A stretch of 64,000 bases of DNA from Alteromonas macleodii ATCC 27126 (lineage in GTDB: Bacteria > Pseudomonadota > Gammaproteobacteria > Enterobacterales > Alteromonadaceae). The stretch lies in the NCBI RefSeq assembly GCF_000172635.2, contig NC_018632.1:4588001-4652000 (forward strand), given 5' to 3'. The position numbers and the translations under genes were made by a program. Positions 1 to 64,000 of this stretch are shown piece by piece (positions within the stretch are counted from its first letter, which is position 1; every line of letters begins with the position of its first letter). Below the pieces are notes generated by a model, which did no database searches, had not been told where the DNA came from, and was given only the letters and a program-made list of their open reading frames with translations.

Positions 1-2700
1 TCAAATCCCTTTGGTGTGTTTGAGTATGTCATCGATGCCCAGTCAGGAGACATTCTGGCGCGTAATGATCGGGTCAAAACCATTCTTCCTTTAGGTGAAA
101 ATGAAGTTACGCAAACGGGGCAGGTTGGCTTAGTTCAGCAGACTGCGGATTATTTCCCAACATTTCCACCCATTACGCCATCGATGCAAAGTGAATGTCT
201 GATAGAGGACGATGCAGGTGGCTACACCGGCAAACCGAAAGGGATGGAACGCATTAATCTACGTAAGTTTGACGATTCTAACTTAGTGACGGGTGTTGAA
301 GGTTTGCTTACAGGTAAGCACGCGCTTATTGAAAGCGCGATGCTGACAAAAGGGCCTTTTCCACAAGCGGCAACGGGTACGTATCACTTCAGCGAGGATG
401 CTGCCATAGAGGCAAGACCTGTCGAAGATGATCATGTAACGCCTTCTACGGCACATCACATTGACGGCATCAGCCAGTTTATTTACATCACCACATTGCT
501 CGAATATTTAGATTACCTTCATAAAGACGGCGATGCTGTGCATAGTCGTGGCGTGGGCGATGGCTCGTTTCCAAATAGCTACCCTAACGAAGCGGTACCG
601 TTAACTGGTGTGGTACATATTCCGAATGTGCTCGACCCACCAGATAATCCAGCAGATCCTGAGTTTATGGCTAAGCTATTGGGCTTGGACAACGCATTCG
701 CAGTGCCGTTATCACAGGAAATTGCAGGTGAAGAGGTCGTGGTTAACCCGACAGCTTACGGTCATGGTTACTTATTCAACAACCTAGCAATGGACTTCTC
801 GGTTCCCATTCATGAAGGCACCCATGCGACAATTACCCCTATCGCAGGTTTTGAAGGCGAGCCAGAAGGTGGCGCGCTTAACGAAGGACAAGCCGACCTA
901 TGGGCATACACGGTAGGCGAAACACCGGATTTAGGTACTTACCCCGTTAATTCGTGCGATTTACGAAAATTCTTAAGAGAGCAGGGGGTTAATCCCGACT
1001 CATTTGAGTTTATTCGTTCTGCACAGAGCCAAATTCGTTATTCGCAGTTAGGCACAAGAGACAATGCATTTGAAGTGCATCGTGATGGAGAAATTTACGC
1101 GGGTGCAATGTGGGACTTAAAGGAACTTATGGTGGCGCTGCAGCCTAGACAAGACTTTGTTCGCCCCGACCCAGTTACCGGCGATCCTACCCAAGAAACT
1201 AGCTTGGGCAAAGAAACGTGGGAACGTATCTTCCTAGGCTCAATGTACGTGCTAGGAATATCTGCACCAGACACTTTCGTGCGCGCACGGGATGCAGTGT
1301 TAATTGCAGATGCCGCTTTATATCCTACCGATCCTTTAGATTTAACTTCACCGGGTCGTCATCATGCATTAATTGAGCGTGTTTTTGCTGCTAGAGAGCT
1401 AGGTGCGAACGCGAAAGCACCATTAGGCGGTCGACAGACTATATCAACGGCAGTGAGCGAGTTTACGGCTACCCAGGCTAAGCCATCGACACCAGACGCT
1501 ATAGACGCGCATATCATTTCTGATGACGCGATTGAAATTACGTGGGAAACCGTACCTGACGCTTTTGCTTATCAATTGCTAAAACGCAAAAAAGGGTCGA
1601 GTGCACGTTTGTTTACGGGTGTACCAACCCGAGAATACTTTGACGGCGACCTCATATTCTCTGGCTTCACCCATGTTGAATTTATTGTGGGCGATAATCG
1701 CTACATAGACAAAGGGCAAGGTTTAGGGCGTGGTGCAGGTCAAGGCATAGACTCGTTTGACTATGAATACGTAGTGCGTGCAATCAGCCTTAACCCTAAT
1801 CAGCAAGTTGGTTTTTCTAATATGTCAGGGATTGCTTCAACCGGCTTAAACACGGTGGATGTGAGTGAGCAAGTTGACTACAAGGTGGGTAATGTAAACT
1901 ACAATAACGGTATCTTTGCCTTTGATATTGCGTTGATAAATACTGGCGACGAGAGAATTTACGGTCCAGTTGATTTCGATATTACTCATATTAGCAATGG
2001 CAGTATTACCGTATTGAATGCAGATAATGGTGGCACTGGTCAAAACGGCGACATAGCAAGGTTCCGTTTCGATCAATCGCTAGATGTAGACAGAACATCT
2101 GCACTGCGTTATCTAAAGTTTGATAACTCAAATGGAAAACTCTTTACGTTCCAAGCGCGGATCAGCGGCTACGAAGCTGGCGCTTCGTCAACCGGTAGAG
2201 GAGAAACGCCTACCTTTGATACGTCTGAGCCAAAAGAACAGTCTGTGGTTTACCATAATATTGAGGAGCACACGGGTGTTGTCTTAATTGGTGCAGCGGA
2301 TGAAGCATTGGTTGATGGCGTTGACTATGTTGATATCCCGTTTACAGCGCTGCCTAGTGCATCAAGTGTAGTTGCAACGCTGAGCGCTGATGTTGAGGTA
2401 GTAGCGGTGCCAGATCTTGACTTTGAACTGCTCGATGCCGAAGGCAATATTATGGCGAGCTCCGGCAACTTGGGCTCTAATGAGCAAGTTGGCGGTGGCA
2501 TTGTCCCCGGAGAAACCTATCGGGTTCGCGTGAATGGTTGGGCTAACGGCCCGACGTCATACCGGGTTGTTATTGATCAGTTTGTAAGTGATATTAACGA
2601 CGCAAACGTTGATCAAAATGGTAATGCGACAACGGGAACAGTAACGTTTGAGTTTAATCCCGTAACAGGGAAAGTAATACCTTTGAACTTACTTAATTAG
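1..2700 (+). CDS. Secreted M36-like zinc metalloprotease, 5'-truncated by window edge
   Basis: The reading frame is open to base 1, so the N-terminus (signal peptide and most of the propeptide) lies outside the window. The first visible residues (YVIDAQSGDIL) look like the end of a PepSY/FTP-type propeptide of thermolysin- or fungalysin-like proteases. The zinc motif HEGTH (bases 811-825) fits HExxH, and a downstream GGALNEGQADLW segment supplies the third ligand Glu, in the spacing seen in gluzincins of family M36. After the catalytic part come a fibronectin-III-like stretch (around bases 1480-1830) and a C-terminal PPC-like beta domain (around bases 2390-2620) that often occurs on secreted peptidases. 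It probably degrades extracellular protein. The family is assigned from motifs; M36 rather than M4 is inferred. A rho-independent terminator follows. Confidence 0.75.
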   Translation, partial: SNPFGVFEYVIDAQSGDILARNDRVKTILPLGENEVTQTGQVGLVQQTADYFPTFPPITPSMQSECLIEDDAGGYTGKPKGMERINLRKFDDSNLVTGVEGLLTGKHALIESAMLTKGPFPQAATGTYHFSEDAAIEARPVEDDHVTPSTAHHIDGISQFIYITTLLEYLDYLHKDGDAVHSRGVGDGSFPNSYPNEAVPLTGVVHIPNVLDPPDNPADPEFMAKLLGLDNAFAVPLSQEIAGEEVVVNPTAYGHGYLFNNLAMDFSVPIHEGTHATITPIAGFEGEPEGGALNEGQADLWAYTVGETPDLGTYPVNSCDLRKFLREQGVNPDSFEFIRSAQSQIRYSQLGTRDNAFEVHRDGEIYAGAMWDLKELMVALQPRQDFVRPDPVTGDPTQETSLGKETWERIFLGSMYVLGISAPDTFVRARDAVLIADAALYPTDPLDLTSPGRHHALIERVFAARELGANAKAPLGGRQTISTAVSEFTATQAKPSTPDAIDAHIISDDAIEITWETVPDAFAYQLLKRKKGSSARLFTGVPTREYFDGDLIFSGFTHVEFIVGDNRYIDKGQGLGRGAGQGIDSFDYEYVVRAISLNPNQQVGFSNMSGIASTGLNTVDVSEQVDYKVGNVNYNNGIFAFDIALINTGDERIYGPVDFDITHISNGSITVLNADNGGTGQNGDIARFRFDQSLDVDRTSALRYLKFDNSNGKLFTFQARISGYEAGASSTGRGETPTFDTSEPKEQSVVYHNIEEHTGVVLIGAADEALVDGVDYVDIPFTALPSASSVVATLSADVEVVAVPDLDFELLDAEGNIMASSGNLGSNEQVGGGIVPGETYRVRVNGWANGPTSYRVVIDQFVSDINDANVDQNGNATTGTVTFEFNPVTGKVIPLNLLN

Positions 2701-2790
2701 TCGCCCGTGAAAACACGAAGAATCTAGGCTAACTAGAAGAAAGGTCACCTACCAACAACTGCCTTTCTAAAGGCCTATAAAACAAACCAA

Positions 2791-2825
2791 AGCCCCATGT
2801 TGTGAAAACTGCATGGGGTTTTTTT
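2791..2825 (+). terminator. Rho-independent terminator of the protease gene
   Basis: The stem CCCCATG/CATGGGG (2793-2799 with 2812-2818), extended by a G-U and an A-T pair, is followed by a run of seven T. It lies about 90 bases after the protease stop codon. Confidence 0.85.
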
Positions 2826-2834
2826 ATTAAACTC

Positions 2835-2919
2835 GCCCTCCGGGAAGGTCTGGCAAGTATCCTAGCTTCGTTCATTCCCGCGCTTCGCTAGGAAACTTGC
2901 CTGCGCCTTCTGAGTGGGC
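2835..2919. repeat. Imperfect long inverted repeat
   Basis: The core arms are 2852-2866 and 2887-2901. They match at 14 of 15 positions when one is reverse-complemented, with a 20-base spacer. Pairing continues outward imperfectly, with one indel, to about 2835 and 2919. It lies just after a good terminator, so it does not look like another one. It could be a palindromic intergenic repeat of the REP/MITE kind. I saw no second copy in this window. Confidence 0.5.
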
Positions 2920-3095
2920 AATTATCTATGCGGATTGGTATTATTTACCGACGTCAGCGCAATTATTTGATCTCTCGTCGTAGTTTGCGGATACAAATTG
3001 CAAATGTGGTATCATTAACCACAGACATAATATGGATTTTACCATCAAGCGGTAAGCTTCACAGCCCAGCGTTACCTTAAGGACTTAGCCTTTTC
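2920..3095 (+). promoter_or_regulatory. Upstream region of tamA
   Basis: This noncoding stretch precedes tamAB. It contains a small dyad TGTGGT-N7-ACCACA (3005-3023) overlapping a possible -10 element TATCAT. No convincing -35 is visible. The promoter of tamAB must lie here or in the repeat just upstream. Confidence 0.3.
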
Positions 3096-4934
3096 ATGCC
3101 TTCGATTTGGAGCGGGCTTGCCAGTTTGCAAGACCATCTTTTCCGACAATTTATGTTTAGAATCACCAAAGCAGTCCGAGTTTTGGTGGGCAGTACATTG
3201 TGCACGCTAGTGTGTGCTCTCTTTACTTTTTCACTTGCCCAAGACCCTATTTCCTATAACATTCAGGGCGTAGAAGACGACAAACTGCGTAATAATATCC
3301 GCCTGCATTTAAACAGTCTCGACGTGGAAAAATCGTTGCTTACTGACCCTTACTGGCAAGATGAAGTGGGCGAAACAGTAGCGACAGCGGTTCAACCCTA
3401 TGGTTATTACAACAGCGAGACCAAGGTAAGTATTGAAGAGGGCGACAAGGTTACAGTGAATGTTGCTTTGAATGCGCCGCTTACCATAAATAAAGTGACT
3501 CGCGAAATAATAGGTGCAGGACGTGAAGATAAGGCTTTCAGAGAACGTTTTAATTCACTAAAGCTTAAAGAAGGCGACGTGTTAAACCAAACCATTTACG
3601 AGTCGTTTAAGTCGTCCATGTTTAACTACGCCTTATCTAATGGCTATTTTGATTATTTTTGGCAGGCGACGCGTCTCGACCTAGTGCGTGACGAAAAACA
3701 AGCAAACGTACTTTTGATTGCGCAAAGCGGGCCCCAGTACCAATTTGGAGAGCTAAAATTTATTGGCGATGACAAAGCGAAAGCCATCATTGAGCGGCTA
3801 AAGCCGTTTAAAACAGGCGATGCGTACTCTTCAGCAACACTTGCCGATTTCAACAGAAGCCTTAATCAATCTGGGTATTTTACCCGCGTTATTGCACGCC
3901 CGGTTGTAAGTGAGGCTGATGGTTTGCTGGTACCGGTTGAGGTATCGTTACTTCACAGACCCACAGACGCATTTAACATTTCTGTTGGCGCAGCCACTGA
4001 CACGGGCCCACGGGTTCGCTTAGGATGGGAGCGTCCTTGGGTAAATAGTAAAGGGCACTCTGTTTCATCTGATATTTTCATTTCAGCGCCAGAACAATCA
4101 GTGACTGCCGACTACCGTATACCTATGAGAAACATAACGCGGGATTACGCGAGTATAGAGGCGGGTTACCAATTTATAGAGTACAGCAACACTTCCTTTG
4201 AGAGTGAAACCCTATCTTTGTCTGCACACCGTTACTGGCAACATGACAATTCACCATGGCAACACGATGGCTCGGTGACCTATCTACGTGAAACTTATGA
4301 TCAAGGGGAATTGAGTACAAACACCACGTCCCTAGTATTACCCGGGTACTCGTTAACCTATCGCGATAAAGACAGTGAGCTCAACATTAATAATGGTACC
4401 TACCTTCAAATGCTCACTCAAATAGGCAGAGAAGGTTATGGTTCTGATATCGATTTTGCCAAAGCCGTGGTTGAAGCCACGCTTATCCGTACCTTTAACA
4501 ATGTGCACAGAATAACCATACGCGGTGAAGCGGGGGTTATTAAAACCAATAGTTTTGATGAAGTGCCAACGTCGTTGCGTTTCTATGCAGGGGGCGATAA
4601 AAGTGTTCGCGGCTTCGACTATCGCGAAATTTCTCCGACAGCTGAAGTCATTGATCCAGAAACAGGAGAACTCATTGTTGACTCTATTGGAGGGAAGTAC
4701 CTTGCTACATCGAGTGTAGAGTATGCCTATCAAGTGGCAGATAATTGGAGAGTGGCAGCGTTTGTCGATGCAGGTACAGCAACAAACGACACCAGCACAA
4801 CGCTGACATATAGCGTTGGACCTGGTGTACATTGGCTTTCACCAATTGGTCCAGTCAGACTTTACGTGGCAAGAGGCTTTGCGCCAGACGAGAATACATG
4901 GCAGTTACATATTTTGTTGGGGCCTGAGCTATGA
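3096..4934 (+). CDS. tamA: TamA, Omp85-family outer-membrane assembly protein
   Basis: TamA is the outer-membrane subunit of the translocation and assembly module, which with TamB helps insert outer-membrane proteins and is implicated in phospholipid transport. The sequence has a signal peptide, three POTRA-like repeats in roughly the first 280 residues and a 16-strand Omp85 barrel ending in the last residues. The conserved VRGF motif of the L6 barrel loop is present (near base 4605). The length of 612 residues is close to the 577 of E. coli TamA. Two starts are possible. The ATG at 3096 has AAGGA at long spacing. The ATG at 3153 gives a cleaner signal peptide (MFRITKAVRV...) but lacks a clear ribosome site. 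The stop overlaps the tamB start as ATGA, so the two are translationally coupled. Confidence 0.92.
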   Translation: MPSIWSGLASLQDHLFRQFMFRITKAVRVLVGSTLCTLVCALFTFSLAQDPISYNIQGVEDDKLRNNIRLHLNSLDVEKSLLTDPYWQDEVGETVATAVQPYGYYNSETKVSIEEGDKVTVNVALNAPLTINKVTREIIGAGREDKAFRERFNSLKLKEGDVLNQTIYESFKSSMFNYALSNGYFDYFWQATRLDLVRDEKQANVLLIAQSGPQYQFGELKFIGDDKAKAIIERLKPFKTGDAYSSATLADFNRSLNQSGYFTRVIARPVVSEADGLLVPVEVSLLHRPTDAFNISVGAATDTGPRVRLGWERPWVNSKGHSVSSDIFISAPEQSVTADYRIPMRNITRDYASIEAGYQFIEYSNTSFESETLSLSAHRYWQHDNSPWQHDGSVTYLRETYDQGELSTNTTSLVLPGYSLTYRDKDSELNINNGTYLQMLTQIGREGYGSDIDFAKAVVEATLIRTFNNVHRITIRGEAGVIKTNSFDEVPTSLRFYAGGDKSVRGFDYREISPTAEVIDPETGELIVDSIGGKYLATSSVEYAYQVADNWRVAAFVDAGTATNDTSTTLTYSVGPGVHWLSPIGPVRLYVARGFAPDENTWQLHILLGPEL

Positions 4935-7900
4935 GAAAACGTACGCTTTCGGCTATTTTACTTTCACCGGTTCTTATACTGGTCGCGTTGTATGCCGTTT
5001 TGATAAGTCCCTTAGGCGGCCCTACCGTTAAGTTACTGGCCAACACGTTTGTTGAAAACCTTTCCATCGATGCCATTGACGGTGGGTTTGCTGACACACT
5101 AGAAGTGCATAACGTGGAGTGGGAAAACCCGCAATGGAAGGTGTCTGCACAATATACCTACATTGATATTACCTGGCGTTGTTTGTTTGAGCCTAGAGTA
5201 TGTGTCAATGAAGTCACGCTGGAAAACGCTACGCTTACACAGCGCTCAAACGCGCCTGACTCTTCCGATGATGCACCTGCAGGTGGCCAGATTGAATTAC
5301 CGCTGCCTATTGATGTTGGGTATTTAGCGCTAACGAATATCAAACTTGCTCTACTTACGACAACAGTAGAAATTGATGAACTAGAGCTAACCGATTTTGA
5401 AGGAAATAGCGACCTCATACTTGACAGCATCGCCGCGAAAGGTGTTCGCATTGCTCTGCTAAACCAAGATGAAGCTGCCAGCTCTTCACCGGCAGCCATG
5501 ACCAATGCATCGGAAACTAATAGTGAGCAGCCTGCTCCCAAAAAAGAACAGGCTCCAAGTGCTGATAGCGCTTTGCCTACGTCATACTCACTAAGCTACG
5601 ACGTCCCCTTACTACCAAATATAGCTACGCCTATTCCTTTGTCTCTTGGTACTTTTTTAGTAGAAGATCTACACATAATTCAAGGGGAGAGCAAACAACA
5701 CATTTCATTCATCTCGCTGTTAGAGGCTCACTTTAAGGGCAGCGATGTCGCTATTGAAGAAATGACCGTTGTACATGAACAAGGTGAGGTGAAAGGAAAA
5801 GCGAGCGCAACACTTGACGGAAACTTCCCATTAAATGTGGCTATTAACGCGAAAACGAAGCTTGGCGACACACCACAAGAACTGAGTGTAGCGGCCGCGG
5901 GTGCGTTGGACGACTTAACGCTGTCAGTTGTAGCCAAAGGCGCGGTAACCGCAAACGCTAACCTAATGGCCAACATTCTAGACAGTAACCTTCCCATAGA
6001 ATTCACTGCGAACTGGCAAGAACAAGCCATACCGACAGTGGAAAACACTACGCTCAAAGAAGGACAGTTAACGCTTTCCGGCACCATGGGTGATTACGTA
6101 CTTAAAGGAGCTGGCGCAGCTACATTGCCTGACATTGGCAATGTACCGGTATCACTTGATGTGGTGCTGAAAAAGAACAATATTTTTGTTAATCAAGCCA
6201 ATATAAACGCTTTGGAGGGGAGCTTAACCAACACAGGTACCCTTTATCTAAATGAAAGTATCGCGTGGGAAGGTAAGACAACGCTTAAGAATGTATCAGG
6301 GCGGCAATTCAGCACTTATGCGCCTGAAAAAATTAGCGGAGAAATAGACAGTATATTGCAATACTCTGAGCGCGGCGGATTACACATGAGCCTAAGAGAT
6401 ATGTCTGTCTCGGGCGTACTTCAGGGCAAACCGCTTCAGGTGAAGGGGAATGCGGTTTATGCTGGCCCCAGCGACTTATTCGTTACTAACGTCAATATCA
6501 TTCAAGAACACGAGCAAGAGCGAAACACGATACGCGCCATTGCTCAAGTACTGAATAAGCGGCATTTAAATGCAAATATTGCGATAAACGTTAACGCTAT
6601 TTCAAGCCTGTACCCAGAAGTGACAGGTGCGGTAAGTGGCAATATCACAGCCGCCGGTCCTTGGCAAAACCCAAGTGCTAACGGCACACTCGCTCTATCT
6701 AATATCGCTGTGTCACCCAATTTAAATGCCTCTGCCGCGCAGCAAGGACCATTGAACGGCGAAATCAAAGTTAACGGTACCTATCGCGATCACACCGCAG
6801 ATATTGACCTAGCTGTGCCCAACAATAATATTGGGCTGTCTTTAAAAGGTGCATGGACGAACAATCACTGGGTGGGGGAAATTAGTGATACCGCATTGAA
6901 GCTCGCTAATATGCAGTGGACGCTATCAAGCCCGTTCAGTGTAGACATAGGCAGCACACCTATAACGGCTAAAATAGGTCAGCACTGTTGGACCTCTCGA
7001 AAAGAAGGTGAGCTGTGTATTTCAAACGTGAATTATCAACAAAACAAAGCCAGTTGGGATATCAGCGCGACGGCGCTGCCCATCGGGTTGTGGGCAAACG
7101 AGTTAGCGCCTACTGTTGTTTCAAGTCCCTCACAAGCAACACTTACCGTAAAAACCAAAGGCAGCTACTCAGCTAACGATCCCATCGATGCCACATTTAC
7201 TGCGTCTATGAGTTCTGCGCCATGGCAACTTGGTGAAACGCGCCCGCTAACGCTCACTATTAACTCCATAGAAACTAAAGGAGAGATAAAGCAGGGGCAG
7301 TTAGCATCAACATCTGTGATCTCAAGCCAAGATGTTGGGGATGCAACACTAACCTTAAATACCCGTCCTTTCGAATCGCGTATACCACTTGATGGTAAAC
7401 TAGAGATGCAAGGGCTTAATGTTGCACCATTCAAACCTCTTTCCCCTGCTATCAGAACCCTTACAGGAAAGTTAAACGGGAACGTATCGTTGAGTGGTTA
7501 CATTGACGACCCTACGCTTAACGGTGAATTGACGGTTTCAAATGGCGCTATCGATATACAAGATACACCTGTGACACTGGCCGATTGGAATCAAAAAGTA
7601 TCGCTTAATGGTCAAACCGCTGCTCTAGACGGCACCTTCTTACTAGGCGGAGGAAAAGGGGCGTTAAAAGGCGAGTTAGACTGGTCATCCAACCCCAGTG
7701 CGACATTTAATTTAAAGGGAAACGGTTTCGAAATTCGTCAGCCAAACATTCGACTCAAGGTATCACCGAATATCGATATCGCCGCCACAAAAGAAAAAGT
7801 GGACGTGAGTGGCGAGGTAAATATTCCTTGGGCGAGAATTGAAATAGAGTCGCTACCTGAGAGTGCTGTTTCCCCATCAAAAGACGTGCACCTGCGTGGC

Positions 7901-8803
7901 GAACCGGATAGAGAGGAACCGCTAGATATCGTCCACGCTTCGGTATTGGTCAACATCGACAAAAACAAAACCGAAGAAGTAAAACTCGAAGCGTTTGGCC
8001 TTACTGCAAGTTTATATGGTGGCATTCGCGTAAACACTCAACCTGCACTTGTGGGCTATGGTGACCTTCAAATTTTAAATGGTCGATACAACGCTTACGG
8101 ACAACAGTTAATTATTCAAACCGGTGAAGTACAATTTAACGGCCCAATTGACCAACCTTTGTTGCTGGTCGAAGCCATCCGCGACCCGGCTAAAACCGAT
8201 GACGACGTAATTGCAGGTATCCGAATTGATGGCGCGGCTGACTCGCCGAGTATTAACCTGTTCTCTGAGCCTGCGATGGATCAACAGGGCGTATTGTCAT
8301 ATCTACTTACAGGTTCTGGACCGAACTCGGGCACACAAGATCCTAACTACGCTGCGCTGCTGGTAGGCTTTGGTTTATCCAACACCAAAACCCTGACAGG
8401 ACAAGTAGGAAGCGCGCTAGGTATTGATGATTTTAGTTTAAGCACTAACGAAGATTTACTGTCGGTAAGAGGGCAGATTAACGAGCGATTATCTGTGGAA
8501 TACAATGTAGACGTTGGTCTAAGTAACAACGACGCCAATAGCACGCTACGACGCAGACAACTGCCGCCTGACTTGGCGGTAAAATATCAGCTTCTACCTA
8601 GTTTATATTTAGAAGCCATTCAAACCACACTGGAAGACCAATCTGAGTTCGCGTTAGACCTTTATTATGAGTTTTTCTTGGGTGATAACAGAACCCGTAG
8701 AGATAGTGATGAAGACGACAGTGAAGCTGACGAGTCCAATGAAAGCGCAGAGCAAGATCTGAAAGATAATGTGAGCACTCCGAGCACAAGTAATAACAAT
8801 TAA
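4931..8803 (+). CDS. tamB: TamB, inner-membrane-anchored AsmA-like translocation subunit
   Basis: A very long protein (1290 residues; E. coli TamB has 1259) with one N-terminal membrane anchor (about residues 7-28), a long beta-rich periplasmic body and a C-terminal DUF490/TamB domain (roughly the last 350 residues). A low-complexity linker rich in Ala, Ser, Pro and Glu lies at about residues 180-215, and the tail is acidic (Asp, Glu, Ser). The proteins of this family are thought to form a groove across the periplasm that partners TamA in the outer membrane. The start overlaps the tamA stop by four bases, which fixes the start and indicates an operon. No terminator is obvious before the convergent gene that ends at 8846. 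Confidence 0.92.
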   Translation: MRKRTLSAILLSPVLILVALYAVLISPLGGPTVKLLANTFVENLSIDAIDGGFADTLEVHNVEWENPQWKVSAQYTYIDITWRCLFEPRVCVNEVTLENATLTQRSNAPDSSDDAPAGGQIELPLPIDVGYLALTNIKLALLTTTVEIDELELTDFEGNSDLILDSIAAKGVRIALLNQDEAASSSPAAMTNASETNSEQPAPKKEQAPSADSALPTSYSLSYDVPLLPNIATPIPLSLGTFLVEDLHIIQGESKQHISFISLLEAHFKGSDVAIEEMTVVHEQGEVKGKASATLDGNFPLNVAINAKTKLGDTPQELSVAAAGALDDLTLSVVAKGAVTANANLMANILDSNLPIEFTANWQEQAIPTVENTTLKEGQLTLSGTMGDYVLKGAGAATLPDIGNVPVSLDVVLKKNNIFVNQANINALEGSLTNTGTLYLNESIAWEGKTTLKNVSGRQFSTYAPEKISGEIDSILQYSERGGLHMSLRDMSVSGVLQGKPLQVKGNAVYAGPSDLFVTNVNIIQEHEQERNTIRAIAQVLNKRHLNANIAINVNAISSLYPEVTGAVSGNITAAGPWQNPSANGTLALSNIAVSPNLNASAAQQGPLNGEIKVNGTYRDHTADIDLAVPNNNIGLSLKGAWTNNHWVGEISDTALKLANMQWTLSSPFSVDIGSTPITAKIGQHCWTSRKEGELCISNVNYQQNKASWDISATALPIGLWANELAPTVVSSPSQATLTVKTKGSYSANDPIDATFTASMSSAPWQLGETRPLTLTINSIETKGEIKQGQLASTSVISSQDVGDATLTLNTRPFESRIPLDGKLEMQGLNVAPFKPLSPAIRTLTGKLNGNVSLSGYIDDPTLNGELTVSNGAIDIQDTPVTLADWNQKVSLNGQTAALDGTFLLGGGKGALKGELDWSSNPSATFNLKGNGFEIRQPNIRLKVSPNIDIAATKEKVDVSGEVNIPWARIEIESLPESAVSPSKDVHLRGEPDREEPLDIVHASVLVNIDKNKTEEVKLEAFGLTASLYGGIRVNTQPALVGYGDLQILNGRYNAYGQQLIIQTGEVQFNGPIDQPLLLVEAIRDPAKTDDDVIAGIRIDGAADSPSINLFSEPAMDQQGVLSYLLTGSGPNSGTQDPNYAALLVGFGLSNTKTLTGQVGSALGIDDFSLSTNEDLLSVRGQINERLSVEYNVDVGLSNNDANSTLRRRQLPPDLAVKYQLLPSLYLEAIQTTLEDQSEFALDLYYEFFLGDNRTRRDSDEDDSEADESNESAEQDLKDNVSTPSTSNNN

Positions 8804-8845
8804 GCGCTCAAAGTCACAACATCGTACTTTTGCACTCATGCGCCC

Positions 8846-9466
8846 TTAACGCTGCTGTGCCATCTTCTCAAGCGTTTCGAGTTGACGCTCAAAACGCTTT
8901 TGTCTTTTGCTCGCCCACACATACCACACTATCATCACAACGCTCATGGACGTCATAACTATAGCCATCTTCATAACTTTCTCTGGGGTAAGCTCCCCAT
9001 AAAAATAGCGCTCCACCAGAAAGGCACATCCAAATAACACTGCAGTCCATGTCGAGTGTTTAGTGATTACAGCAATCTTAACGTTATTCTTAATTTGCTT
9101 TATTAGCTGCGTTAGGTGGTCAGCGGTTTGAGTGTCTTTTGAAAATGCGGCCACTCTTCTTAACCACAGCTGATAAACAAGCAGGGGAAGAGCCGTGACC
9201 AGCATAAAAACAAACATCGCGTGGGCGACAAAAGTGAACTTTTCCCAAGTAACAACTAGCAAGTAGATCGCTGGGATAAACGCTAAGGAGTCAACCAACA
9301 TATACCAGCGTTGCTTGGTTCGCTCGCTGCTTAAACTGGCTTTTACTTCAGAGAGGTTGATAGTCGTAACTGGCTGAGCTTGCCATAGCGCAGAAAGGCC
9401 ATCATTTTGCGCATCGTCTACTGATACGGGCGGGTTCGTTTGATTCTCATTATCTGAATTATGCAT
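8846..9466 (-). CDS. Four-helix membrane protein coupled to sigma factor (possible anti-sigma)
   Basis: I do not recognise a named family. The protein has 206 residues. A polar N-terminus of about 70 residues contains an SALWQAQ segment, and hydrophobic segments follow near residues 57-73, 78-100, 135-152 and 165-186. The C-terminus is basic and probably coiled. Its start overlaps the end of the ECF sigma factor gene by eight bases, so the two are translationally coupled. In ECF operons this position is usually held by an anti-sigma factor or a membrane sensor. That role is inferred from context only, and no classic zinc anti-sigma motif is seen. Confidence 0.6.
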   Translation of the reverse strand: MHNSDNENQTNPPVSVDDAQNDGLSALWQAQPVTTINLSEVKASLSSERTKQRWYMLVDSLAFIPAIYLLVVTWEKFTFVAHAMFVFMLVTALPLLVYQLWLRRVAAFSKDTQTADHLTQLIKQIKNNVKIAVITKHSTWTAVLFGCAFLVERYFYGELTPEKVMKMAIVMTSMSVVMIVWYVWASKRQKRFERQLETLEKMAQQR

Positions 9467-9983
9467 GCGGTTGCTCCTGCATGATACTTTGTTTGGCGCG
9501 CTTTAATATCACACCAACATGATTTTTAGTCAGACCACAGACGTCTGCAATTTCATCGTAACTTAAGCCTTCAAGAGAAAGCGTTAGCACTTGTCTTGAC
9601 TGCAATGGAAGTGCCCGTACCGCGCGAAGTAGGCGTTCTAATGACTGGTGTTGACTAGACATTTCCTCTGGTGAATGGGTAGTACTCACGAACCTGTCAG
9701 AGCCCAAATCATCGTGGTCATATTGATGGGTATCGAGACGCTTCACTTGATTTGCTACGTGAGTAACTGCGCGGTTATGAGCTATCTTCAAAATATAGGT
9801 TTTCACGCTGCTATCGCCCTTAAAGCGAGACAGCCCCTGCCAGACGGCAATAGCAATTTCTTGCAATAATTCTTGCTGCATCGCTTCGTTTGCTTCATAG
9901 CTGTTGGCTACACGGCTCAGTATTGCCCCGTATTGCGCAAAAACATCTTCAAAACCCTGCCCCAACGTCACATCCCTAATCAC
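9459..9983 (-). CDS. ECF-type RNA polymerase sigma factor
   Basis: A 174-residue sigma-70 family protein of ECF size. Region 2 lies in the N-terminal half (around AVWQGLSRFKGDSSVKTYI). A region 4 helix-turn-helix lies near the C-terminus (LSLEGLSYDEIADVCGLTK). A variable linker with several His and Asp residues separates them. It should direct RNA polymerase to a small regulon. Its target promoters are unknown, although genes of this kind often activate their own operon. It forms a two-gene operon with the overlapping membrane protein gene downstream. The divergent gene across the 192-base intergenic region is a candidate target. Confidence 0.88.
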   Translation of the reverse strand: MIRDVTLGQGFEDVFAQYGAILSRVANSYEANEAMQQELLQEIAIAVWQGLSRFKGDSSVKTYILKIAHNRAVTHVANQVKRLDTHQYDHDDLGSDRFVSTTHSPEEMSSQHQSLERLLRAVRALPLQSRQVLTLSLEGLSYDEIADVCGLTKNHVGVILKRAKQSIMQEQPHA

Positions 9984-10175
9984 AAAAACTGTTGTTATTT
10001 TATTGTGTTACTTCTATCAGTCTGCCCCCACGAATTTTTATTACAAACTTTTTTCGTCAATGCTGTAATTTTTTTAAGCAACAAACGACTAGTTAAAACA
10101 GTAAGTGCAGTAACGTGCGTTTAGGGCATTTTCCCTAAAAGCCTTCAACCTTGAAATTTGGATTAGGAAAAAATT

Positions 10176-10451
10176 ATGTCTACGTTAAGTATAGTTTTGT
10201 TAATTGGCAGCCTGACGTCGCTTGTGCTTTTGGCAAGCTACTTAGACGCAAAATTTCAGTGGCGACTAAACGACTGGATGAACGGCGAGTGCAGCAACCC
10301 GTTCGTTAAAAGCGTGACCGACAAACAGCAGCAGCGTTTAGAGGAAAAAGATGCGCAGATTGAAGCTTTGATGGCGCGAATCGAAACCCTTGAAACCATT
10401 GTTACCGAGCCTGCTTACGAACTGAATAAGAAAATCAACGCGCTCAAATAA
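10176..10451 (+). CDS. Small PspB-like membrane protein
   Basis: A 91-residue protein with one N-terminal membrane helix (residues 4-22), a short cytoplasmic loop, and a coiled coil (about 52-75) ending in an LETIVTEPAYEL segment. The order of helix, coiled coil and LE-x-I-V-T tail is reminiscent of PspB, which in the phage-shock system helps sense inner-membrane stress with PspC. No pspA or pspC is visible nearby, so the resemblance is architectural only. The ribosome site TAGGA lies nine bases before the ATG. It is divergent from the ECF sigma gene. Confidence 0.6.
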   Translation: MSTLSIVLLIGSLTSLVLLASYLDAKFQWRLNDWMNGECSNPFVKSVTDKQQQRLEEKDAQIEALMARIETLETIVTEPAYELNKKINALK

Positions 10452-10467
10452 ACGGTTTTACCAGCTC

Positions 10468-11370
10468 CTAGCTCGACACCGGTGGGCGACGCATAAAGCG
10501 GGGAACTTTCCCCATTGCAATGGCGTTGCCTACCAGCACAATGACCACCCCAACCACAGATAAAACGCTCCAGGTATAGCCTTCGAAAAAGGTAGAAATA
10601 ACCAGTGCAACCATGGGGTATACCAAGACCACATATGCAGCCTTGTCAGCGCCCATTTGCTTTAACAGTTTCATGTACGCGCCAAACGCAAACACAGAGC
10701 CAAAGATAGCCAGATAAAGCAGCGACAGATAGAACTCGGTATGGGTAGGAATGACCAACTTACCCGGCATTGCCAGTGAGGTGATGAAAAGCAGCACCAT
10801 GGCATAGCTCATGGCATAGAAGTTCATTTGGATAACAGGCGTACCCGAGGTCAAAATACGCTCGGAGATAACGTTACCTGTTGAGGCGCAGAAAAAGCTG
10901 ACAAACGCTATAGCGAGGCCGGTGGCAAGCGCCGCATCCATGGAGACTTTGGAAAACTCCGGCACAAACAAACACACAATGCCCAGCAAGCCAAATGTAG
11001 CACCTATAACCACTTCTTTTCTTATAGGCTCTTTAAGCCACCATCGCCGAAGCACAACATTAATGTAGATAATACAAGAACTCATAAGGGCTAACAGCGC
11101 GCTAATTATGTGCGCTTGCGCCATATACAGGAGCGTGTAATTTAAGCTGTATAAAAAGAGACCGACTGCGGCCATTTTCACATGAACATGTACCGGTAGC
11201 TTAAGCGGCAAACGCCTAATAACACAGTAAATCCCTAAACAGGCCGACGCCAATAAATAACGCAGCGCAATGGCAAACGTTTCAGAGGTATGCCCTATTT
11301 GGTAAGTGATGGCTATCCAGGTTGAGCCCCAAATCAGGCAGCACAGAGCAAATAAGGTTGCGTTATTCAT
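10468..11370 (-). CDS. DMT-family transporter (EamA domains)
   Basis: A 300-residue inner-membrane protein with about ten hydrophobic helices arranged as two EamA repeats. It begins with a helix containing CCLIWGSTWIAI, a sequence typical of the first helix of drug/metabolite exporters such as RhaT/YdcZ/RarD relatives. Proteins of this kind export amino acids, nucleosides or other small metabolites, and the substrate cannot be read from the sequence. It ends 17 bases from the convergent PspB-like gene. It starts ten bases after the stop of the hydroxyacid dehydrogenase gene, so it is probably co-transcribed with it. Confidence 0.85.
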   Translation of the reverse strand: MNNATLFALCCLIWGSTWIAITYQIGHTSETFAIALRYLLASACLGIYCVIRRLPLKLPVHVHVKMAAVGLFLYSLNYTLLYMAQAHIISALLALMSSCIIYINVVLRRWWLKEPIRKEVVIGATFGLLGIVCLFVPEFSKVSMDAALATGLAIAFVSFFCASTGNVISERILTSGTPVIQMNFYAMSYAMVLLFITSLAMPGKLVIPTHTEFYLSLLYLAIFGSVFAFGAYMKLLKQMGADKAAYVVLVYPMVALVISTFFEGYTWSVLSVVGVVIVLVGNAIAMGKVPRFMRRPPVSS

Positions 11371-11379
11371 AGCGGTGTT

Positions 11380-12396
11380 CTAGCCCTGGGAAGCTGATAA
11401 ACAAGAAGATAAGTGGGCAGATAAATGGTCGATAGCACTATCTAGCAGGTTTTGCCTAGCGCCATTACCAATCCACGCATTATGCGGCGTTACCAGCAAG
11501 TTAGGTAGTGCCTCTTTAAGCAATATATGATCAACAGGCGGAGGCTCGACACTTAATACATCTAATCCCGCGCCACCAATTTGGTTGTTTTTAAGCGCAT
11601 GATAGAGTGCCTCCTCATCAATCAAACCGCCGCGAGCCGTATTAATGAGAAAAGCGGTTGGCTTCATCAGCGACAACGTCTCGGCATTAATCAGCTTATC
11701 GGTGGCTTCAGTAAGCGGGCAATGAAGACTTACCACATCGGCATTTGGTAAAAGCGATGCAAGACTTGGACGAGGGTCGTCTTGTTTACCTGGGCGAGCA
11801 GCGATACTCACCTGCATACCCATAGCCTTAAACAATGCCTCTACACGCTTGCCAAGCTCGCCATGCCCAACAATTACCGCATGCTTACCCGCCAATTCCA
11901 CCACGGGATGATTGAGTAAGCAGAAATGAGAAGAACTAGACCATGCTTGGTTGCGCATATCGCGCTGATACGTCACAAAATTGGTGGCCAAATTCAACGC
12001 CAAGGTCAACGTATGTTGAGCAACGCTATCAGTGCCGTAGCCCTCTACATTTTGAACGATAATACCAGCCTGTTCGCAGTAATCACGGTCGATATTGTTC
12101 ATGCCGGTCGCAGTTACACCAATATAGCGAAGCTGAGTGGCCTGCTGTAAATCTTTGGCTTGTAGCACGACTTTGTTAACCAGCACAGCATCGGCATTTT
12201 TAATGCGCTCGGCCACATCTTCGGCTTGAGTTTGTTGATGAAGCGTAATACCTGCGCCGAAATTAGTTTGTAAGTCATCTAGTGACGAGGTATCAAGGCT
12301 GGGCAAATCCATGGTTTCGGCGTCTAGAAAGACAACCTGCTTTTGATTGCCGTTGCTCATCGCTTGTGATGCATTGTGTTTCGTCATTTTTGCCAT
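11380..12396 (-). CDS. D-2-hydroxyacid dehydrogenase, NAD-dependent
   Basis: This enzyme of the D-isomer 2-hydroxyacid dehydrogenase family interconverts 2-keto acids and D-2-hydroxy acids with NAD(P)H. The catalytic and cofactor landmarks are all present: the Rossmann motif VGHGELGKR, the catalytic Arg in NTARGG, Glu in SVEPP and His in TPHNAW. The overall arrangement resembles HprA-like glycerate dehydrogenases, but the substrate is not certain. The N-terminus carries about 20 extra polar residues, so the internal Met at residue 13 is an alternative start. It lies three bases after the thioesterase gene, which suggests one operon. Confidence 0.87.
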   Translation of the reverse strand: MAKMTKHNASQAMSNGNQKQVVFLDAETMDLPSLDTSSLDDLQTNFGAGITLHQQTQAEDVAERIKNADAVLVNKVVLQAKDLQQATQLRYIGVTATGMNNIDRDYCEQAGIIVQNVEGYGTDSVAQHTLTLALNLATNFVTYQRDMRNQAWSSSSHFCLLNHPVVELAGKHAVIVGHGELGKRVEALFKAMGMQVSIAARPGKQDDPRPSLASLLPNADVVSLHCPLTEATDKLINAETLSLMKPTAFLINTARGGLIDEEALYHALKNNQIGGAGLDVLSVEPPPVDHILLKEALPNLLVTPHNAWIGNGARQNLLDSAIDHLSAHLSSCLSASQG

Positions 12397-12399
12397 GCT

Positions 12400-12837
12400 C
12401 TACATTACTTCCACAATCGACTCTAACGCTGTTTTCACATTAACAGGAATAGGAATGGCCTTGTCGGTTTTTCTATCTACAAACACATGCACAAATTGGC
12501 CATGAGCCACGCGTCGCTTATTCTCTCCGGCATAAACCGATAGACCATAAGTCACTGAACTTCTACCAATTTTGATAACGCGCAAGCCTACAAAAATGTC
12601 TTCAGGGTAGGCTGCCGGAGCAATGTACTGACACTGACTGCTTACCACATACGCCACGGATTGCCCGTTGTGTATATCTAGCCCACCTTCTTCGATTAAA
12701 AAACGGTTTACCGCGGTATCAAAGAAACCATAGTACACAACATTGTTGATATGTCCGTACGCATCATTGTCTTGCCAACGCGTGGCGATAGTGACTTTGT
12801 AAGGGTAGTCGGCAAGTGTAGGTGTGATATCAGTCAT
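12400..12837 (-). CDS. Acyl-CoA thioesterase, 4HBT hotdog fold
   Basis: A 145-residue single hotdog-fold thioesterase of the YbgC/FadM type, which hydrolyses acyl-CoA to free acid and CoA. The N-terminal motif TRWQDNDAYGHINNVVYY contains the catalytic Asp and the following GH-x-N-N helix signature. The length is normal for the family and no extra domain is present. It is the first gene of the leftward run with the dehydrogenase and the EamA transporter. The preferred acyl chain cannot be deduced. Confidence 0.85.
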   Translation of the reverse strand: MTDITPTLADYPYKVTIATRWQDNDAYGHINNVVYYGFFDTAVNRFLIEEGGLDIHNGQSVAYVVSSQCQYIAPAAYPEDIFVGLRVIKIGRSSVTYGLSVYAGENKRRVAHGQFVHVFVDRKTDKAIPIPVNVKTALESIVEVM

Positions 12838-12962
12838 GATCGTCCCTTAGTGAATAAATGTATCGCTTTGTTGTTGGCGCAAATAATGAAAATCGATGAA
12901 CGACTAACGCCAATTAATGTTTAATGTGCGGTAGTCTATTGCAGCGATTCTTTTGAGTAGCG

Positions 12963-14063
12963 CTATGAGTAAAGCACCATATCGTCACGGTGAATGGCAA
13001 CATCCGTTGTTTCATAACCTAACACACTGGCAATTTCTTTCGACTTTTTCCCTTTTATAAGCGTTAAGTCTTTTGCGTTATACAGGCAAAGCCCCTTGGC
13101 AATAACTTCGCCTTGGCACACCACTTCAACAGCGTCGCCTTGTTCAAACAAACCGACGACATCAACAATACCCGATGGCAGTAATGACGCACCTTTTCGC
13201 ACTAACGCCTCTTTCGCACCGCTATCAACGTCTATTCTGCCAGCGGTTTTTAGAGTATGGGTAAGCCACAGTCTGCGCGCGCTGGCGGGAGTGCTACTAG
13301 CATTGAATAGGGTTCCCGGCACTTTACCTTCAAGTAATGCATCGAAGGTTTCGCCTTTTCGACCGTTTACAATAAGAGTTTGAATACCGCTACTGGTGCA
13401 CTTGTCTGCCGCTTCAATTTTTGTGCGCATGCCGCCAGTTCCTACCGCAGTTCCAGCGCCGCCGGCAAGGCCGTAAATAGTGCTGTCTATTTTATCTACC
13501 TGTGGAATGAGTGTGGCGCTGGCGTCTTTTCTTGGGTCTGCGGTAAATAAACCGTCGATATCTGAGCAGATTATGAGGGTGTCTGCTTGGGCGACCAGGG
13601 CAGTGTAAGCACCCAAGTTATCGTTATCACCCACTTTGAGTTCGTTGACAGCTACGGTGTCGTTTTCATTCACAATAGGTAACGCATTGTGATTCAAAAT
13701 TTCGCGCAAGGTATTTTTAATATTTACGTAGCGGGTTCTATCGCGTAGATCATCCGCCGTTAACAATACTTGTGCACAGGGAAAGTCGAAAAAGCGCTGC
13801 CAGTTGGCCATCATTAAATTCTGGCCAATCGCAGCCATGGCTTGTTTTTCTGCAATAGATGCGTTGTGACGAACCTTCACTTTGCTGCGGCCCGCGGCAA
13901 CACTGCCAGAAGAGACAAGAATAATTTCTTTGCCAGCTTCGCGACTAGCAGTAATAAATCGAGCAAGAGACAGTAAATAACGCCCACTGCACTCATTGCC
14001 TTCAGGAGCAATAAGCGCACTGCCAACTTTTATAACGGCACGTTGCCAATTAAAACGGTTCAT
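12963..14063 (-). CDS. proB: Glutamate 5-kinase ProB
   Basis: ProB phosphorylates L-glutamate to gamma-glutamyl phosphate, the first step of proline synthesis, in the cytoplasm. The N-terminal amino-acid kinase domain starts with VIKVGSALIAPEG and contains VSSGSVAAGR, NENDTVAV and GDNDNLGA. A C-terminal PUA domain fills about residues 275-360. The length of 366 residues matches E. coli ProB (367). proA is not adjacent in this window. The gene is divergent from the M1 peptidase gene, and their promoters must share the 190-base gap. Confidence 0.95.
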   Translation of the reverse strand: MNRFNWQRAVIKVGSALIAPEGNECSGRYLLSLARFITASREAGKEIILVSSGSVAAGRSKVKVRHNASIAEKQAMAAIGQNLMMANWQRFFDFPCAQVLLTADDLRDRTRYVNIKNTLREILNHNALPIVNENDTVAVNELKVGDNDNLGAYTALVAQADTLIICSDIDGLFTADPRKDASATLIPQVDKIDSTIYGLAGGAGTAVGTGGMRTKIEAADKCTSSGIQTLIVNGRKGETFDALLEGKVPGTLFNASSTPASARRLWLTHTLKTAGRIDVDSGAKEALVRKGASLLPSGIVDVVGLFEQGDAVEVVCQGEVIAKGLCLYNAKDLTLIKGKKSKEIASVLGYETTDVAIHRDDMVLYS

Positions 14064-14176
14064 AGGGGGAAGAAAAAAGAAAACAAGAGCTTAAGAATAC
14101 GACAGTTAAAGCGCGAAACAAAACGATCTGTTACAGTTTTTTTGCGTTAAAACATGGTTAGTTTACGGTCAAAAAA

Positions 14177-14205
14177 TTGGATTGTGACAGGCATACTTAT
14201 ATACT
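14177..14205 (+). promoter_or_regulatory. Sigma-70-type promoter of the M1 peptidase gene
   Basis: TTGGAT (14177-14182) and TATACT (14200-14205) are separated by 17 bases, 52 bases before the peptidase start. Five of six positions in the -10 and four of six in the -35 agree with the sigma-70 consensus. Confidence 0.6.
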
Positions 14206-14256
14206 AGGCGGTGTTATCTTATAACAATTCTAACTTACAAGTTGCAAGGAACCTGC

Positions 14257-16719
14257 ATGAGCACCGCAAAACGACACTTTTTCTGGCTAGCGCCAGTGTT
14301 GTCTATGCTGATTTCTCTTCCTAGTACCGCCGCTATTAAACAAACTAAAGGCGATTTCGAAGATAAATTCCGTCAGCTGGACGAAGTTCTCCCTACTCCA
14401 AACGTATACCGTAACGCCGCTGGTGAGCCAGGCCACCAATATTGGCAACAACAAGTAGATTACGATATTGACGTAAAGCTACTTGAAGACAAACGCCGCA
14501 TTGAAGCAAGCGAAACCATTACTTACCACAACAACGCGCCAGATACGCTTAAGTACTTGTGGATCCAGCTTGACCAAAACAAATTCCGCGACGATTCAAT
14601 GTCTGCGCTTACTACCACGTTTGGCGGTATCGGTAACCGCGGGCCGGGTACGCAAGCTGCTAGCGGCGATGCGCCAGCTAAGCTAAGCATGGGTGCATTG
14701 CGCCGTCAGCAGTTTGTTGACGACAACGAGCTGGGCTATACCATTTCTCGTGTTGAAGACAAAGCGGGCAATGACTTACGTCACACAGTAGTTGGCACCT
14801 TAATGCGTGTTGACTTGGCTCAACCGTTGAAGCCAGGCAGCAAAGTTACGTTCGATATCGATTTTGCGTTTAACATTGTAGAAGAAGACGCTGTTTCAGC
14901 ACGTGCAGGTTACGAGCACTTCCCAGATGACGAACGTGAAGGTGGTAACGACATCTTCTTGCTAGCACAGTGGTTCCCACGCCTAGCTGCATACACCGAC
15001 TACGAAGCATGGACTAATAAAGAATTTATTGGCCGTGGTGAGTTCACGCTAGAGTTCGGTAACTACGAAGTAGATATTACAGTTCCTGCTGACCACATCG
15101 TATCGTCAACGGGTGTGCTTCAAAACCCGAAAGACGTGTTAACTAAAACACAGCGCGACCGTCTGAAAAAGGCAGAAAAAGCTGACCGTATCGTATTCAT
15201 TGTTTCACCAGAAGAAGCAATTGAGAACGAAAAAGAAGGCACGACTAAGCTTAAAACCTGGACCTTTAAGGCAGAAAACGTACGTGACTTTGCATGGGCC
15301 TCTTCGCGTAAATTTGCGTGGGATGCGCGTGGTTATCAGCAAGGCGGTGACACTCAACCATTGGTAATGGCCATGTCTTTCTACCCGAAAGAAGGTGGCG
15401 AGCTATGGCAGAAGTATTCTACAGAATCAATCATCCACACCATGGATGTTTATAGCCGCTTTAGCTTCGATTACCCATACCCAGTAGCCCAATCAGTAAA
15501 TGGTCCAGTTGGCGGCATGGAATACCCCATGATCACCTTCAACGGCCCGCGTACAGAGCTTCGTGACGATGGTTCACGCACGTACTCGCTTGCTGAGAAA
15601 CGTTTCCTTATTGGTGTGGTTATTCACGAAGTAGGTCATATCTATTTCCCTATGACAGTTAACTCTGACGAGCGCCAGTGGACATGGATGGATGAAGGTC
15701 TGAACAGCTTCCTAGACGGCGTTGCCGGTCGCGAGTGGGATCCTACGATCCCTTGGGGCGTTGAGCCACGTGATATCACTGGCTACATGAAGTCTCAGAC
15801 ACAGGTGCCAATTATGACCCAGTCTGACTCAGTACTTCGCCTTGGCCCAAATGCCTATACCAAGCCTGCAGTAGCACTTAATATTCTTCGCGAAACTATT
15901 CTTGGCCGTGAGCTGTTTGATTTCGCGTTTAAAGAGTACGCGCAGCGTTGGATGTTTAAACGTCCTACACCATCAGATTTCTTCCGTACTATGGAAGAAG
16001 CGTCAGGCGTTGACCTAGACTGGTTCTGGCGTGGTTGGTTTTACACCACAGACCATGTAGATATTAGCCTAGACAGCGTATATAAGCTTCGTTTAGACAC
16101 TGAAGATCCAGATATCGATTTTGCTCGCGAGCGCGAAGCAGAAATGGAAAAACCGAAGTCACTTACCGACCTTCGTAATAAAGAAGAAGGCAAAAAGCTT
16201 TGGGTAGATCGCTTTGAAGATATCAGTGACTTCTACGACGAAAACGATCGTTACACCGTAACTAACAAAGAGCGTAACAAGTACAAGAAATTCTTGAAAG
16301 ATCTTGAGCCTTGGGAGCGTAAAGCGTTTGAGCGTGCGGTGAAAGAAGACAAAAACTACTACGTGCTAGATTTCAGCAACAAGGGTGGGTTGGTGATGCC
16401 AATCATTCTTGAACTAACGTTTGAAGACGGCACGAAAGAAGAAATGCGTATTCCTGCGGAAATCTGGCGTCGTACACCTAAAGCCGTAAGCAAGCTTATT
16501 GTTACCGACAAAGACAAAGAGCTGGTAAGCGTAACCGTTGATCCGCACTGGGAAACCGCAGACGTAGATGTGGAAAATAACCACTACCCGCGTCGTATCA
16601 TTCCTTCGCGTATTGAAGCGTATAAGAATAAGCCGCGTAACACTTACGAGTACCGTGACCTTATGCACGACTCAAGGACCGAACTGAAAACCGACGACGA
16701 GGACAAAGATGACGAATAA
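14257..16719 (+). CDS. M1-family zinc metallopeptidase, exported
   Basis: An 820-residue gluzincin aminopeptidase of family M1. A signal peptide of about 27 residues points to export. The zinc site HEVGH (residues 457-461) is followed after 18 residues by the third ligand Glu480, exactly the M1 spacing. GGMEYP upstream is the exopeptidase substrate-binding motif. The C-terminal 200 residues are very charged and end in a Lys/Asp/Glu tail. I chose the ATG at 14257 because CAAGGA lies seven bases upstream; a TTG at 14242 is in frame but less likely. Codons run directly into the next gene, which starts 11 bases before this stop. Confidence 0.9.
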   Translation: MSTAKRHFFWLAPVLSMLISLPSTAAIKQTKGDFEDKFRQLDEVLPTPNVYRNAAGEPGHQYWQQQVDYDIDVKLLEDKRRIEASETITYHNNAPDTLKYLWIQLDQNKFRDDSMSALTTTFGGIGNRGPGTQAASGDAPAKLSMGALRRQQFVDDNELGYTISRVEDKAGNDLRHTVVGTLMRVDLAQPLKPGSKVTFDIDFAFNIVEEDAVSARAGYEHFPDDEREGGNDIFLLAQWFPRLAAYTDYEAWTNKEFIGRGEFTLEFGNYEVDITVPADHIVSSTGVLQNPKDVLTKTQRDRLKKAEKADRIVFIVSPEEAIENEKEGTTKLKTWTFKAENVRDFAWASSRKFAWDARGYQQGGDTQPLVMAMSFYPKEGGELWQKYSTESIIHTMDVYSRFSFDYPYPVAQSVNGPVGGMEYPMITFNGPRTELRDDGSRTYSLAEKRFLIGVVIHEVGHIYFPMTVNSDERQWTWMDEGLNSFLDGVAGREWDPTIPWGVEPRDITGYMKSQTQVPIMTQSDSVLRLGPNAYTKPAVALNILRETILGRELFDFAFKEYAQRWMFKRPTPSDFFRTMEEASGVDLDWFWRGWFYTTDHVDISLDSVYKLRLDTEDPDIDFAREREAEMEKPKSLTDLRNKEEGKKLWVDRFEDISDFYDENDRYTVTNKERNKYKKFLKDLEPWERKAFERAVKEDKNYYVLDFSNKGGLVMPIILELTFEDGTKEEMRIPAEIWRRTPKAVSKLIVTDKDKELVSVTVDPHWETADVDVENNHYPRRIIPSRIEAYKNKPRNTYEYRDLMHDSRTELKTDDEDKDDE

Positions 16720-17293
16720 GTTGTCTTTGGCTCGCTTGCAGCAGAGCGCTCATGCTCTGCTTGCAAGCGTAAGTGCATTCGCAATTACGGCTGCGCTATT
16801 AGTTAGCGCAATGTCGTACAGCACTGCAGCCCAAGCGCATCAAATAAAAGCAGCAATTACCACGGTATTGTTCAATCCTAGAACAGAAAATATTGAGGTG
16901 ATGCACCGCTTTAATTTGCACGATGCTGAACACGCGGTTAAGGCACTGTTCGACAAGCACGCAGATATTATGGACGACATAGAAACGCAGCAACAATTCG
17001 CTGATTACGTCGCCCACCACTTTGCAATTTTAAATGCAGCAGGCGAGCCATTAAAGCTTGCTGATGTTGGCTTTGAAGTTGAAGGTAAGCACTTTTGGGT
17101 TTATCAGGAAACTGCTGAGCCGCCTGTACTTGAAGGCGTTAAAATTCGCCATGATGCATTGCGTGACTTGTGGCCAAAACAAGTGAATACGCTAAATGTA
17201 GAAGGCAAGGGTGATATCAAAACCCTGACATTTGCTGATAGCGTAAATTTGCTGGAAGTAAGCTTCGAAAGCCAAAATAGCGACCATCACTAA
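16709..17293 (+). CDS. DUF6702-family exported protein
   Basis: A 194-residue protein with a long N-terminal hydrophobic export signal ending near AQAHQIKAAIT. The mature part contains the pattern KAAITTVLFNPRTENIEVMHRFNLHDAEHA, typical of DUF6702 proteins, whose function is unknown. It overlaps the M1 peptidase gene by 11 bases and shares its terminator, so the pair is co-translated and the protein may assist or accompany the peptidase in the periplasm. That link is inferred from the overlap only. Confidence 0.75.
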   Translation: MTNKLSLARLQQSAHALLASVSAFAITAALLVSAMSYSTAAQAHQIKAAITTVLFNPRTENIEVMHRFNLHDAEHAVKALFDKHADIMDDIETQQQFADYVAHHFAILNAAGEPLKLADVGFEVEGKHFWVYQETAEPPVLEGVKIRHDALRDLWPKQVNTLNVEGKGDIKTLTFADSVNLLEVSFESQNSDHH

Positions 17294-17315
17294 TACCTAA
17301 CGGTATAAGTTTATG

Positions 17316-17369
17316 AAAGCCCACCCGCATTCCTTGTCAAACGGCAGTGATTGCGGGTGGGCTTTTTTG
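17316..17369 (+). terminator. Rho-independent terminator after the DUF6702 gene
   Basis: The 14-base arms AAAGCCCACCCGCA (17316-17329) and TGCGGGTGGGCTTT are perfectly complementary, with a 22-base loop and a T-run. It ends the M1 peptidase operon. Confidence 0.9.
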
Positions 17370-17576
17370 TTTACGTGCTTCACGGTGTTCTTATAGATAA
17401 TGTATGCCTACCTCAGCCTTTGCCCCTCTAATTCGAGCGCCGCATTCGAATAGGGAAAATCCTAAAACACGTTTTCTAATTGTCGTGTGAGACCGAAGTC
17501 GTATAGTCATCTTGGCATGCATGCTCTACCTTAACTATGGATAAACAGTTACTAAATTCAGTTAATGAGGTACATC

Positions 17577-17996
17577 ATGACCCATAGCGCTGCATCACCG
17601 TTGCCTTCACAGGTCAAGAAACCCCAATCAAGAAGTGAGCGTAGTGCACGAAAACTACGTGCATCCAAAGCAGCTCAGTGCGCTGTTCAAGCAGAAGATG
17701 CGCAGCAAATGCAAGATGCCGATGCAAAGAACGTCAAACAAAACAATGCGTTCGCTGATAAGAAAAATATCATGTGGGTGCTGTTAAGTGGCGCAATGGC
17801 GCTAACCTTTGTCGTCATGCTGTTTTTGCCAGATACAGGGATGGGCGGCGGCCTTGTTTCCACCTATTCTGCCATGCTTTGGTGTGGCTTTTTTGGTGCA
17901 GCACTTTGGCGTTATAGAGCGACAAGTGGCTGGGCTGGGTTTGCTTATGGAAGCGTTGTTGGACTAGTGATTCAATTTATTTCACAGATAATCTAG
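17577..17996 (+). CDS. Small membrane protein of unknown function
   Basis: A 139-residue protein. The first 65 residues are polar and rich in Lys, Arg, Gln and Ala. Two membrane segments follow (about residues 64-82 and 90-108) and perhaps a third at the C-terminus (about 120-138). I do not recognise the family. The ATG at 17577 is preferred to the one at 17565 because GAGG lies six bases before it. The gene stands alone, with terminators or structured DNA on both sides. Confidence 0.6.
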   Translation: MTHSAASPLPSQVKKPQSRSERSARKLRASKAAQCAVQAEDAQQMQDADAKNVKQNNAFADKKNIMWVLLSGAMALTFVVMLFLPDTGMGGGLVSTYSAMLWCGFFGAALWRYRATSGWAGFAYGSVVGLVIQFISQII

Positions 17997-18371
17997 CACA
18001 CAGTGTTTATACAATTGCCTTATGCAACTCGCCTAGTAAGAAACCGCTGAGCGACTAGGAACGGCAAGTACACATTTCTTTTAAGTACATTATGGGCAAT
18101 CTAAACGCGGCTTTTAAATCAGACTTCTGTTTAAACAGCTGTCTTATCCGTTGATTGCCCTGTTGGCAACCTCACTTCCTAAACATTAAGTCCTGTTGAT
18201 CTTTGATGTACAGCAATGGTCAACAGGTCCTCAATGACTTTTGGCTGGAAACCCGATCCAGACGTTTTGTCCGACAGTATAATTTATAAAATCCAGTTAC
18301 TTTTTTAGGTTATGTTTAGCCAATAAAAAACCAAACGTTACCCTTCGCCCTTAATAAAACTGAGTGAGCCT
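17997..18371 (+). other. Intergenic region with consecutive inverted repeats
   Basis: This 375-base gap has no credible gene but is rich in dyads. GGGCAATC (18094-18101) pairs with GATTGCCC (18153-18160). CTGTTTAAACAG (18127-18138), a perfect 12-base palindrome, lies within that loop. CCTGTTGA (18192-18199) pairs with TCAACAGG (18220-18227). A TATAAT element further on (near 18280) could be the -10 of the kinase gene at 18372. The hairpins could be a small RNA or a leader structure; no T-run marks a simple terminator. Confidence 0.35.
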
Positions 18372-19739
18372 ATGGCAGAGAAGCCCAATAAATCCGCTGA
18401 ATCACCAACCCGCTCTAGTAGAGCGGTACCGTCGTCGCGTTTATCGCGCATAGGCCGCTTGGGCTCACTGGCAGGTAGAATTGCAGGTAACGTAGTATCA
18501 CAAGGTGCAGGACAACTGTTAAAGGGCGAGAAGCCCGCGTTGTCTTCGCTGCTCTTAACGCCCAAAAACATTTCAAACATTGCAGATCAGCTTGCCAGTA
18601 TGCGTGGTGCAGCTATGAAGCTCGGGCAGCTTATTTCAATGGATGCAGGAGATTTTCTCCCCGAAGAGCTTGCGGTAATTTTAGGGCGATTACGGGACGA
18701 CGCTGACCCGATGCCAAAAGACCAGCTAATTGCCACGCTGAATCAGTCTTGGGGCGAAAAATGGCAAGATGACTTACTTTACTTTTCCTTTGCCCCTATA
18801 GCTGCGGCCTCTATTGGTCAGGTGCATAAAGTCATTACGATGGACGGTCGGATGTTAGCAGTAAAAGTGCAGTATCCTGGTGTGAAAAAAAGCATAGATA
18901 GCGATGTAGACAACGTAGCTACACTCATAAAACTCACTGGCTTGGTACCTAAATCATTAGATATCAACCCGCTTTTACAAGAGGCTAAAGCACAGCTTCA
19001 CCAAGAAGCTGATTATGTGCGAGAAGCTGACATGCTCAACCGTTATCGCGCGCTGGTTGAAAGCACCGACATCCTATGCAAAGGGAATAATGCGTTTGTC
19101 ATTCCGCAAACCTTTGCTCCCCTTACCACCAGTACCGTGTTAGCGATGGATTTCATAGAGGCGCAAGACTTAGATGCGCTATTAAACGAGCCTCAGGACG
19201 TCCGAGATGCCGTGATGACGGCGCTAATGACTTTATTTTTTAATGAAATTTTTCATTTTAAGCTGCTGCAGAGCGACCCTAACTTAGCCAACTACCAGTT
19301 TAAACCCGATACAAAAGAAATCGTTCTGTTAGATTTTGGTGCTACACGGGATGTGCCTGACGCCATTTCAGCCCAGTATCAAGCGTTACTCAACAGCGCC
19401 GCAGCCAACGATAGAGCGATGATGCAGCAAGCCGCGTTTCGCATAGGATTAATTGACGAAAGCCACTCTCAAACGCAAGTCGACGCCGTCATAAACATTG
19501 GTATGGAGGCGTGTGAAGCGATTCGCTGCGAGGGCGCTTATGACTTTGGACAAAGCGATCTTATTGCAAGGCTTCACGAAAAGGGAATGGCGCTGACTAT
19601 GGAGCACAATTTTTGGCATACGCCGCCAGTAGATGCCCTGTTTATACACAGGAAGCTAGGTGGCTTATTTCTGTTGGCTAAACGATTGAAAGCTAAAGTA
19701 GATATGCGAAAGGCAGCAGGCACATGGCTGAATCTATAA
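18372..19739 (+). CDS. ABC1/AarF (UbiB-type) atypical kinase
   Basis: A 455-residue member of the ABC1/ADCK/UbiB family, atypical kinase-like ATPases tied to ubiquinone synthesis and lipid homeostasis. The family-specific KxGQ motif occurs as MKLGQLIS, followed by an Ala-rich nucleotide loop in AAASIGQVHKV, the ExD pair in QEADYVREAD, the DPN element in QSDPNLANYQ (usually H-A-D-P-H-P-G-N) and the metal-binding DFG in LLDFGAT. It lacks the C-terminal membrane helices of UbiB and so is a shorter paralogue rather than ubiB itself. It stands alone, with no operon partner. The start at 18372 is an ATG without a strong ribosome site. Confidence 0.85.
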   Translation: MAEKPNKSAESPTRSSRAVPSSRLSRIGRLGSLAGRIAGNVVSQGAGQLLKGEKPALSSLLLTPKNISNIADQLASMRGAAMKLGQLISMDAGDFLPEELAVILGRLRDDADPMPKDQLIATLNQSWGEKWQDDLLYFSFAPIAAASIGQVHKVITMDGRMLAVKVQYPGVKKSIDSDVDNVATLIKLTGLVPKSLDINPLLQEAKAQLHQEADYVREADMLNRYRALVESTDILCKGNNAFVIPQTFAPLTTSTVLAMDFIEAQDLDALLNEPQDVRDAVMTALMTLFFNEIFHFKLLQSDPNLANYQFKPDTKEIVLLDFGATRDVPDAISAQYQALLNSAAANDRAMMQQAAFRIGLIDESHSQTQVDAVINIGMEACEAIRCEGAYDFGQSDLIARLHEKGMALTMEHNFWHTPPVDALFIHRKLGGLFLLAKRLKAKVDMRKAAGTWLNL

Positions 19740-19913
19740 CCTGCACTTCGTTGGTGTGTTAAGCGAGTAAGAAACTACTTATTACACAGCTTATCTATCG
19801 TTTGTATCGGTTTTGCGGTGCTGTGTCATGTTTTACTGTGAAAACGTTGCGCTGCGACCTTACAGAACTCAAATAGGACCCACTTCAAAAGCCTATAGCA
19901 CTCGCACAACAGT

Positions 19914-20222
19914 CTAGTAAGGCAAATCCATGCTGAACGGTAGCGCCATCTGCTCTTTACTTTTTGGCGGGTTGCCAATCATTTCATCGTATGGCGTATC
20001 GTGCTTCATTACCGCCTGCTGAACATGGCAATGCGCGAAGGCTTCGCGAATGTGGCCGGCACTAAAAAAACGCATGGGCTTATCTTTGTTGTCGTAAAGC
20101 ATGCCACTTTGACTGCCGATAGTGAGATAAACCAGGTAAACATTCATCTCATACGACTGAACTTCCAGATAATCTATCGCGGTAGGCGACTCTTCAATAT
20201 CTCGAAAATAGAACTTCTGCAT
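19914..20222 (-). CDS. DUF6482-like protein
   Basis: A 102-residue soluble protein. The pattern of a short beta-rich first half with YLEVQSYEMNVYLVYL, then NKDKPMRFFSAGHIREAF, and a terminal QQAVMKHDTPYDEMIGNPP resembles the DUF6482 family as I remember it. The function of that family is unknown. It is a single gene with its own ribosome site (GAGGTAGAAAA before the ATG). Confidence 0.6.
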   Translation of the reverse strand: MQKFYFRDIEESPTAIDYLEVQSYEMNVYLVYLTIGSQSGMLYDNKDKPMRFFSAGHIREAFAHCHVQQAVMKHDTPYDEMIGNPPKSKEQMALPFSMDLPY

Positions 20223-20312
20223 TTTTCTACCTCATGAACCAAGTATGCACCTTGCACGCCCTATATTCTTATTTAATGATGGAAGTTAGGGCTAAAAAGC
20301 AGAATATATACG

Positions 20313-20705
20313 TTAGGCAAGGTGCTCAGGTTCATTAGATAGATCTAGCGGAGGTCGATGGTTTTTAAACCGTACTGCATTTGCCAACACCAGTAAGGAT
20401 GCAAGAGAGCAGGCACTGTATAGGAACGCCGCCGTTCCCATTCCAGAAGCAATCCATAGTAATGGAAATACCAGCAACCTAGGGCCTTCAACAGCTAAAG
20501 CGACTTTCGCTTTGGACAGTATAAAGCCATTTTGTATACTCATAACAATGACAGTCGCTACAGCAATGATCTGATGCTTAGTTGACAAGTTATTGATATT
20601 TAAAAGGAGATAAAGCATTACTCCCAGCATGATTAGATGCTGCATAACACTGTAGCGTTTTACTGCTCGGTGTAATTTAGGGTGATACTGTCTAAACTTA
20701 CTCAC
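20313..20705 (-). CDS. Small multi-helix membrane protein (unknown)
   Basis: A protein of about 130 residues with four hydrophobic segments. The GTG at 20705 has AGGA upstream and gives MSKFRQYHPKLHRAVKRY; an upstream ATG at 20729 adds eight residues. The sequence, basic helix then VMQHLIMLGVMLYLL and later AVEGPRLLVFPLLW, resembles the C-terminal membrane module that follows the desaturase domain in some bacterial sterol desaturase/fatty acid hydroxylase proteins. No histidine-box catalytic domain is present here or upstream. Function unknown. Confidence 0.5.
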   Translation of the reverse strand: MSKFRQYHPKLHRAVKRYSVMQHLIMLGVMLYLLLNINNLSTKHQIIAVATVIVMSIQNGFILSKAKVALAVEGPRLLVFPLLWIASGMGTAAFLYSACSLASLLVLANAVRFKNHRPPLDLSNEPEHLA

Positions 20706-20729
20706 GCTAATTATCCTATAAGGGCACAT

Positions 20730-21086
20730 TTAAGTTGAAACGGGGTCGTGAGGCTCGAAATATTCATTAATTATTATAGATAACAACGAGCTAGCATTTG
20801 CTTTTCAATGACTAATCAACACATTAGTACACAAACCCAATTTGTTAAACATTTGTTTTAAAATTATTTTTGCATTTACATAATATCGAATGTGAATGAG
20901 AAGAAAAAATGAGGGTTTTCCACTAAATTTGTATAAAAAGAAATCGGAAAGTGACTTTTTTACGTTAAAAAGTGTTCAAAATAAGGAATTTACAATCTAA
21001 GGGAACATTTCTCTTGATTGATTTTCTAAATTTGAGTGTTATCTCTGGTAGTATTACCAAAAGGATAGTTTTGTAGCGGAGTCATT
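20730..21086 (+). promoter_or_regulatory. AT-rich divergent intergenic region
   Basis: This 357-base AT-rich gap lies between the leftward membrane protein gene and the DUF3014 gene. It contains no open frame of note and no strong hairpin. The GGAG site seven bases before 21087 is the ribosome site of the DUF3014 gene. Promoters for both neighbours should be here, but no single -35/-10 pair stands out. Confidence 0.3.
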
Positions 21087-21947
21087 ATGAGCGAATCGTC
21101 GGAAAAGAAATCGTTAGGCCCACACTTTATCATTGTAGGCATCCTTCTTGTTGTTATTCTGGCTGTTGTGTTTTGGCCCAGCGACGATGAGCCTGAGCCT
21201 GTAGTTACTCCTGAGCCCGAAGTGACTGAACCTGAAGTGACTACGCCAGAAGAGCCTGAAGTATTTGAGCCTACTCAGCCCGCCCCAACAGTAGAGCTTG
21301 AAGAAAAAGACGAGGTTGAGCCGCTTCCTGAGCCAGTTGAACCAGAACCGGAACCTCTGGATACCAGCGATCCTGCTGTGAAAGCTTCACTTATTGAGAG
21401 TTCGTCTGCAAGCAAAGAAACCGTTAACCGCATGCTGGTTGATGAAGGTCTAATTCAACGGTTTGTGGTGTCGGTTACGAATCTAGCAAATGATGAAATG
21501 GCGCCTAATCACCAGTTACTAACGCCACCTGAGCAGAACTTCCGCGTATACTCTCAAGCAGGCAAGCAATGGATTGATGCAGCAAGCTATAAACGTTATA
21601 CACCATACGTAGATATGTTGGAGTCATTCAATAACGAAGCACTGCTTAACATATACGGTATTTATAAAGACGATATTCAGGCGAAGTACGCCGAAATTGG
21701 AAGCCCTGACCAAGACTTCAACAGCGTATTGCTTGAAGCGATTGATCAGCTTCTTGATACACCTGAAGTGCCGGTTCCTGTAGAGGTTTACACCGACTCG
21801 GTCGCCTACAAGTATGCTGATGATCGTCTAGAGAGTTTAAACGAGCCACAGAAACAACTTCTTCGTACTGGCCCAGATAACATGCGTCGCATAAAGGCAA
21901 AGCTACGCGAACTGAAAGTATTGGTTGAAGAGCGTGGATCTAACTAG
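21087..21947 (+). CDS. DUF3014-domain membrane-anchored protein
   Basis: A 286-residue protein with a short cytoplasmic N-terminus, one membrane helix (about residues 13-30) and a long Pro/Glu/Val/Thr-rich linker (about 34-95) of a type that spans the periplasm. A C-terminal globular domain of DUF3014 type contains the conserved RFVVSVTNLANDEMAPNHQLL and KQWIDAASYKRYTPYVDM regions. The function of the family is not known. The stop codon lies inside the start of the next gene, so the two are coupled. DUF3014 and DUF1285 genes being neighbours fits other gammaproteobacteria as far as I recall. Confidence 0.8.
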   Translation: MSESSEKKSLGPHFIIVGILLVVILAVVFWPSDDEPEPVVTPEPEVTEPEVTTPEEPEVFEPTQPAPTVELEEKDEVEPLPEPVEPEPEPLDTSDPAVKASLIESSSASKETVNRMLVDEGLIQRFVVSVTNLANDEMAPNHQLLTPPEQNFRVYSQAGKQWIDAASYKRYTPYVDMLESFNNEALLNIYGIYKDDIQAKYAEIGSPDQDFNSVLLEAIDQLLDTPEVPVPVEVYTDSVAYKYADDRLESLNEPQKQLLRTGPDNMRRIKAKLRELKVLVEERGSN

Positions 21948-22518
21948 ATTTCAGCAGCAGCTTAAGGGCACGTCGTCAAAAGCGCGCCCTTTACCTCCTG
22001 TTGAACAATGGAACCCCGATTTTTGCGGTGACATTAATCTAACTATAGCGCTTGATGGAAGATGGTTTTATGAAGGCAGTCCTATTGGGCGCGCAAGCTT
22101 GGTTCAGCTTTTTGCTTCGGTGTTAAAGCGGGAAGGTGACAAGTACTTCTTAGTTACTCCCGTAGAGAAAGTAGGCATTACCGTTGAAGACACACCTTTT
22201 CTTGTAACTCAATGGCATAGGGAAGAGGGTGAATCAGCGAGTGATAACACCTATGTGTTTACCACACAAACAGGCGACATCGTAAGGTTAGAGCGTGCTG
22301 ATCAGCTCGAACTTCGCGTTCCGCCTAAAGCCATACAAGATCCAGAGGCAACGCCCATTCCCTACCTATGCGTTCGCAGAAACTTGTGGGCAAGACTACA
22401 TCAAAATGCCTATTATCAACTGCTTGAACAAGCTGATGAAAAACCGGATGAAGCCGGCACGCAATTTAGTATTCAGTCAAACGGCATCATCTTTATTTTA
22501 GGTGAAGTAAGCAACTAG
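21934..22518 (+). CDS. DUF1285-domain protein
   Basis: A 194-residue soluble protein of the DUF1285 family. The hallmark LPPVEQWNPDFCGDINL is followed by DGRWFYEGSPIGRASLVQLF and VTPVEKVGITVEDTPF, the strongly conserved core of the family. Its biological role is unknown. The GTG at 21934 was chosen because it gives the usual short leader before the LPPVE motif; a TTG at 21925 is also in frame. It overlaps the DUF3014 gene by 14 bases. No terminator is visible before the amidohydrolase gene. Confidence 0.8.
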   Translation: MDLTRFQQQLKGTSSKARPLPPVEQWNPDFCGDINLTIALDGRWFYEGSPIGRASLVQLFASVLKREGDKYFLVTPVEKVGITVEDTPFLVTQWHREEGESASDNTYVFTTQTGDIVRLERADQLELRVPPKAIQDPEATPIPYLCVRRNLWARLHQNAYYQLLEQADEKPDEAGTQFSIQSNGIIFILGEVSN

Positions 22519-22667
22519 CCTACTTTGTTGCTTCTGTCTCTTCGAACATATCAAAACGTAATTCATCTTCAATAAAGCACCGTTAACAGCGCTTTGTTTT
22601 GCGTTATACCTCTGACTGCATTACATTCGATATAGTCTATAAAACAATCAACAAGAAGACCTATATC

Positions 22668-23960
22668 ATGAAAAAGCCTCTGATTACGCTGGCTGTTGCC
22701 AGTGCCTTACTCTCATCGCCCTTTTCCACTGTAGCCGACACGCTGATTCATGCAGGAAAAGTGTTTACTGGCACATCAAACTCTCTTCAGGAAAATGTGA
22801 CTATTGTTGTTGAAGACAACAAGATCAAAGCAGTAAAGAAGGGGTTTGCTGAAGCCCAAGAAGGCGATACTGTCATCGACTTGAAGACGTCAACCGTTAT
22901 GCCTGGTCTGATGGACATGCATGTTCATTTGTCTTCTCAACATGGTGGGCCTCAAACGTATCTGGAGCGCTTTTCACTAAATGAAGCCGACTATGCATTA
23001 CGAGCAGCGAACTACGCTAAGATTACGTTAGATTCGGGCTTCACCACGGTTCGCAACTTAGGGGATGGTTACAACGAAACCGTTGCGCTAAGGAACGCTA
23101 TTAGTAAAGGCTATGCAACAGGCCCGCGTATTTATACCGTTGCTAAATCTATTGCTACTACAGGTGGACATGCCGATCCAAGTAATGGCTTATCTCATTT
23201 ACTTCGCCCAGACGTAGGCCCTAAGCAAGGTGTGGTTAATGGCGAAGCTGAAGCCCGTGAAGCAGTAAGGACTCGTTACCAAGATGGCGCGGACTTGATC
23301 AAAATTACGGCAACCGGCGGTGTATTAAGCGTTGCCAAAAGCGGCCAAAACCCGCAGTTCATGACCGATGAACTAGAAGCAATTGTTGAAACGGCAAAAG
23401 ACTACGGTATGACAGTAGCAGTGCATGCTCATGGGAAAGAAGGCATGAAGCGGGCTATTGAAGCCGGTGTAGATTCTATCGAACACGGCACTTATATGGA
23501 TGACGAAATCCGCAAATTAATGAAGAAGCACGGCACCTACTATGTACCAACAATACTGGCAGGAAAGTTTGTAGCAGACAAAGCCAAAATTGATGGCTTC
23601 TTTCCGGAATTGGTGCGCCCGAAAGCTGCCGCTATCGGCCCGCTTATCCAAAATACGTTTGAACAAGCGCATAAAGCAGGCGTAAAAATTGCTTTTGGTA
23701 CAGACAGTGGTGTATCAGCCCACGGCGACAATGCGCAAGAGTTTTCATTAATGGTTGAAGCTGGTATGAAGCCTGCCGACGCGCTGCTAAGTGCCACCGT
23801 GAATAGCGCGAATTTACTAGGTATCAGCGATATTCTTGGCACGCTGGAAGAGGGTAAGTTGGCTGATATTGTTGCGGTTCAAGGCAACCCGCTTGACGAT
23901 ATATCGCTTATGGAAAGCGTGTCTTTTGTGATGAAAGACGGAGTTGTTTACAAGCAGTAG
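22668..23960 (+). CDS. Exported amidohydrolase (imidazolonepropionase/prolidase-like)
   Basis: A 430-residue metal-dependent amidohydrolase with an N-terminal signal peptide ([20 protein letters not shown]). The TIM-barrel metal site is complete: HVH in MDMHVHLS, the probable carboxylated Lys in [11 protein letters not shown], His in AVHAHG, His in SIEHGT and Asp in FGTDSGV. This set resembles the Sgx9260 / Xaa-Pro dipeptidase-like group that cleaves N-acylated or dipeptide substrates. The exact substrate is unknown. The ATG at 22668 was preferred over an upstream in-frame start because it begins the signal peptide and has AGAAG upstream. The YqaA-type gene follows after 24 bases. Confidence 0.85.
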
Positions 23961-23984
23961 AGAAAATAAAGTGGTAGGGATTAC

Positions 23985-24575
23985 ATGGAACTAGGTAAAA
24001 AGGTTAAGCACAAAACCAAAAAACTTGTCGATTCTAAGCATATGTTAAAGGGCATCACTCTTGCCTCATTTTTAGAATCAACCATTGTTCCTATACCACT
24101 AGAAGCCGTAATGGTGCCACTAATGCAAGCAAGACGGGAGTCGCTTTGGCAAATTGCATTGATGGCCACCATAGGCTGCGTGATTGGCGCAGTCTTCGGC
24201 TATGCTCTTGGCTATTATCTTTTCGATATGGTTGGTCAGTGGCTTATAGATACTTTTTTCAGCCAGGAACAATTTGATAATGTTAAACAGCAGATGCAAA
24301 ACCAAGGTTTTTGGTTCGTAATGACCTTAGGTATTGCCCCTATCCCTTTTCAGGTTGCGATGCTTGCAGCAGGTGCAACCCAATACTCACTTCCGCTTTT
24401 TCTTTTAGCTACTGTTATTGCACGTTCAATTCGCTATTTCGGACTCGCAGCCGTGGTCTATTACGCAGGAGACAAAGCTGAGCAGCTCATTAAGCGCTAC
24501 AAAATGAAAGCGGTTATTGCTATCACAGTTGCAGTGCTTCTTTTATGGTGGCTTTCAAATTTAATCAGCCAATAA
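23985..24575 (+). CDS. YqaA-type (DedA/VTT-like) inner-membrane protein
   Basis: A 196-residue membrane protein of the YqaA branch of the SNARE-associated/VTT (DedA) superfamily. It shows the re-entrant loop signature FLESTIVPIPLEAVMVPL near the N-terminus, a Gly-rich helix GCVIGAVFGYALGYYLF, and a second re-entrant loop GIAPIPFQVAMLAAGA with the conserved Pro and Gly. Relatives are involved in lipid flipping or membrane homeostasis. The function here is inferred from family only. An AGGGA ribosome site lies before the ATG, and the gene probably shares a transcript with the amidohydrolase gene. Confidence 0.8.
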   Translation: MELGKKVKHKTKKLVDSKHMLKGITLASFLESTIVPIPLEAVMVPLMQARRESLWQIALMATIGCVIGAVFGYALGYYLFDMVGQWLIDTFFSQEQFDNVKQQMQNQGFWFVMTLGIAPIPFQVAMLAAGATQYSLPLFLLATVIARSIRYFGLAAVVYYAGDKAEQLIKRYKMKAVIAITVAVLLLWWLSNLISQ

Positions 24576-24687
24576 GCTTGCCTGTACTAGTGACTCAAAG
24601 CACTTAATAGGCGAAACAAACGATGCCGTTGGTTCACGACAACGTAAATATCAAATCAACCCAATAGATTTTTTGAACTTTACATTT

Positions 24688-24706
24688 GATAATGATTCCT
24701 ATTTGC
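24688..24706 (+). promoter_or_regulatory. Candidate Fur box before a two-gene unit
   Basis: GATAATGATTCCTATTTGC agrees with the Fur consensus GATAATGATAATCATTATC at 13 of 19 positions, with the first nine identical. It overlaps a possible -35 TTGATA (24686-24691), 17 bases from TAATGT, so binding would block transcription of the genes at 24738 and 25225. Confidence 0.5.
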
Positions 24707-24737
24707 ACTAATGTAATAAAAAACAGGAGGTGCTTAT

Positions 24738-25199
24738 ATGAATGTTCAGCGGCTATGCCCAGTTTACAAAAAGTGGCTACAGCTAAACCCTTCAAACGCG
24801 CGACAGCATCGCTATGCTATGCAAGCCCAGACGCAGCAAGCCCATCAACAGGGCAGATTGGATTATGCGAGAGAGTTAGGCTATCAAACCTTTGAGGCCG
24901 CAAAGGTTATCCTTAATGCGCTTCAGCCTACCTCTTTGCAGAAAGTCAGTGTAGTTCAAGAAGACGTACTCGCTTTTTCCACCATGGGAATGTACTTATC
25001 TTCTCTGCTTGCCGAAGAACATAGGAAGCGAGAATCTCACGCTATTTTACAAGAATGTCAGCAACAGCTTATTGCCATATTACCCCTGCATGCCACCAAT
25101 CCTTCTATATGCAGGCTAATCGCGGCCATTCAGCATACCCTTGAGCAAACCTATGTCCCCCAAGCAAGCAAACGACTCGCTTCTGTGGCCGTGCATTAA
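24738..25199 (+). CDS. Unknown helical protein, probably Fur-controlled
   Basis: A 153-residue all-helical soluble protein, rich in Gln, Ala and Leu, without signal peptide or membrane segment. It starts like a TPR-type scaffold (YKKWLQLNPSNARQHRYAMQAQ). I do not recognise a family. A strong ribosome site (AGGAGG) precedes the ATG by seven bases. The Fur-box-like site 32 bases upstream suggests expression under iron limitation. The small gene at 25225 follows after 25 bases and probably belongs to the same transcript. Confidence 0.6.
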   Translation: MNVQRLCPVYKKWLQLNPSNARQHRYAMQAQTQQAHQQGRLDYARELGYQTFEAAKVILNALQPTSLQKVSVVQEDVLAFSTMGMYLSSLLAEEHRKRESHAILQECQQQLIAILPLHATNPSICRLIAAIQHTLEQTYVPQASKRLASVAVH

Positions 25200-25224
25200 A
25201 TACTTTAGATCAAAGGAGATAGTT

Positions 25225-25404
25225 ATGGCGTCGAAACAAATTTCAAGCGAAGACGGCTTTGTCTCATTAAACGTTAGAGCTTCTGTACTTCAAAAAATGC
25301 TTAATGGTGAAGTGCTACACATGACAGATATTCACTGTACCTGTTCGCGAAGCAAGCAAGTTTTGAAGCAACTTTTATTGCAGGCTGCTAGCGGCCGCGA
25401 ATAG
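25225..25404 (+). CDS. Small CxC-containing protein of unknown function
   Basis: A 59-residue protein: a short N-terminus, a VSLNVRASVLQKMLNG helix, then HCTCSRSKQVLKQLLLQ with two cysteines in a CxC pair. The ATG at 25225 has AAGGAG at ideal spacing; the frame is open upstream but that extension lacks a ribosome site and overlaps the previous gene. The CxC could bind a metal or be redox-active. Lying under the same Fur-like control as its neighbour makes a role in iron handling possible, but this is inference. Confidence 0.55.
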   Translation: MASKQISSEDGFVSLNVRASVLQKMLNGEVLHMTDIHCTCSRSKQVLKQLLLQAASGRE

Positions 25405-25414
25405 AATCAGTAAC

Positions 25415-25440
25415 AAAAAAGGCGCTCAAGCGCGCCCTTT
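25415..25440 (-). terminator. Terminator overlapping the tusA-like stop codon
   Basis: GGCGC (25421-25425) pairs with GCGCC (25432-25436). On the minus strand it is followed by six T. The stop codon of the leftward tusA-like gene lies in the loop. In the other direction the T-run is weaker, so it may also slow transcripts from 25404. Confidence 0.65.
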
Positions 25441-25686
25441 CTTAATAACGTATTGGTAAGGCATGGTCTCGGTTTGAGACGCAACCAGCGTGTGGTCCAT
25501 AAAGCGGCAAAAGCTAGGAATATCTCTGGCCGTTGAGGGATCGTCAGCCGTGACCGATAAAGTTTCCCCATCGGCCAGCTTTCGAATATTCAGACGCACC
25601 ATCATTACTGGCTCTGGGCAACGCAATCCTAGCGCATCTAAATGCTGACTAGCCGCGCTAAATGCGCTGTCAAAATCAGATGCCAT
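25426..25686 (-). CDS. TusA-family sulfur carrier protein
   Basis: An 86-residue protein of the TusA/SirA/YedF family. The family signature [13 protein letters not shown] carries the single reactive Cys that forms a persulfide and passes sulfur onward, for example in tRNA 2-thiouridine synthesis or molybdenum cofactor synthesis. The ATG at 25686 is preferred over an upstream in-frame start because it lies just past the pyrE stop, overlapping it by 11 bases. Whether this is the tRNA-dedicated TusA or a paralogue cannot be settled from the sequence, since tusBCDE are not nearby. Confidence 0.82.
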
Positions 25687-26317
25687 AATTTTCACGATAG
25701 GTGTTAATGGCGCTGATTTCGCTATCAAACCCGCCTTTCTCGGTCAGATAAGCCACGACATCGGCAAGCGATACAATAGAGATAACCTGAGTGCCAAAAT
25801 CGCGCTCGACCTCTTGAATAGCTGACAGTTCGCCATTACCGCGCTCTTGTCTGTCTAGCGCAATCAGCACGCCAGACAAGCTAGCCTGCTGCTGCTCGAT
25901 TAAGGTCATCGATTCGCGAATAGCCGTACCCGCAGTGATCACGTCATCCACCAGCATAACCTTACCTTCTAGTGGGCTGCCTACTAGATTGCCGCCTTCA
26001 CCGTGGGTTTTCGCTTCTTTGCGGTTGAAGCAATAAGGGACATCAAGGTCGTGGCTATCGGCCAATGCAACGGCTGTTGTTGTCGCAATAGGAATGCCCT
26101 TATAGGCTGGACCAAAAAGTACATCGAACGCAACGCCTGCGTCCATTAACGCATCAGCGTAAAAACGCCCCAACTTAGCCAAATCGCCACCGCGATTAAA
26201 CAAACCTGCATTAAAAAAGTACGGGCTAACGCGGCCTGACTTTAAAGTGAATTCGCCAAATTTCAGTACGCCACGCTCAATGGCAAACTCGATAAAATCA
26301 CGCTGAAACGCTTTCAT
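25676..26317 (-). CDS. pyrE: Orotate phosphoribosyltransferase PyrE
   Basis: PyrE transfers phosphoribose from PRPP to orotate, giving OMP in the fifth step of pyrimidine synthesis. The type I PRTase PRPP loop [16 protein letters not shown] is present, as is the N-terminal substrate loop with [13 protein letters not shown]. The length of 213 residues equals that of E. coli PyrE. It lies 57 bases after rph on the same strand, the rph-pyrE order known from enterobacteria, where pyrE is controlled by attenuation. I did not find an obvious attenuator in the short gap here. Confidence 0.96.
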
Positions 26318-26374
26318 GATGACCTCTTAATTTCTAATTTACGCGTTGGTTCTAACTACGTGTCGATGACTCGC

Positions 26375-27088
26375 TTACGCTAGCGCCGCTTTTTGAATGT
26401 CGAACAATTCACGTAAACCGTGCTTACCAATTTTCAGCATCTCGTCAAGCTCTTCAAACGAGAACGGTTCGCCCTCTGCAGTACCTTGAACTTCAATCAG
26501 CTTGCCGGTTTCGGTCATTACAATGTTCATATCTGTTTCTGCCTCAGAGTCTTCGGTGTACTCAAGGTCAGCGATTGGCGTACCTTCGTAAATACCTACT
26601 GAAAGGGCGGCAATCATATGTTTAAGCGGGTTAGTTTTGATAATGCCTTTTGCACGCATGTAAGTAAGTGCATCAACAAGAGCTACACACGCACCGGTAA
26701 TTGACGCTGTACGCGTACCGCCGTCGGCCTGAATAACGTCGCAGTCTAACGTAATGGTGTTTTCGCCCAGAAGTTTTAAATCTACCGCTGCGCGTAGTGA
26801 ACGCGCAATTAGACGCTGGATCTCTAACGTGCGGCCGCCTTGTTTACCGCGCGCCGCTTCACGGCCGCTTCGCGTATGAGTAGCACGTGGAAGCATGCTG
26901 TACTCAGCTGTAATCCAGCCTTTCCCTTGGCCCTTCATAAAGCGTGGCACACCTTCTTCTACCGTCGCATTACACAACACCTTAGTGTTACCAAACTCTA
27001 CAAGAACAGAGCCTTCTGCGTGACAAGTGTATTGGCGAGTAATTGTAACAGGGCGAATTTGACTGGCGGTTCTGCCGCTTGGACGCAT
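26375..27088 (-). CDS. rph: RNase PH
   Basis: RNase PH trims the 3' ends of tRNA precursors by phosphorolysis. The 237-residue protein (E. coli 238) has the family start [14 protein letters not shown], the phosphate-binding [16 protein letters not shown] region and [17 protein letters not shown] in the active site. The ATG at 27088 is chosen because GGAG lies about eight bases upstream; a GTG at 27100 would place the ribosome site inside the gene. It forms an operon with pyrE. The full-length C-terminus is present, unlike the frameshifted rph of E. coli K-12. Confidence 0.95.
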
Positions 27089-27389
27089 AGTGTTCTCCAC
27101 AACGTAAGTGCTTAAAAAAGGGTAGCGCTTTACAGGTTTTATTGGCGATATGTGAATAGAAAGCCCAATTCGCGGTCAAAACCTATAAATTCGATGTAGC
27201 TACGAAATTGCGCCTAAGTATAACGCAATACCCGCGGCCGTTAAAAACGAACTTTACATGTTTGCTTATTGAATTACGTAAATGTGCGCTAATATACAAA
27301 ATACAAGAAAACCTGCTGTAGATATTCACGTATACAACACGACGTTCGGGTTGTTTTTGCAGGCTTTCAGTTAAATTTAAAGGATATTT
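27089..27389 (+). promoter_or_regulatory. Divergent rph/yicC promoter region
   Basis: This 301-base gap separates leftward rph from rightward yicC. For yicC, TTGAAT (27269-27274) and TATACA (27293-27298) are spaced 18 bases apart. A hairpin formed by ACAAC and GTTGT with a T-run lies about 40 bases before yicC and could attenuate transcription. The rph promoter is not clear. Confidence 0.4.
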
Positions 27390-28253
27390 ATGATTTACAG
27401 CATGACAGCGTTTGCACGCGTAGAAACCAAAAAAGAGTGGGGCTCAGCCGTGTGGGAAATACGCTCGGTCAACCAACGCTTTTTAGAAACTTACTTTCGC
27501 CTGCCGGAACAGTTTCGCTCATTGGAGCCGGTTTTACGTGAACGATTCCGTAAAAAGCTAGCCCGAGGTAAGGTGGAATGTGCGCTGCGTTTTACTGCCA
27601 ACGATGCTGCTGTAACTAAGCTAAGCTTAAATGAAGAGTTGGCTAAGCAAGTGCTTCACGCCGCTGACTGGGTGCAATCCCATGGCCAATCCACGGGGGT
27701 TAACCCACTAGACGTTTTGCGCTGGCCTGGGGTAATTGCAGCGGAAGAAGCCGATATGGACGCCATCCACGCTGACGTAATGGCCGCGTTCGACCAAGCT
27801 CTTAACGATTTTATTAGTGCCCGCGCTACCGAAGGGGAAGCCCTTAAAGGTATGATCACGCAGCGCCTAGATGCCATTGAAGTGGAAGCTGAAAAAGTAG
27901 CCGCGCGTATGCCTGAAATCATGGTGTGGCAGCGAGAAAAAGTGCAAACCCGCTTTGAAGAAGCAAAGGTTGAACTTGATGCAGGCCGTTTTGAACAAGA
28001 AATGATCATGCTGGCGCAAAAAGTAGACGTGGCAGAAGAGTTAGATCGTCTGAATGCTCACGTTAAGGAAACCCGCAATATCCTTAAAAACGGTGGAGCA
28101 GTAGGCCGCCGTCTTGATTTCATGATGCAGGAGTTTAACCGCGAATCGAACACGTTAGGTTCAAAGTCTATCAGCACCGACATCACACAATCGGCGGTTG
28201 AACTTAAAGTCCTGATTGAGCAGATGCGCGAGCAAATTCAGAATATTGAGTAA
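27390..28253 (+). CDS. yicC: YicC-family endoribonuclease
   Basis: A 287-residue protein, equal in length to E. coli YicC. It has the N-terminal YicC-like domain starting MIYSMTAFARVETKKEWG and the C-terminal DUF1732 domain with the highly conserved GGAVGRRLDFMMQEFNRESNTLGSK segment. YicC/YloC proteins have been described as endoribonucleases acting on RNA turnover, and yicC neighbours rph in many gammaproteobacteria, as here. An AAGGA ribosome site precedes the ATG. A hairpin follows the stop. Confidence 0.92.
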   Translation: MIYSMTAFARVETKKEWGSAVWEIRSVNQRFLETYFRLPEQFRSLEPVLRERFRKKLARGKVECALRFTANDAAVTKLSLNEELAKQVLHAADWVQSHGQSTGVNPLDVLRWPGVIAAEEADMDAIHADVMAAFDQALNDFISARATEGEALKGMITQRLDAIEVEAEKVAARMPEIMVWQREKVQTRFEEAKVELDAGRFEQEMIMLAQKVDVAEELDRLNAHVKETRNILKNGGAVGRRLDFMMQEFNRESNTLGSKSISTDITQSAVELKVLIEQMREQIQNIE

Positions 28254-28291
28254 TTAAAAAGCAGACTCAAACTCATTCAATAAATAACACC

Positions 28292-28316
28292 AAACCCAGC
28301 TTTCTAGCTGGGTTTG
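28292..28316 (+). terminator. Hairpin after yicC
   Basis: AAACCCAGC (28292-28300) and GCTGGGTTT (28307-28315) form a nine-pair stem with a six-base loop. Only a short T stretch follows, so termination may be partial. Confidence 0.55.
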
Positions 28317-28412
28317 AGACTTCTGTAGGGCGTTTGGTAGCTCGTCGGTTACGAGCTGCTTAAGTCACTGTTGACGCGCTACCTGCCGCCAACATCTAAC
28401 GCTTCTAATAAC

Positions 28413-29918
28413 TCATCTCAGATACTGTGTTAAGAAGGCCTCGTGCGAGGGGAGTTTAGCTACGTGATTATCCACCTGCTGCTTTAATCCTGCCATAAAC
28501 TGCTTAAGTGACTGTTCACTCATCTCATCGGCAACACGATGATACTGGCTAGGTGTCATGCCTTGGCCCATTAATACTTGGGTCCAGGAATCAACACGGA
28601 AAATATCTCCGTCATCTAAAAATACACGGCCAGATTCAGCAAACAAATCCAATTTATGTTTAAGAGAAGACGGAATATCCATGCGTTGACACTGCTGCCA
28701 AAAGGGGCTGTCCTCGCGCTGTGTCACCTTGTAATGCATAACAATAAAATCGAGTATGGCCGACATTTCGCTATCAAACTTATTATTGTATTCGTCGATT
28801 GCGCTTTGGGTTATGCCATCGAAAGGGAATAGGCGCATTAAGCGTATAAGGCCAGTCATGATTAGATGGATACTGGTCGACTCTAAAGGCTCAATAAAGC
28901 CACTGGATAGCCCTAGCGCCACGCAGTTTTTATTCCAACCACGCCTGCGTTTTCCAGGAGTAAAACGAATCACTCTCGGCTCATTAATGGGCGCGCCTGT
29001 CACCTGCGATTTAAGTGTATTGATGGCGTCTTCATCGCTCATAAATCGGCTACAAAATACCAATCCATTACCCATTCGTTCTTGAAGAGGTATTTGCCAG
29101 CGCCAACCGGCCTGATGTGCCACACTTTTGGTGTATGGCACAGGTGGGGCTGTAAGCTCAGTTTGCATAGCTACCGCACTATCGCAGAAAAGATAGTGTC
29201 GCCAATCGTCGTAACCGGTGTGAAGGGCTTGTTCAATAAGCAGCCCTTTAAAGCCTGTACAGTCTATGAAAAAGTCGCCATCTATGACTTCATCGCTTGC
29301 TAATCGAAGGGACTGGATGTTGCCTGATTGCGGGCATACTACGACCTTTTCTATATCTCCTTCCTTGTGAGTTACCCCAGCATCACACGCTAGAGACTTT
29401 AAAAATCGACCGTAAGCAACGGCATCAAAATGATAGGCAAAGTTAAGCGGCATGGCTTCTGATGTGGCGAACTTGCTCTGTTTAGCGGCAATAAGTTCCG
29501 GGCAATAATCACCAAATTCACCACCAAATCCGTATTCTTTAGCCCTCAGCCAAAAATGGTGAAACTCGCCAGCCCAACACTCTCTTCCGGTTATACCAAA
29601 AGAATGAATATAGCTGTGACCTTGTTCACGCCAATTTTCAAACTCAATACCCAGTTTGAACGTGGCTTGTGTGGCACGCATAAATGCTTTTTCGTCGATG
29701 CCAAGCAACTTGTGAAATGTTCTAATAGGCGGAATAGTCGCCTCGCCCACACCTACAATACCAATATCTTTCGACTCGACTAACGTAACGTTTATTGACT
29801 TACCCAAAAGCCGTGACAGCGCTGTGGCCGCCATCCATCCCGCAGTACCGCCACCCGCAATGACTACGTTCTTAACGGGCGTTTGATTTTTACTGCTATC
29901 TAAACCCGATACGGTCAT
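28413..29918 (-). CDS. Flavin-dependent tryptophan halogenase-like protein 1
   Basis: A 501-residue member of the flavin-dependent (tryptophan) halogenase family, which uses FADH2, O2 and halide to chlorinate or brominate aromatic rings. The FAD motif GGGTAGW is at residues 22-28. The Lys that forms the active halogenating species in PrnA (K79) has a counterpart at K88 in ATFKLGIEF. The family motif WxWxIP is intact (W272, W274, I276, P277), and SGFIEPLEST is conserved. The start at 29918 is set by AGGA upstream and by the FAD motif; the frame is open further upstream but overlaps the next gene. It overlaps the end of the second halogenase-like gene by 23 bases. In TonB-receptor loci such proteins have an unknown substrate. 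Confidence 0.85.
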   Translation of the reverse strand: MTVSGLDSSKNQTPVKNVVIAGGGTAGWMAATALSRLLGKSINVTLVESKDIGIVGVGEATIPPIRTFHKLLGIDEKAFMRATQATFKLGIEFENWREQGHSYIHSFGITGRECWAGEFHHFWLRAKEYGFGGEFGDYCPELIAAKQSKFATSEAMPLNFAYHFDAVAYGRFLKSLACDAGVTHKEGDIEKVVVCPQSGNIQSLRLASDEVIDGDFFIDCTGFKGLLIEQALHTGYDDWRHYLFCDSAVAMQTELTAPPVPYTKSVAHQAGWRWQIPLQERMGNGLVFCSRFMSDEDAINTLKSQVTGAPINEPRVIRFTPGKRRRGWNKNCVALGLSSGFIEPLESTSIHLIMTGLIRLMRLFPFDGITQSAIDEYNNKFDSEMSAILDFIVMHYKVTQREDSPFWQQCQRMDIPSSLKHKLDLFAESGRVFLDDGDIFRVDSWTQVLMGQGMTPSQYHRVADEMSEQSLKQFMAGLKQQVDNHVAKLPSHEAFLTQYLR

Positions 29919-31569
29919 AAGAGGTGTCCTTTTTATCTGAAGTATTTTTTGTGTCATTACAACTCGAAGCTGAAGCGTGCTCGTTCTTTTCACGTTGAGC
30001 ATGCGAGGGCACGTGTTGTTTTTCGTTGCTGTAGCGCTTTGCAATATCATTGAGCAAAACTCTGTTAGACGGCAATCCCTGCAGATAAGCGTTTTTAGTT
30101 TGTTGTAAGGTTTCGCGAATGTGAACTGCTTTACGCTTATGCTCTTCATTTGGCCGTAAAGGCGATGTAGAAGAAGAAAAGCCCATTCCATATAGTACAT
30201 ACTGATAGCTAGCAGAGGGGAAAATCTCTTCGTTCTCGATAAGATCTAAGCGTGAAGGGCTTTGATACTTCCACAGTTCAAGCAATTCAGCGAGAGAATC
30301 GGGTATGGACGCCTTATCTCTTTGCGCTAACCAATACGGCTCTTCTCTATCGCTTAAAGCATAATGTAGTTTTAGAAAGTCGATAACGCGCTGCCAGCGA
30401 TATGCAAAGCGCGAGTTGTAGCGCTTACTGACTATTTCCATGTGTGCTTTGTTTTGCGGAAAAGCCTCACAGAGCATACGTAAGCCAAGCTCGACCATAG
30501 CAATGGCTGATGCTTCAAGCGGTTCAACAAACCCCGAAGACATACCTAAACTCAAACAGTTTTTTACCCAAAACTGTGATCTATAGCCAGGCTCAAAGGA
30601 GAGTGTACGAAAAGAAAGCTCTGCATCTTGTGCACTAGGGTAACGTTCACGAACGTAGTCAATCAGCACCTGCTTTGCTTGATCTTCATCTGTGAATTGA
30701 GAAGAGTAAACTAGGCCTACACCTCGGCGGTGCTGCAACGCAATATCCCACGTCCACCCACAGGTTTGTGCAGTGGCCACTGTGGTACTTTTTATTTCAG
30801 CATCTTCGTTTGAATAAGGCACTTGAAGCGCAACAGCGCGATCATTGAGCATTGTGCGCTTAACGGGTATCCAAGGAATAGCAAAGTGTTTATTGATGAG
30901 CAGGCCGCTGTGGCCTGAACAGTCAATAAATAGATCGCCAACTATTTTTTTCCCGTCCTTTGTTGATACGCTTTCAATATCTCCGTTTTGATGAGAGTGA
31001 ACACTGTCAACATGACCAACGACGTGAGCGACATTTAACTTGTCTACGCAATGATTTTTTAACAGCTCAGCAAACTTTGTGGCGTCGAAATGGTAACCGT
31101 AATTGAGCACATGGGCGTAGTCCGGCGTAGCAATTTGCTTTGGCGCCTTGCCTGCGGCACACATGGCGGCTTGTAACGAAAACACATCTTCGTACGATGT
31201 GTTTGGTGCGATTGATTTCCAACATGTATAAATATCGAGCTCGTTGTAGCCTGTTGGAACGGTAAATGGATGATAATAGCAGTGCCCGCCTTTACGCCAA
31301 TTAACAAAGCTGGAGCCTTGCTTGAAAGCGCCATGACACAGCGTTAAGAATTCCGTTTCACTAATACCAATATCAAGAAGGGTATCGCGCAGTGACGGCC
31401 AAGAGCCTTCGCCCACACCTAAAGAAGGGATGTTGGGTGACTCTATCAAGGTAACGGTGTGATTCGCGCTTAGTTTTGCGGCAAGTATCCCTGCTGCAAG
31501 CCACCCAGCCGTACCACCACCGACAATGACGACCCGATGCATACTGCTATGACTTTCGTTATCACTCAT
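29896..31569 (-). CDS. Flavin-dependent halogenase-like protein 2, variant motif
   Basis: A 557-residue paralogue of the neighbouring protein. The N-terminal GGGTAGW motif (residues 17-23), GVGEGSWP and the catalytic-type Lys83 in GAFKQGSSF are present, and SGFVEPLEAS is conserved. The WxWxIP motif reads W272-T-W274-D-I276-A277, so the usual Pro is Ala. The C-terminus carries an extra polar tail rich in Ser, Lys and Asp. It is the first gene of a two-gene operon lying after the receptor gene, from which it is separated by a terminator. Substrate unknown; the pairing with a TonB receptor suggests that it acts on an imported compound or a cell-surface aromatic group. Confidence 0.82.
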   Translation of the reverse strand: MSDNESHSSMHRVVIVGGGTAGWLAAGILAAKLSANHTVTLIESPNIPSLGVGEGSWPSLRDTLLDIGISETEFLTLCHGAFKQGSSFVNWRKGGHCYYHPFTVPTGYNELDIYTCWKSIAPNTSYEDVFSLQAAMCAAGKAPKQIATPDYAHVLNYGYHFDATKFAELLKNHCVDKLNVAHVVGHVDSVHSHQNGDIESVSTKDGKKIVGDLFIDCSGHSGLLINKHFAIPWIPVKRTMLNDRAVALQVPYSNEDAEIKSTTVATAQTCGWTWDIALQHRRGVGLVYSSQFTDEDQAKQVLIDYVRERYPSAQDAELSFRTLSFEPGYRSQFWVKNCLSLGMSSGFVEPLEASAIAMVELGLRMLCEAFPQNKAHMEIVSKRYNSRFAYRWQRVIDFLKLHYALSDREEPYWLAQRDKASIPDSLAELLELWKYQSPSRLDLIENEEIFPSASYQYVLYGMGFSSSTSPLRPNEEHKRKAVHIRETLQQTKNAYLQGLPSNRVLLNDIAKRYSNEKQHVPSHAQREKNEHASASSCNDTKNTSDKKDTSYDRIGFR

Positions 31570-31654
31570 ACGTTAAGAACCACGATATGCCCCACTGCAC
31601 TTCTACAAACATGTTCAGTCGTTTTTCTGGTTACTATTCAAACAGCACTATGAC

Positions 31655-31697
31655 AAAAAAACCCGCTAAAGCGCAACCCTAAGCACTTTAGCGGGTA
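31655..31697 (-). terminator. Terminator after the TonB receptor gene
   Basis: Read on the minus strand, ACCCGCTAAAG and CTTTAGCGGGT form an 11-pair stem followed by seven T. It separates the receptor transcript from the halogenase-like genes, although read-through could still feed them. Confidence 0.85.
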
Positions 31698-31712
31698 AAC
31701 ACACCCCAATCG

Positions 31713-34700
31713 TTAAAACTTGTAGCGAACTCCCAGTGCATAGCGAGCGCCAAGCTCATCTAATTTCCACAACATAGCACTTGTTCTGCCGTGTCTACGG
31801 ATATTTTCATCTGTGATGTTTATCCCTTCAAATGACACCGTAAGATCTTCAGTGATGTCGTAAGAAACATTGAAGTCTATTTGTGAATAGTCTTCGGTAT
31901 AGCCCGGCTCATTAATGTACTGAGAGGTTGTATCAAGGAACTTATCACGCCAGTTGTAGGCAATACGCGCTTGCAAAGCATCTTTCTCATACATCAAGAT
32001 GAGGTTTGCTGTGTCACTTAGTCCCACAAGGGCAAACTGAGTTATCGATGGATTTGCGTCATTATCAAAACCAATATCACCTTGCACTGTGGTGTAGTTA
32101 GCCAGTACCCCGAAGCCGCTATCACCAAAGAAGTGCTGCGCAGCAAGTTCGAAACCGTAAATATTCGCCGCTTTATTGTTAACAGGTTTAGAGTTAATGA
32201 AGGTAATCAACGGATCTTCGCTATTGGGCAGCACATCGAATTGCTGCTCAAACTGTTCGTCAGTCAATGAGTCATACTCGATACCGTTTTCCATCGCAGC
32301 AACCATGTTAAACAATGACGTGTCATTAATTGGAATACCACGCGCCTCTAATTCAGCGCGAGCCGCCTCTGCACGCGGTCCATTGGTAACGTCTCTCAAC
32401 CCAAAGATATTTTCTTCAACTTGTTCATTACCGATAAAGTTCTTAACACGCTTATCGTAAAAACCAACCGACACATAGCTTGTCTCATCGAAATAATATT
32501 CGAATGAAAGATCAAGGTTGTCTGATTCTAATGGTATCAGCGATGGGTTACCTGAACTCGCGGTGGCGGTAATGCTGTCAGTAAGAATTGTCGGCCCGCT
32601 TTGAGGCGATACTGTCGCAGCGGCGCTCAAGTTGTTGTACGTGGGTCGCGCTATTGTCTTACTGTAAGAGAATCGCGCAATCATGTTTTCAACAACTTCG
32701 ATATCGAAATCTAATGCAGGAAGTACATGGTCGTAACTTGATTCAACTTCAACATCTTCCATGTCGCTTCCAAAGCGGACGTTGAAGTCATTATTACCTT
32801 CCCACGCAATGCCGCTAGGTAAACTTATATTTGCAATTGAAGTTACATCGGTATTTTCGTAGCGTACACCTGCCAACAGGTTGTACTCCATGCCGTTTAA
32901 CTCGCCAGATAAATCCAATTCGAAATAAACCGCAGTTATGTCTTCTTCAATAGTACGGTTAGTTGCAAACGGGTTGTTGGCAAGAAAATCAAAACCGTAT
33001 TCTTGAGCAGCAAATGCACCAATTTGCGCAACGCTACCGGTAAAGCCCTGAGAGAACATCCCCTCAGTATTGAAATCGCTAAACTCACTCGCCAAATCCA
33101 GCGGTGTTAAAGAACCAGCAGGAAGCTCACCCGGGTTCTCAATTCCCCAGTTGCCCATGGTGTGGCGGGTTAGAGATTGGAGCGATGTGCTCTCCATTGA
33201 GCGTGACTCAATACCAAAGTTAATACTTCCGGTATCCATAACGTAAGAGCCATCAAGACGAGCTTGAGTAATTTCGGTGTCTTGCGACGAGAAATTCATG
33301 TCCAATATCGATGTACCTACATCATCTTGGTCAAGCACGCCATTTCCGTTAAGATTATCACGAGCTTCATCGTCAAAATCGACGAACATAATAGGGAAGT
33401 CGCCTCTGAGATCGACACCTTGCCCTTTAACTACGTTTGCGCCTAAACCAAGATTTGTCCACGTTCCATAGGGCGCATCTGGGCGTCCTTCTGCCGTCGA
33501 ATTATGAAGGTCGAAGACTAGAGTTAGCTCGTCATTTACGAAGTACTCAAGGTTTAAGCCGATCGACTTGTTTTCGTTGACTTGGTTTAGTTCTTGAAGC
33601 GCCAAGCCTAGATCACGAGGTAGCAAATCTCGGCGTTCTTGAGTTATCAATACTGGCGTTTTTACCGTTTCATCATCAAAAGTTAGTTCGGTGAAGTACC
33701 TATCATCCATCCATATCGATTGCTCGGCTCGAGCTTCATATAAGTCTTGCTTTGAATAGGTGTAATCAAGCGTGGCCGTCATTTTTTCTGAAGGAGCAAA
33801 CTGGAACGTTAGCTGTGCATTCGTTCTTTCACGCTCTCGGTCTGCCATGTAATAACGTAAATCTGAGGGAATGGCGAAAAGCTGTCCCATGGCTGGTGCG
33901 TTGTTCAGCACAATTGGGTCACCGCTATCTGGGTTCGCTGGATCAGGTGATTGGGGCACCGTGCCATCAAATGGATTTACGCGCCACTCGTTCACAAACG
34001 CACCTTGTGCAGCACTGTCACGCTGTTGGAATGAACCGGTAAACGTAACGCCAAAGGTATTGTCATCATTAAGGTAATTGATGAAGCCAGATACTTCAGG
34101 CGTAACATCATCACCTACACGGTTAGTCGTATCATGCAGTGCTTTTGCGCCTACACTTGCGGTAATGCCATTGTCAGATGCTTGAAAGGGACGTGCTGTT
34201 CGTATATTTACCGTAGCCCCAATCCCCCCAGTTGCAATACTCGCTCTACCTGTTTTGTACACTTCAACCGCTCTAACACTTTCAGAAGCAAGGTCAGAAA
34301 AATCGAAGGCGCGAGAATTTGCTGCTCCGCCACCACCAGGTAACGCAGAACCAGGCATCGTACGTCCATTCAGCGTTACCATATTAAAGTCAGGTCCAAA
34401 ACCACGCGCTGTGACTTGGCTTCCTTCACCATTATTCCGACTAATTGAAATACCAGTAATACGCTGTAGTGACTCTGCTAAGTTAGTATCAGGAAATTTA
34501 CCAATATCTTCTGCTGAGATGGCATCAACAACACCAGCAGAGTCACGCTTGATACCCATCGACTCTTGAACACTACTTCGTATACCTGATACCTGAATAA
34601 CTTCTATGTCTTTTTCTGTTTCTTGCGCCGTCGCAGATGACATCACACCGCTACTCAAAGCGGTCCCGAGTATCAATGACAAACTTGCTGCGATCTTGCT

Positions 34701-34724
34701 TTTATTTGGTGTTGTTTGTGTCAC
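31713..34724 (-). CDS. TonB-dependent outer-membrane receptor
   Basis: A 1003-residue TonB-dependent receptor for energised uptake across the outer membrane. A signal peptide (about residues 1-33) is followed by a TonB-box-like segment (IEVIQVSG), a plug domain (about 50-185, with the conserved DTNLAESLQRITGISISR and LNGRTMPG) and a 22-strand barrel ending in a terminal Phe. The size and the N-terminal sequence IRSSVQESMGIKR are those of the group found in carbohydrate-utilisation loci of Alteromonas, Xanthomonas and Caulobacter relatives. It is divergent from the GH1 gene across a region with three LacI-type operators, so it is probably induced by an oligosaccharide or glycoside. Translation starts at GTG (34724) with GAGAG upstream. 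Confidence 0.92.
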   Translation of the reverse strand: MTQTTPNKSKIAASLSLILGTALSSGVMSSATAQETEKDIEVIQVSGIRSSVQESMGIKRDSAGVVDAISAEDIGKFPDTNLAESLQRITGISISRNNGEGSQVTARGFGPDFNMVTLNGRTMPGSALPGGGGAANSRAFDFSDLASESVRAVEVYKTGRASIATGGIGATVNIRTARPFQASDNGITASVGAKALHDTTNRVGDDVTPEVSGFINYLNDDNTFGVTFTGSFQQRDSAAQGAFVNEWRVNPFDGTVPQSPDPANPDSGDPIVLNNAPAMGQLFAIPSDLRYYMADRERERTNAQLTFQFAPSEKMTATLDYTYSKQDLYEARAEQSIWMDDRYFTELTFDDETVKTPVLITQERRDLLPRDLGLALQELNQVNENKSIGLNLEYFVNDELTLVFDLHNSTAEGRPDAPYGTWTNLGLGANVVKGQGVDLRGDFPIMFVDFDDEARDNLNGNGVLDQDDVGTSILDMNFSSQDTEITQARLDGSYVMDTGSINFGIESRSMESTSLQSLTRHTMGNWGIENPGELPAGSLTPLDLASEFSDFNTEGMFSQGFTGSVAQIGAFAAQEYGFDFLANNPFATNRTIEEDITAVYFELDLSGELNGMEYNLLAGVRYENTDVTSIANISLPSGIAWEGNNDFNVRFGSDMEDVEVESSYDHVLPALDFDIEVVENMIARFSYSKTIARPTYNNLSAAATVSPQSGPTILTDSITATASSGNPSLIPLESDNLDLSFEYYFDETSYVSVGFYDKRVKNFIGNEQVEENIFGLRDVTNGPRAEAARAELEARGIPINDTSLFNMVAAMENGIEYDSLTDEQFEQQFDVLPNSEDPLITFINSKPVNNKAANIYGFELAAQHFFGDSGFGVLANYTTVQGDIGFDNDANPSITQFALVGLSDTANLILMYEKDALQARIAYNWRDKFLDTTSQYINEPGYTEDYSQIDFNVSYDITEDLTVSFEGINITDENIRRHGRTSAMLWKLDELGARYALGVRYKF

Positions 34725-34781
34725 GGTCTATCTCTCTTTAATAGTGGCTTTTATGTGTGTTGTGAACCTTACGCGCTGCCA

Positions 34782-34793
34782 GAAAGGGCTTTC
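34782..34793. promoter_or_regulatory. LacI-type operator, receptor side, variant
   Basis: GAAAGGGCTTTC differs at one position from the palindrome GAAAGCGCTTTC found twice nearby. It lies 58 bases before the receptor start. Confidence 0.55.
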
Positions 34794-34823
34794 CCAAAGA
34801 GAAACTAGAACACCCTGACGTAA

Positions 34824-34835
34824 GAAAGCGCTTTC
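34824..34835. promoter_or_regulatory. LacI-type operator, receptor side
   Basis: This is a perfect 12-base palindrome GAAAGCGCTTTC of the kind bound by LacI/GalR regulators with a central CG. It lies 100 bases upstream of the receptor start. Confidence 0.65.
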
Positions 34836-35054
34836 CGAACATTAATTCAACAAAAGTTTAAGATCAACACATTTTTTACAATTAATTCACAGGCAACAAC
34901 TATATCGGAGAACACTAAACTCCTCATAAAAAAGAACAAAACTATTATATTCAACATCTTATAATAAAAACAAAAATCTATTAGATTCCTGTGATAGCCA
35001 TAGAAATATTATCAGTCACTTAATTCCATTAACGTAAAAATGACATAAATATGA

Positions 35055-35066
35055 GAAAGCGCTTTC
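35055..35066. promoter_or_regulatory. LacI-type operator, GH1 side
   Basis: A perfect palindrome GAAAGCGCTTTC, identical to the site at 34824. It overlaps the -35 position of the likely GH1 promoter, which suits repression by the LacI protein encoded at 38178. Confidence 0.65.
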
Positions 35067-35092
35067 TAATTGTTTTTTATTTGTGCTATAAA
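35064..35092 (+). promoter_or_regulatory. Probable promoter of the GH1-transporter-lacI unit
   Basis: The -10 is TATAAA (35087-35092). A weak -35 TTCTAA (35064-35069) stands 17 bases away, next to and overlapping the operator. The weak -35 is a guess from spacing. Confidence 0.4.
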
Positions 35093-35169
35093 CCGCTTTG
35101 TTATTTCAGATTCATTGTACTGCCAGCATCCGTTTAGAATTTGTGCAGTAAGAAAAAGGTTATCGACTT

Positions 35170-36507
35170 ATGAACAGCATTTCGCTTCCCGCAGGCAGTC
35201 CCTTACTCAAAAATACGTTTCTTTATGGAACTGCCACGTCAAGTTTTCAGATAGAAGGGGATGTCGATAACCGTCTCGAATGTATTTGGGATAGATTTTG
35301 TGAACGGCCTTCAGCCATCGCTGATCACTCCAATGGCGATGTCGCCTGTGATCATATTGCTCGCTGGAGAGAAGATTTCGACATTTTGTTAGACTTAAAT
35401 GTAGACGCTTACCGTTTCTCTATTTCTTGGCCGCGCGTTATCACTCAAGAAGGTGAGCTAAACCCAAAAGGCGTTGCCTTTTATAAAACGCTAGTTGATG
35501 CGTTAAATGAAAAAGGCATTAAGCCATTTGTTACCCTTTATCACTGGGATCTCCCTCAACACCTGGAAGATAAGGGTGGGTGGCTTTACCGACAAACTGC
35601 TTTTGCATTTGAAGACTATGTTGACAAAATAACACAGGCGTTAGGCGAGTCCGTTTTTTCCTATGCAACGTTCAATGAACCTTTTTGCAGTGCTTATTTA
35701 GGGTATGAAATAGGCGTACACGCCCCGGGCAGAACGGGTAGAAAATACGGAAGAACTGCGGCTCATCACATTTTGCTAGCACACGGCCTTGGGATGAATG
35801 TGCTTAGAAAAAATGTCCCAAGTAGCGAAGCCGGTATAGTATTGAATTTTACGCCATGCTACCCCGCCACACAAAAGACAGAAGACCTATTAGCCACCCG
35901 CAAAGCAGATGACTATATCAACCAATGGTATATGCAGCCTGTAATGGAGGGAAGCTACCCCGAAGTGTTATTTGATATAGACGAAGCGGATAGACCACCA
36001 GTTGAAGCTGGTGATATGGAGACAATCTGTCAGCCCATCGATTTCTTAGGGGTAAATTTCTACACGCGATTACACTATTCTGCGCCCAAAGAGAAAGGCG
36101 CATTGTATTTCGAGCATCCTCATCAAGGTCCATTGACCGATATTGGTTGGGAAATCTATCCAAAAGCGCTTTATGATTTACTTACTTCATTAAACGAACG
36201 ATATACGCTCCCTCCCATTTTTATAACTGAAAATGGTGCTGCAATGGCAGACGAACTCAAAGATGGTCTTGTTAATGATGTTGATCGGGTTGATTACTAC
36301 AATGCCCATTTAAACATGGTACACAACGCAGTGATTGATGGAGTAGAAGTGAGTGGTTACTTCGCATGGAGTCTCCTTGATAACTTCGAGTGGGCGGAAG
36401 GATATGAAAAGCGATTTGGGCTAGTTTATGTGGATTTTGAAACGCAAAAGCGTACGCTTAAACTTAGCGCCAATGCTTATAAAGCGCTCATAGCAAGTCG
36501 AACATAA
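35170..36507 (+). CDS. GH1-family beta-glycosidase
   Basis: A 445-residue glycoside hydrolase family 1 enzyme, normal in length. The acid/base Glu170 in TFNEP and the nucleophile Glu354 in ITENGA are both present, as are the sugar-binding QIEG near residue 27 and the terminal YFAWSLLDNFEWAEGY motif. These retaining enzymes release terminal beta-glucosyl or related residues; the exact sugar is not readable. There is no signal peptide, so it acts in the cytoplasm on imported oligosaccharide. It is the first gene of a three-gene unit with the symporter and the regulator. Confidence 0.93.
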   Translation: MNSISLPAGSPLLKNTFLYGTATSSFQIEGDVDNRLECIWDRFCERPSAIADHSNGDVACDHIARWREDFDILLDLNVDAYRFSISWPRVITQEGELNPKGVAFYKTLVDALNEKGIKPFVTLYHWDLPQHLEDKGGWLYRQTAFAFEDYVDKITQALGESVFSYATFNEPFCSAYLGYEIGVHAPGRTGRKYGRTAAHHILLAHGLGMNVLRKNVPSSEAGIVLNFTPCYPATQKTEDLLATRKADDYINQWYMQPVMEGSYPEVLFDIDEADRPPVEAGDMETICQPIDFLGVNFYTRLHYSAPKEKGALYFEHPHQGPLTDIGWEIYPKALYDLLTSLNERYTLPPIFITENGAAMADELKDGLVNDVDRVDYYNAHLNMVHNAVIDGVEVSGYFAWSLLDNFEWAEGYEKRFGLVYVDFETQKRTLKLSANAYKALIASRT

Positions 36508-36524
36508 CAACAGTGGAAATAGCA

Positions 36525-38132
36525 ATGAACCATAAGCTGACATTAAAAGAAAAAGTGGGTTATGGCATGGGCGACGCTGCGGCCAATTTAGTTTGGCGGG
36601 GCGCACTTGCATATTTGGCGGTATTTTATACCGATACGTTCGGTATTACAGCCGCTGCAGCTGCGATGCTATTTCTTGTCGTTCGTCTTTCTGACGGTGT
36701 GACCGATATTATCATGGGAATGATTGCTGACAGAACCCAGACTAAGATGGGAAAGTTTCGCCCTTGGATATTAGGCTCCACTCCTTTTCTTGGCCTTTTC
36801 ATGGTCCTTTGCTTTACCACACCTGATCTCTCGTATTCAGGCAAACTCATTTACGCTTATCTGACCTACATCGGACTAACCTTAGCGTATACGGTTAATA
36901 ATGTACCGTACTCAGCGCTTATGGGCGTGATGACCAGTGATGATAGAGAGCGTACAAGTTTGTCTGGCTTTCGTTTTGCTGGGGCATTCTTTGGTGGACT
37001 GCTTGTTATGGGATGTTTGCCTATGCTGGTGGACTTACTAGGCCAAGGGAACACTGCTGTAGGGTATCAATATACCATGTGGTTGTTTGCCACGTTGCTT
37101 GTCATATTAATGTGCGTAACAGTTTTTACCACGAAAGAGCGCGTTACGTTGCAGCAGGTTTCAAAGCCTCAAGACACTAAACTGGACTCTCCAAAAACAG
37201 AGACAGGTACCCAAGTAGCGCCCGCTCCTCGTTCACTAACATCTGAACTCATCGACTTGGGAAAGCAACTACCGTTAATTCTAGTTCCTCTTTCAGCAAT
37301 AACCGCCTTCTTTTATTATCGAGACGCTTTAACTGGGGCAATCTTCATTACTGTTTTAGCGCTTACTACTATTGCAATTAAACGGTTAACTCGCCGACCG
37401 GAAGCCGAGAACACCCGTTCTCAGCAGGATATTATCGACCTGCTTTCCAATAAACCCTGGCTAATTCTGTTAGGAATGGGTTTTCTAACCATGATGTTTA
37501 ATGGCATCAAATATGGCGTTATTGCCTACTATTTCAAATATTACATGGGCAATGAGCTACTCACAGGCTACTTTTTCATTTCACTGCTGGTGGTGTCGAT
37601 TTTCGGCGCATTAGCAACGTCCAAATTAGCCGCTATGTTTGGTCGCAAGAAGCTCTTTATTATCGCGCTGTTAGCAAGTAGCGTATTGACCTCTGGCATT
37701 TATTTTGTTCCTCAGAAAAGCGTGAGCGCCATATTCATTCTAGGTTGCAGTGCAGAGTTTTTTGCAGCCATATTGCCTACCTTATTTTTCTCTATGCTAG
37801 GAGACTCGGCAGACTACAGTGAATATAAGACAGGTCGAAGAGCCACCGGACTCGTCTACTCTGCAGGCTCTTTTGTTCAAAAAACAGGGGGAGGCTTCGC
37901 AGGGGCGCTCGTCTTGCTAGTATTGGGAAGCTATGGCTATAACGGTCTTGATATCAATACAATTAATCAAACGCTTCCAGGTATGAAGTCTTTAATGAGT
38001 TGGATACCGGCGCTATTTGGCTTTGCTGGCGCGGCGTTAATCTGTCTGTACCCATTAAATGACGAAAAACAAAAAGAAGTTACACAAGCTTTACTCTCTC
38101 GACGTAGCGAACAACCGCCGATATCGGCATAA
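36525..38132 (+). CDS. GPH-family sugar:cation symporter (MFS)
   Basis: A 535-residue transporter of the glycoside-pentoside-hexuronide:cation symporter family (MelB relatives). The N-terminal LKEKVGYGMGDAAANLVW is the family signature, and the next loop contains DGVTDIIMGMIADRTQTKMGKFRPW. About 12 membrane helices are visible, with an enlarged central loop (about residues 210-310) carrying two extra hydrophobic stretches. It should carry the oligosaccharide across the inner membrane using H+ or Na+. I chose the ATG at 36525 because GGA lies upstream; a GTG at 36513 is in frame. It starts 17 bases after the GH1 stop. Confidence 0.9.
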   Translation: MNHKLTLKEKVGYGMGDAAANLVWRGALAYLAVFYTDTFGITAAAAAMLFLVVRLSDGVTDIIMGMIADRTQTKMGKFRPWILGSTPFLGLFMVLCFTTPDLSYSGKLIYAYLTYIGLTLAYTVNNVPYSALMGVMTSDDRERTSLSGFRFAGAFFGGLLVMGCLPMLVDLLGQGNTAVGYQYTMWLFATLLVILMCVTVFTTKERVTLQQVSKPQDTKLDSPKTETGTQVAPAPRSLTSELIDLGKQLPLILVPLSAITAFFYYRDALTGAIFITVLALTTIAIKRLTRRPEAENTRSQQDIIDLLSNKPWLILLGMGFLTMMFNGIKYGVIAYYFKYYMGNELLTGYFFISLLVVSIFGALATSKLAAMFGRKKLFIIALLASSVLTSGIYFVPQKSVSAIFILGCSAEFFAAILPTLFFSMLGDSADYSEYKTGRRATGLVYSAGSFVQKTGGGFAGALVLLVLGSYGYNGLDINTINQTLPGMKSLMSWIPALFGFAGAALICLYPLNDEKQKEVTQALLSRRSEQPPISA

Positions 38133-38177
38133 TACAGTCAGTTAGAGTGATTGTTTTAGAGAACGAGGTCTTATCAC

Positions 38178-39178
38178 GTGCCCACCATTTATCAAGTTGC
38201 CGAGCGTGCAGGTGTTTCTTTATCTACGGTATCCCGCGTATTAAATGGTAAGGCTTCGGTAAACAAAGTACTGAAAGAACGCGTAGAGAAAGCGGTTAAA
38301 GAGCTAAATTACCGTCCAAACTCTGTCGCTCGTTCATTGGCAAATAACCGCACTGACAGCGTCGGGGTACTTGTACCTGAACTCAACGCCCCGTTTTTTG
38401 GCGATCTGATGCAGGCAGTAGAGTCAACGCTGCGCGCTGCAGATAAACATGTCATTATTTCGGTAGGACGAAATTGCCTAGAAACAGAGAAAGATGCGGT
38501 AGAGTTTCTTATTAGCCGTAACTGCGATGCACTCATCATGCATGCAGAAGCATTATCCGATGAGTATTTATTGGAGTTAAACCAGTCGAAACTTCCCGTT
38601 GCTTTGGTTAACAGACAGGTAGGAGGGCTACCTGAGGCATGCACTAGCCTCGATAATGAAAAGGGTGGATATCTGGCTACCCGCCACTTACTCGAGCTAG
38701 GCCATAAAGACATTGCATATATTTCTGGACCGACTGACAAGTGTGACGCGAGCTTGCGCTTGGAAGGACATAAACGCGCCTTGTCGGAAGCAGGGTTGCC
38801 CATAAACCCACAGTTGATATTTAACGGCGACTATTCTGAAGAAGACGGGAAGATTGGCTTGTTAGAGCTCATGGCGCGCGATGTGCCTTTCACGGCTTTA
38901 GTGTGCGCCAACGATTGGATGGCATCGGGTGCGATAAGCTGCGCGAGAGATTTAGGCATGAGCCTTCCCCACGACTTGTCTGTGGTTGGTTTCGATGACG
39001 TGGTATTTGCCCACCATGTTTTCCTCGTCTTACCACGGTCAGTAACCCAATTGCGGAAATGGCTGAAATGTCAGCCAAGTACATACTTAATAAAGTATAT
39101 GGTCAGGCTAATAACGTCCAGCTGTATTTCGAACCTTCCTTGGTTGTTCGGGAATCTACGGTAAAACATGAAGGATGA
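38178..39178 (+). pseudogene. LacI/GalR-type regulator with C-terminal frameshift
   Basis: A LacI-family repressor. The N-terminal helix-turn-helix TIYQVAERAGVSLSTVSRVL is intact, and the sugar-binding periplasmic-binding-protein-like domain follows. As read, the frame ends at 39164 with an atypical C-terminus. In the +1 frame from about 39022 the expected family ending is found (PRLTTVSNP, then AEMSAKYILNKV, then EPSLVVRESTVKH) and stops at 39178. One T appears to be missing from the TTTT at 39019-39022. The regulator presumably controls the three operators upstream. The shift would alter about the last 50 residues, including part of the C-terminal subdomain. It could be a real mutation or a sequencing error. 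The start is GTG (38178). Confidence 0.8.
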
Positions 39179-39318
39179 AGCCAAGCTGGTAAGTCGAAAA
39201 CCGACTTTCATCTAAACTCTCAATTAAAACTTTCGATTAAGTACCTTTCGCTCCCAATAGCGCACTTTGCTACCCACCTTAATGATGATACGACCCACAA
39301 TAGACGCGAAGGCCTGTC

Positions 39319-40488
39319 TTACAAGTATTTAAGCCAAGGGGCGTGGTGCTTTGATTTATAGGCGCTAAACCATTTAACAGGGAAATAAAGCACTAAACTA
39401 AGGCCAGCAGCTATTAACCATATTTGCCAAATATGGTCTACGCCCACGTATTTTCCTTTATTCGCCCCCCAAATAAAGAATGCAATACCGTACATCACCA
39501 GCAATACGTACAAATGCAGGATGTAGAAAAACATCGGGACCGAGCCAAAGGTGTCAAGAAACGCAAACTGCGTATCCTTAACGCGCTCGAAAGCAAACAA
39601 CAATAGAAACATGCCGGCCAGTGTAAAGACCAAAAATGCTAAAGACGGGGGGTACTTAGTCAAATTAAGTAATGACATCAACGTAGTGATGGCACTTTGT
39701 TGTAGCTCCCAAGGCAAGGTCTCACCATAAATATTTAAACCGCGAAGTAGGAAAAATAGGCTGAGCGACACTGCAAATAAACCAAGCAACCACCGACCGC
39801 GTCGCGCTTTATCAAGCTGTTGACTGTAAAGAGGCCCACATGCATAACCGAGCAGTATTACCCCTATCCAAGGAAGCACGGGATAACTCACTTTAATGTT
39901 TAGGGCGGCTGACTGAAGTATATATCCTCTATCGTGCAGCATTGTCCAAAGCGTATAGCCTGTTTCATGTGGAACATAGCTAATTGGCGTTAGTGCATTA
40001 TGTCCAAAGACAATTAAGAGGCCTAAAATGAGCAACAGAGTTCTTGGAAGATAACTCAATACAGCCAGAGCAATCATGCTGATACCTATGGCCCACATCA
40101 CCTGAAGATAAAGCGTTTGGAAACTCGCCCCCCAGCTAAACGTAATAAATGTGACCTCTAAGAACAAAATAAACAATCCACGCTTAATTAAGAACTCTCT
40201 GACATTACGTGTCGGCTTAGCCTTATTCGCTGAGTTCATTGGATTGGCATAGAGCCATGCAGACAGCCCCGTTAAAAACACGAATGTGGGTGCGCAGTAA
40301 TGGGCGGCTAACCGTGTGAAAAATAGAGAAGGTGACGTAGTATCGATATCCATAGGATCAGATACCTGCAAATGCAGAAAAAAGCGCTCTCGCACGTGAT
40401 CGATAAGCATAATGAGCATGACCAAGCCACGCATCATATCGATGCTTCGAATACGGTTTCGTTGAATACTAGAAGACATTTTAGCCAT
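39319..40488 (-). CDS. HGSNAT/DUF1624-type membrane acyltransferase
   Basis: A 389-residue membrane protein with about ten helices. The N-terminal IRSIDMMRGLVMLIMLIDHVRERF and HYCAPTFVFLTGLSAWLY are hallmarks of the heparan-alpha-glucosaminide N-acetyltransferase-like (DUF1624/YeiB) superfamily, with the conserved His in IDHVR. Relatives move acyl groups across the membrane onto sugars. It is convergent with the LacI gene, so it is next to the sugar locus but not clearly part of it. A link to sugar modification is only suggestive. Confidence 0.8.
   Translation of the reverse strand: MAKMSSSIQRNRIRSIDMMRGLVMLIMLIDHVRERFFLHLQVSDPMDIDTTSPSLFFTRLAAHYCAPTFVFLTGLSAWLYANPMNSANKAKPTRNVREFLIKRGLFILFLEVTFITFSWGASFQTLYLQVMWAIGISMIALAVLSYLPRTLLLILGLLIVFGHNALTPISYVPHETGYTLWTMLHDRGYILQSAALNIKVSYPVLPWIGVILLGYACGPLYSQQLDKARRGRWLLGLFAVSLSLFFLLRGLNIYGETLPWELQQSAITTLMSLLNLTKYPPSLAFLVFTLAGMFLLLFAFERVKDTQFAFLDTFGSVPMFFYILHLYVLLVMYGIAFFIWGANKGKYVGVDHIWQIWLIAAGLSLVLYFPVKWFSAYKSKHHAPWLKYL
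39961..39976. promoter_or_regulatory. parS: Candidate parS site inside the acyltransferase gene
   Basis: TGTTTCATGTGGAACA differs from the conserved parS TGTTTCACGTGAAACA at two positions and from the TGTTNCACGTGGAACA variant at one. It lies about 18.6 kb from the candidate oriC and on the same side as parAB. parS sites often lie inside genes near oriC, but a chance match is possible. Confidence 0.35.
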
Positions 40489-40689
40489 TACATCAAGGAG
40501 GAAATATTTGCTATCAACACAACTTCGTTCAGAATTTAGCGGTAGTTTTAGCCACTCACAGCATCGATAGTTAAACGATTAACCCAATGCTATAACATTG
40601 CAGTAAACAGTGGCAATTATTTGCTTCGAATATACTAATGATGCGTTCAACAGCATAATAAGAAATACTAGAAGAAAAACGGAGTCACT

Positions 40690-41157
40690 ATGAAATATCT
40701 ATTGTTAGGTCTGGTCATGCTTGCTGTTGCTACGACGGCCGTTGCGAACAACGACCGCGACGCAGTGAATCAGACACTTAATGCTCTACATCACAATGCG
40801 TCTATTGCAGACTTTGAGCAGTATTTTGGTTTGTATCACGACAGCGCGATCTTTATTGGCACCGACGCATCTGAGGTATGGACCAAAGAAGCGTTTAAGG
40901 CGTATGCCAAACCTCACTTTGACAAGGGCAGAGGATGGACATACCACCCGCGAGACAGGCATATCTATTTTTCCCCTAATCACGATGTAGCCTGGTTCGA
41001 TGAACTGCTCGATAATGAAAGCCTGGGAGAAACACGAGGCACGGGTGTATTAATAAAAGAGGGAGCGAAGTGGAAAGTAACCCAATATCATTTAACGATC
41101 CCTATCCCCAACGCGCTTGCAGATAGCGTTGCTAATCAAATTAAAACCATGCGATAA
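40690..41157 (+). CDS. Exported NTF2-like (SnoaL-type) protein
   Basis: A 155-residue protein with a clear signal peptide (about residues 1-19). The mature domain has the alpha+beta cone pattern of NTF2-like proteins: a helix with AVNQTLNALHHNASIADFEQYFGLYH, then beta strands with FIGTDASEVWT, RHIYFSPNHDVAWFDE and GTGVLIKEGAKWKVTQYHLT. The last two match the SnoaL_3/DUF4440 style. Such domains bind small ligands or act as enzymes. The substrate is unknown. It stands alone, and a hairpin follows the stop. Confidence 0.7.
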   Translation: MKYLLLGLVMLAVATTAVANNDRDAVNQTLNALHHNASIADFEQYFGLYHDSAIFIGTDASEVWTKEAFKAYAKPHFDKGRGWTYHPRDRHIYFSPNHDVAWFDELLDNESLGETRGTGVLIKEGAKWKVTQYHLTIPIPNALADSVANQIKTMR

Positions 41158-41186
41158 AAAAAGCCCCGACGTAATGGGGCCTTTGT
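41158..41186. terminator. Bidirectional terminator between NTF2-like and OmpA-like genes
   Basis: GCCCC (41163-41167) pairs with GGGGC (41176-41180), with A-runs on the left and T-rich sequence on the right. On the minus strand the following T-run is seven long. Confidence 0.7.
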
Positions 41187-41209
41187 TTCTCTTTGGGTCT
41201 TAACTACCT

Positions 41210-41851
41210 TTAGGTATTAGACTGTGTGAGTGGTTGAATTTCCATCTCTACTCGACGGTTCATCGAGCGGTTTGCTGCACTATTGTTAGGTACTTTAGGT
41301 GCGTATTCGCCCATACCTACCGTCGTGATACGCGTCGGGTTAACAGAATAGTTAATAAGTAAATTCTTAACCGCTCCTGCACGACGCTCAGATAAAGACT
41401 GGTTGTACTGCTCAGAGCCAGTGTCATCCGTATGACCTTTGATCATAAGAACGGTTTTTTCGTAATTGTTTACGACTTTGGCAACGTCTTGAAGAACCGG
41501 ATTGAAGTTAGGGCTGATGCTAGAACTGTCAGTAGCAAAGGTAATGTCGCCCGGCATGATCAATCGCAGATTATCGCCTTCTCGCACAACTTGAACGCCA
41601 GTATCAGAAAGCTCATTTCGAAGCTCTTCTTCCTGTTTGTCCATGTAGTTACCTATCGCACCACCTGCGATTGCACCTACCGCAGCGCCCCACGCATAAC
41701 GACTTTTGTCGTTATCACCTGTCGCTTTACCCAGCAATGCGCCTACTACCGCACCAATAGCGGCACCTTTTTGCGTATTATTCGGATCAGTTGCGCAACC
41801 TGCTACCGTTAGTGACGCAGCAATCAAACTTACAGCAAGAGTCTTTTTCAT
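41210..41851 (-). CDS. OmpA-family lipoprotein with glycine zipper
   Basis: A 213-residue lipoprotein of the YiaD type. The signal sequence ends in the lipobox VAGC (Cys19). Glycine-zipper repeats follow (GAAIGAVVGALLG, GAAVGAIAGGAIG), and the C-terminal half is an OmpA peptidoglycan-binding domain with HTDDTGSEQYNQSLSERRAGAV and NRRVEMEI. It should tie the outer membrane to peptidoglycan. A strong ribosome site (AGAGGAAG) precedes the ATG. It stands alone. Confidence 0.9.
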   Translation of the reverse strand: MKKTLAVSLIAASLTVAGCATDPNNTQKGAAIGAVVGALLGKATGDNDKSRYAWGAAVGAIAGGAIGNYMDKQEEELRNELSDTGVQVVREGDNLRLIMPGDITFATDSSSISPNFNPVLQDVAKVVNNYEKTVLMIKGHTDDTGSEQYNQSLSERRAGAVKNLLINYSVNPTRITTVGMGEYAPKVPNNSAANRSMNRRVEMEIQPLTQSNT

Positions 41852-42201
41852 AACTTCCTCTTATTTCAATTAAAAGCTTTATATTGATGAGTTGCATTTA
41901 TCCATTGCCACTCTCAATAAGCTCAGTGTTAGTTTTGCATTAAACAACTACAGTGATAGCAATTAGCGTTCCACTGGCAAATATTCTGTATGTAAGCAAC
42001 AACGAGTATCTGAGCGCCACGAGTTCGTTTCCTGCTTAACTTTTCCTTAAGATCAGCACTCAAAGGCACTACAGCACTTCTTGTTTAGAGGAGTGTAGGA
42101 CATCAAACCTGAACGTTAGCTAAATGAACGTTGGAATAAAGAAGAAAAAATGCGTTGGTACACAGTGTAAATACTACACTGTGTTGCTAAAAAGTAACGT
42201 T
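41852..42201 (-). promoter_or_regulatory. Region between HD-GYP gene and OmpA-like gene
   Basis: This 350-base noncoding stretch serves as upstream region for the OmpA-like lipoprotein and downstream region for the HD-GYP gene. Apart from the inverted repeat at 42160-42184 I see no strong signal. Confidence 0.3.
42160..42184 (-). terminator. Perfect inverted repeat after the HD-GYP gene
   Basis: ACACAGTGTA (42160-42169) and TACACTGTGT (42175-42184) are perfectly complementary with a five-base loop. On the minus strand six T follow after a nine-base gap, so it may terminate the HD-GYP transcript. The symmetry would also suit a protein-binding site. Confidence 0.45.
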
Positions 42202-43401
42202 TTAGCCTATTGAAACTGAGCGCTCAAAAAATGCGTTCACATCAATCTTATAGTCAGACGCTATGACGGCTTTGTTGATACTGACTGTTTTATCCGATGA
42301 TAGGTCAACATCTTTCGGCGTTAGATAGTGGTTACTGCGAACCGAATAAAAAACCTTTACGAGTGGCGTAAGCGGGGAGTCTCTCTGTTCAAGCACCATC
42401 GCTAATTTATCATTTGATAATAGAACTAGGCTCCCTACGGGATAAACGCCCAGACACTTTATAAACTGTTGAACAAGCGACTGGTCAAGACGCGTTGGCG
42501 CATCACTCATCAAAATAGAGAATGCCTTTTGGCTAGACATACCGGCCTTATACACCCGGTCCGCGGTGAGTGCATCGTACATGTCGGCAATGGCAAGCAT
42601 TCGGCCCGCTTGGCTAATATCCTCACCTTTGGTCCCAGCAGGGTAGCCCAAGCCATCCAATCGCTCATGATGCTCACTAATCGCTTGAATCAGTGGCTGC
42701 GCAATTTCCGTACTTTTTAAATAGTCGACCCCGTGCTTTACATGACCTTTCATGATCTCCATTTCGCTGTCCGTAAGGCGGCCTGGCTTATGAAGAATTT
42801 CATCTGGAATTTTGATTTTGCCCAAGTCGTGTAGAAAGCCAGCATAGGAGAGGTCTTGCACCTCTTCTTCAGACATCCCTAAATACTTGCCAAAATTTGC
42901 GAGTAAAATAGCGACGTTCAGAGAATGCTCTAGTAAATAGTCGTCTTTTTCTCGAATTTTAGTTAGACAAAGCAACGCATCGGGGTTCCTATCTACCGAC
43001 TCGACTAACTTATTTGAAAATGCTTTGGGAATACTCGCATCAAAAGGCGTCTCTTTTTGTACATTGGCAAGTAACAACTTTTGAATTGCCTTTCCTTGCT
43101 CGTGAAGCTTTGCGGCTCTTACCAGCTCATTTTCTAGTGATACTTTTTTTGATTTTACCGGCTGATCAGAAGGCGAGTTTTGGTGCTTTTCCACAGTGGC
43201 CGATGAGCTAGGTTGCTCAACGTTAAACGCCTTATCTGTATCAATGGCGAGGGTTTTCACACCTCGCTTTCTAAGTGTTTTAACCACGTCATCAGACGTA
43301 ACGCGGCCTTGGCTCGTAACCCTCAACGCACCTTTTTGCTCTAAAATTTGATGAACAAACATGCCTGGCACTAACTGATCAATAGTAATCTTTTTTATCA
43401 T
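42202..43401 (-). CDS. HD-GYP-domain c-di-GMP phosphodiesterase
   Basis: A 399-residue cytoplasmic protein. An N-terminal DUF3391-type domain (about residues 4-70) precedes the HD-GYP domain (about 150-330). The catalytic HD is at residues 191-192 in HDLGKIKIPDEIL, and the second signature HHERLDGLGYP is at 244-254, with GYP in the expected place. Such enzymes linearise cyclic di-GMP and so favour motility over biofilm. The protein lacks a receiver domain and has no membrane segment. The gene is single. Confidence 0.9.
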   Translation of the reverse strand: MIKKITIDQLVPGMFVHQILEQKGALRVTSQGRVTSDDVVKTLRKRGVKTLAIDTDKAFNVEQPSSSATVEKHQNSPSDQPVKSKKVSLENELVRAAKLHEQGKAIQKLLLANVQKETPFDASIPKAFSNKLVESVDRNPDALLCLTKIREKDDYLLEHSLNVAILLANFGKYLGMSEEEVQDLSYAGFLHDLGKIKIPDEILHKPGRLTDSEMEIMKGHVKHGVDYLKSTEIAQPLIQAISEHHERLDGLGYPAGTKGEDISQAGRMLAIADMYDALTADRVYKAGMSSQKAFSILMSDAPTRLDQSLVQQFIKCLGVYPVGSLVLLSNDKLAMVLEQRDSPLTPLVKVFYSVRSNHYLTPKDVDLSSDKTVSINKAVIASDYKIDVNAFFERSVSIG

Positions 43402-43468
43402 CTTATATGCACTGCACTATATTAATCGCCATATATTTGCTAACTGCTTTCATATAAAAAGTGAAAGC

Positions 43469-43807
43469 TCAGTACTCTAACTCTACTAGTATAGTGTGTA
43501 AATCTGGCTTCCAACCAAACTTCGTCATATTCACTCGGTAGTTTTTAACGACCACACCTTCCTCTGCTAATCGCTCTCGCTGCTCATCCGCTTTATCAGA
43601 GCCAGCAGGAAAAGCAATTTTACCGTCAGCACGTAGTACGCGATGCCAGTGACAGTCAGCATTTATCTCTCTTAAACACTTTCCCATCATTCTAGCTCTG
43701 CCGGGTAATCCACACAGGTCAGCGAGCAAGGCGTAACTTATTACCTGTCCCTCAGGCACTAAAGAAAGCGTTTTCTCTACTCGAGATTGTACTGCTTCAT
43801 TCGGCAT
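43469..43807 (-). CDS. Alkyltransferase-like protein (Atl, MGMT family)
   Basis: A 112-residue protein with the DNA-binding domain of O6-alkylguanine alkyltransferase: VISYALLADLCGLPGRARMMGKCLR and WHRVLRADGKIAFP. The active-site Cys of PCHRV is replaced by Trp54 (HWHRV), as in ATL proteins. These bind O6-alkylguanine lesions without repairing them and recruit nucleotide excision repair. Enzymatic dealkylation is therefore not expected. It is a single gene, divergent from the DTW gene. Confidence 0.88.
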   Translation of the reverse strand: MPNEAVQSRVEKTLSLVPEGQVISYALLADLCGLPGRARMMGKCLREINADCHWHRVLRADGKIAFPAGSDKADEQRERLAEEGVVVKNYRVNMTKFGWKPDLHTILVELEY

Positions 43808-43886
43808 GTTGTATATTATCCTATCTATTAAGTTACTTAGTTAATAAGTGCGATAAACGTTCAAAAGAGAATAAAGAAATTCAGTT

Positions 43887-44468
43887 ATGCGCCTTTATTG
43901 TGAACACTGTGGATATCCTCAAAAAACCTGTATTTGCTCTCACATTAACACAGTAGATACATCGTTAGAGATTGTGATAATTCAACACGAAAAAGAAGCA
44001 CTTCACGCCAAGAATACGGCGCGCTTAGTTTCATTGTGTATTCCTTCGACGCGAATCATACTTGCTAATGATGTCGTCGCTATGCAATCCCTATCCGAAC
44101 ACTGCTCACGTCGACATTCAGTGCTTGTTTACCCAAGTGAATGCAGTACACCGATAGAAAATGTCGATGCCGTTGCACGTTCTGAGATCACAACGCTAAT
44201 TCTAATAGATGGAAGTTGGAAACAAGCATTTGGTCTAGTTAAACAGAACCCATGGTTAACAAAGTTACCAGCGTTTCACTTCATTTCTGCACCCACTTCT
44301 AACTATGCTATTCGTCATACGACATTAAGCAATGCACTTTCCACGCTAGAAGCAACAGCTTATGCGCTACAGTGCTTAGATCAAATCGACGTTTCTGGGC
44401 TTTACAGAGCACAGAGAGCCTTACAAGATAAGTGGCAAGGCCCTATGTCACATAGAAGGCATTTCTAG
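43887..44468 (+). CDS. DTW-domain tRNA-uridine aminocarboxypropyltransferase
   Basis: A 193-residue DTW-domain protein of the YfiP/TapT kind, which adds the 3-amino-3-carboxypropyl group to uridine 47 of tRNA. A zinc-binding CxxC...CxC element (C5, C8, C15, C17) opens the protein. The DTW signature reads LIDGSWKQA (D108-G-S-W111), so the Thr of D-x-T-W is Ser. SNYAIRHTTLSNALSTLEATAYAL matches the conserved C-terminal region. Length is close to that of bacterial relatives. Confidence 0.85.
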   Translation: MRLYCEHCGYPQKTCICSHINTVDTSLEIVIIQHEKEALHAKNTARLVSLCIPSTRIILANDVVAMQSLSEHCSRRHSVLVYPSECSTPIENVDAVARSEITTLILIDGSWKQAFGLVKQNPWLTKLPAFHFISAPTSNYAIRHTTLSNALSTLEATAYALQCLDQIDVSGLYRAQRALQDKWQGPMSHRRHF

Positions 44469-44491
44469 CGTAGAACTTCGTTTAGCGCACA

Positions 44492-45091
44492 TTACGCGTT
44501 CATGGGAACGAAGCCCTTTTGATCTTTGACTAAACTTATCCAATTTCGAATGGCAGGATAGGCGGAAAGGTCAAACCCGCCCTCGTGGGCAACGTGGGTA
44601 TAGGCAAACAACGAAATATCCGCAAGAGTTAACGTGTCACCTAGCAAAAACGGCGTAATTTTAAGTTGATGCTCCATGACAGCTAGTGCGCGATATCCAC
44701 CCGCTTGTTTAGATTCGTACTCCGCTTTCCTGTCCTCGGGTAGCCCTAAATAAACATTGATGTAACGAGCAACGGCGATATAAGGCTCGTGACTGTATTG
44801 TTCGAAAAACTGCCACTGTAAAAGTTGCGAAAAACTATAGGGAGAAGAGGGGATTAAAGGAGTGTTAGATGCTAGATAGTGCATGATGGCATTGGATTCT
44901 GACAACACCCTGCCGTCGTCTAGTTCAAGCAACGGAATTTTCCCATTAGGGGTCTTTTCTAGGAAAGAAGGAGCGCGTGTCTCTCCTTTCATAATGTCCA
45001 CATCAATCCATTCGCAGGTTTTACCTAACAAAGAAAGAAGCAGTTGGAGCTTGTAACAGTTTCCTGAACGCGTGTCGCCGTATATTCGCAC
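44492..45091 (-). CDS. Glutathione S-transferase family protein
   Basis: A 199-residue cytosolic GST-like protein. The N-terminal thioredoxin-like domain has RIYGDTRSGNCYKLQLLLSLL, the cis-Pro in GKIPLLELDDG and the gamma-glutamyl-binding LSESNAIMHYLA. The C-terminal helical domain ends with the usual TLADISLFAYTHVA motif. GSTs conjugate glutathione to electrophiles. Substrate unknown. It is convergent with the DTW gene. Confidence 0.88.
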   Translation of the reverse strand: MRIYGDTRSGNCYKLQLLLSLLGKTCEWIDVDIMKGETRAPSFLEKTPNGKIPLLELDDGRVLSESNAIMHYLASNTPLIPSSPYSFSQLLQWQFFEQYSHEPYIAVARYINVYLGLPEDRKAEYESKQAGGYRALAVMEHQLKITPFLLGDTLTLADISLFAYTHVAHEGGFDLSAYPAIRNWISLVKDQKGFVPMNA

Positions 45092-45254
45092 AATGATATC
45101 TCTATGACCTAAGAAGATTTACCATACCAACGCAATGTGAATACGACAATTATTAATAGCTGTTAGGGTGCGAGAAGGGATTAAGCGAGCCTTGTCTAGA
45201 TACCACATAGACCGCTGCGAAAATATAAGGCAAAGAACAACAGACCCGAATAGA

Positions 45255-46241
45255 CTAATGGTAGCGAGGGAGTTGAATTAACCATTCAACAATGAACAAT
45301 AGAACCCATGAAATCGGTATTAACGCAATACACGCAGCCACTCTTGCCTTATCTCTTGGGGCAAAAACCCGCGCCCCCATTTTTAAGACTCGTTCTTTTT
45401 CGCTTTCTAGTTGCTCAATTGACGCAGCTGTAGAGAATTCTTCGTGCTTTGCACATCGTTTAATACCGTCTTCTATGTTTTCCTCTAGGTGCAGAACAGC
45501 AGCTTTCTGCTCTTTCTCAAGCATACTTTTAAGCTTTATTACCGGCCAATATAGATAAACGCTCACTATCCCCGTGAAGAACGTCACTACTAGTACATCA
45601 ATGGAAGGAATGTCTTTTTTCAACCAAAAGATAGGAAAGATGGCCAGTGCCCCCATCGCAAATATGCTGTTAGTTGTTCCTAATTTTAAAATCGTCATGA
45701 TGGACTTAAGTCGGTCAATATTTCCACCGGCTTGGGGCAAAACTTTAGAAGTTAGGTACTTAATGTTGGAGGAAATCTGAAACAAAAATAAAATGGCCAA
45801 GAACCAAAAGGGGACGGCTGTGGCCGTTAAGAATAAAACGTGTATTTCTTGTTTTACCGTGATCAATCCTTCGAATATGCAGTACACAATCGTGATCATA
45901 ATAGAAATGATGATTGCATTGAAAATATGGTGTCTAAATTCAATGGCGAGTTCTCGCCTATGCGCCGAAAACTGACTAAGCTGGTTGGTTTTTACAAGCA
46001 AAGAAATAAGGGTGCTAGCCACGTTTTGATGCATTAAACGAAGCGCAAACCAAAAGTATCCTGTAATAAGCGACATACCAATAGCAGAGTTGAAGTCGCG
46101 CTGTGCACGTACATTTCCCACTTCAGGCCAATCTAACGCACCCGTAAAATAATGCACTGAAAGTAAAATCAGTGTTGTTAGCAGAGGAAAAAATCCAATA
46201 GAGGCACCTTTGTGCATGTTGGAATACGGGTTAAGCTTCAT
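45255..46241 (-). CDS. Multi-helix membrane protein of unknown function
   Basis: A 328-residue protein with about seven hydrophobic segments (near residues 15-35, 50-70, 110-130, 136-155, 190-210, 215-235 and 305-322). A polar coiled stretch with Glu, Lys and Ala lies near residues 240-290. No family is recognised, and no enzyme motif is visible. It is a single gene between the GST gene and the ATP synthase operon. Confidence 0.5.
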   Translation of the reverse strand: MKLNPYSNMHKGASIGFFPLLTTLILLSVHYFTGALDWPEVGNVRAQRDFNSAIGMSLITGYFWFALRLMHQNVASTLISLLVKTNQLSQFSAHRRELAIEFRHHIFNAIIISIMITIVYCIFEGLITVKQEIHVLFLTATAVPFWFLAILFLFQISSNIKYLTSKVLPQAGGNIDRLKSIMTILKLGTTNSIFAMGALAIFPIFWLKKDIPSIDVLVVTFFTGIVSVYLYWPVIKLKSMLEKEQKAAVLHLEENIEDGIKRCAKHEEFSTAASIEQLESEKERVLKMGARVFAPRDKARVAACIALIPISWVLLFIVEWLIQLPRYH

Positions 46242-46396
46242 TTCTATAATTCGTTACAGGCAAAGGTGGCACTAGAATTAGCGCCGATTACGTTTTAATT
46301 TAAATCGGTTAAAACGCTCTAACGATAAGCTTTGTGTAGTGCGATAGCAATAAAAATAAACGTAAGAGAATGTGAACGACCACTTTTCGTTCGGCA

Positions 46397-46426
46397 ATAA
46401 AAAACCCGCCATTTGGCGGGTTTTTT
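46397..46426 (-). terminator. Terminator of the ATP synthase operon
   Basis: AACCCGCC/GGCGGGTT forms an eight-pair stem with a four-base loop. The minus strand carries a T-run of about six after it, 15 bases past the atpC stop. Confidence 0.9.
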
Positions 46427-46440
46427 CAAAGCTGTGCTTT

Positions 46441-46854
46441 TTACTTGCGTAACTTCTGAATAAGACGAAGTTGAGCAATAGCTTCTGCAAGCTCGTGAGC
46501 TGCTTCAGCGTAGTTAAAGTCAGCGCCTGGGTTGGCGATGTGCTCTTCTGCACGTCGTTTGGCTTCTTCTGCTGCCTGCTCGTCAAGATCTTCAGCTCGA
46601 ACCGCGGTATCAGCCAGTACGGTAACATTGCCAGGTTGTACTTCTAGTACACCACCTGCAACATAGATTACTTCTTCTTCACCGTGCTGTTTAACCAAAC
46701 GCACCATACCAGGTTTAATAGCAGAGATAAGTGGCGCGTGCCCTGGGTGAATACCCAGCTCACCTTCGCTACCTGTCACCTGAATCGCTTCAACGCGACC
46801 TGAGAAAATCGCTTTCTCCGCGCTTACTACGTCCAAATGTACTGTCATTGCCAT
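46441..46854 (-). CDS. atpC: ATP synthase F1 epsilon subunit
   Basis: This central-stalk subunit couples rotation to catalysis and can inhibit ATP hydrolysis. The 137-residue sequence (E. coli 139) has the N-terminal beta sandwich with [18 protein letters not shown] and [12 protein letters not shown], and two C-terminal helices that are rich in Ala, Glu and Lys. It is the last gene of the operon, before the terminator. Confidence 0.95.
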
Positions 46855-46914
46855 GTGAACCTCCTGATTAGGTACGTTAGCATGATGCTAGGCTAGCAAC
46901 TGCTAGCCCTGTCA

Positions 46915-48312
<1,398 letters not shown>

Positions 48313-48333
48313 TTATCTCTTTTAAACCTTTGC

Positions 48334-49194
48334 CTACACCGCTGCGGCACCGCTCACAATCTCACTGATTTCTTGTGTGATTGCAGCCTGACGCGCTTTG
48401 TTATATACCAGTTGTAACTCATCAATGAGGTTACCGGCGTTGTCGGTTGCTGCCTTCATGGCAACCATTCGCGCAGCTTGTTCTGACGCCGCGTTTTCTA
48501 CAACACCCTGATACACCTGAGACTCAATGTAACGAACCATTAGTGCTTCCAAAATTTCTTTTGGATCTGGCTCGTAGATGTAGTCCCAACGATGTTGATA
48601 TTCTTCGTCTTCTGACTTTGGCAAAGGCAATAACTGATTGATCACAGGTTTCTGTGTCATGGTGTTAACGAAGTCATTGAATACCAAGAATACTCGGTCA
48701 ATTTGTCCTTCGTCGTACGCTTTAAGCATAACGCGTACAACACCCACTACATCGCTCACAGACGGCTTGTCACCTAAACCAGATTCAGCAGCAAGCAACT
48801 TGCCACCAAAGCGGTTGAAGAAACTGCACGCCTTAGAACCTAATGCAGCGAAATCCACTTCTACACCCTGTTCACGCCATTTTTTGACGTCTTGAGTGAC
48901 GAGCTTAAATTCATTGGTGTTCAAGCCACCACATAAGCCTCGGTCAGTGGAAATCACAATGTAACCGACGCGCTTGACTTCACGCTCTTCCAAATAAGGA
49001 TGGCGATATTCAAGGTTACCGTTTGCAATGTGACCAATCACTTTAAGCATATTTTGTGCATATGGACGGCCAGAAGCCATGCGTTCCTGCGCCTTTTTCA
49101 TTTTAGACGCAGCAACCATTTCCATCGCACTGGTAATCTTCTGAGTATTTTTGATACTCCCAATCTTACCTTTTATTTCTTTACCGCTGGCCAT
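48334..49194 (-). CDS. atpG: ATP synthase F1 gamma subunit
   Basis: The rotating shaft of F1. The N-terminal helix ([28 protein letters not shown]) and the C-terminal helix ([20 protein letters not shown]) are highly conserved. The length is 286 residues (E. coli 287). It lies between atpA and atpD, as expected. Confidence 0.97.
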
Positions 49195-49252
49195 GACTAT
49201 CTCTCCGATTACTCAACGAATTGCGCTGGTGGTTAAACACCAGCACCATTGA

Positions 49253-50794
49253 TTACCAAGTTTGTGTCGCTTTAAAGTTTGTTAAAGCGTCGTTCAACTT
49301 AGAGGCAATCTCGTCGTTGTAGTTACCTGATTCGTTGATAGTCTTCATAAGGTCAGCGTGTTCGCTGTTCATGTAAGAGTGAAGAGCGGCTTCAAAATCT
49401 AGGATTTTGTTAAGCTCGATACCCTTAAGGAAACCTTTTTCTACCGCGAACAGAGATACACCCATATCAGCAATTGAAAGTGGTGCGTACTGCTTCTGCT
49501 TCATTAGCTCAGTTACGCGCTCACCGTGCTCAAGTTGCTCACGAGTTGCATCATCAAGGTCAGAAGCAAACTGCGAGAACGCCGCAAGTTCACGATACTG
49601 AGCTAGGGCTAGACGGATACCGCCACCCAACTTCTTGATGATTTTAGTCTGTGCAGCACCACCAACACGAGATACCGAGATACCAGCGTTAACCGCTGGA
49701 CGGATACCTGCGTTAAACAAGTCAGTTTCTAGGAAGATCTGACCGTCGGTAATTGAGATTACGTTAGTTGGTACGAATGCAGATACGTCACCAGCTTGCG
49801 TTTCGATAATTGGAAGCGCAGTCAATGAACCTGTCTTACCTTTCACTTCGCCGTTTGTGTAACGCTCAACGTATTGTTCGTTTACACGTGCAGCACGTTC
49901 TAGTAGACGTGAGTGAAGGTAGAATACGTCACCTGGGTAAGCTTCACGGCCTGGTGGACGCTTAAGTAGTAGTGAGATTTGACGGTAAGCAACAGCTTGC
50001 TTAGACAAATCATCATATACGATTAGCGCGTCTTCACCGCGGTCACGGAAGAATTCACCCATAGTACAACCAGAGTAAGGCGCTAGGTATTGAAGCGCAG
50101 CAGACTCAGATGCAGATGCTGCAACCACGATAGTGTGGTCAAGTGCACCGTGCTCTTCTAGTTTACGTACTACGTTAGCGATAGTAGATGCTTTCTGACC
50201 AACCGCTACGTACACACACTTAATGCCTGTACCTTTTTGGTTGATGATAGCGTCAACAGCCATTGCTGTTTTACCACACTGACGGTCACCGATGATAAGC
50301 TCACGCTGACCACGACCTACTGGGATCATGGCGTCAACTGACTTATAACCAGTTTGTACTGGCTGGTCTACCGATTGACGCTCGATTACGCCAGGTGCAA
50401 TTTTTTCAACTGGTTCGAAACCAGCTGCATCGATTGCGCCTTTACCATCGATAGGCTCACCTAGTGTGTTTACAACACGACCTAGTAGTGCGTTACCTAC
50501 TGGTACTTCAAGAATACGACCAGTAGATTGTACTTTATCGCCTTCTTTAAGGTCCGCATAAGGACCCATAACAACTGCACCTACAGAGTCTCGCTCAAGG
50601 TTTAGTGCAATTGCGTAACGGCTTCCAGGAAGCTCGATCATTTCTCCTTGCATTACATCTGCAAGGCCATGAATGCGGATAATACCGTCAGTTACTGCGA
50701 CGATAGTACCTTCATTACGTGCTTCACTGCTTACATTGAACTGTTCAATTCTTTTCTTGATCAGTTCAGCAATTTCAGTGGAATTAAGTTGCAT
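49253..50794 (-). CDS. atpA: ATP synthase F1 alpha subunit
   Basis: The regulatory nucleotide-binding subunit. It has 513 residues, identical in length to E. coli AtpA. The P-loop reads GDRQCGKTA where most species have GDRQTGKTA, which still satisfies GxxxxGKT. The Arg finger lies in the conserved [10 protein letters not shown] segment. It is followed by atpG after a short gap. Confidence 0.98.
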
Positions 50795-50807
50795 GCTCTT
50801 ATCCCCG

Positions 50808-51341
50808 TTATGCTTGCAACGCGTCTGCTAGACGGTTCAATTTCGACTTTACGGAACCATCAATAACTGTATCGCCGGCATTAATTACCATTCCAGCGAT
50901 CAGGGCAGGGTCCACGTTACAATTAAGCTTCACTTTACGTGCCAAACGTTTTTCCAAAGATGCAACCAACTCATTTTGTTGCGCATCAGTCAGCGTAGAT
51001 GCTGAGGTTACGTCCACTTCTATTTCTTTGTCGTAATCTGCTTTAAATGCATCAAACAAAGTAGAAATTTCAGGCAACGCGGCTAAACGTTTATTCTCAG
51101 CCAAAACCTTAACCAGGTTTTGGCCGTGTTCGTCGAGTTGCTCACCACAAACATTGTTAAAAATGTCGGCAAGCGTGTCAGCGGCAACCGCACCAGACAA
51201 AAGCTGGTGCATGTCATCGTTCGCTGCTACAGCGCCTGCAAAGGCGAGCATTTCTTGCCATTTTGCAACGGCGTCTTTCTCGACAGCAAAATCGAAAGCA
51301 GCTTTAGCATAAGGACGAGCAACGGTTGTCAATTCAGACAT
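50808..51341 (-). CDS. atpH: ATP synthase F1 delta subunit
   Basis: This subunit joins F1 to the peripheral stalk. It has 177 residues, equal to E. coli. It starts with [14 protein letters not shown] and ends with a conserved [20 protein letters not shown] region. Confidence 0.95.
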
Positions 51342-51355
51342 GGCTCATCTCCCTA

Positions 51356-51826
51356 TTAAAGCTCAGCGACAAGTTTTTCAACAATGTCGTTTTGTGCGTT
51401 TGCATCGATTTCACGTTGTAAGATTTGCTGTGCGCCAGCTACTGCAAGTGCAGAAACCTGCTTGCGCAAATCTTCTTTGGCACGATTGCGTTCAGCTTCA
51501 ATCTCGGCATAACCAGAAGCGATAATCTTTTCGCGTTCCGCATGGCCTTTTTGCGTTTCTTCGTCAACCAATTGGTTGGCACGCTTTTTAGCCTGCTCGA
51601 TAATTTCAGCTGCTTGCGCTTTCGCATCTTTCAATTGCTCAGTAGCTTTCGCTTGAGCAAGCTCTAGGTCTTTCTCTGCACGCTCAGAAGCTTCAAGCCC
51701 ATCGGCAATTTTCTTCTGACGTTCTTCAATCGCTGCCATTAGTGGAGGCCATACATATTTCATGCAGAACACCACGAACACAGCGAAGGCGATTAATTGA
51801 CCAATAAAAGTGGCGTTAAAATTCAC
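51356..51826 (-). CDS. atpF: ATP synthase Fo b subunit
   Basis: The peripheral-stalk subunit, with one N-terminal membrane helix (about residues 5-25, [20 protein letters not shown]) and a long amphipathic coiled coil rich in Glu, Lys, Ala and Arg. It has 156 residues, equal to E. coli AtpF. Confidence 0.95.
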
Positions 51827-51871
51827 AATCGCCCCTCCTCTTAAAGTTCGCTAAAAAAGTGTTTAGTAGAA

Positions 51872-52093
<222 letters not shown>

Positions 52094-52192
52094 TTACGTC
52101 TCCGATTTAAGTTAAATTTAAAGTTAATGTTTAAAAGTCAAACTCTGTAAAAACGGTGTCGATTAAAAATCAAAACCGACACCCGTTAATGC

Positions 52193-53029
<837 letters not shown>

Positions 53030-53127
53030 TTAACCCAAGTTGTAAAGTGTAAAAATTTGGTGACTGGTTCTTTTGTCTCAATCGGTCGAATACGTTGTTT
53101 TCGTTATCGCAACGCCTCGCGCTGTCT

Positions 53128-53535
53128 TTATTCTTTCGTACCGTAATGAAACATGGCTAGCCCGTGGCTAGCGGTTGTAATCACAAATGCCATGAAAATC
53201 TCTAATGGCGCGGCGTTTAAGCCTTTAAAAGCAATTACAAATAAAATGATTGTCAGTGCCAGCTTCAATTTTGAGCCTTGGCTAAAACTCCGTGCAACAA
53301 GGTCGTTTTTACTGGCACCTGCGTAACGAAACGCGAAAGCCATAAAAACACTGTTCGGCAGAATGCTGATTAAAGCGCCTGCCGCTGCCGACATGGCGGA
53401 ATGACTTCCCCCTGCGGCGCCTGCGAAAGCGGTAACGACTAGGGCTGTAATAGCCTGAAAAAGTAGCCCTTTCTTGGCGAGGTCTAACCCGCGTTTTGCT
53501 AACTTGTTCGTCACTTTTACTCGCAGCTTGTTCAC
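53128..53535 (-). CDS. atpI: ATP synthase protein I
   Basis: A 135-residue membrane protein with four hydrophobic segments, first in the operon. AtpI assists c-ring assembly but is not part of the mature enzyme. The GTG at 53535 is the assigned start; a second GTG at 53514 is possible, because the likely promoter leaves only about 13 bases of leader. Confidence 0.85.
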   Translation of the reverse strand: MNKLRVKVTNKLAKRGLDLAKKGLLFQAITALVVTAFAGAAGGSHSAMSAAAGALISILPNSVFMAFAFRYAGASKNDLVARSFSQGSKLKLALTIILFVIAFKGLNAAPLEIFMAFVITTASHGLAMFHYGTKE

Positions 53536-53555
53536 GTCTTACAAAAAGCGTCAGA

Positions 53556-53583
53556 AGTATACTGTTTTACCGACAATTTTCAA
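53556..53583 (-). promoter_or_regulatory. Likely promoter of the atp operon
   Basis: Read on the minus strand, TTGAAA and TATACT are 16 bases apart, a good match to sigma-70. Five of six -10 positions and five of six -35 positions agree with the consensus. Confidence 0.55.
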
Positions 53584-53720
53584 CAGTACAACGCTTTTTG
53601 AAAGTTATTCTGAAAATTTTCTATTGCTATAACCGGAAAGGAGAGTGTCCGGTGTTTGCACCGAACAGCGTATCAATTGCGGGTTGGCAAAGGGAGCTTC
53701 TCTAGTAATTTTATTTTAAA

Positions 53721-54599
53721 CTATTGAATTTTAGAGATAATTCCATCTAATTGTTCAAGGTCGCTAAAGCTAATTGTCAGCTTGCCTTTGCCTTTCGCAT
53801 TGTGGTCAATACTCACAGGAGTGCCTAAATTTTCTGAAAGTCGTGTCATAAGGTTTTGCACATCGGGATCAACTTTCTTCTCAGGCTTAGGTTTAGCTGG
53901 CTCCAAAAGCTTTTTAACAAGCTTTTCTGTATCGCGCACGGTAAGACCTTTGCCCGATACTACTTGCGCAGTTTCAGACTGGGTATCACCTTCTAGCGCT
54001 AACAGCGCTCTAGCATGACCCATTTCAATATCGCCATGCTCGACTAACAGTTTCACGTCGTCGTTCAAATTATTCAGACGAAGTAAATTTGTCACTGTGG
54101 TGCGTGATTTGCCCACCGCTTCAGCAACTTCTTGATGGGTAAGCGCGAACTCATTCATTAAACGGTCGAGGGCTTGCGCCTCTTCCATAGCATTTAAATC
54201 TTCACGCTGGATATTTTCGATAAGCGCAATGGCCACTGCCGCTTCGTCAGGCACGTTCTTAACCAAACAAGGCACTTCGTCTAGCTGTGCCAGTTGTGAA
54301 GCTCGCCAGCGACGTTCACCGGCAATGATTTCATAGCGGTGCTCGTCGACTTTTCTCACTACGATAGGCTGAATAATACCTTGCGCACGAATGGACGATG
54401 CCAATTCTTCTAATGCCTCAGGTGACATGTCTTTTCGAGGCTGATACTTGCCCGGCACTAAGTATTCAATAGGGAGTTTACTCAACTCACCGTTGGTTGA
54501 ATTTACCTCGGCGGCATCTTGTTCTTTTTGAGCAGATGATTGGCTGGTTGCGAGTAGCGCATCTAAACCGCGGCCAAGGCCTCTTTTACGTGCTGACAT
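53721..54599 (-). CDS. parB: Chromosome-partitioning protein ParB
   Basis: This parS-binding CTP-switch protein nucleates origin segregation with ParA. The 292-residue protein has the N-terminal KRGLGRGLDALLA motif, the CTPase signature AGERRWRASQLA and a helix-turn-helix (LTHQEVAEAVGKSRTTVTNLLRL). The C-terminal dimerisation domain is intact. It follows parA after 45 bases on the same strand. Confidence 0.96.
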   Translation of the reverse strand: MSARKRGLGRGLDALLATSQSSAQKEQDAAEVNSTNGELSKLPIEYLVPGKYQPRKDMSPEALEELASSIRAQGIIQPIVVRKVDEHRYEIIAGERRWRASQLAQLDEVPCLVKNVPDEAAVAIALIENIQREDLNAMEEAQALDRLMNEFALTHQEVAEAVGKSRTTVTNLLRLNNLNDDVKLLVEHGDIEMGHARALLALEGDTQSETAQVVSGKGLTVRDTEKLVKKLLEPAKPKPEKKVDPDVQNLMTRLSENLGTPVSIDHNAKGKGKLTISFSDLEQLDGIISKIQ

Positions 54600-54644
54600 A
54601 GTGTCCTCTATGGCATGTGCTGATAGTGTTCAGCTTATTGTCGT

Positions 54645-55439
54645 TTAACTTGCTTTTGCCTGTGCAGGCGTTGTTTTGTCCCTACGACGCAGTATTTCAC
54701 CCGCCAGTGCCAAGTAGGCTTTAGCGCCTGTCGAAGACTTATCATAGTACATCGCTGGCGTACCGAAGCTTGGTGCTTCAGCTAGACGAACATTGCGCGG
54801 AATAACCGTGCGATAAACCTGTTCACCAAAATGGCGCTTCAACTGTTCTGAAACGTCGTTAGCAAGGCGATTGCGCGGGTCGTACATAGTACGCAATACG
54901 CCTTCAATCTTCAATTCTGGATTCACTACGGATGCCAATTTTTGAATGGTATCCATAAGGGCAGTGAGGCCTTCTAGTGCATAATATTCACACTGCATAG
55001 GCACCATTACCGAATCGGCAGCCGCCAAGGCGTTCACCGTTAACTGGTTTAGCGAAGGCGGGCAGTCGATAAAGACAAAATCGTAGTAATCCATAACGGG
55101 CTTCAGCGCATTGCGAAGCCTTACTTCACGGGCAAACATTTCCATCAGCTTGATTTCTGCCGCGGTTACGTCACCGTTCGCCGCGATGAGGTCATACTTG
55201 CCGCTTGTCGCTTTAACGATAACATCGTTAATTGGCTTTTCTTCAATCAACAATTCAAATGCCGTAGATTCAACGTCGTATTTATCAACGCCGCTTCCCA
55301 TGGTCGCATTACCTTGTGGATCGAGATCAATGAGCAACACCTTACGTTTGGTTGCTGCCATTGACGCTGCCACGTTAACTGCAGTGGTTGTCTTTCCAAC
55401 ACCACCTTTTTGATTCGCGATCGCGATTACCTTAGCCAC
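54645..55439 (-). CDS. parA: Chromosome-partitioning ATPase ParA
   Basis: A Walker-type ATPase of 264 residues. The deviant Walker A KGGVGKTT begins at Lys11. The switch region FIDCPPSLN and the conserved DPQGNATMGSG are present. It moves origin regions apart with ParB-parS. It lies between rsmG and parB in one leftward operon. Confidence 0.96.
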   Translation of the reverse strand: MAKVIAIANQKGGVGKTTTAVNVAASMAATKRKVLLIDLDPQGNATMGSGVDKYDVESTAFELLIEEKPINDVIVKATSGKYDLIAANGDVTAAEIKLMEMFAREVRLRNALKPVMDYYDFVFIDCPPSLNQLTVNALAAADSVMVPMQCEYYALEGLTALMDTIQKLASVVNPELKIEGVLRTMYDPRNRLANDVSEQLKRHFGEQVYRTVIPRNVRLAEAPSFGTPAMYYDKSSTGAKAYLALAGEILRRRDKTTPAQAKAS

Positions 55440-55474
55440 GTTAGATCCTGTTCTCGTCTATTTCTATTTTTCGG

Positions 55475-56110
55475 CTATTTCTTTTTTAGCCAAACCAGAT
55501 GTCGTTCGCCTACCAAATTTGGCACAGTGAGGTTTTCCGTTTTGCTCACATGGAAGTGATCACTCACTTCGTCTATCTCATCTTGTGGAAACTGACCTTT
55601 AAGCGCCAAAAATTGACCTTCTGAATCTACCAGATGCTGACACCAGTGCAACATATCTTTTAGCGAAGCGAAAGCTCGGCTTAGCACAATATCGTAAGGC
55701 GTATCGCCATTATGCTCTTCAACGCGGCTTTGCACAGGAGTTACGTTAGTTAATCCAAGCGTGTGCACACATTGGGTCATAAACCGTACACGCTTGCCCA
55801 ATGAGTCAAGCAATGTGAATGATTTATCTGGAAACGCGATTGCCAACGGCATACCTGGAAGGCCAGGGCCCGTTCCAACATCAATGATATTGTTACCATC
55901 AAGAAAGGGCACAATCGCCAGCGAATCTAGAATGTGTTTCACCATCATTTGCTTAGGATCGCGCACAGAAGTCAGGTTGTACGCCTTATTCCATTTGTCC
56001 ATAAGCAGCACATAGTCAACTAACTGCTGCTGTTGCTTATCACTTAAATCTAGTGAAAGGGCATCGAGTCCAGACACCAAAATGGTGTGCAATTCTTGCT
56101 GTATCGTCAT
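55475..56110 (-). CDS. rsmG: 16S rRNA m7G527 methyltransferase RsmG
   Basis: RsmG (GidB) methylates G527 of 16S rRNA using S-adenosylmethionine. The SAM-binding motif [20 protein letters not shown] is present, and the length (211) is close to E. coli (207). It stands before parA, the standard arrangement of rsmG-parA-parB near origins. mnmG is separated from it by 318 bases instead of being adjacent. Confidence 0.96.
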
Positions 56111-56428
56111 CGAAAAATCTGTCTGTTCGCGTTAATGTTTTTTGCTCTACACAGTCCATACCATAAACACGCGTGGCGAATCGTTATTTGCCGCTCATTT
56201 ACAGCCGTTTGTTACTGCAGCTCTTCATGCTCGATACAAGTGCGCTTGAAAAATGCACCTGAATTCATCAAAGCCGCACAACGAATGTAAATTGGTGCAA
56301 TGGGACAGTGTGAAAAGCGCCGAGTTTTTCTAGTTTTCGCATAGTTTAGGCAATTATGATTATCATAATACGCGAATAAATAGGAAAAACTAAGCGCTGT
56401 GAGTAATGTGTTGAGTTAAGCGCGTGTT
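56111..56428 (-). promoter_or_regulatory. Spacer between rsmG and mnmG with Fur-like palindrome
   Basis: This 318-base noncoding gap probably holds the promoter of rsmG-parAB. The sequence at 56353-56371 (AATTATGATTATCATAATA) is nearly palindromic and matches the Fur consensus at 14 of 19 positions. No terminator with a T-run is seen after mnmG. Confidence 0.35.
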
Positions 56429-58330
56429 TTACGCACTGATTTTCTCTTGCTTGCGCAACATGCCGTGTTTTTTAAGGTAAACCAGCAGTAAAGAGATGGC
56501 CGCCGGGGTAATGCCCGAAATACGCGATGCTTTACCGATTGTTTCCGGTCTGGCTTCGGTTAACTTGGCTACAACCTCGTTCGACAAGCCGGAAATCTTG
56601 CTGAAGTCCATATCAACCGGCAACAGGGTGTTTTCGTGTCGCTGCGTTTTCGCGATTTCATCCATTTGACGGGCAATGTAGCCAGCGTACTTAATTTGAA
56701 TTTCCACTTGCTCTGCAGCAACCGGATCTTCAAGACCTGGGCCAACACTTTCAATTTCCATTAACTGACCGTAAGTCATTTCAGGTCGACGGATCAGTTC
56801 TTCAAGAGAATGTTCACGACTCACCGGATTTTTCAGCATGGTATTGAGTTCCGGCGTTGCCGCGTGATCAGGGTGGATCCACTGACCGCGTAGACGCTGC
56901 AGCTCACTTTCTACCGCTTCCATCTTGTCGTTAAATTTCGCCCAGCGCGCATCATCAACAAGACCAATCTCTCGGCCCATCGCGGTTAAACGGCTATCGG
57001 CATTGTCTTCACGAAGCAGTAGTCTGTATTCTGCACGGCTAGTGAACATGCGGTACGGCTCTTTCGTACCCATGGTGGCTAAGTCGTCGATAAGTACGCC
57101 CATGTATGCTTGGTCGCGGCGTAAAATCATCGGGTCTTTTTCTTGAACTTGTAGCGCTGCGTTTGCGCCTGCTACTAACCCTTGCGCACCCGCTTCTTCA
57201 TAGCCAGTAGTACCGTTAATTTGGCCAGCAAAGAACAAACCTCGAATAAACTTCGTTTCCAGTGTTTGTTTCAGATCGCGTGGATCAAAGAAATCGTATT
57301 CAATTGCATAACCCGGACGAACAATGTGCGCATTTTCAAAACCTTTGATCGAGCGGACAAGGTTCATCTGTACGTCAAATGGCAAACTGGTTGAAATACC
57401 ATTTGGATAAACTTCAATGCTGTTTAAACCTTCTGGCTCAACAAAAATTTGATGCGATGTCTTATCTGCAAAACGGGTGATCTTATCTTCGATACTTGGG
57501 CAATAGCGCGGTCCGATACCTTCGATAACCCCTGTAAACATGGGTGAGCGATCTAATCCCCCGCGAATGATATCGTGGGTTTTTTCGTTAGTGTGGGTGA
57601 TATAGCACGGGATCTGTGTAGGGTGCATAGTTCTATCACCCATGAACGAAAATACCGGCGTAGGATTGTCACCAGGTTGAGGCTGCATTACAGAAAAATC
57701 TAACGAGCGAGCATCAAGTCTTGCTGGTGTCCCAGTTTTTAAACGGTCAACACGAAACGGAAGGGCACGTAGTCTATCTGCAAGTGCGATAGACGGTGGA
57801 TCGCCGGCACGACCGCCGCGATAGTTTTCAAGGCCAATGTGAATGGTTCCGCCAAGGAAAGTACCCACTGTCAGTACCACTGACTTGGCTTTAAACTTCA
57901 AGCCCATTTGCGTAACAACACCGCATACCTGATCGTTTTCAACAATCAGATCGTCAACGCTCTGTTGGAACAGGGTTAGGTTTTCTTGATTTTCAACAAT
58001 GTCGCGAATGGCGTTTTTGTAAAGCGTACGGTCAGCTTGCGCACGCGTTGCACGAACAGCTGGGCCTTTAGAAGAATTCAATGTTCTAAACTGAATACCG
58101 CCTTTGTCGATAGCCAGTGCCATTGCACCGCCTAACGCATCGATCTCTTTTACAAGATGACCTTTACCGATCCCACCAATTGCAGGGTTACACGACATCT
58201 GGCCTATCGTCTCAATATTGTGAGTGAGCAACAGCGTATTTGCACCCATGCGAGCAGCTGCAAGTGCCGCTTCTGTACCTGCATGTCCACCACCTACAAC
58301 GATGACATCAAATGCTTCAGCATAAAACAT
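56429..58330 (-). CDS. mnmG: tRNA uridine-5-carboxymethylaminomethylation enzyme MnmG
   Basis: MnmG (GidA) works with MnmE to modify the wobble uridine of certain tRNAs. The 633-residue protein (E. coli 629) has the FAD motif [19 protein letters not shown] and the conserved [18 protein letters not shown] region. The C-terminal helical domain is complete. mnmG flanks oriC, a classic gammaproteobacterial arrangement, and is read away from the origin. Confidence 0.97.
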
Positions 58331-58419
58331 GGTTAAACCTCACTATTAACTTACGATAAGCCGATTAAAAACTAATTTTTCCCACGCAGAGACTGCTGAA
58401 AAAAGGGCGCGTATTTTAT

Positions 58420-58900
58420 CTGACTTATTGGATAAAGAAAATGATTAAATTTTCCTCAAAACCTGTTTTTGAAAAGGTGTGATCGAATTATAAGATCTTA
58501 AGATCTCTTTTAGATCTGTTTATTTTTACTTTTATTAGGATCATCAAGATCTGTGGGTAACCGATCAAAGCACATAAAGATCATCAAGTTACGCGATCAA
58601 TAACATTGGGAAACCCCGATCCATAACCCTATCTCAAACTTGTGTATAAATGGCCTTTTTATCCACACCCCGAATCGTTTGAAAAGTTATTCTTTTTTCG
58701 ATCAAAGCTTATGCACAGTGGTTTGTAGGATCCTATCCACAGGGGTGATCAAGATGTGATCCAACTGGGGATAAAATGTTTGCTATTTATGTATCGCGAT
58801 CAAAAGATCGTGTAGATACGTGCGTTATAGCGTGATCACATTGTGGAGGAGATCTTTTCCAAAAGCTGTGATTAGATCGCCCGATCGCATTTATCAACAC
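58420..58900. other. oriC: Candidate chromosomal replication origin oriC
   Basis: DnaA-box-like 9-mers (TTATNCACA and one-mismatch forms) lie at 58552 (minus), 58641 (minus, TTATACACA), 58659 (plus, perfect TTATCCACA), 58709 (plus, TTATGCACA), 58733 (plus), 58766 (minus) and 58891 (plus). Twenty GATC sites fall between 58481 and 58887, against about 1.6 expected by chance, which fits Dam/SeqA control. The stretch 58430-58545 next to mnmG is very AT-rich and has a 13-mer-like GATCTGTTTATTT repeat, suggesting the unwinding element. The position between mnmG and mioC matches oriC in Vibrio and E. coli. All of this is sequence evidence; function is inferred. Confidence 0.9.
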
Positions 58901-59226
58901 CTTCAAAAAAACTGCACGTTTTTATGAACGACAAGATTATTTTTTCAAAACAGCCCATTTTTCAGGAGAAAAACATAGGAGCTGACCAAAATTCAGTCAC
59001 TTTTATAAGGTAGAAGTGGGTCTGAAAGAATGGTTATTTGTTTAACTGAAGGAGATCGTTGAGTGTATCTATGAATTGAAACCGTATCGTTTTGGTAAAA
59101 AGCGGGATCAACAGACTAAGTGATTCGCTATTACTTAGCACAACAGGAACATGCAATAAGGTTTAATGAAGGAAAAGACCTAGCAGAGTAAGGGCTAGGT
59201 TTCGAGAGAGGGGAAACCAGGTGCTA
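58901..59226 (-). other. Spacer between oriC and the DnaC-like gene
   Basis: This stretch right of oriC contains no credible gene. It is T-rich at 58917-58960, carries no further GATC cluster, and ends with two hairpins listed separately. Confidence 0.4.
59178..59200 (-). terminator. Hairpin facing the origin (distal)
   Basis: ACCTAGC (59178-59184) pairs with GCTAGGT (59194-59200) with a nine-base loop. The minus strand continues CTTTTCC. It would stop transcripts coming from the DnaC-like gene toward oriC. Confidence 0.5.
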
Positions 59227-59241
59227 TTAACGCACCTGGTT
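59215..59241 (-). terminator. Hairpin spanning the DnaC-like stop codon (proximal)
   Basis: AACCAGGTGC (59215-59224) and GCACCTGGTT (59232-59241) form a perfect ten-pair stem whose seven-base loop contains the stop codon. Only a short pyrimidine tract follows on the minus strand, so its strength is uncertain. Confidence 0.5.
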
Positions 59242-60054
59242 GGGTTGATAGCGTGGCTGTGAAACAGAGCCTTGCATGTCTTCTTGTTCAATGGTTAAGC
59301 CTTCACGGCGGCTCGGGCCTTGAAACCTAACCTTGTAAGTGTCGTACTCTTTAATCGACTCAAAACAATAGGGGCCAAGGGCATTTTCAAGTTCGGCTAA
59401 ATTGTGATTGGTGATCAAAATACAGTTTTTCTTGTTTACTAAGCGCTGTCTTAGCAGGTTACCAAACCAGCTTTGCGCATTCTTCTTTAACACACTTTCG
59501 TTTACACACACTTCATCAAGAATAAGCAGATCGACGTCTAGCAGTTCCTGATTGATCTCCCTAAAGCGCTGTCCTGCGTTGTCTGAAGCCCCAAAATCAA
59601 ACGAGAAATTGCGCATTTCAAGCAGTGTAGACAGTTGACGATAAAGCACTGATATTTCGTACTGCTCTATAAGTTGATGGGCAATAGCACCGGCAATATG
59701 TGATTTACCACGACCGTAATCGCCGTAAAACAGCATCATATGCGAGCCGCTTTGACGCCATGCAGGGTCGTCATGGGCAGCAATAAAAGACTGAGCTATC
59801 GATACGGCTTCAATCACATCGTCACTGTCTTCAACTAAGTTGGCGAAGGTCCATTTAGGATTCAGATCAGAACGGCCATGAATAGCCTCTACACGCGCTT
59901 TTTTACTACGCTGCTGTAGTTGTGATACTTCTTCGTTCGCTTTCGCCTCGTACTGCTTACGCAGCGTTTTATAGTCGATGTATTCACGATTGGGATCGAC
60001 GTCTTTGTTGAGCGCTCTCGCTAAATTAGCAATTTTGTCGGTTATACGATCCAT
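59227..60054 (-). CDS. DnaC-like AAA+ helicase-loader protein
   Basis: A 275-residue DnaC/IstB-type AAA+ ATPase. Walker A GDYGRGKS is at residues 111-118, Walker B LLILDE at 176-181, and a sensor-1 Asn lies in ILITNHN. The N-terminal 60 residues are charged and helical, as in loaders that bind DnaB, and RSDLNPKWTFANL precedes the ATPase core as in DnaC. Length exceeds E. coli DnaC (245). It is seven bases after the DnaT-like gene, so the two form an operon. A position next to oriC suggests that it loads the replicative helicase there; this is inferred, and a transposition-related role is unlikely because no transposase is present. Confidence 0.8.
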   Translation of the reverse strand: MDRITDKIANLARALNKDVDPNREYIDYKTLRKQYEAKANEEVSQLQQRSKKARVEAIHGRSDLNPKWTFANLVEDSDDVIEAVSIAQSFIAAHDDPAWRQSGSHMMLFYGDYGRGKSHIAGAIAHQLIEQYEISVLYRQLSTLLEMRNFSFDFGASDNAGQRFREINQELLDVDLLILDEVCVNESVLKKNAQSWFGNLLRQRLVNKKNCILITNHNLAELENALGPYCFESIKEYDTYKVRFQGPSRREGLTIEQEDMQGSVSQPRYQPNQVR

Positions 60055-60060
60055 AACGAA

Positions 60061-60729
60061 TTAACTCTTCTTAGTTGCGGCATACTTTTCCACCAGCTTT
60101 CTAGCATTATCATCTGCTTCTATGCCGGCTGCAACTTTCACTTGTTGTGTTCCCACCACTTTTGTTGGGGCGTAGCCTGAAGCGAGACGCTTTCGCTTGA
60201 TATTGTTGGCAAACTTTTGTGTCCATTGAAATTCGCTAAACACCGAACTTGGCCTTCCCAACCAATAAGCAATGAATTCACCCACTTCGTTGTCATCAAA
60301 TGTTTTATCGATAATACCAAGTAGCGAGGCCATTTCTTCAAACAACGCCTTGTTGGGCGTCCAATTAGGGGTCATGGCGCTATGACGGGAATGTAGTTGG
60401 TCGAAGTCTGACTGCGGCTCGCTTAGAAGCGGAAGAAGTAGGGTTTTCCCGTTGATTGTATGCTCAAGATCAAGTTCAAGGGGCAGGGCAACCAAACCCA
60501 CTTGTTCAAGCTGCTTCACCAAGCTATTGATTTGACGACCGCGTTGGTAAGGCTCGTCTTTGCTGTCGCCGTTTAGCAAATTCAATAATTGCTTATAATC
60601 AATAGGTGCCGACGATGTCGTTGCCGAATTTGCACCTGTTCGAAGCCCAAGTAAATACAGTACCCGGCAATCGTTAGAAAGGGGAGATTGCAACGCCGCC
60701 AGTTCAGCTTGGGTAAGGTTGCTGTTCAT
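60061..60729 (-). CDS. DnaT-like primosomal protein
   Basis: A 222-residue protein. The C-terminal part (about residues 119-180) matches the DnaT single-strand-DNA-binding region: a WTPNKALFEEMASLLGI segment, then EFIAYWLGRP and FQWTQKFANNIKRKR. The N-terminal part looks like a small helical (winged-helix-like) domain. DnaT helps DnaC place DnaB during PriA-dependent restart. Here it is directly upstream of the DnaC-like gene, the same gene order as E. coli dnaT-dnaC, but beside oriC. The C-terminal tail of about 40 residues is variable. Confidence 0.75.
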   Translation of the reverse strand: MNSNLTQAELAALQSPLSNDCRVLYLLGLRTGANSATTSSAPIDYKQLLNLLNGDSKDEPYQRGRQINSLVKQLEQVGLVALPLELDLEHTINGKTLLLPLLSEPQSDFDQLHSRHSAMTPNWTPNKALFEEMASLLGIIDKTFDDNEVGEFIAYWLGRPSSVFSEFQWTQKFANNIKRKRLASGYAPTKVVGTQQVKVAAGIEADDNARKLVEKYAATKKS

Positions 60730-60756
60730 CGCATTGGTTCCACGTAAAAACGCTTG

Positions 60757-61194
60757 TTAAGCATTGGCCAGCTTTTCGTCAAACCATTCTACGGCGGCAT
60801 CTTCAGGGATAGGGTGTTCTAGCACATCGATGTATAGTGCGTCGGTAATTAACGTGCCACCTGCGTTTTTAATGTGTTTTTCCATTTCTTTTGCGCCGAA
60901 ACAAAAGGTGTCGTAACTGGTGTCACCTAGCCCAATAACGTAGGCGTTTACTGCGCTTAAATCTGCGCCCTCTAACTGCTTTGCGAACGGCTGGATGTTG
61001 TCAGGTAATTCGCCAGCACCGTGGGTTGATGTACACACGATCCACGTTGATTCTGTTTTAATCTCATCTAAATTTGGTTCTAAGTGAATAGTGTGGGTGT
61101 GCCCGCTCGCATCAAGTTTTTCCGCAATGGCATCAGCCACATATTCTGCGGCACCTAACATGGTGCCGACGATGATTTCAAAATGCTTGCTCAT
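60757..61194 (-). CDS. mioC: MioC-type flavodoxin
   Basis: A 145-residue flavodoxin-like protein (E. coli MioC 147). The FMN phosphate loop GTMLGAAEYVA and the second loop TSTHGAGELPDN are clear. MioC binds FMN and takes part in biotin synthase activity in E. coli, and mioC transcription there enters oriC. Here two primosomal genes lie between it and the origin. Confidence 0.88.
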   Translation of the reverse strand: MSKHFEIIVGTMLGAAEYVADAIAEKLDASGHTHTIHLEPNLDEIKTESTWIVCTSTHGAGELPDNIQPFAKQLEGADLSAVNAYVIGLGDTSYDTFCFGAKEMEKHIKNAGGTLITDALYIDVLEHPIPEDAAVEWFDEKLANA

Positions 61195-61284
61195 TAATGG
61201 GTTGCTTCTCTATTTACGATTGTCGTCTTAACGTAAGTGCGGCTTATCCCGTAGGTTATTCACCTTCTTACTTTTATGGTCACG

Positions 61285-62673
61285 CTATTTGCCGATACAG
61301 AACGATGAAAAAATCTTACCAAGTAGATCGTCTGACGTGAATTCACCGGTTATCTCACATAGTGCCTGGTGAGCCAAGCGCAATTCTTCAGCAAGCAACT
61401 CACCCGCCATAGCATCATGCAGTTGTTGTTCGCCAGTGCTTACATAACTGTAGGCTTGGTCGAGTGCATCTATGTGTCGTCTGCGCGCAATAAATTGACC
61501 TTCAGTTGTAGTATCGAAGCCCATGGTTTTGGCCAGATGTGCTTTTAGCGTGTCGACGCCGCTACCTTCTTTGGCTGATAGATTGATAACTGAGATATCA
61601 CCTTGCTCGGTGGCAACTGTGCTTTGTCCAATATCTAAGGTACTAAGGTCGGCCTTGTTGCGAACTACGGTAACGGGGATGCCTTGTGGCAATCGGGCCA
61701 TAAATTCTGGCCATATTTCATAAGGGTCGATAACAGCAGTTGCGGTAGAGTCTACAACGAATAATACGTGGTCAGCTTCATTGATAGCTTGCCACGCGCG
61801 CTCAATACCAATTTGTTCCACTTTATCTGGGCTTTCTCGAAGTCCTGCTGTGTCGATAATGTGCACCGGCATACCATCAATGTGAATATGCTCTTTAAGC
61901 ACGTCTCGTGTGGTACCGGCTATATCGGTAACAATGGCGCTATCTCGTCCTGCCAGGGCGTTTAATAAGCTCGATTTACCGGCGTTAGGTCGCCCCGCAA
62001 TCACCACCTGCATACCTTCGCGCAACAAGGTGCCTTGTTTAGCCTGTTCGCGCACTTTGGTTAAGCTTTGCATAATTGCGCTTAAGTCACCTGATACTTT
62101 CCCATCAGATAAGAAATCAATTTCTTCTTCAGGAAAATCGATGGCCGCCTCTACGTACATACGAAGATGCACGATTTGGTCAGATAGCGTTTGAATTTGT
62201 GTAGAAAACTCACCCTGTAGCGAGCGCAGCGCACTTTTTGCTGCCTGTTTAGAACTTGCATCAATCAAGTCGGCAATCGCCTCTGCTTGCGCAAGGTCTA
62301 ATTTATCATTTAAAAAGGCTTGTTCACTGAATTCACCTGGATTGGCAAGCCGGGCATCGCCCGTTGCAAGCACGGCATCAATCAGCATGTCCATGACAAC
62401 TTGACCGCCATGGCCCTGCAGTTCAAGTACATCTTCACCGGTAAATGAGTTAGGTCCTTTAAAAAACAGTGCTATGCCCTGGTCTATTACGCTGTTGTTA
62501 GCATCAACAAACGGCGTATAGGTCGCAAGACGTGGTGTTAGTGCGCTTGGTACTAAAGCCTCTGCGATGGCTTTAGCCTTAGGACCTGAAACACGTACTA
62601 TACCTACGCCGCCACGACCGGGCGCTGTCGCTTGTGCGGTAATAGTGTCGGTAGAAAGGGTAAGTGATTCCAT
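61285..62673 (-). CDS. mnmE: tRNA modification GTPase MnmE
   Basis: MnmE partners MnmG in wobble-uridine modification. It has the N-terminal folate-binding domain ([21 protein letters not shown]), a central GTPase domain with G1 GRPNAGKSS, the DIAGTTRD switch, DTAGL and NKAD, and the terminal FCIGK motif with the essential Cys. The length is 462 residues (E. coli 454). It begins two bases after the yajQ stop. Confidence 0.97.
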
Positions 62674-62675
62674 AA

Positions 62676-63158
62676 TTAGTCGCGGAAGTTTTTAAATTGG
62701 AAAGGTTGGCCTAAGTTCGACTCTTTAACCAGTGAAATCACTTGCTGCAAATCATCACGCTTTTTACCTGTTACGCGAAGTTCTTCGCCTTGAATAGCCG
62801 TTTGCACTTTGATTTTGGCGTCTTTCACCAGCTTCACAATCTTCTTCGCCATCGGCTGCTCAATACCTTCTTTAAAGGTAATGGTCTGACGGTAAGTTTT
62901 ACCGTGGGCATCGTAGGGTTTAACATCCATAGATGAAGTGTCGACGTTACGTTTAGACATCGCCGTTCTAAACATGCTTTCCATTTGCTGAAGTTGGAAT
63001 TCAGCTTCAGCTTTCATGACCACGGTTTTTTCTTTGTACTCAAAGCTCGCGTCAATACCGCGAAAGTCGAAACGCGTTGATAGCTCACGGCTTGCGTTTT
63101 CAGTGGCGTTGCGTACTTCTTCCATGTTGATTTCAGAAACAATATCAAATGATGGCAC
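62676..63158 (-). CDS. yajQ: YajQ-family nucleotide-binding protein
   Basis: A 160-residue protein of the YajQ (UPF0234) family, reported to bind cyclic di-GMP or other nucleotides in some bacteria. The start [18 protein letters not shown] and the RFDFRG segment are diagnostic. It is placed between yidC and mnmE, and the mnmE gene begins two bases after it. Confidence 0.92.
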
Positions 63159-63175
63159 AGGTTATTCCTCTTAAG

Positions 63176-63202
63176 ACAAAACAGCCCGCATAGGCGGGCT
63201 GT
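63176..63202 (-). terminator. Terminator after yidC
   Basis: ACAGCCCGC (63181-63189) and GCGGGCTGT (63194-63202) form a nine-pair stem with a four-base loop, followed on the minus strand by a T-rich stretch. It separates yidC from yajQ-mnmE. Confidence 0.8.
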
Positions 63203-63222
63203 ATAATTCATTGATCAGCGTG

Positions 63223-64000
63223 TTATTTACTGCTGATGCCCCGCTTCTCCATTGAAGCATAAATCATTTTGGCTTGAACCAAGGTAATCACGTTACTGAC
63301 TAGCCAGTATAGTACCAGACCTGCAGGGAACCACAGGAAGAATACACTCATTGCTACCGGCATCCATTGCATGATTTTCTGCTGCATTGGATCAGTAATG
63401 GTGGTTGGCTGAAGTTTTTGCAATAGGTACATACTTGCGCCAGTTAGAATTGGCAGCACAAAGTATGGGTCTTTTGTAGAAAGGTCAGTGATCCAAAGCA
63501 CAAAGTCTGCATGGCGTAGTTCAACACTTTCCATCAGTACCCAGTAAAGCGCAAGGAAGATAGGCATTTGCAGAAGAAGAGGTAAGCAACCGCCCATTGG
63601 GTTTACTTTCTCTTTGCGGTAAAGCTCCATCATAGCTTGAGACATTTTTTGTCTGTCGTCGCCAAAACGGTCTTTTAGCTGCTGCATCTTAGGTGCTAAG
63701 TTGCGCATACGTGCCATTGACTCGTATTGCTTCTTAGTTAGCCAGTACATCGCGCCTTTCACTACAATAGTGATAAGGATAATTGCCACACCCCAGTTAT
63801 TAACTAGGCTATGAAGGAAGGTAAGAAGGGCGAACAGCGGCTGTGAAATCCAGAAAAGAATACCGTAATCAACGGTTAGGTCTAATCCGCGCGCAATTTT
63901 CGCTAGGCTTTCTTGATCTTTAGGACCCATGTAAAGGGTAGACGCAAGGGTTTTGGTTTCACCAGGCGCTACGCTCTCAGACGGCGATAATACACCAATT
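63223..64000 (-). CDS. yidC: Membrane protein insertase YidC (C-terminal part)
   Basis: The C-terminal half of YidC/Oxa1, which inserts proteins into the inner membrane. Five membrane segments are visible, with the conserved [20 protein letters not shown] loop and [21 protein letters not shown]. The reading frame stays open to base 64000, so the large periplasmic N-terminal domain is cut off by the window edge. Confidence 0.96.

Follow-up and report, generated by a model that had tools for sequence, protein, structure and literature searches.

Directly beside the predicted replication origin of Alteromonas macleodii lies a gene pair, DnaT-like and DnaC-like, that is probably the replicative-helicase loading module of the cell, the same module as that of Aeromonadales, acquired once beside oriC in replacement of dciA. 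The homology, the gene order, the single carrier clade, the exclusion of DciA in the family sample, and the loss of the arginine finger were all computed. The genome is one contig of 4,653,851 bp, and the window, which is the whole 64,000-nucleotide stretch that was analyzed, is its end (4588001-4652000). The features that bear on this finding are as follows.

56429..58330, minus strand: mnmG (gidA), an ORF on the far side of oriC
58331..59226, no strand: oriC as judged by its marks (22 GATC, 37% GC, DnaA boxes clustered at 58552-58891)
59150..59226, minus strand: hairpin with a U-rich tail, a likely terminator (z = -3.43), directly after the dnaC stop
59227..60054, minus strand: dnaC-like gene, an ORF of 275 aa, with the stop within the coordinates
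60061..60729, minus strand: dnaT-like gene, an ORF of 222 aa
60757..61194, minus strand: mioC, encoding a flavodoxin, an ORF and the upstream gene of the mioC-dnaT-dnaC run
61285..62673, minus strand: mnmE, an ORF

According to the ORF list, the order is mioC / dnaT-like / dnaC-like / oriC / mnmG with the genes all on the minus strand, and the mioC-dnaT-dnaC run is transcribed towards oriC. The mioC product passed its NCBIfam equivalog model (169.2 bits, cut-off 158). The gap between dnaC and mnmG is 896 bp long with 37% GC, and its 22 GATC sites compare with a window mean of 2.27 per 900 bp; this window maximum of 22 is confined to stretches that overlap the gap. Within it we found a perfect DnaA box, TTATCCACA, at 58659 and six boxes with one mismatch, all between 58552 and 58891. 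A DnaA-box cluster and a GATC excess adjoining mnmG characterize an E. coli-type oriC, and the gap is our predicted origin. Upon reading the other end of the contig, we recognized a dnaA ORF whose start is at genome base 410. Provided that the single contig closes into a circle, this start lies ∼5.5 kb past dnaT, so that oriC, the pair, and the dnaA start all fall within ∼8 kb. The hairpin that follows dnaC, which is absent from the list of a simple terminator scan, probably marks the end of the dnaT-dnaC transcript ahead of oriC. Terminator-like signals at most 150 bp after dnaC were present in 35/80 loci (the best 80 of 113 relatives) versus 29/400 mononucleotide shuffles.

The DnaC-like protein matched Pfam IstB_IS21 (31.8 bits, cut-off 24.1) and PHROG phrog_50, "DnaC-like helicase loader" (4.6e-31), and its top sequence match in the PDB is E. 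coli DnaC (6qel, 3.7e-8). An HMM alignment spans residues 1-242 of E. coli DnaC, and the catalytic residues are in place as Walker A K117, Walker B E181, sensor I N216, and sensor II R250; this AAA+ core is intact in 80/80 Alteromonadaceae proteins. In the putative helicase-binding region at the N-terminus, helices are predicted at residues 4-14 and 28-59 (block pLDDT 63-84). The enterobacterial DnaC equivalog NCBIfam PRK07952 gave 56.4 bits, under its cut-off of 357, and across the whole genome we found this single protein of the Alteromonas type and no second one. The partner protein, DnaT-like, carries an N-terminal winged helix (residues ∼3-105) and a C-terminal DnaT ssDNA-binding domain, PF17948 (∼112-185), the latter with 71.7 bits against a cut-off of 25 and as the only PF17948 match in the whole genome; it also matched the DnaT structure 9zbt in the PDB (1.6e-7). 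Here too the enterobacterial equivalog, NCBIfam PRK02854, stayed under its cut-off (38.1 bits versus 201), and in hhalign comparisons with enterobacterial DnaT the C-terminal domain alone aligned, leaving the N-terminal (oligomerization) domain unmatched. With its winged helix, this DnaT could bind duplex DNA. As far as protein domains go, the Pfam, PHROG, and PDB matches bear out the DnaC-like and DnaT-like identities given in the original prediction. Some relatives of both proteins are named "flavodoxin" in the public records P0001, P0228, P0249, and P0297, a label that is perhaps the name of the neighboring mioC carried over.

Since the best Pfam name is IstB_IS21, the ATPase might instead be an IS21-type IstB helper, or a prophage remnant that lies near oriC by chance. 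The IstB assignment, which had been named at the outset as an outcome that would overturn the loader reading, was rejected on several grounds. NCBIfam IS21_help_AAA gave 46.9 bits versus a cut-off of 200, the gene is single copy in the genome and keeps a fixed place across loci, its neighbors are mioC, dnaT, and mnmG without an istA partner, and the predicted fold is closer to DnaC than to IstB. We regard this alternative as scarcely credible.

Relatives were collected in a scan with one genome per species, which yielded 113 of them, and the best 80 of these 113 were examined. Among these best 80 of 113, the order and strand of mioC-dnaT-dnaC were kept in 80/80, mnmG was found downstream in 77/80 with a median dnaC-mnmG distance of 893 bp, and the densest GATC stretch lay between dnaC and mnmG in 67/80 loci and elsewhere in 13/80. 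The predicted position of the pair between mioC and oriC therefore holds both for the ORF coordinates in A. macleodii and across relatives. Of the three loci without mnmG, L047 and L118 are cut off by the end of their contig, and in L097 other genes occupy ∼10 kb or more downstream of dnaC. In two further loci, L085 and L091, dnaC and mnmG are separated by 5.3 and 5.7 kb of other genes while the pair remains beside mioC; two of L085, L091, and L097 are Aliiglaciecola lipolytica.

For comparison, we inspected the oriC regions of 40 other genomes (7.3-9.5 kb each), comprising 26 DciA-bearing members of the family, eight from the family in which Pfam and the DnaC search revealed neither loader, five Aeromonadaceae, and one other. 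There were no dnaT or dnaC matches in these 40 regions. We found mioC in 35/40, and in 34 of these 35 the mioC-mnmG distance was 406-637 bp with no intervening ORF of at least 90 aa. This implies that dnaT-dnaC is a derived insertion between mioC and oriC. In the remaining region (L230), 2.8 kb separate mioC from mnmG, and an ORF of 676 aa lies in that interval. None of the five Aeromonadaceae oriC regions held dnaT-dnaC; in this family the distance from the pair to mnmG/oriC is 0.83-0.87 Mb in each of three single-contig genomes, and a fourth genome has them 1.17 Mb apart.

A search for DciA in the same genome, as the original prediction had proposed, gave no match with either Pfam or a local profile built from relatives, and there was likewise no match to the lambda P family. 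Among the 157 family genomes sampled, this DnaC is present in 58 and DciA in 91, no genome combines the two, and eight lack both; the DnaC calls have E < 1e-100, and 85/91 DciA calls are above the Pfam cut-off. Six further family genomes with weak DnaC matches are all DciA-bearing. With a DciA profile made from 18 relatives, we obtained matches in 0/58 DnaC-bearing genomes, in 3/8 of the "neither" genomes, and in 4/4 positive controls. An MnmG tree of 69 rows groups the 29 DnaC-bearing rows into a single clade (100/99) surrounded by DciA-bearing genomes. The exclusion of DciA in the family reflects one gain among related genomes, so that Fisher p-values overstate it. According to Brezellec et al. 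2016 (PMC5109545), whose data set includes A. macleodii, a restricted clade of Alteromonadales domesticated dna[CI] and lost dciA upon the arrival of that gene.

The five family genomes that remain (G070, G095, G125, G139, and G144) appear loader-less in the searches made, with no match to DciA (Pfam and local profile), to the Alteromonas-type DnaC, or to lambda P, and because of them the absence of DciA is no proof that the Alteromonas DnaC does the loading. These genomes (oriC loci L225, L226, L224, L228, and L215) are rated 100% complete, three of them form one clade, and one is a single contig. With PF01695, they gave frames the size of DnaA, some weak other matches, and, in G144, an IstB-like match in two pieces. 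Of the 295 genomes sampled from the order, 71 encode the DnaT domain and 192 encode DciA, with one genome counted under both and 33 under neither; as these genomes are related, the counts are not independent. The genome with both, G292 (Aeromonadaceae; L173, L273), combines DnaT/DnaC with a weak DciA match of 3.3e-5 that, if real, would be an exception to the mutual exclusion of the two loaders. Another genome, G299, from a different family and outside the 192 DciA-matching genomes, encodes a DnaC (G299:C1:1201-1929, L176) in which the arginine finger is intact and which the tree joins to enterobacterial DnaC (96/87), possibly a further replacement.

In E. coli DnaC, K112, E170, N203, and R237 are the Walker A, Walker B, sensor I, and sensor II residues, and R220 is the arginine finger; an R220D change is reported to abolish all ATPase activity and to leave loading at about the level of the helicase-binding domain alone (PMC8213410). 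The same source describes R216 as an arginine coupler, invariant in DnaC/I proteins, that ties hydrolysis to ssDNA, with R216A hydrolyzing ATP without ssDNA (PMC8213410). We compared these residues in an alignment of 133 proteins, made up of a clade of 112 (80 Alteromonadaceae, 19 Aeromonadaceae, and 13 Succinivibrionaceae) and 21 others (six enterobacterial, 12 phage, and three other DnaCs). In the Alteromonas protein, Y229 and S233 occupy the positions of the coupler and the finger, respectively. The finger position is Ser in 80/80 Alteromonadaceae, Ala in 19/19 Aeromonadaceae, and Ser in 13/13 Succinivibrionaceae, giving an Arg in 0/112 clade proteins versus 19/21 others (6/6 enterobacterial, 10/12 phage, and 3/3 other). 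Similarly, the coupler Arg is found in 0/112 versus 20/21, with Tyr in 80/80 Alteromonadaceae. Since both positions are changed in 80/80, we place the protein in a separate, DnaC-resembling subfamily outside DnaC proper. Two arginines show the opposite trend: R202 is present in 112/112 clade proteins and 0/21 others, where 20/21 have Asp or Asn, and R249 is present in 109/112 versus 0/21. The Walker A Lys is retained in 112/112 and the sensor II Arg in 111/112 clade proteins, while the Walker B Glu and sensor I Asn are retained in 99/99 Alteromonadaceae and Aeromonadaceae but only 5/13 Succinivibrionaceae. Changes in the clade also affect residues that form the ssDNA-binding tetrad in E. coli DnaC. 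R202 or R249 may act as a relocated finger, or loading may proceed without trans-activated hydrolysis; the finger loss could mean a changed or reduced enzyme.

The lineage of the module was assessed with group names taken from close proteins (Succinivibrionaceae, Aeromonadaceae) or from protein likeness (enterobacterial). Among the 295 genomes of the order, PF17948 occurs in four family groups only, namely the family of Alteromonas itself (n=14), enterobacterial genomes, Succinivibrionaceae, and Aeromonadaceae. In one alignment, the Alteromonas DnaC shows 36-38% identity with the Aeromonadaceae proteins and 21-22% with the enterobacterial ones, and the DnaT proteins of Alteromonas and Aeromonadaceae are homologous over both domains (34% identity across residues 5-200). 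DnaC trees split Alteromonadaceae, Aeromonadaceae, and Succinivibrionaceae from enterobacterial, phage, and other DnaCs with support of 100/100 (61 rows), 100/99 (54 rows), and 100/99 (60 rows), the 54- and 60-row trees omitting long rows. The AU test did not reject Aeromonadales as a group apart from Alteromonas (p 0.484 and 0.413), and the Alteromonas genes may also nest inside Aeromonadales. The phylogeny called for by the original prediction thus returned a clade distinct from both phage and enterobacterial DnaC (100/99). The predicted DnaT-like/DnaC-like pair beside oriC stands, but it belongs to a separate lineage and is not the enterobacterial dnaTC moved there. As for the suggestion that such a DnaC is phage-derived, the viral relatives found are distant, and a phage source is something we continue to infer. 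In phage loci L254-L256 and L274-L280, the gene upstream of the DnaC-like gene encodes replication protein O (3), a DnaA-like protein (1), DUF4373 (1), or a hypothetical protein (5).

How many times the module was captured is where our reading departs from the published one, as Brezellec et al. 2016 count the Aeromonadales domestication as an event separate from that of Alteromonadales (PMC5109545). Alteromonas and Aeromonadales would then each have domesticated a pair from related phages, as is suggested by the differing places (oriC versus, in Aeromonadaceae, a site close to ORFs that read as galU-like and response-regulator-like), by the AU test, which does not reject Aeromonadales as a group apart from Alteromonas, and by the similar module order in phages, where 10/10 annotated loci have a same-strand gene before the DnaC-like gene. 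Against two captures stand the shared loss of R216 and R220 and the shared R202, states that the other DnaCs compared lack entirely or almost so, along with the one branch that sets both DnaC groups apart and the homologous N-terminal domains of DnaT; moreover, the viral scans made returned no virus with the R202 and no-R220 states, 12 phage DnaCs having been compared residue by residue. While two captures are possible, we hold them to be doubtful, and the comparisons agree better with a single common module, whether it passed from one order to the other or was picked up twice from close sources, than with two events.

If the pair is the loading module, DnaA would open oriC, and the DnaT-like protein, with its winged helix and ssDNA-binding domain, would coat or mark ssDNA and bring in a DnaB-DnaC complex. 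The DnaC-like AAA+ ATPase would hold DnaB by its N-terminal helices and load it at the opened oriC, and the pair would also load DnaB at restarted forks. The module would have been gained once between mioC and oriC, with dciA then gone, in an ancestor of Alteromonas, Salinimonas, Aestuariibacter, Paraglaciecola, Aliiglaciecola, Bowmanella, Lacimicrobium, Neptunicella, and some Glaciecola. The DnaB binding, the essentiality, and the action at oriC are what we infer from the protein families, in addition to the role of the winged helix and the source of the module. One could alternatively suppose that the pair serves PriA-dependent restart only while another factor loads DnaB at oriC, given that DnaT in E. 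coli is reported to act in restart (PMC13377028) and that the five apparently loader-less genomes hint at another loader in the family. This appears quite improbable, as 0/157 family genomes have both DnaC and DciA, which is expected under replacement, and the pair contains the loader itself. The E. coli DnaC loader serves both initiation and restart. Depletion of DciA or DnaC is reported to block replication after oriC opening, with ssDNA in oriC that lacks DnaB (PMC5109545).

A further question is whether the place was itself selected, with the dosage or transcription of the pair tied to initiation. A single position has been retained across a broad clade, and the genes are read towards oriC with dnaA ∼5.5 kb from dnaT. 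Such coupling is unlikely in our view, since one insertion event offers no replicate and hence no statistics, a likely terminator precedes oriC, other genes part dnaC from mnmG in L085, L091, and L097, and the Aeromonadaceae pair sits 0.83-1.17 Mb from mnmG in four genomes. We also entertain, tentatively, that the DnaT-DnaC of the Alteromonas clade and Aeromonadales represents a distinct class of bacterial initiation module in which a DnaA-like, two-domain DnaT recruits a finger-less AAA+ loader and which the Alteromonas clade installed at the host oriC. It is similarly conceivable, though not the outcome we would expect, that the ring of such a module uses relocated arginines (R202, perhaps R249) or dispenses with trans-activated hydrolysis altogether, and that the DnaT winged helix could bind duplex DNA.

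A natural clade of presumably essential loaders without finger and coupler (112/112) provides a test of whether loader ATPase depends on this wiring. The winged-helix DnaT bears on the proposal that DnaT and DnaA share parallel layouts and recruit the helicase in parallel ways (PMC13377028). Furthermore, the clean before and after states of oriC in sister genomes make an exchange of replication parts traceable, and the count of independent dnaC captures falls if the shared origin holds. That DnaC replaced dciA in this clade is already known (Brezellec et al. 2016, PMC5109545), and the dnaC of that study, with dciA lost upon dna[CI] gain, is very probably the same gene; its main text does not contain the word "dnat", the passages covered do not mention the place at oriC, and it counts Aeromonadales apart. 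The oriC place with a DnaT partner, the module common with Aeromonadales, and the loss of finger and coupler together with an invariant R202 appear to be new; in the open-licence literature, covered mostly at listing level, we did not find the oriC place, the DnaT partner, or the lost arginines in print.

Compared with known systems, the pair resembles E. coli and enterobacterial dnaT-dnaC in gene order, in the C-terminal ssDNA-binding domain of DnaT, and in full-length similarity of DnaC (19-22% identity), but differs in the unmatched DnaT N-terminus, the lost R216 and R220, the gained R202 and R249, and the place beside oriC. The Aeromonadaceae pair is closer, sharing both DnaT domains, a DnaC of 36-38% identity, and the two arginine losses with the R202 gain, the last two traits being found in Succinivibrionaceae as well; that pair, however, lies away from oriC (five regions), its finger position is Ala where the others have Ser, and some Succinivibrionaceae DnaCs additionally lack the Walker B Glu or the sensor I Asn. 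Another two-gene, phage-type initiator/loader module that replaced dciA is DopC-DopE, said to have been described by Brezellec et al. in 2017 as a pair derived from lambda O and P; DopE thus reportedly stems from lambda P, as opposed to the AAA+ DnaC of Alteromonas. Lastly, a loader gene at oriC is not unprecedented, since M. smegmatis dciA likewise lies in an operon adjoining oriC, but DciA is unrelated to DnaC and its neighbors there are dnaN and recF (PMC5720831).
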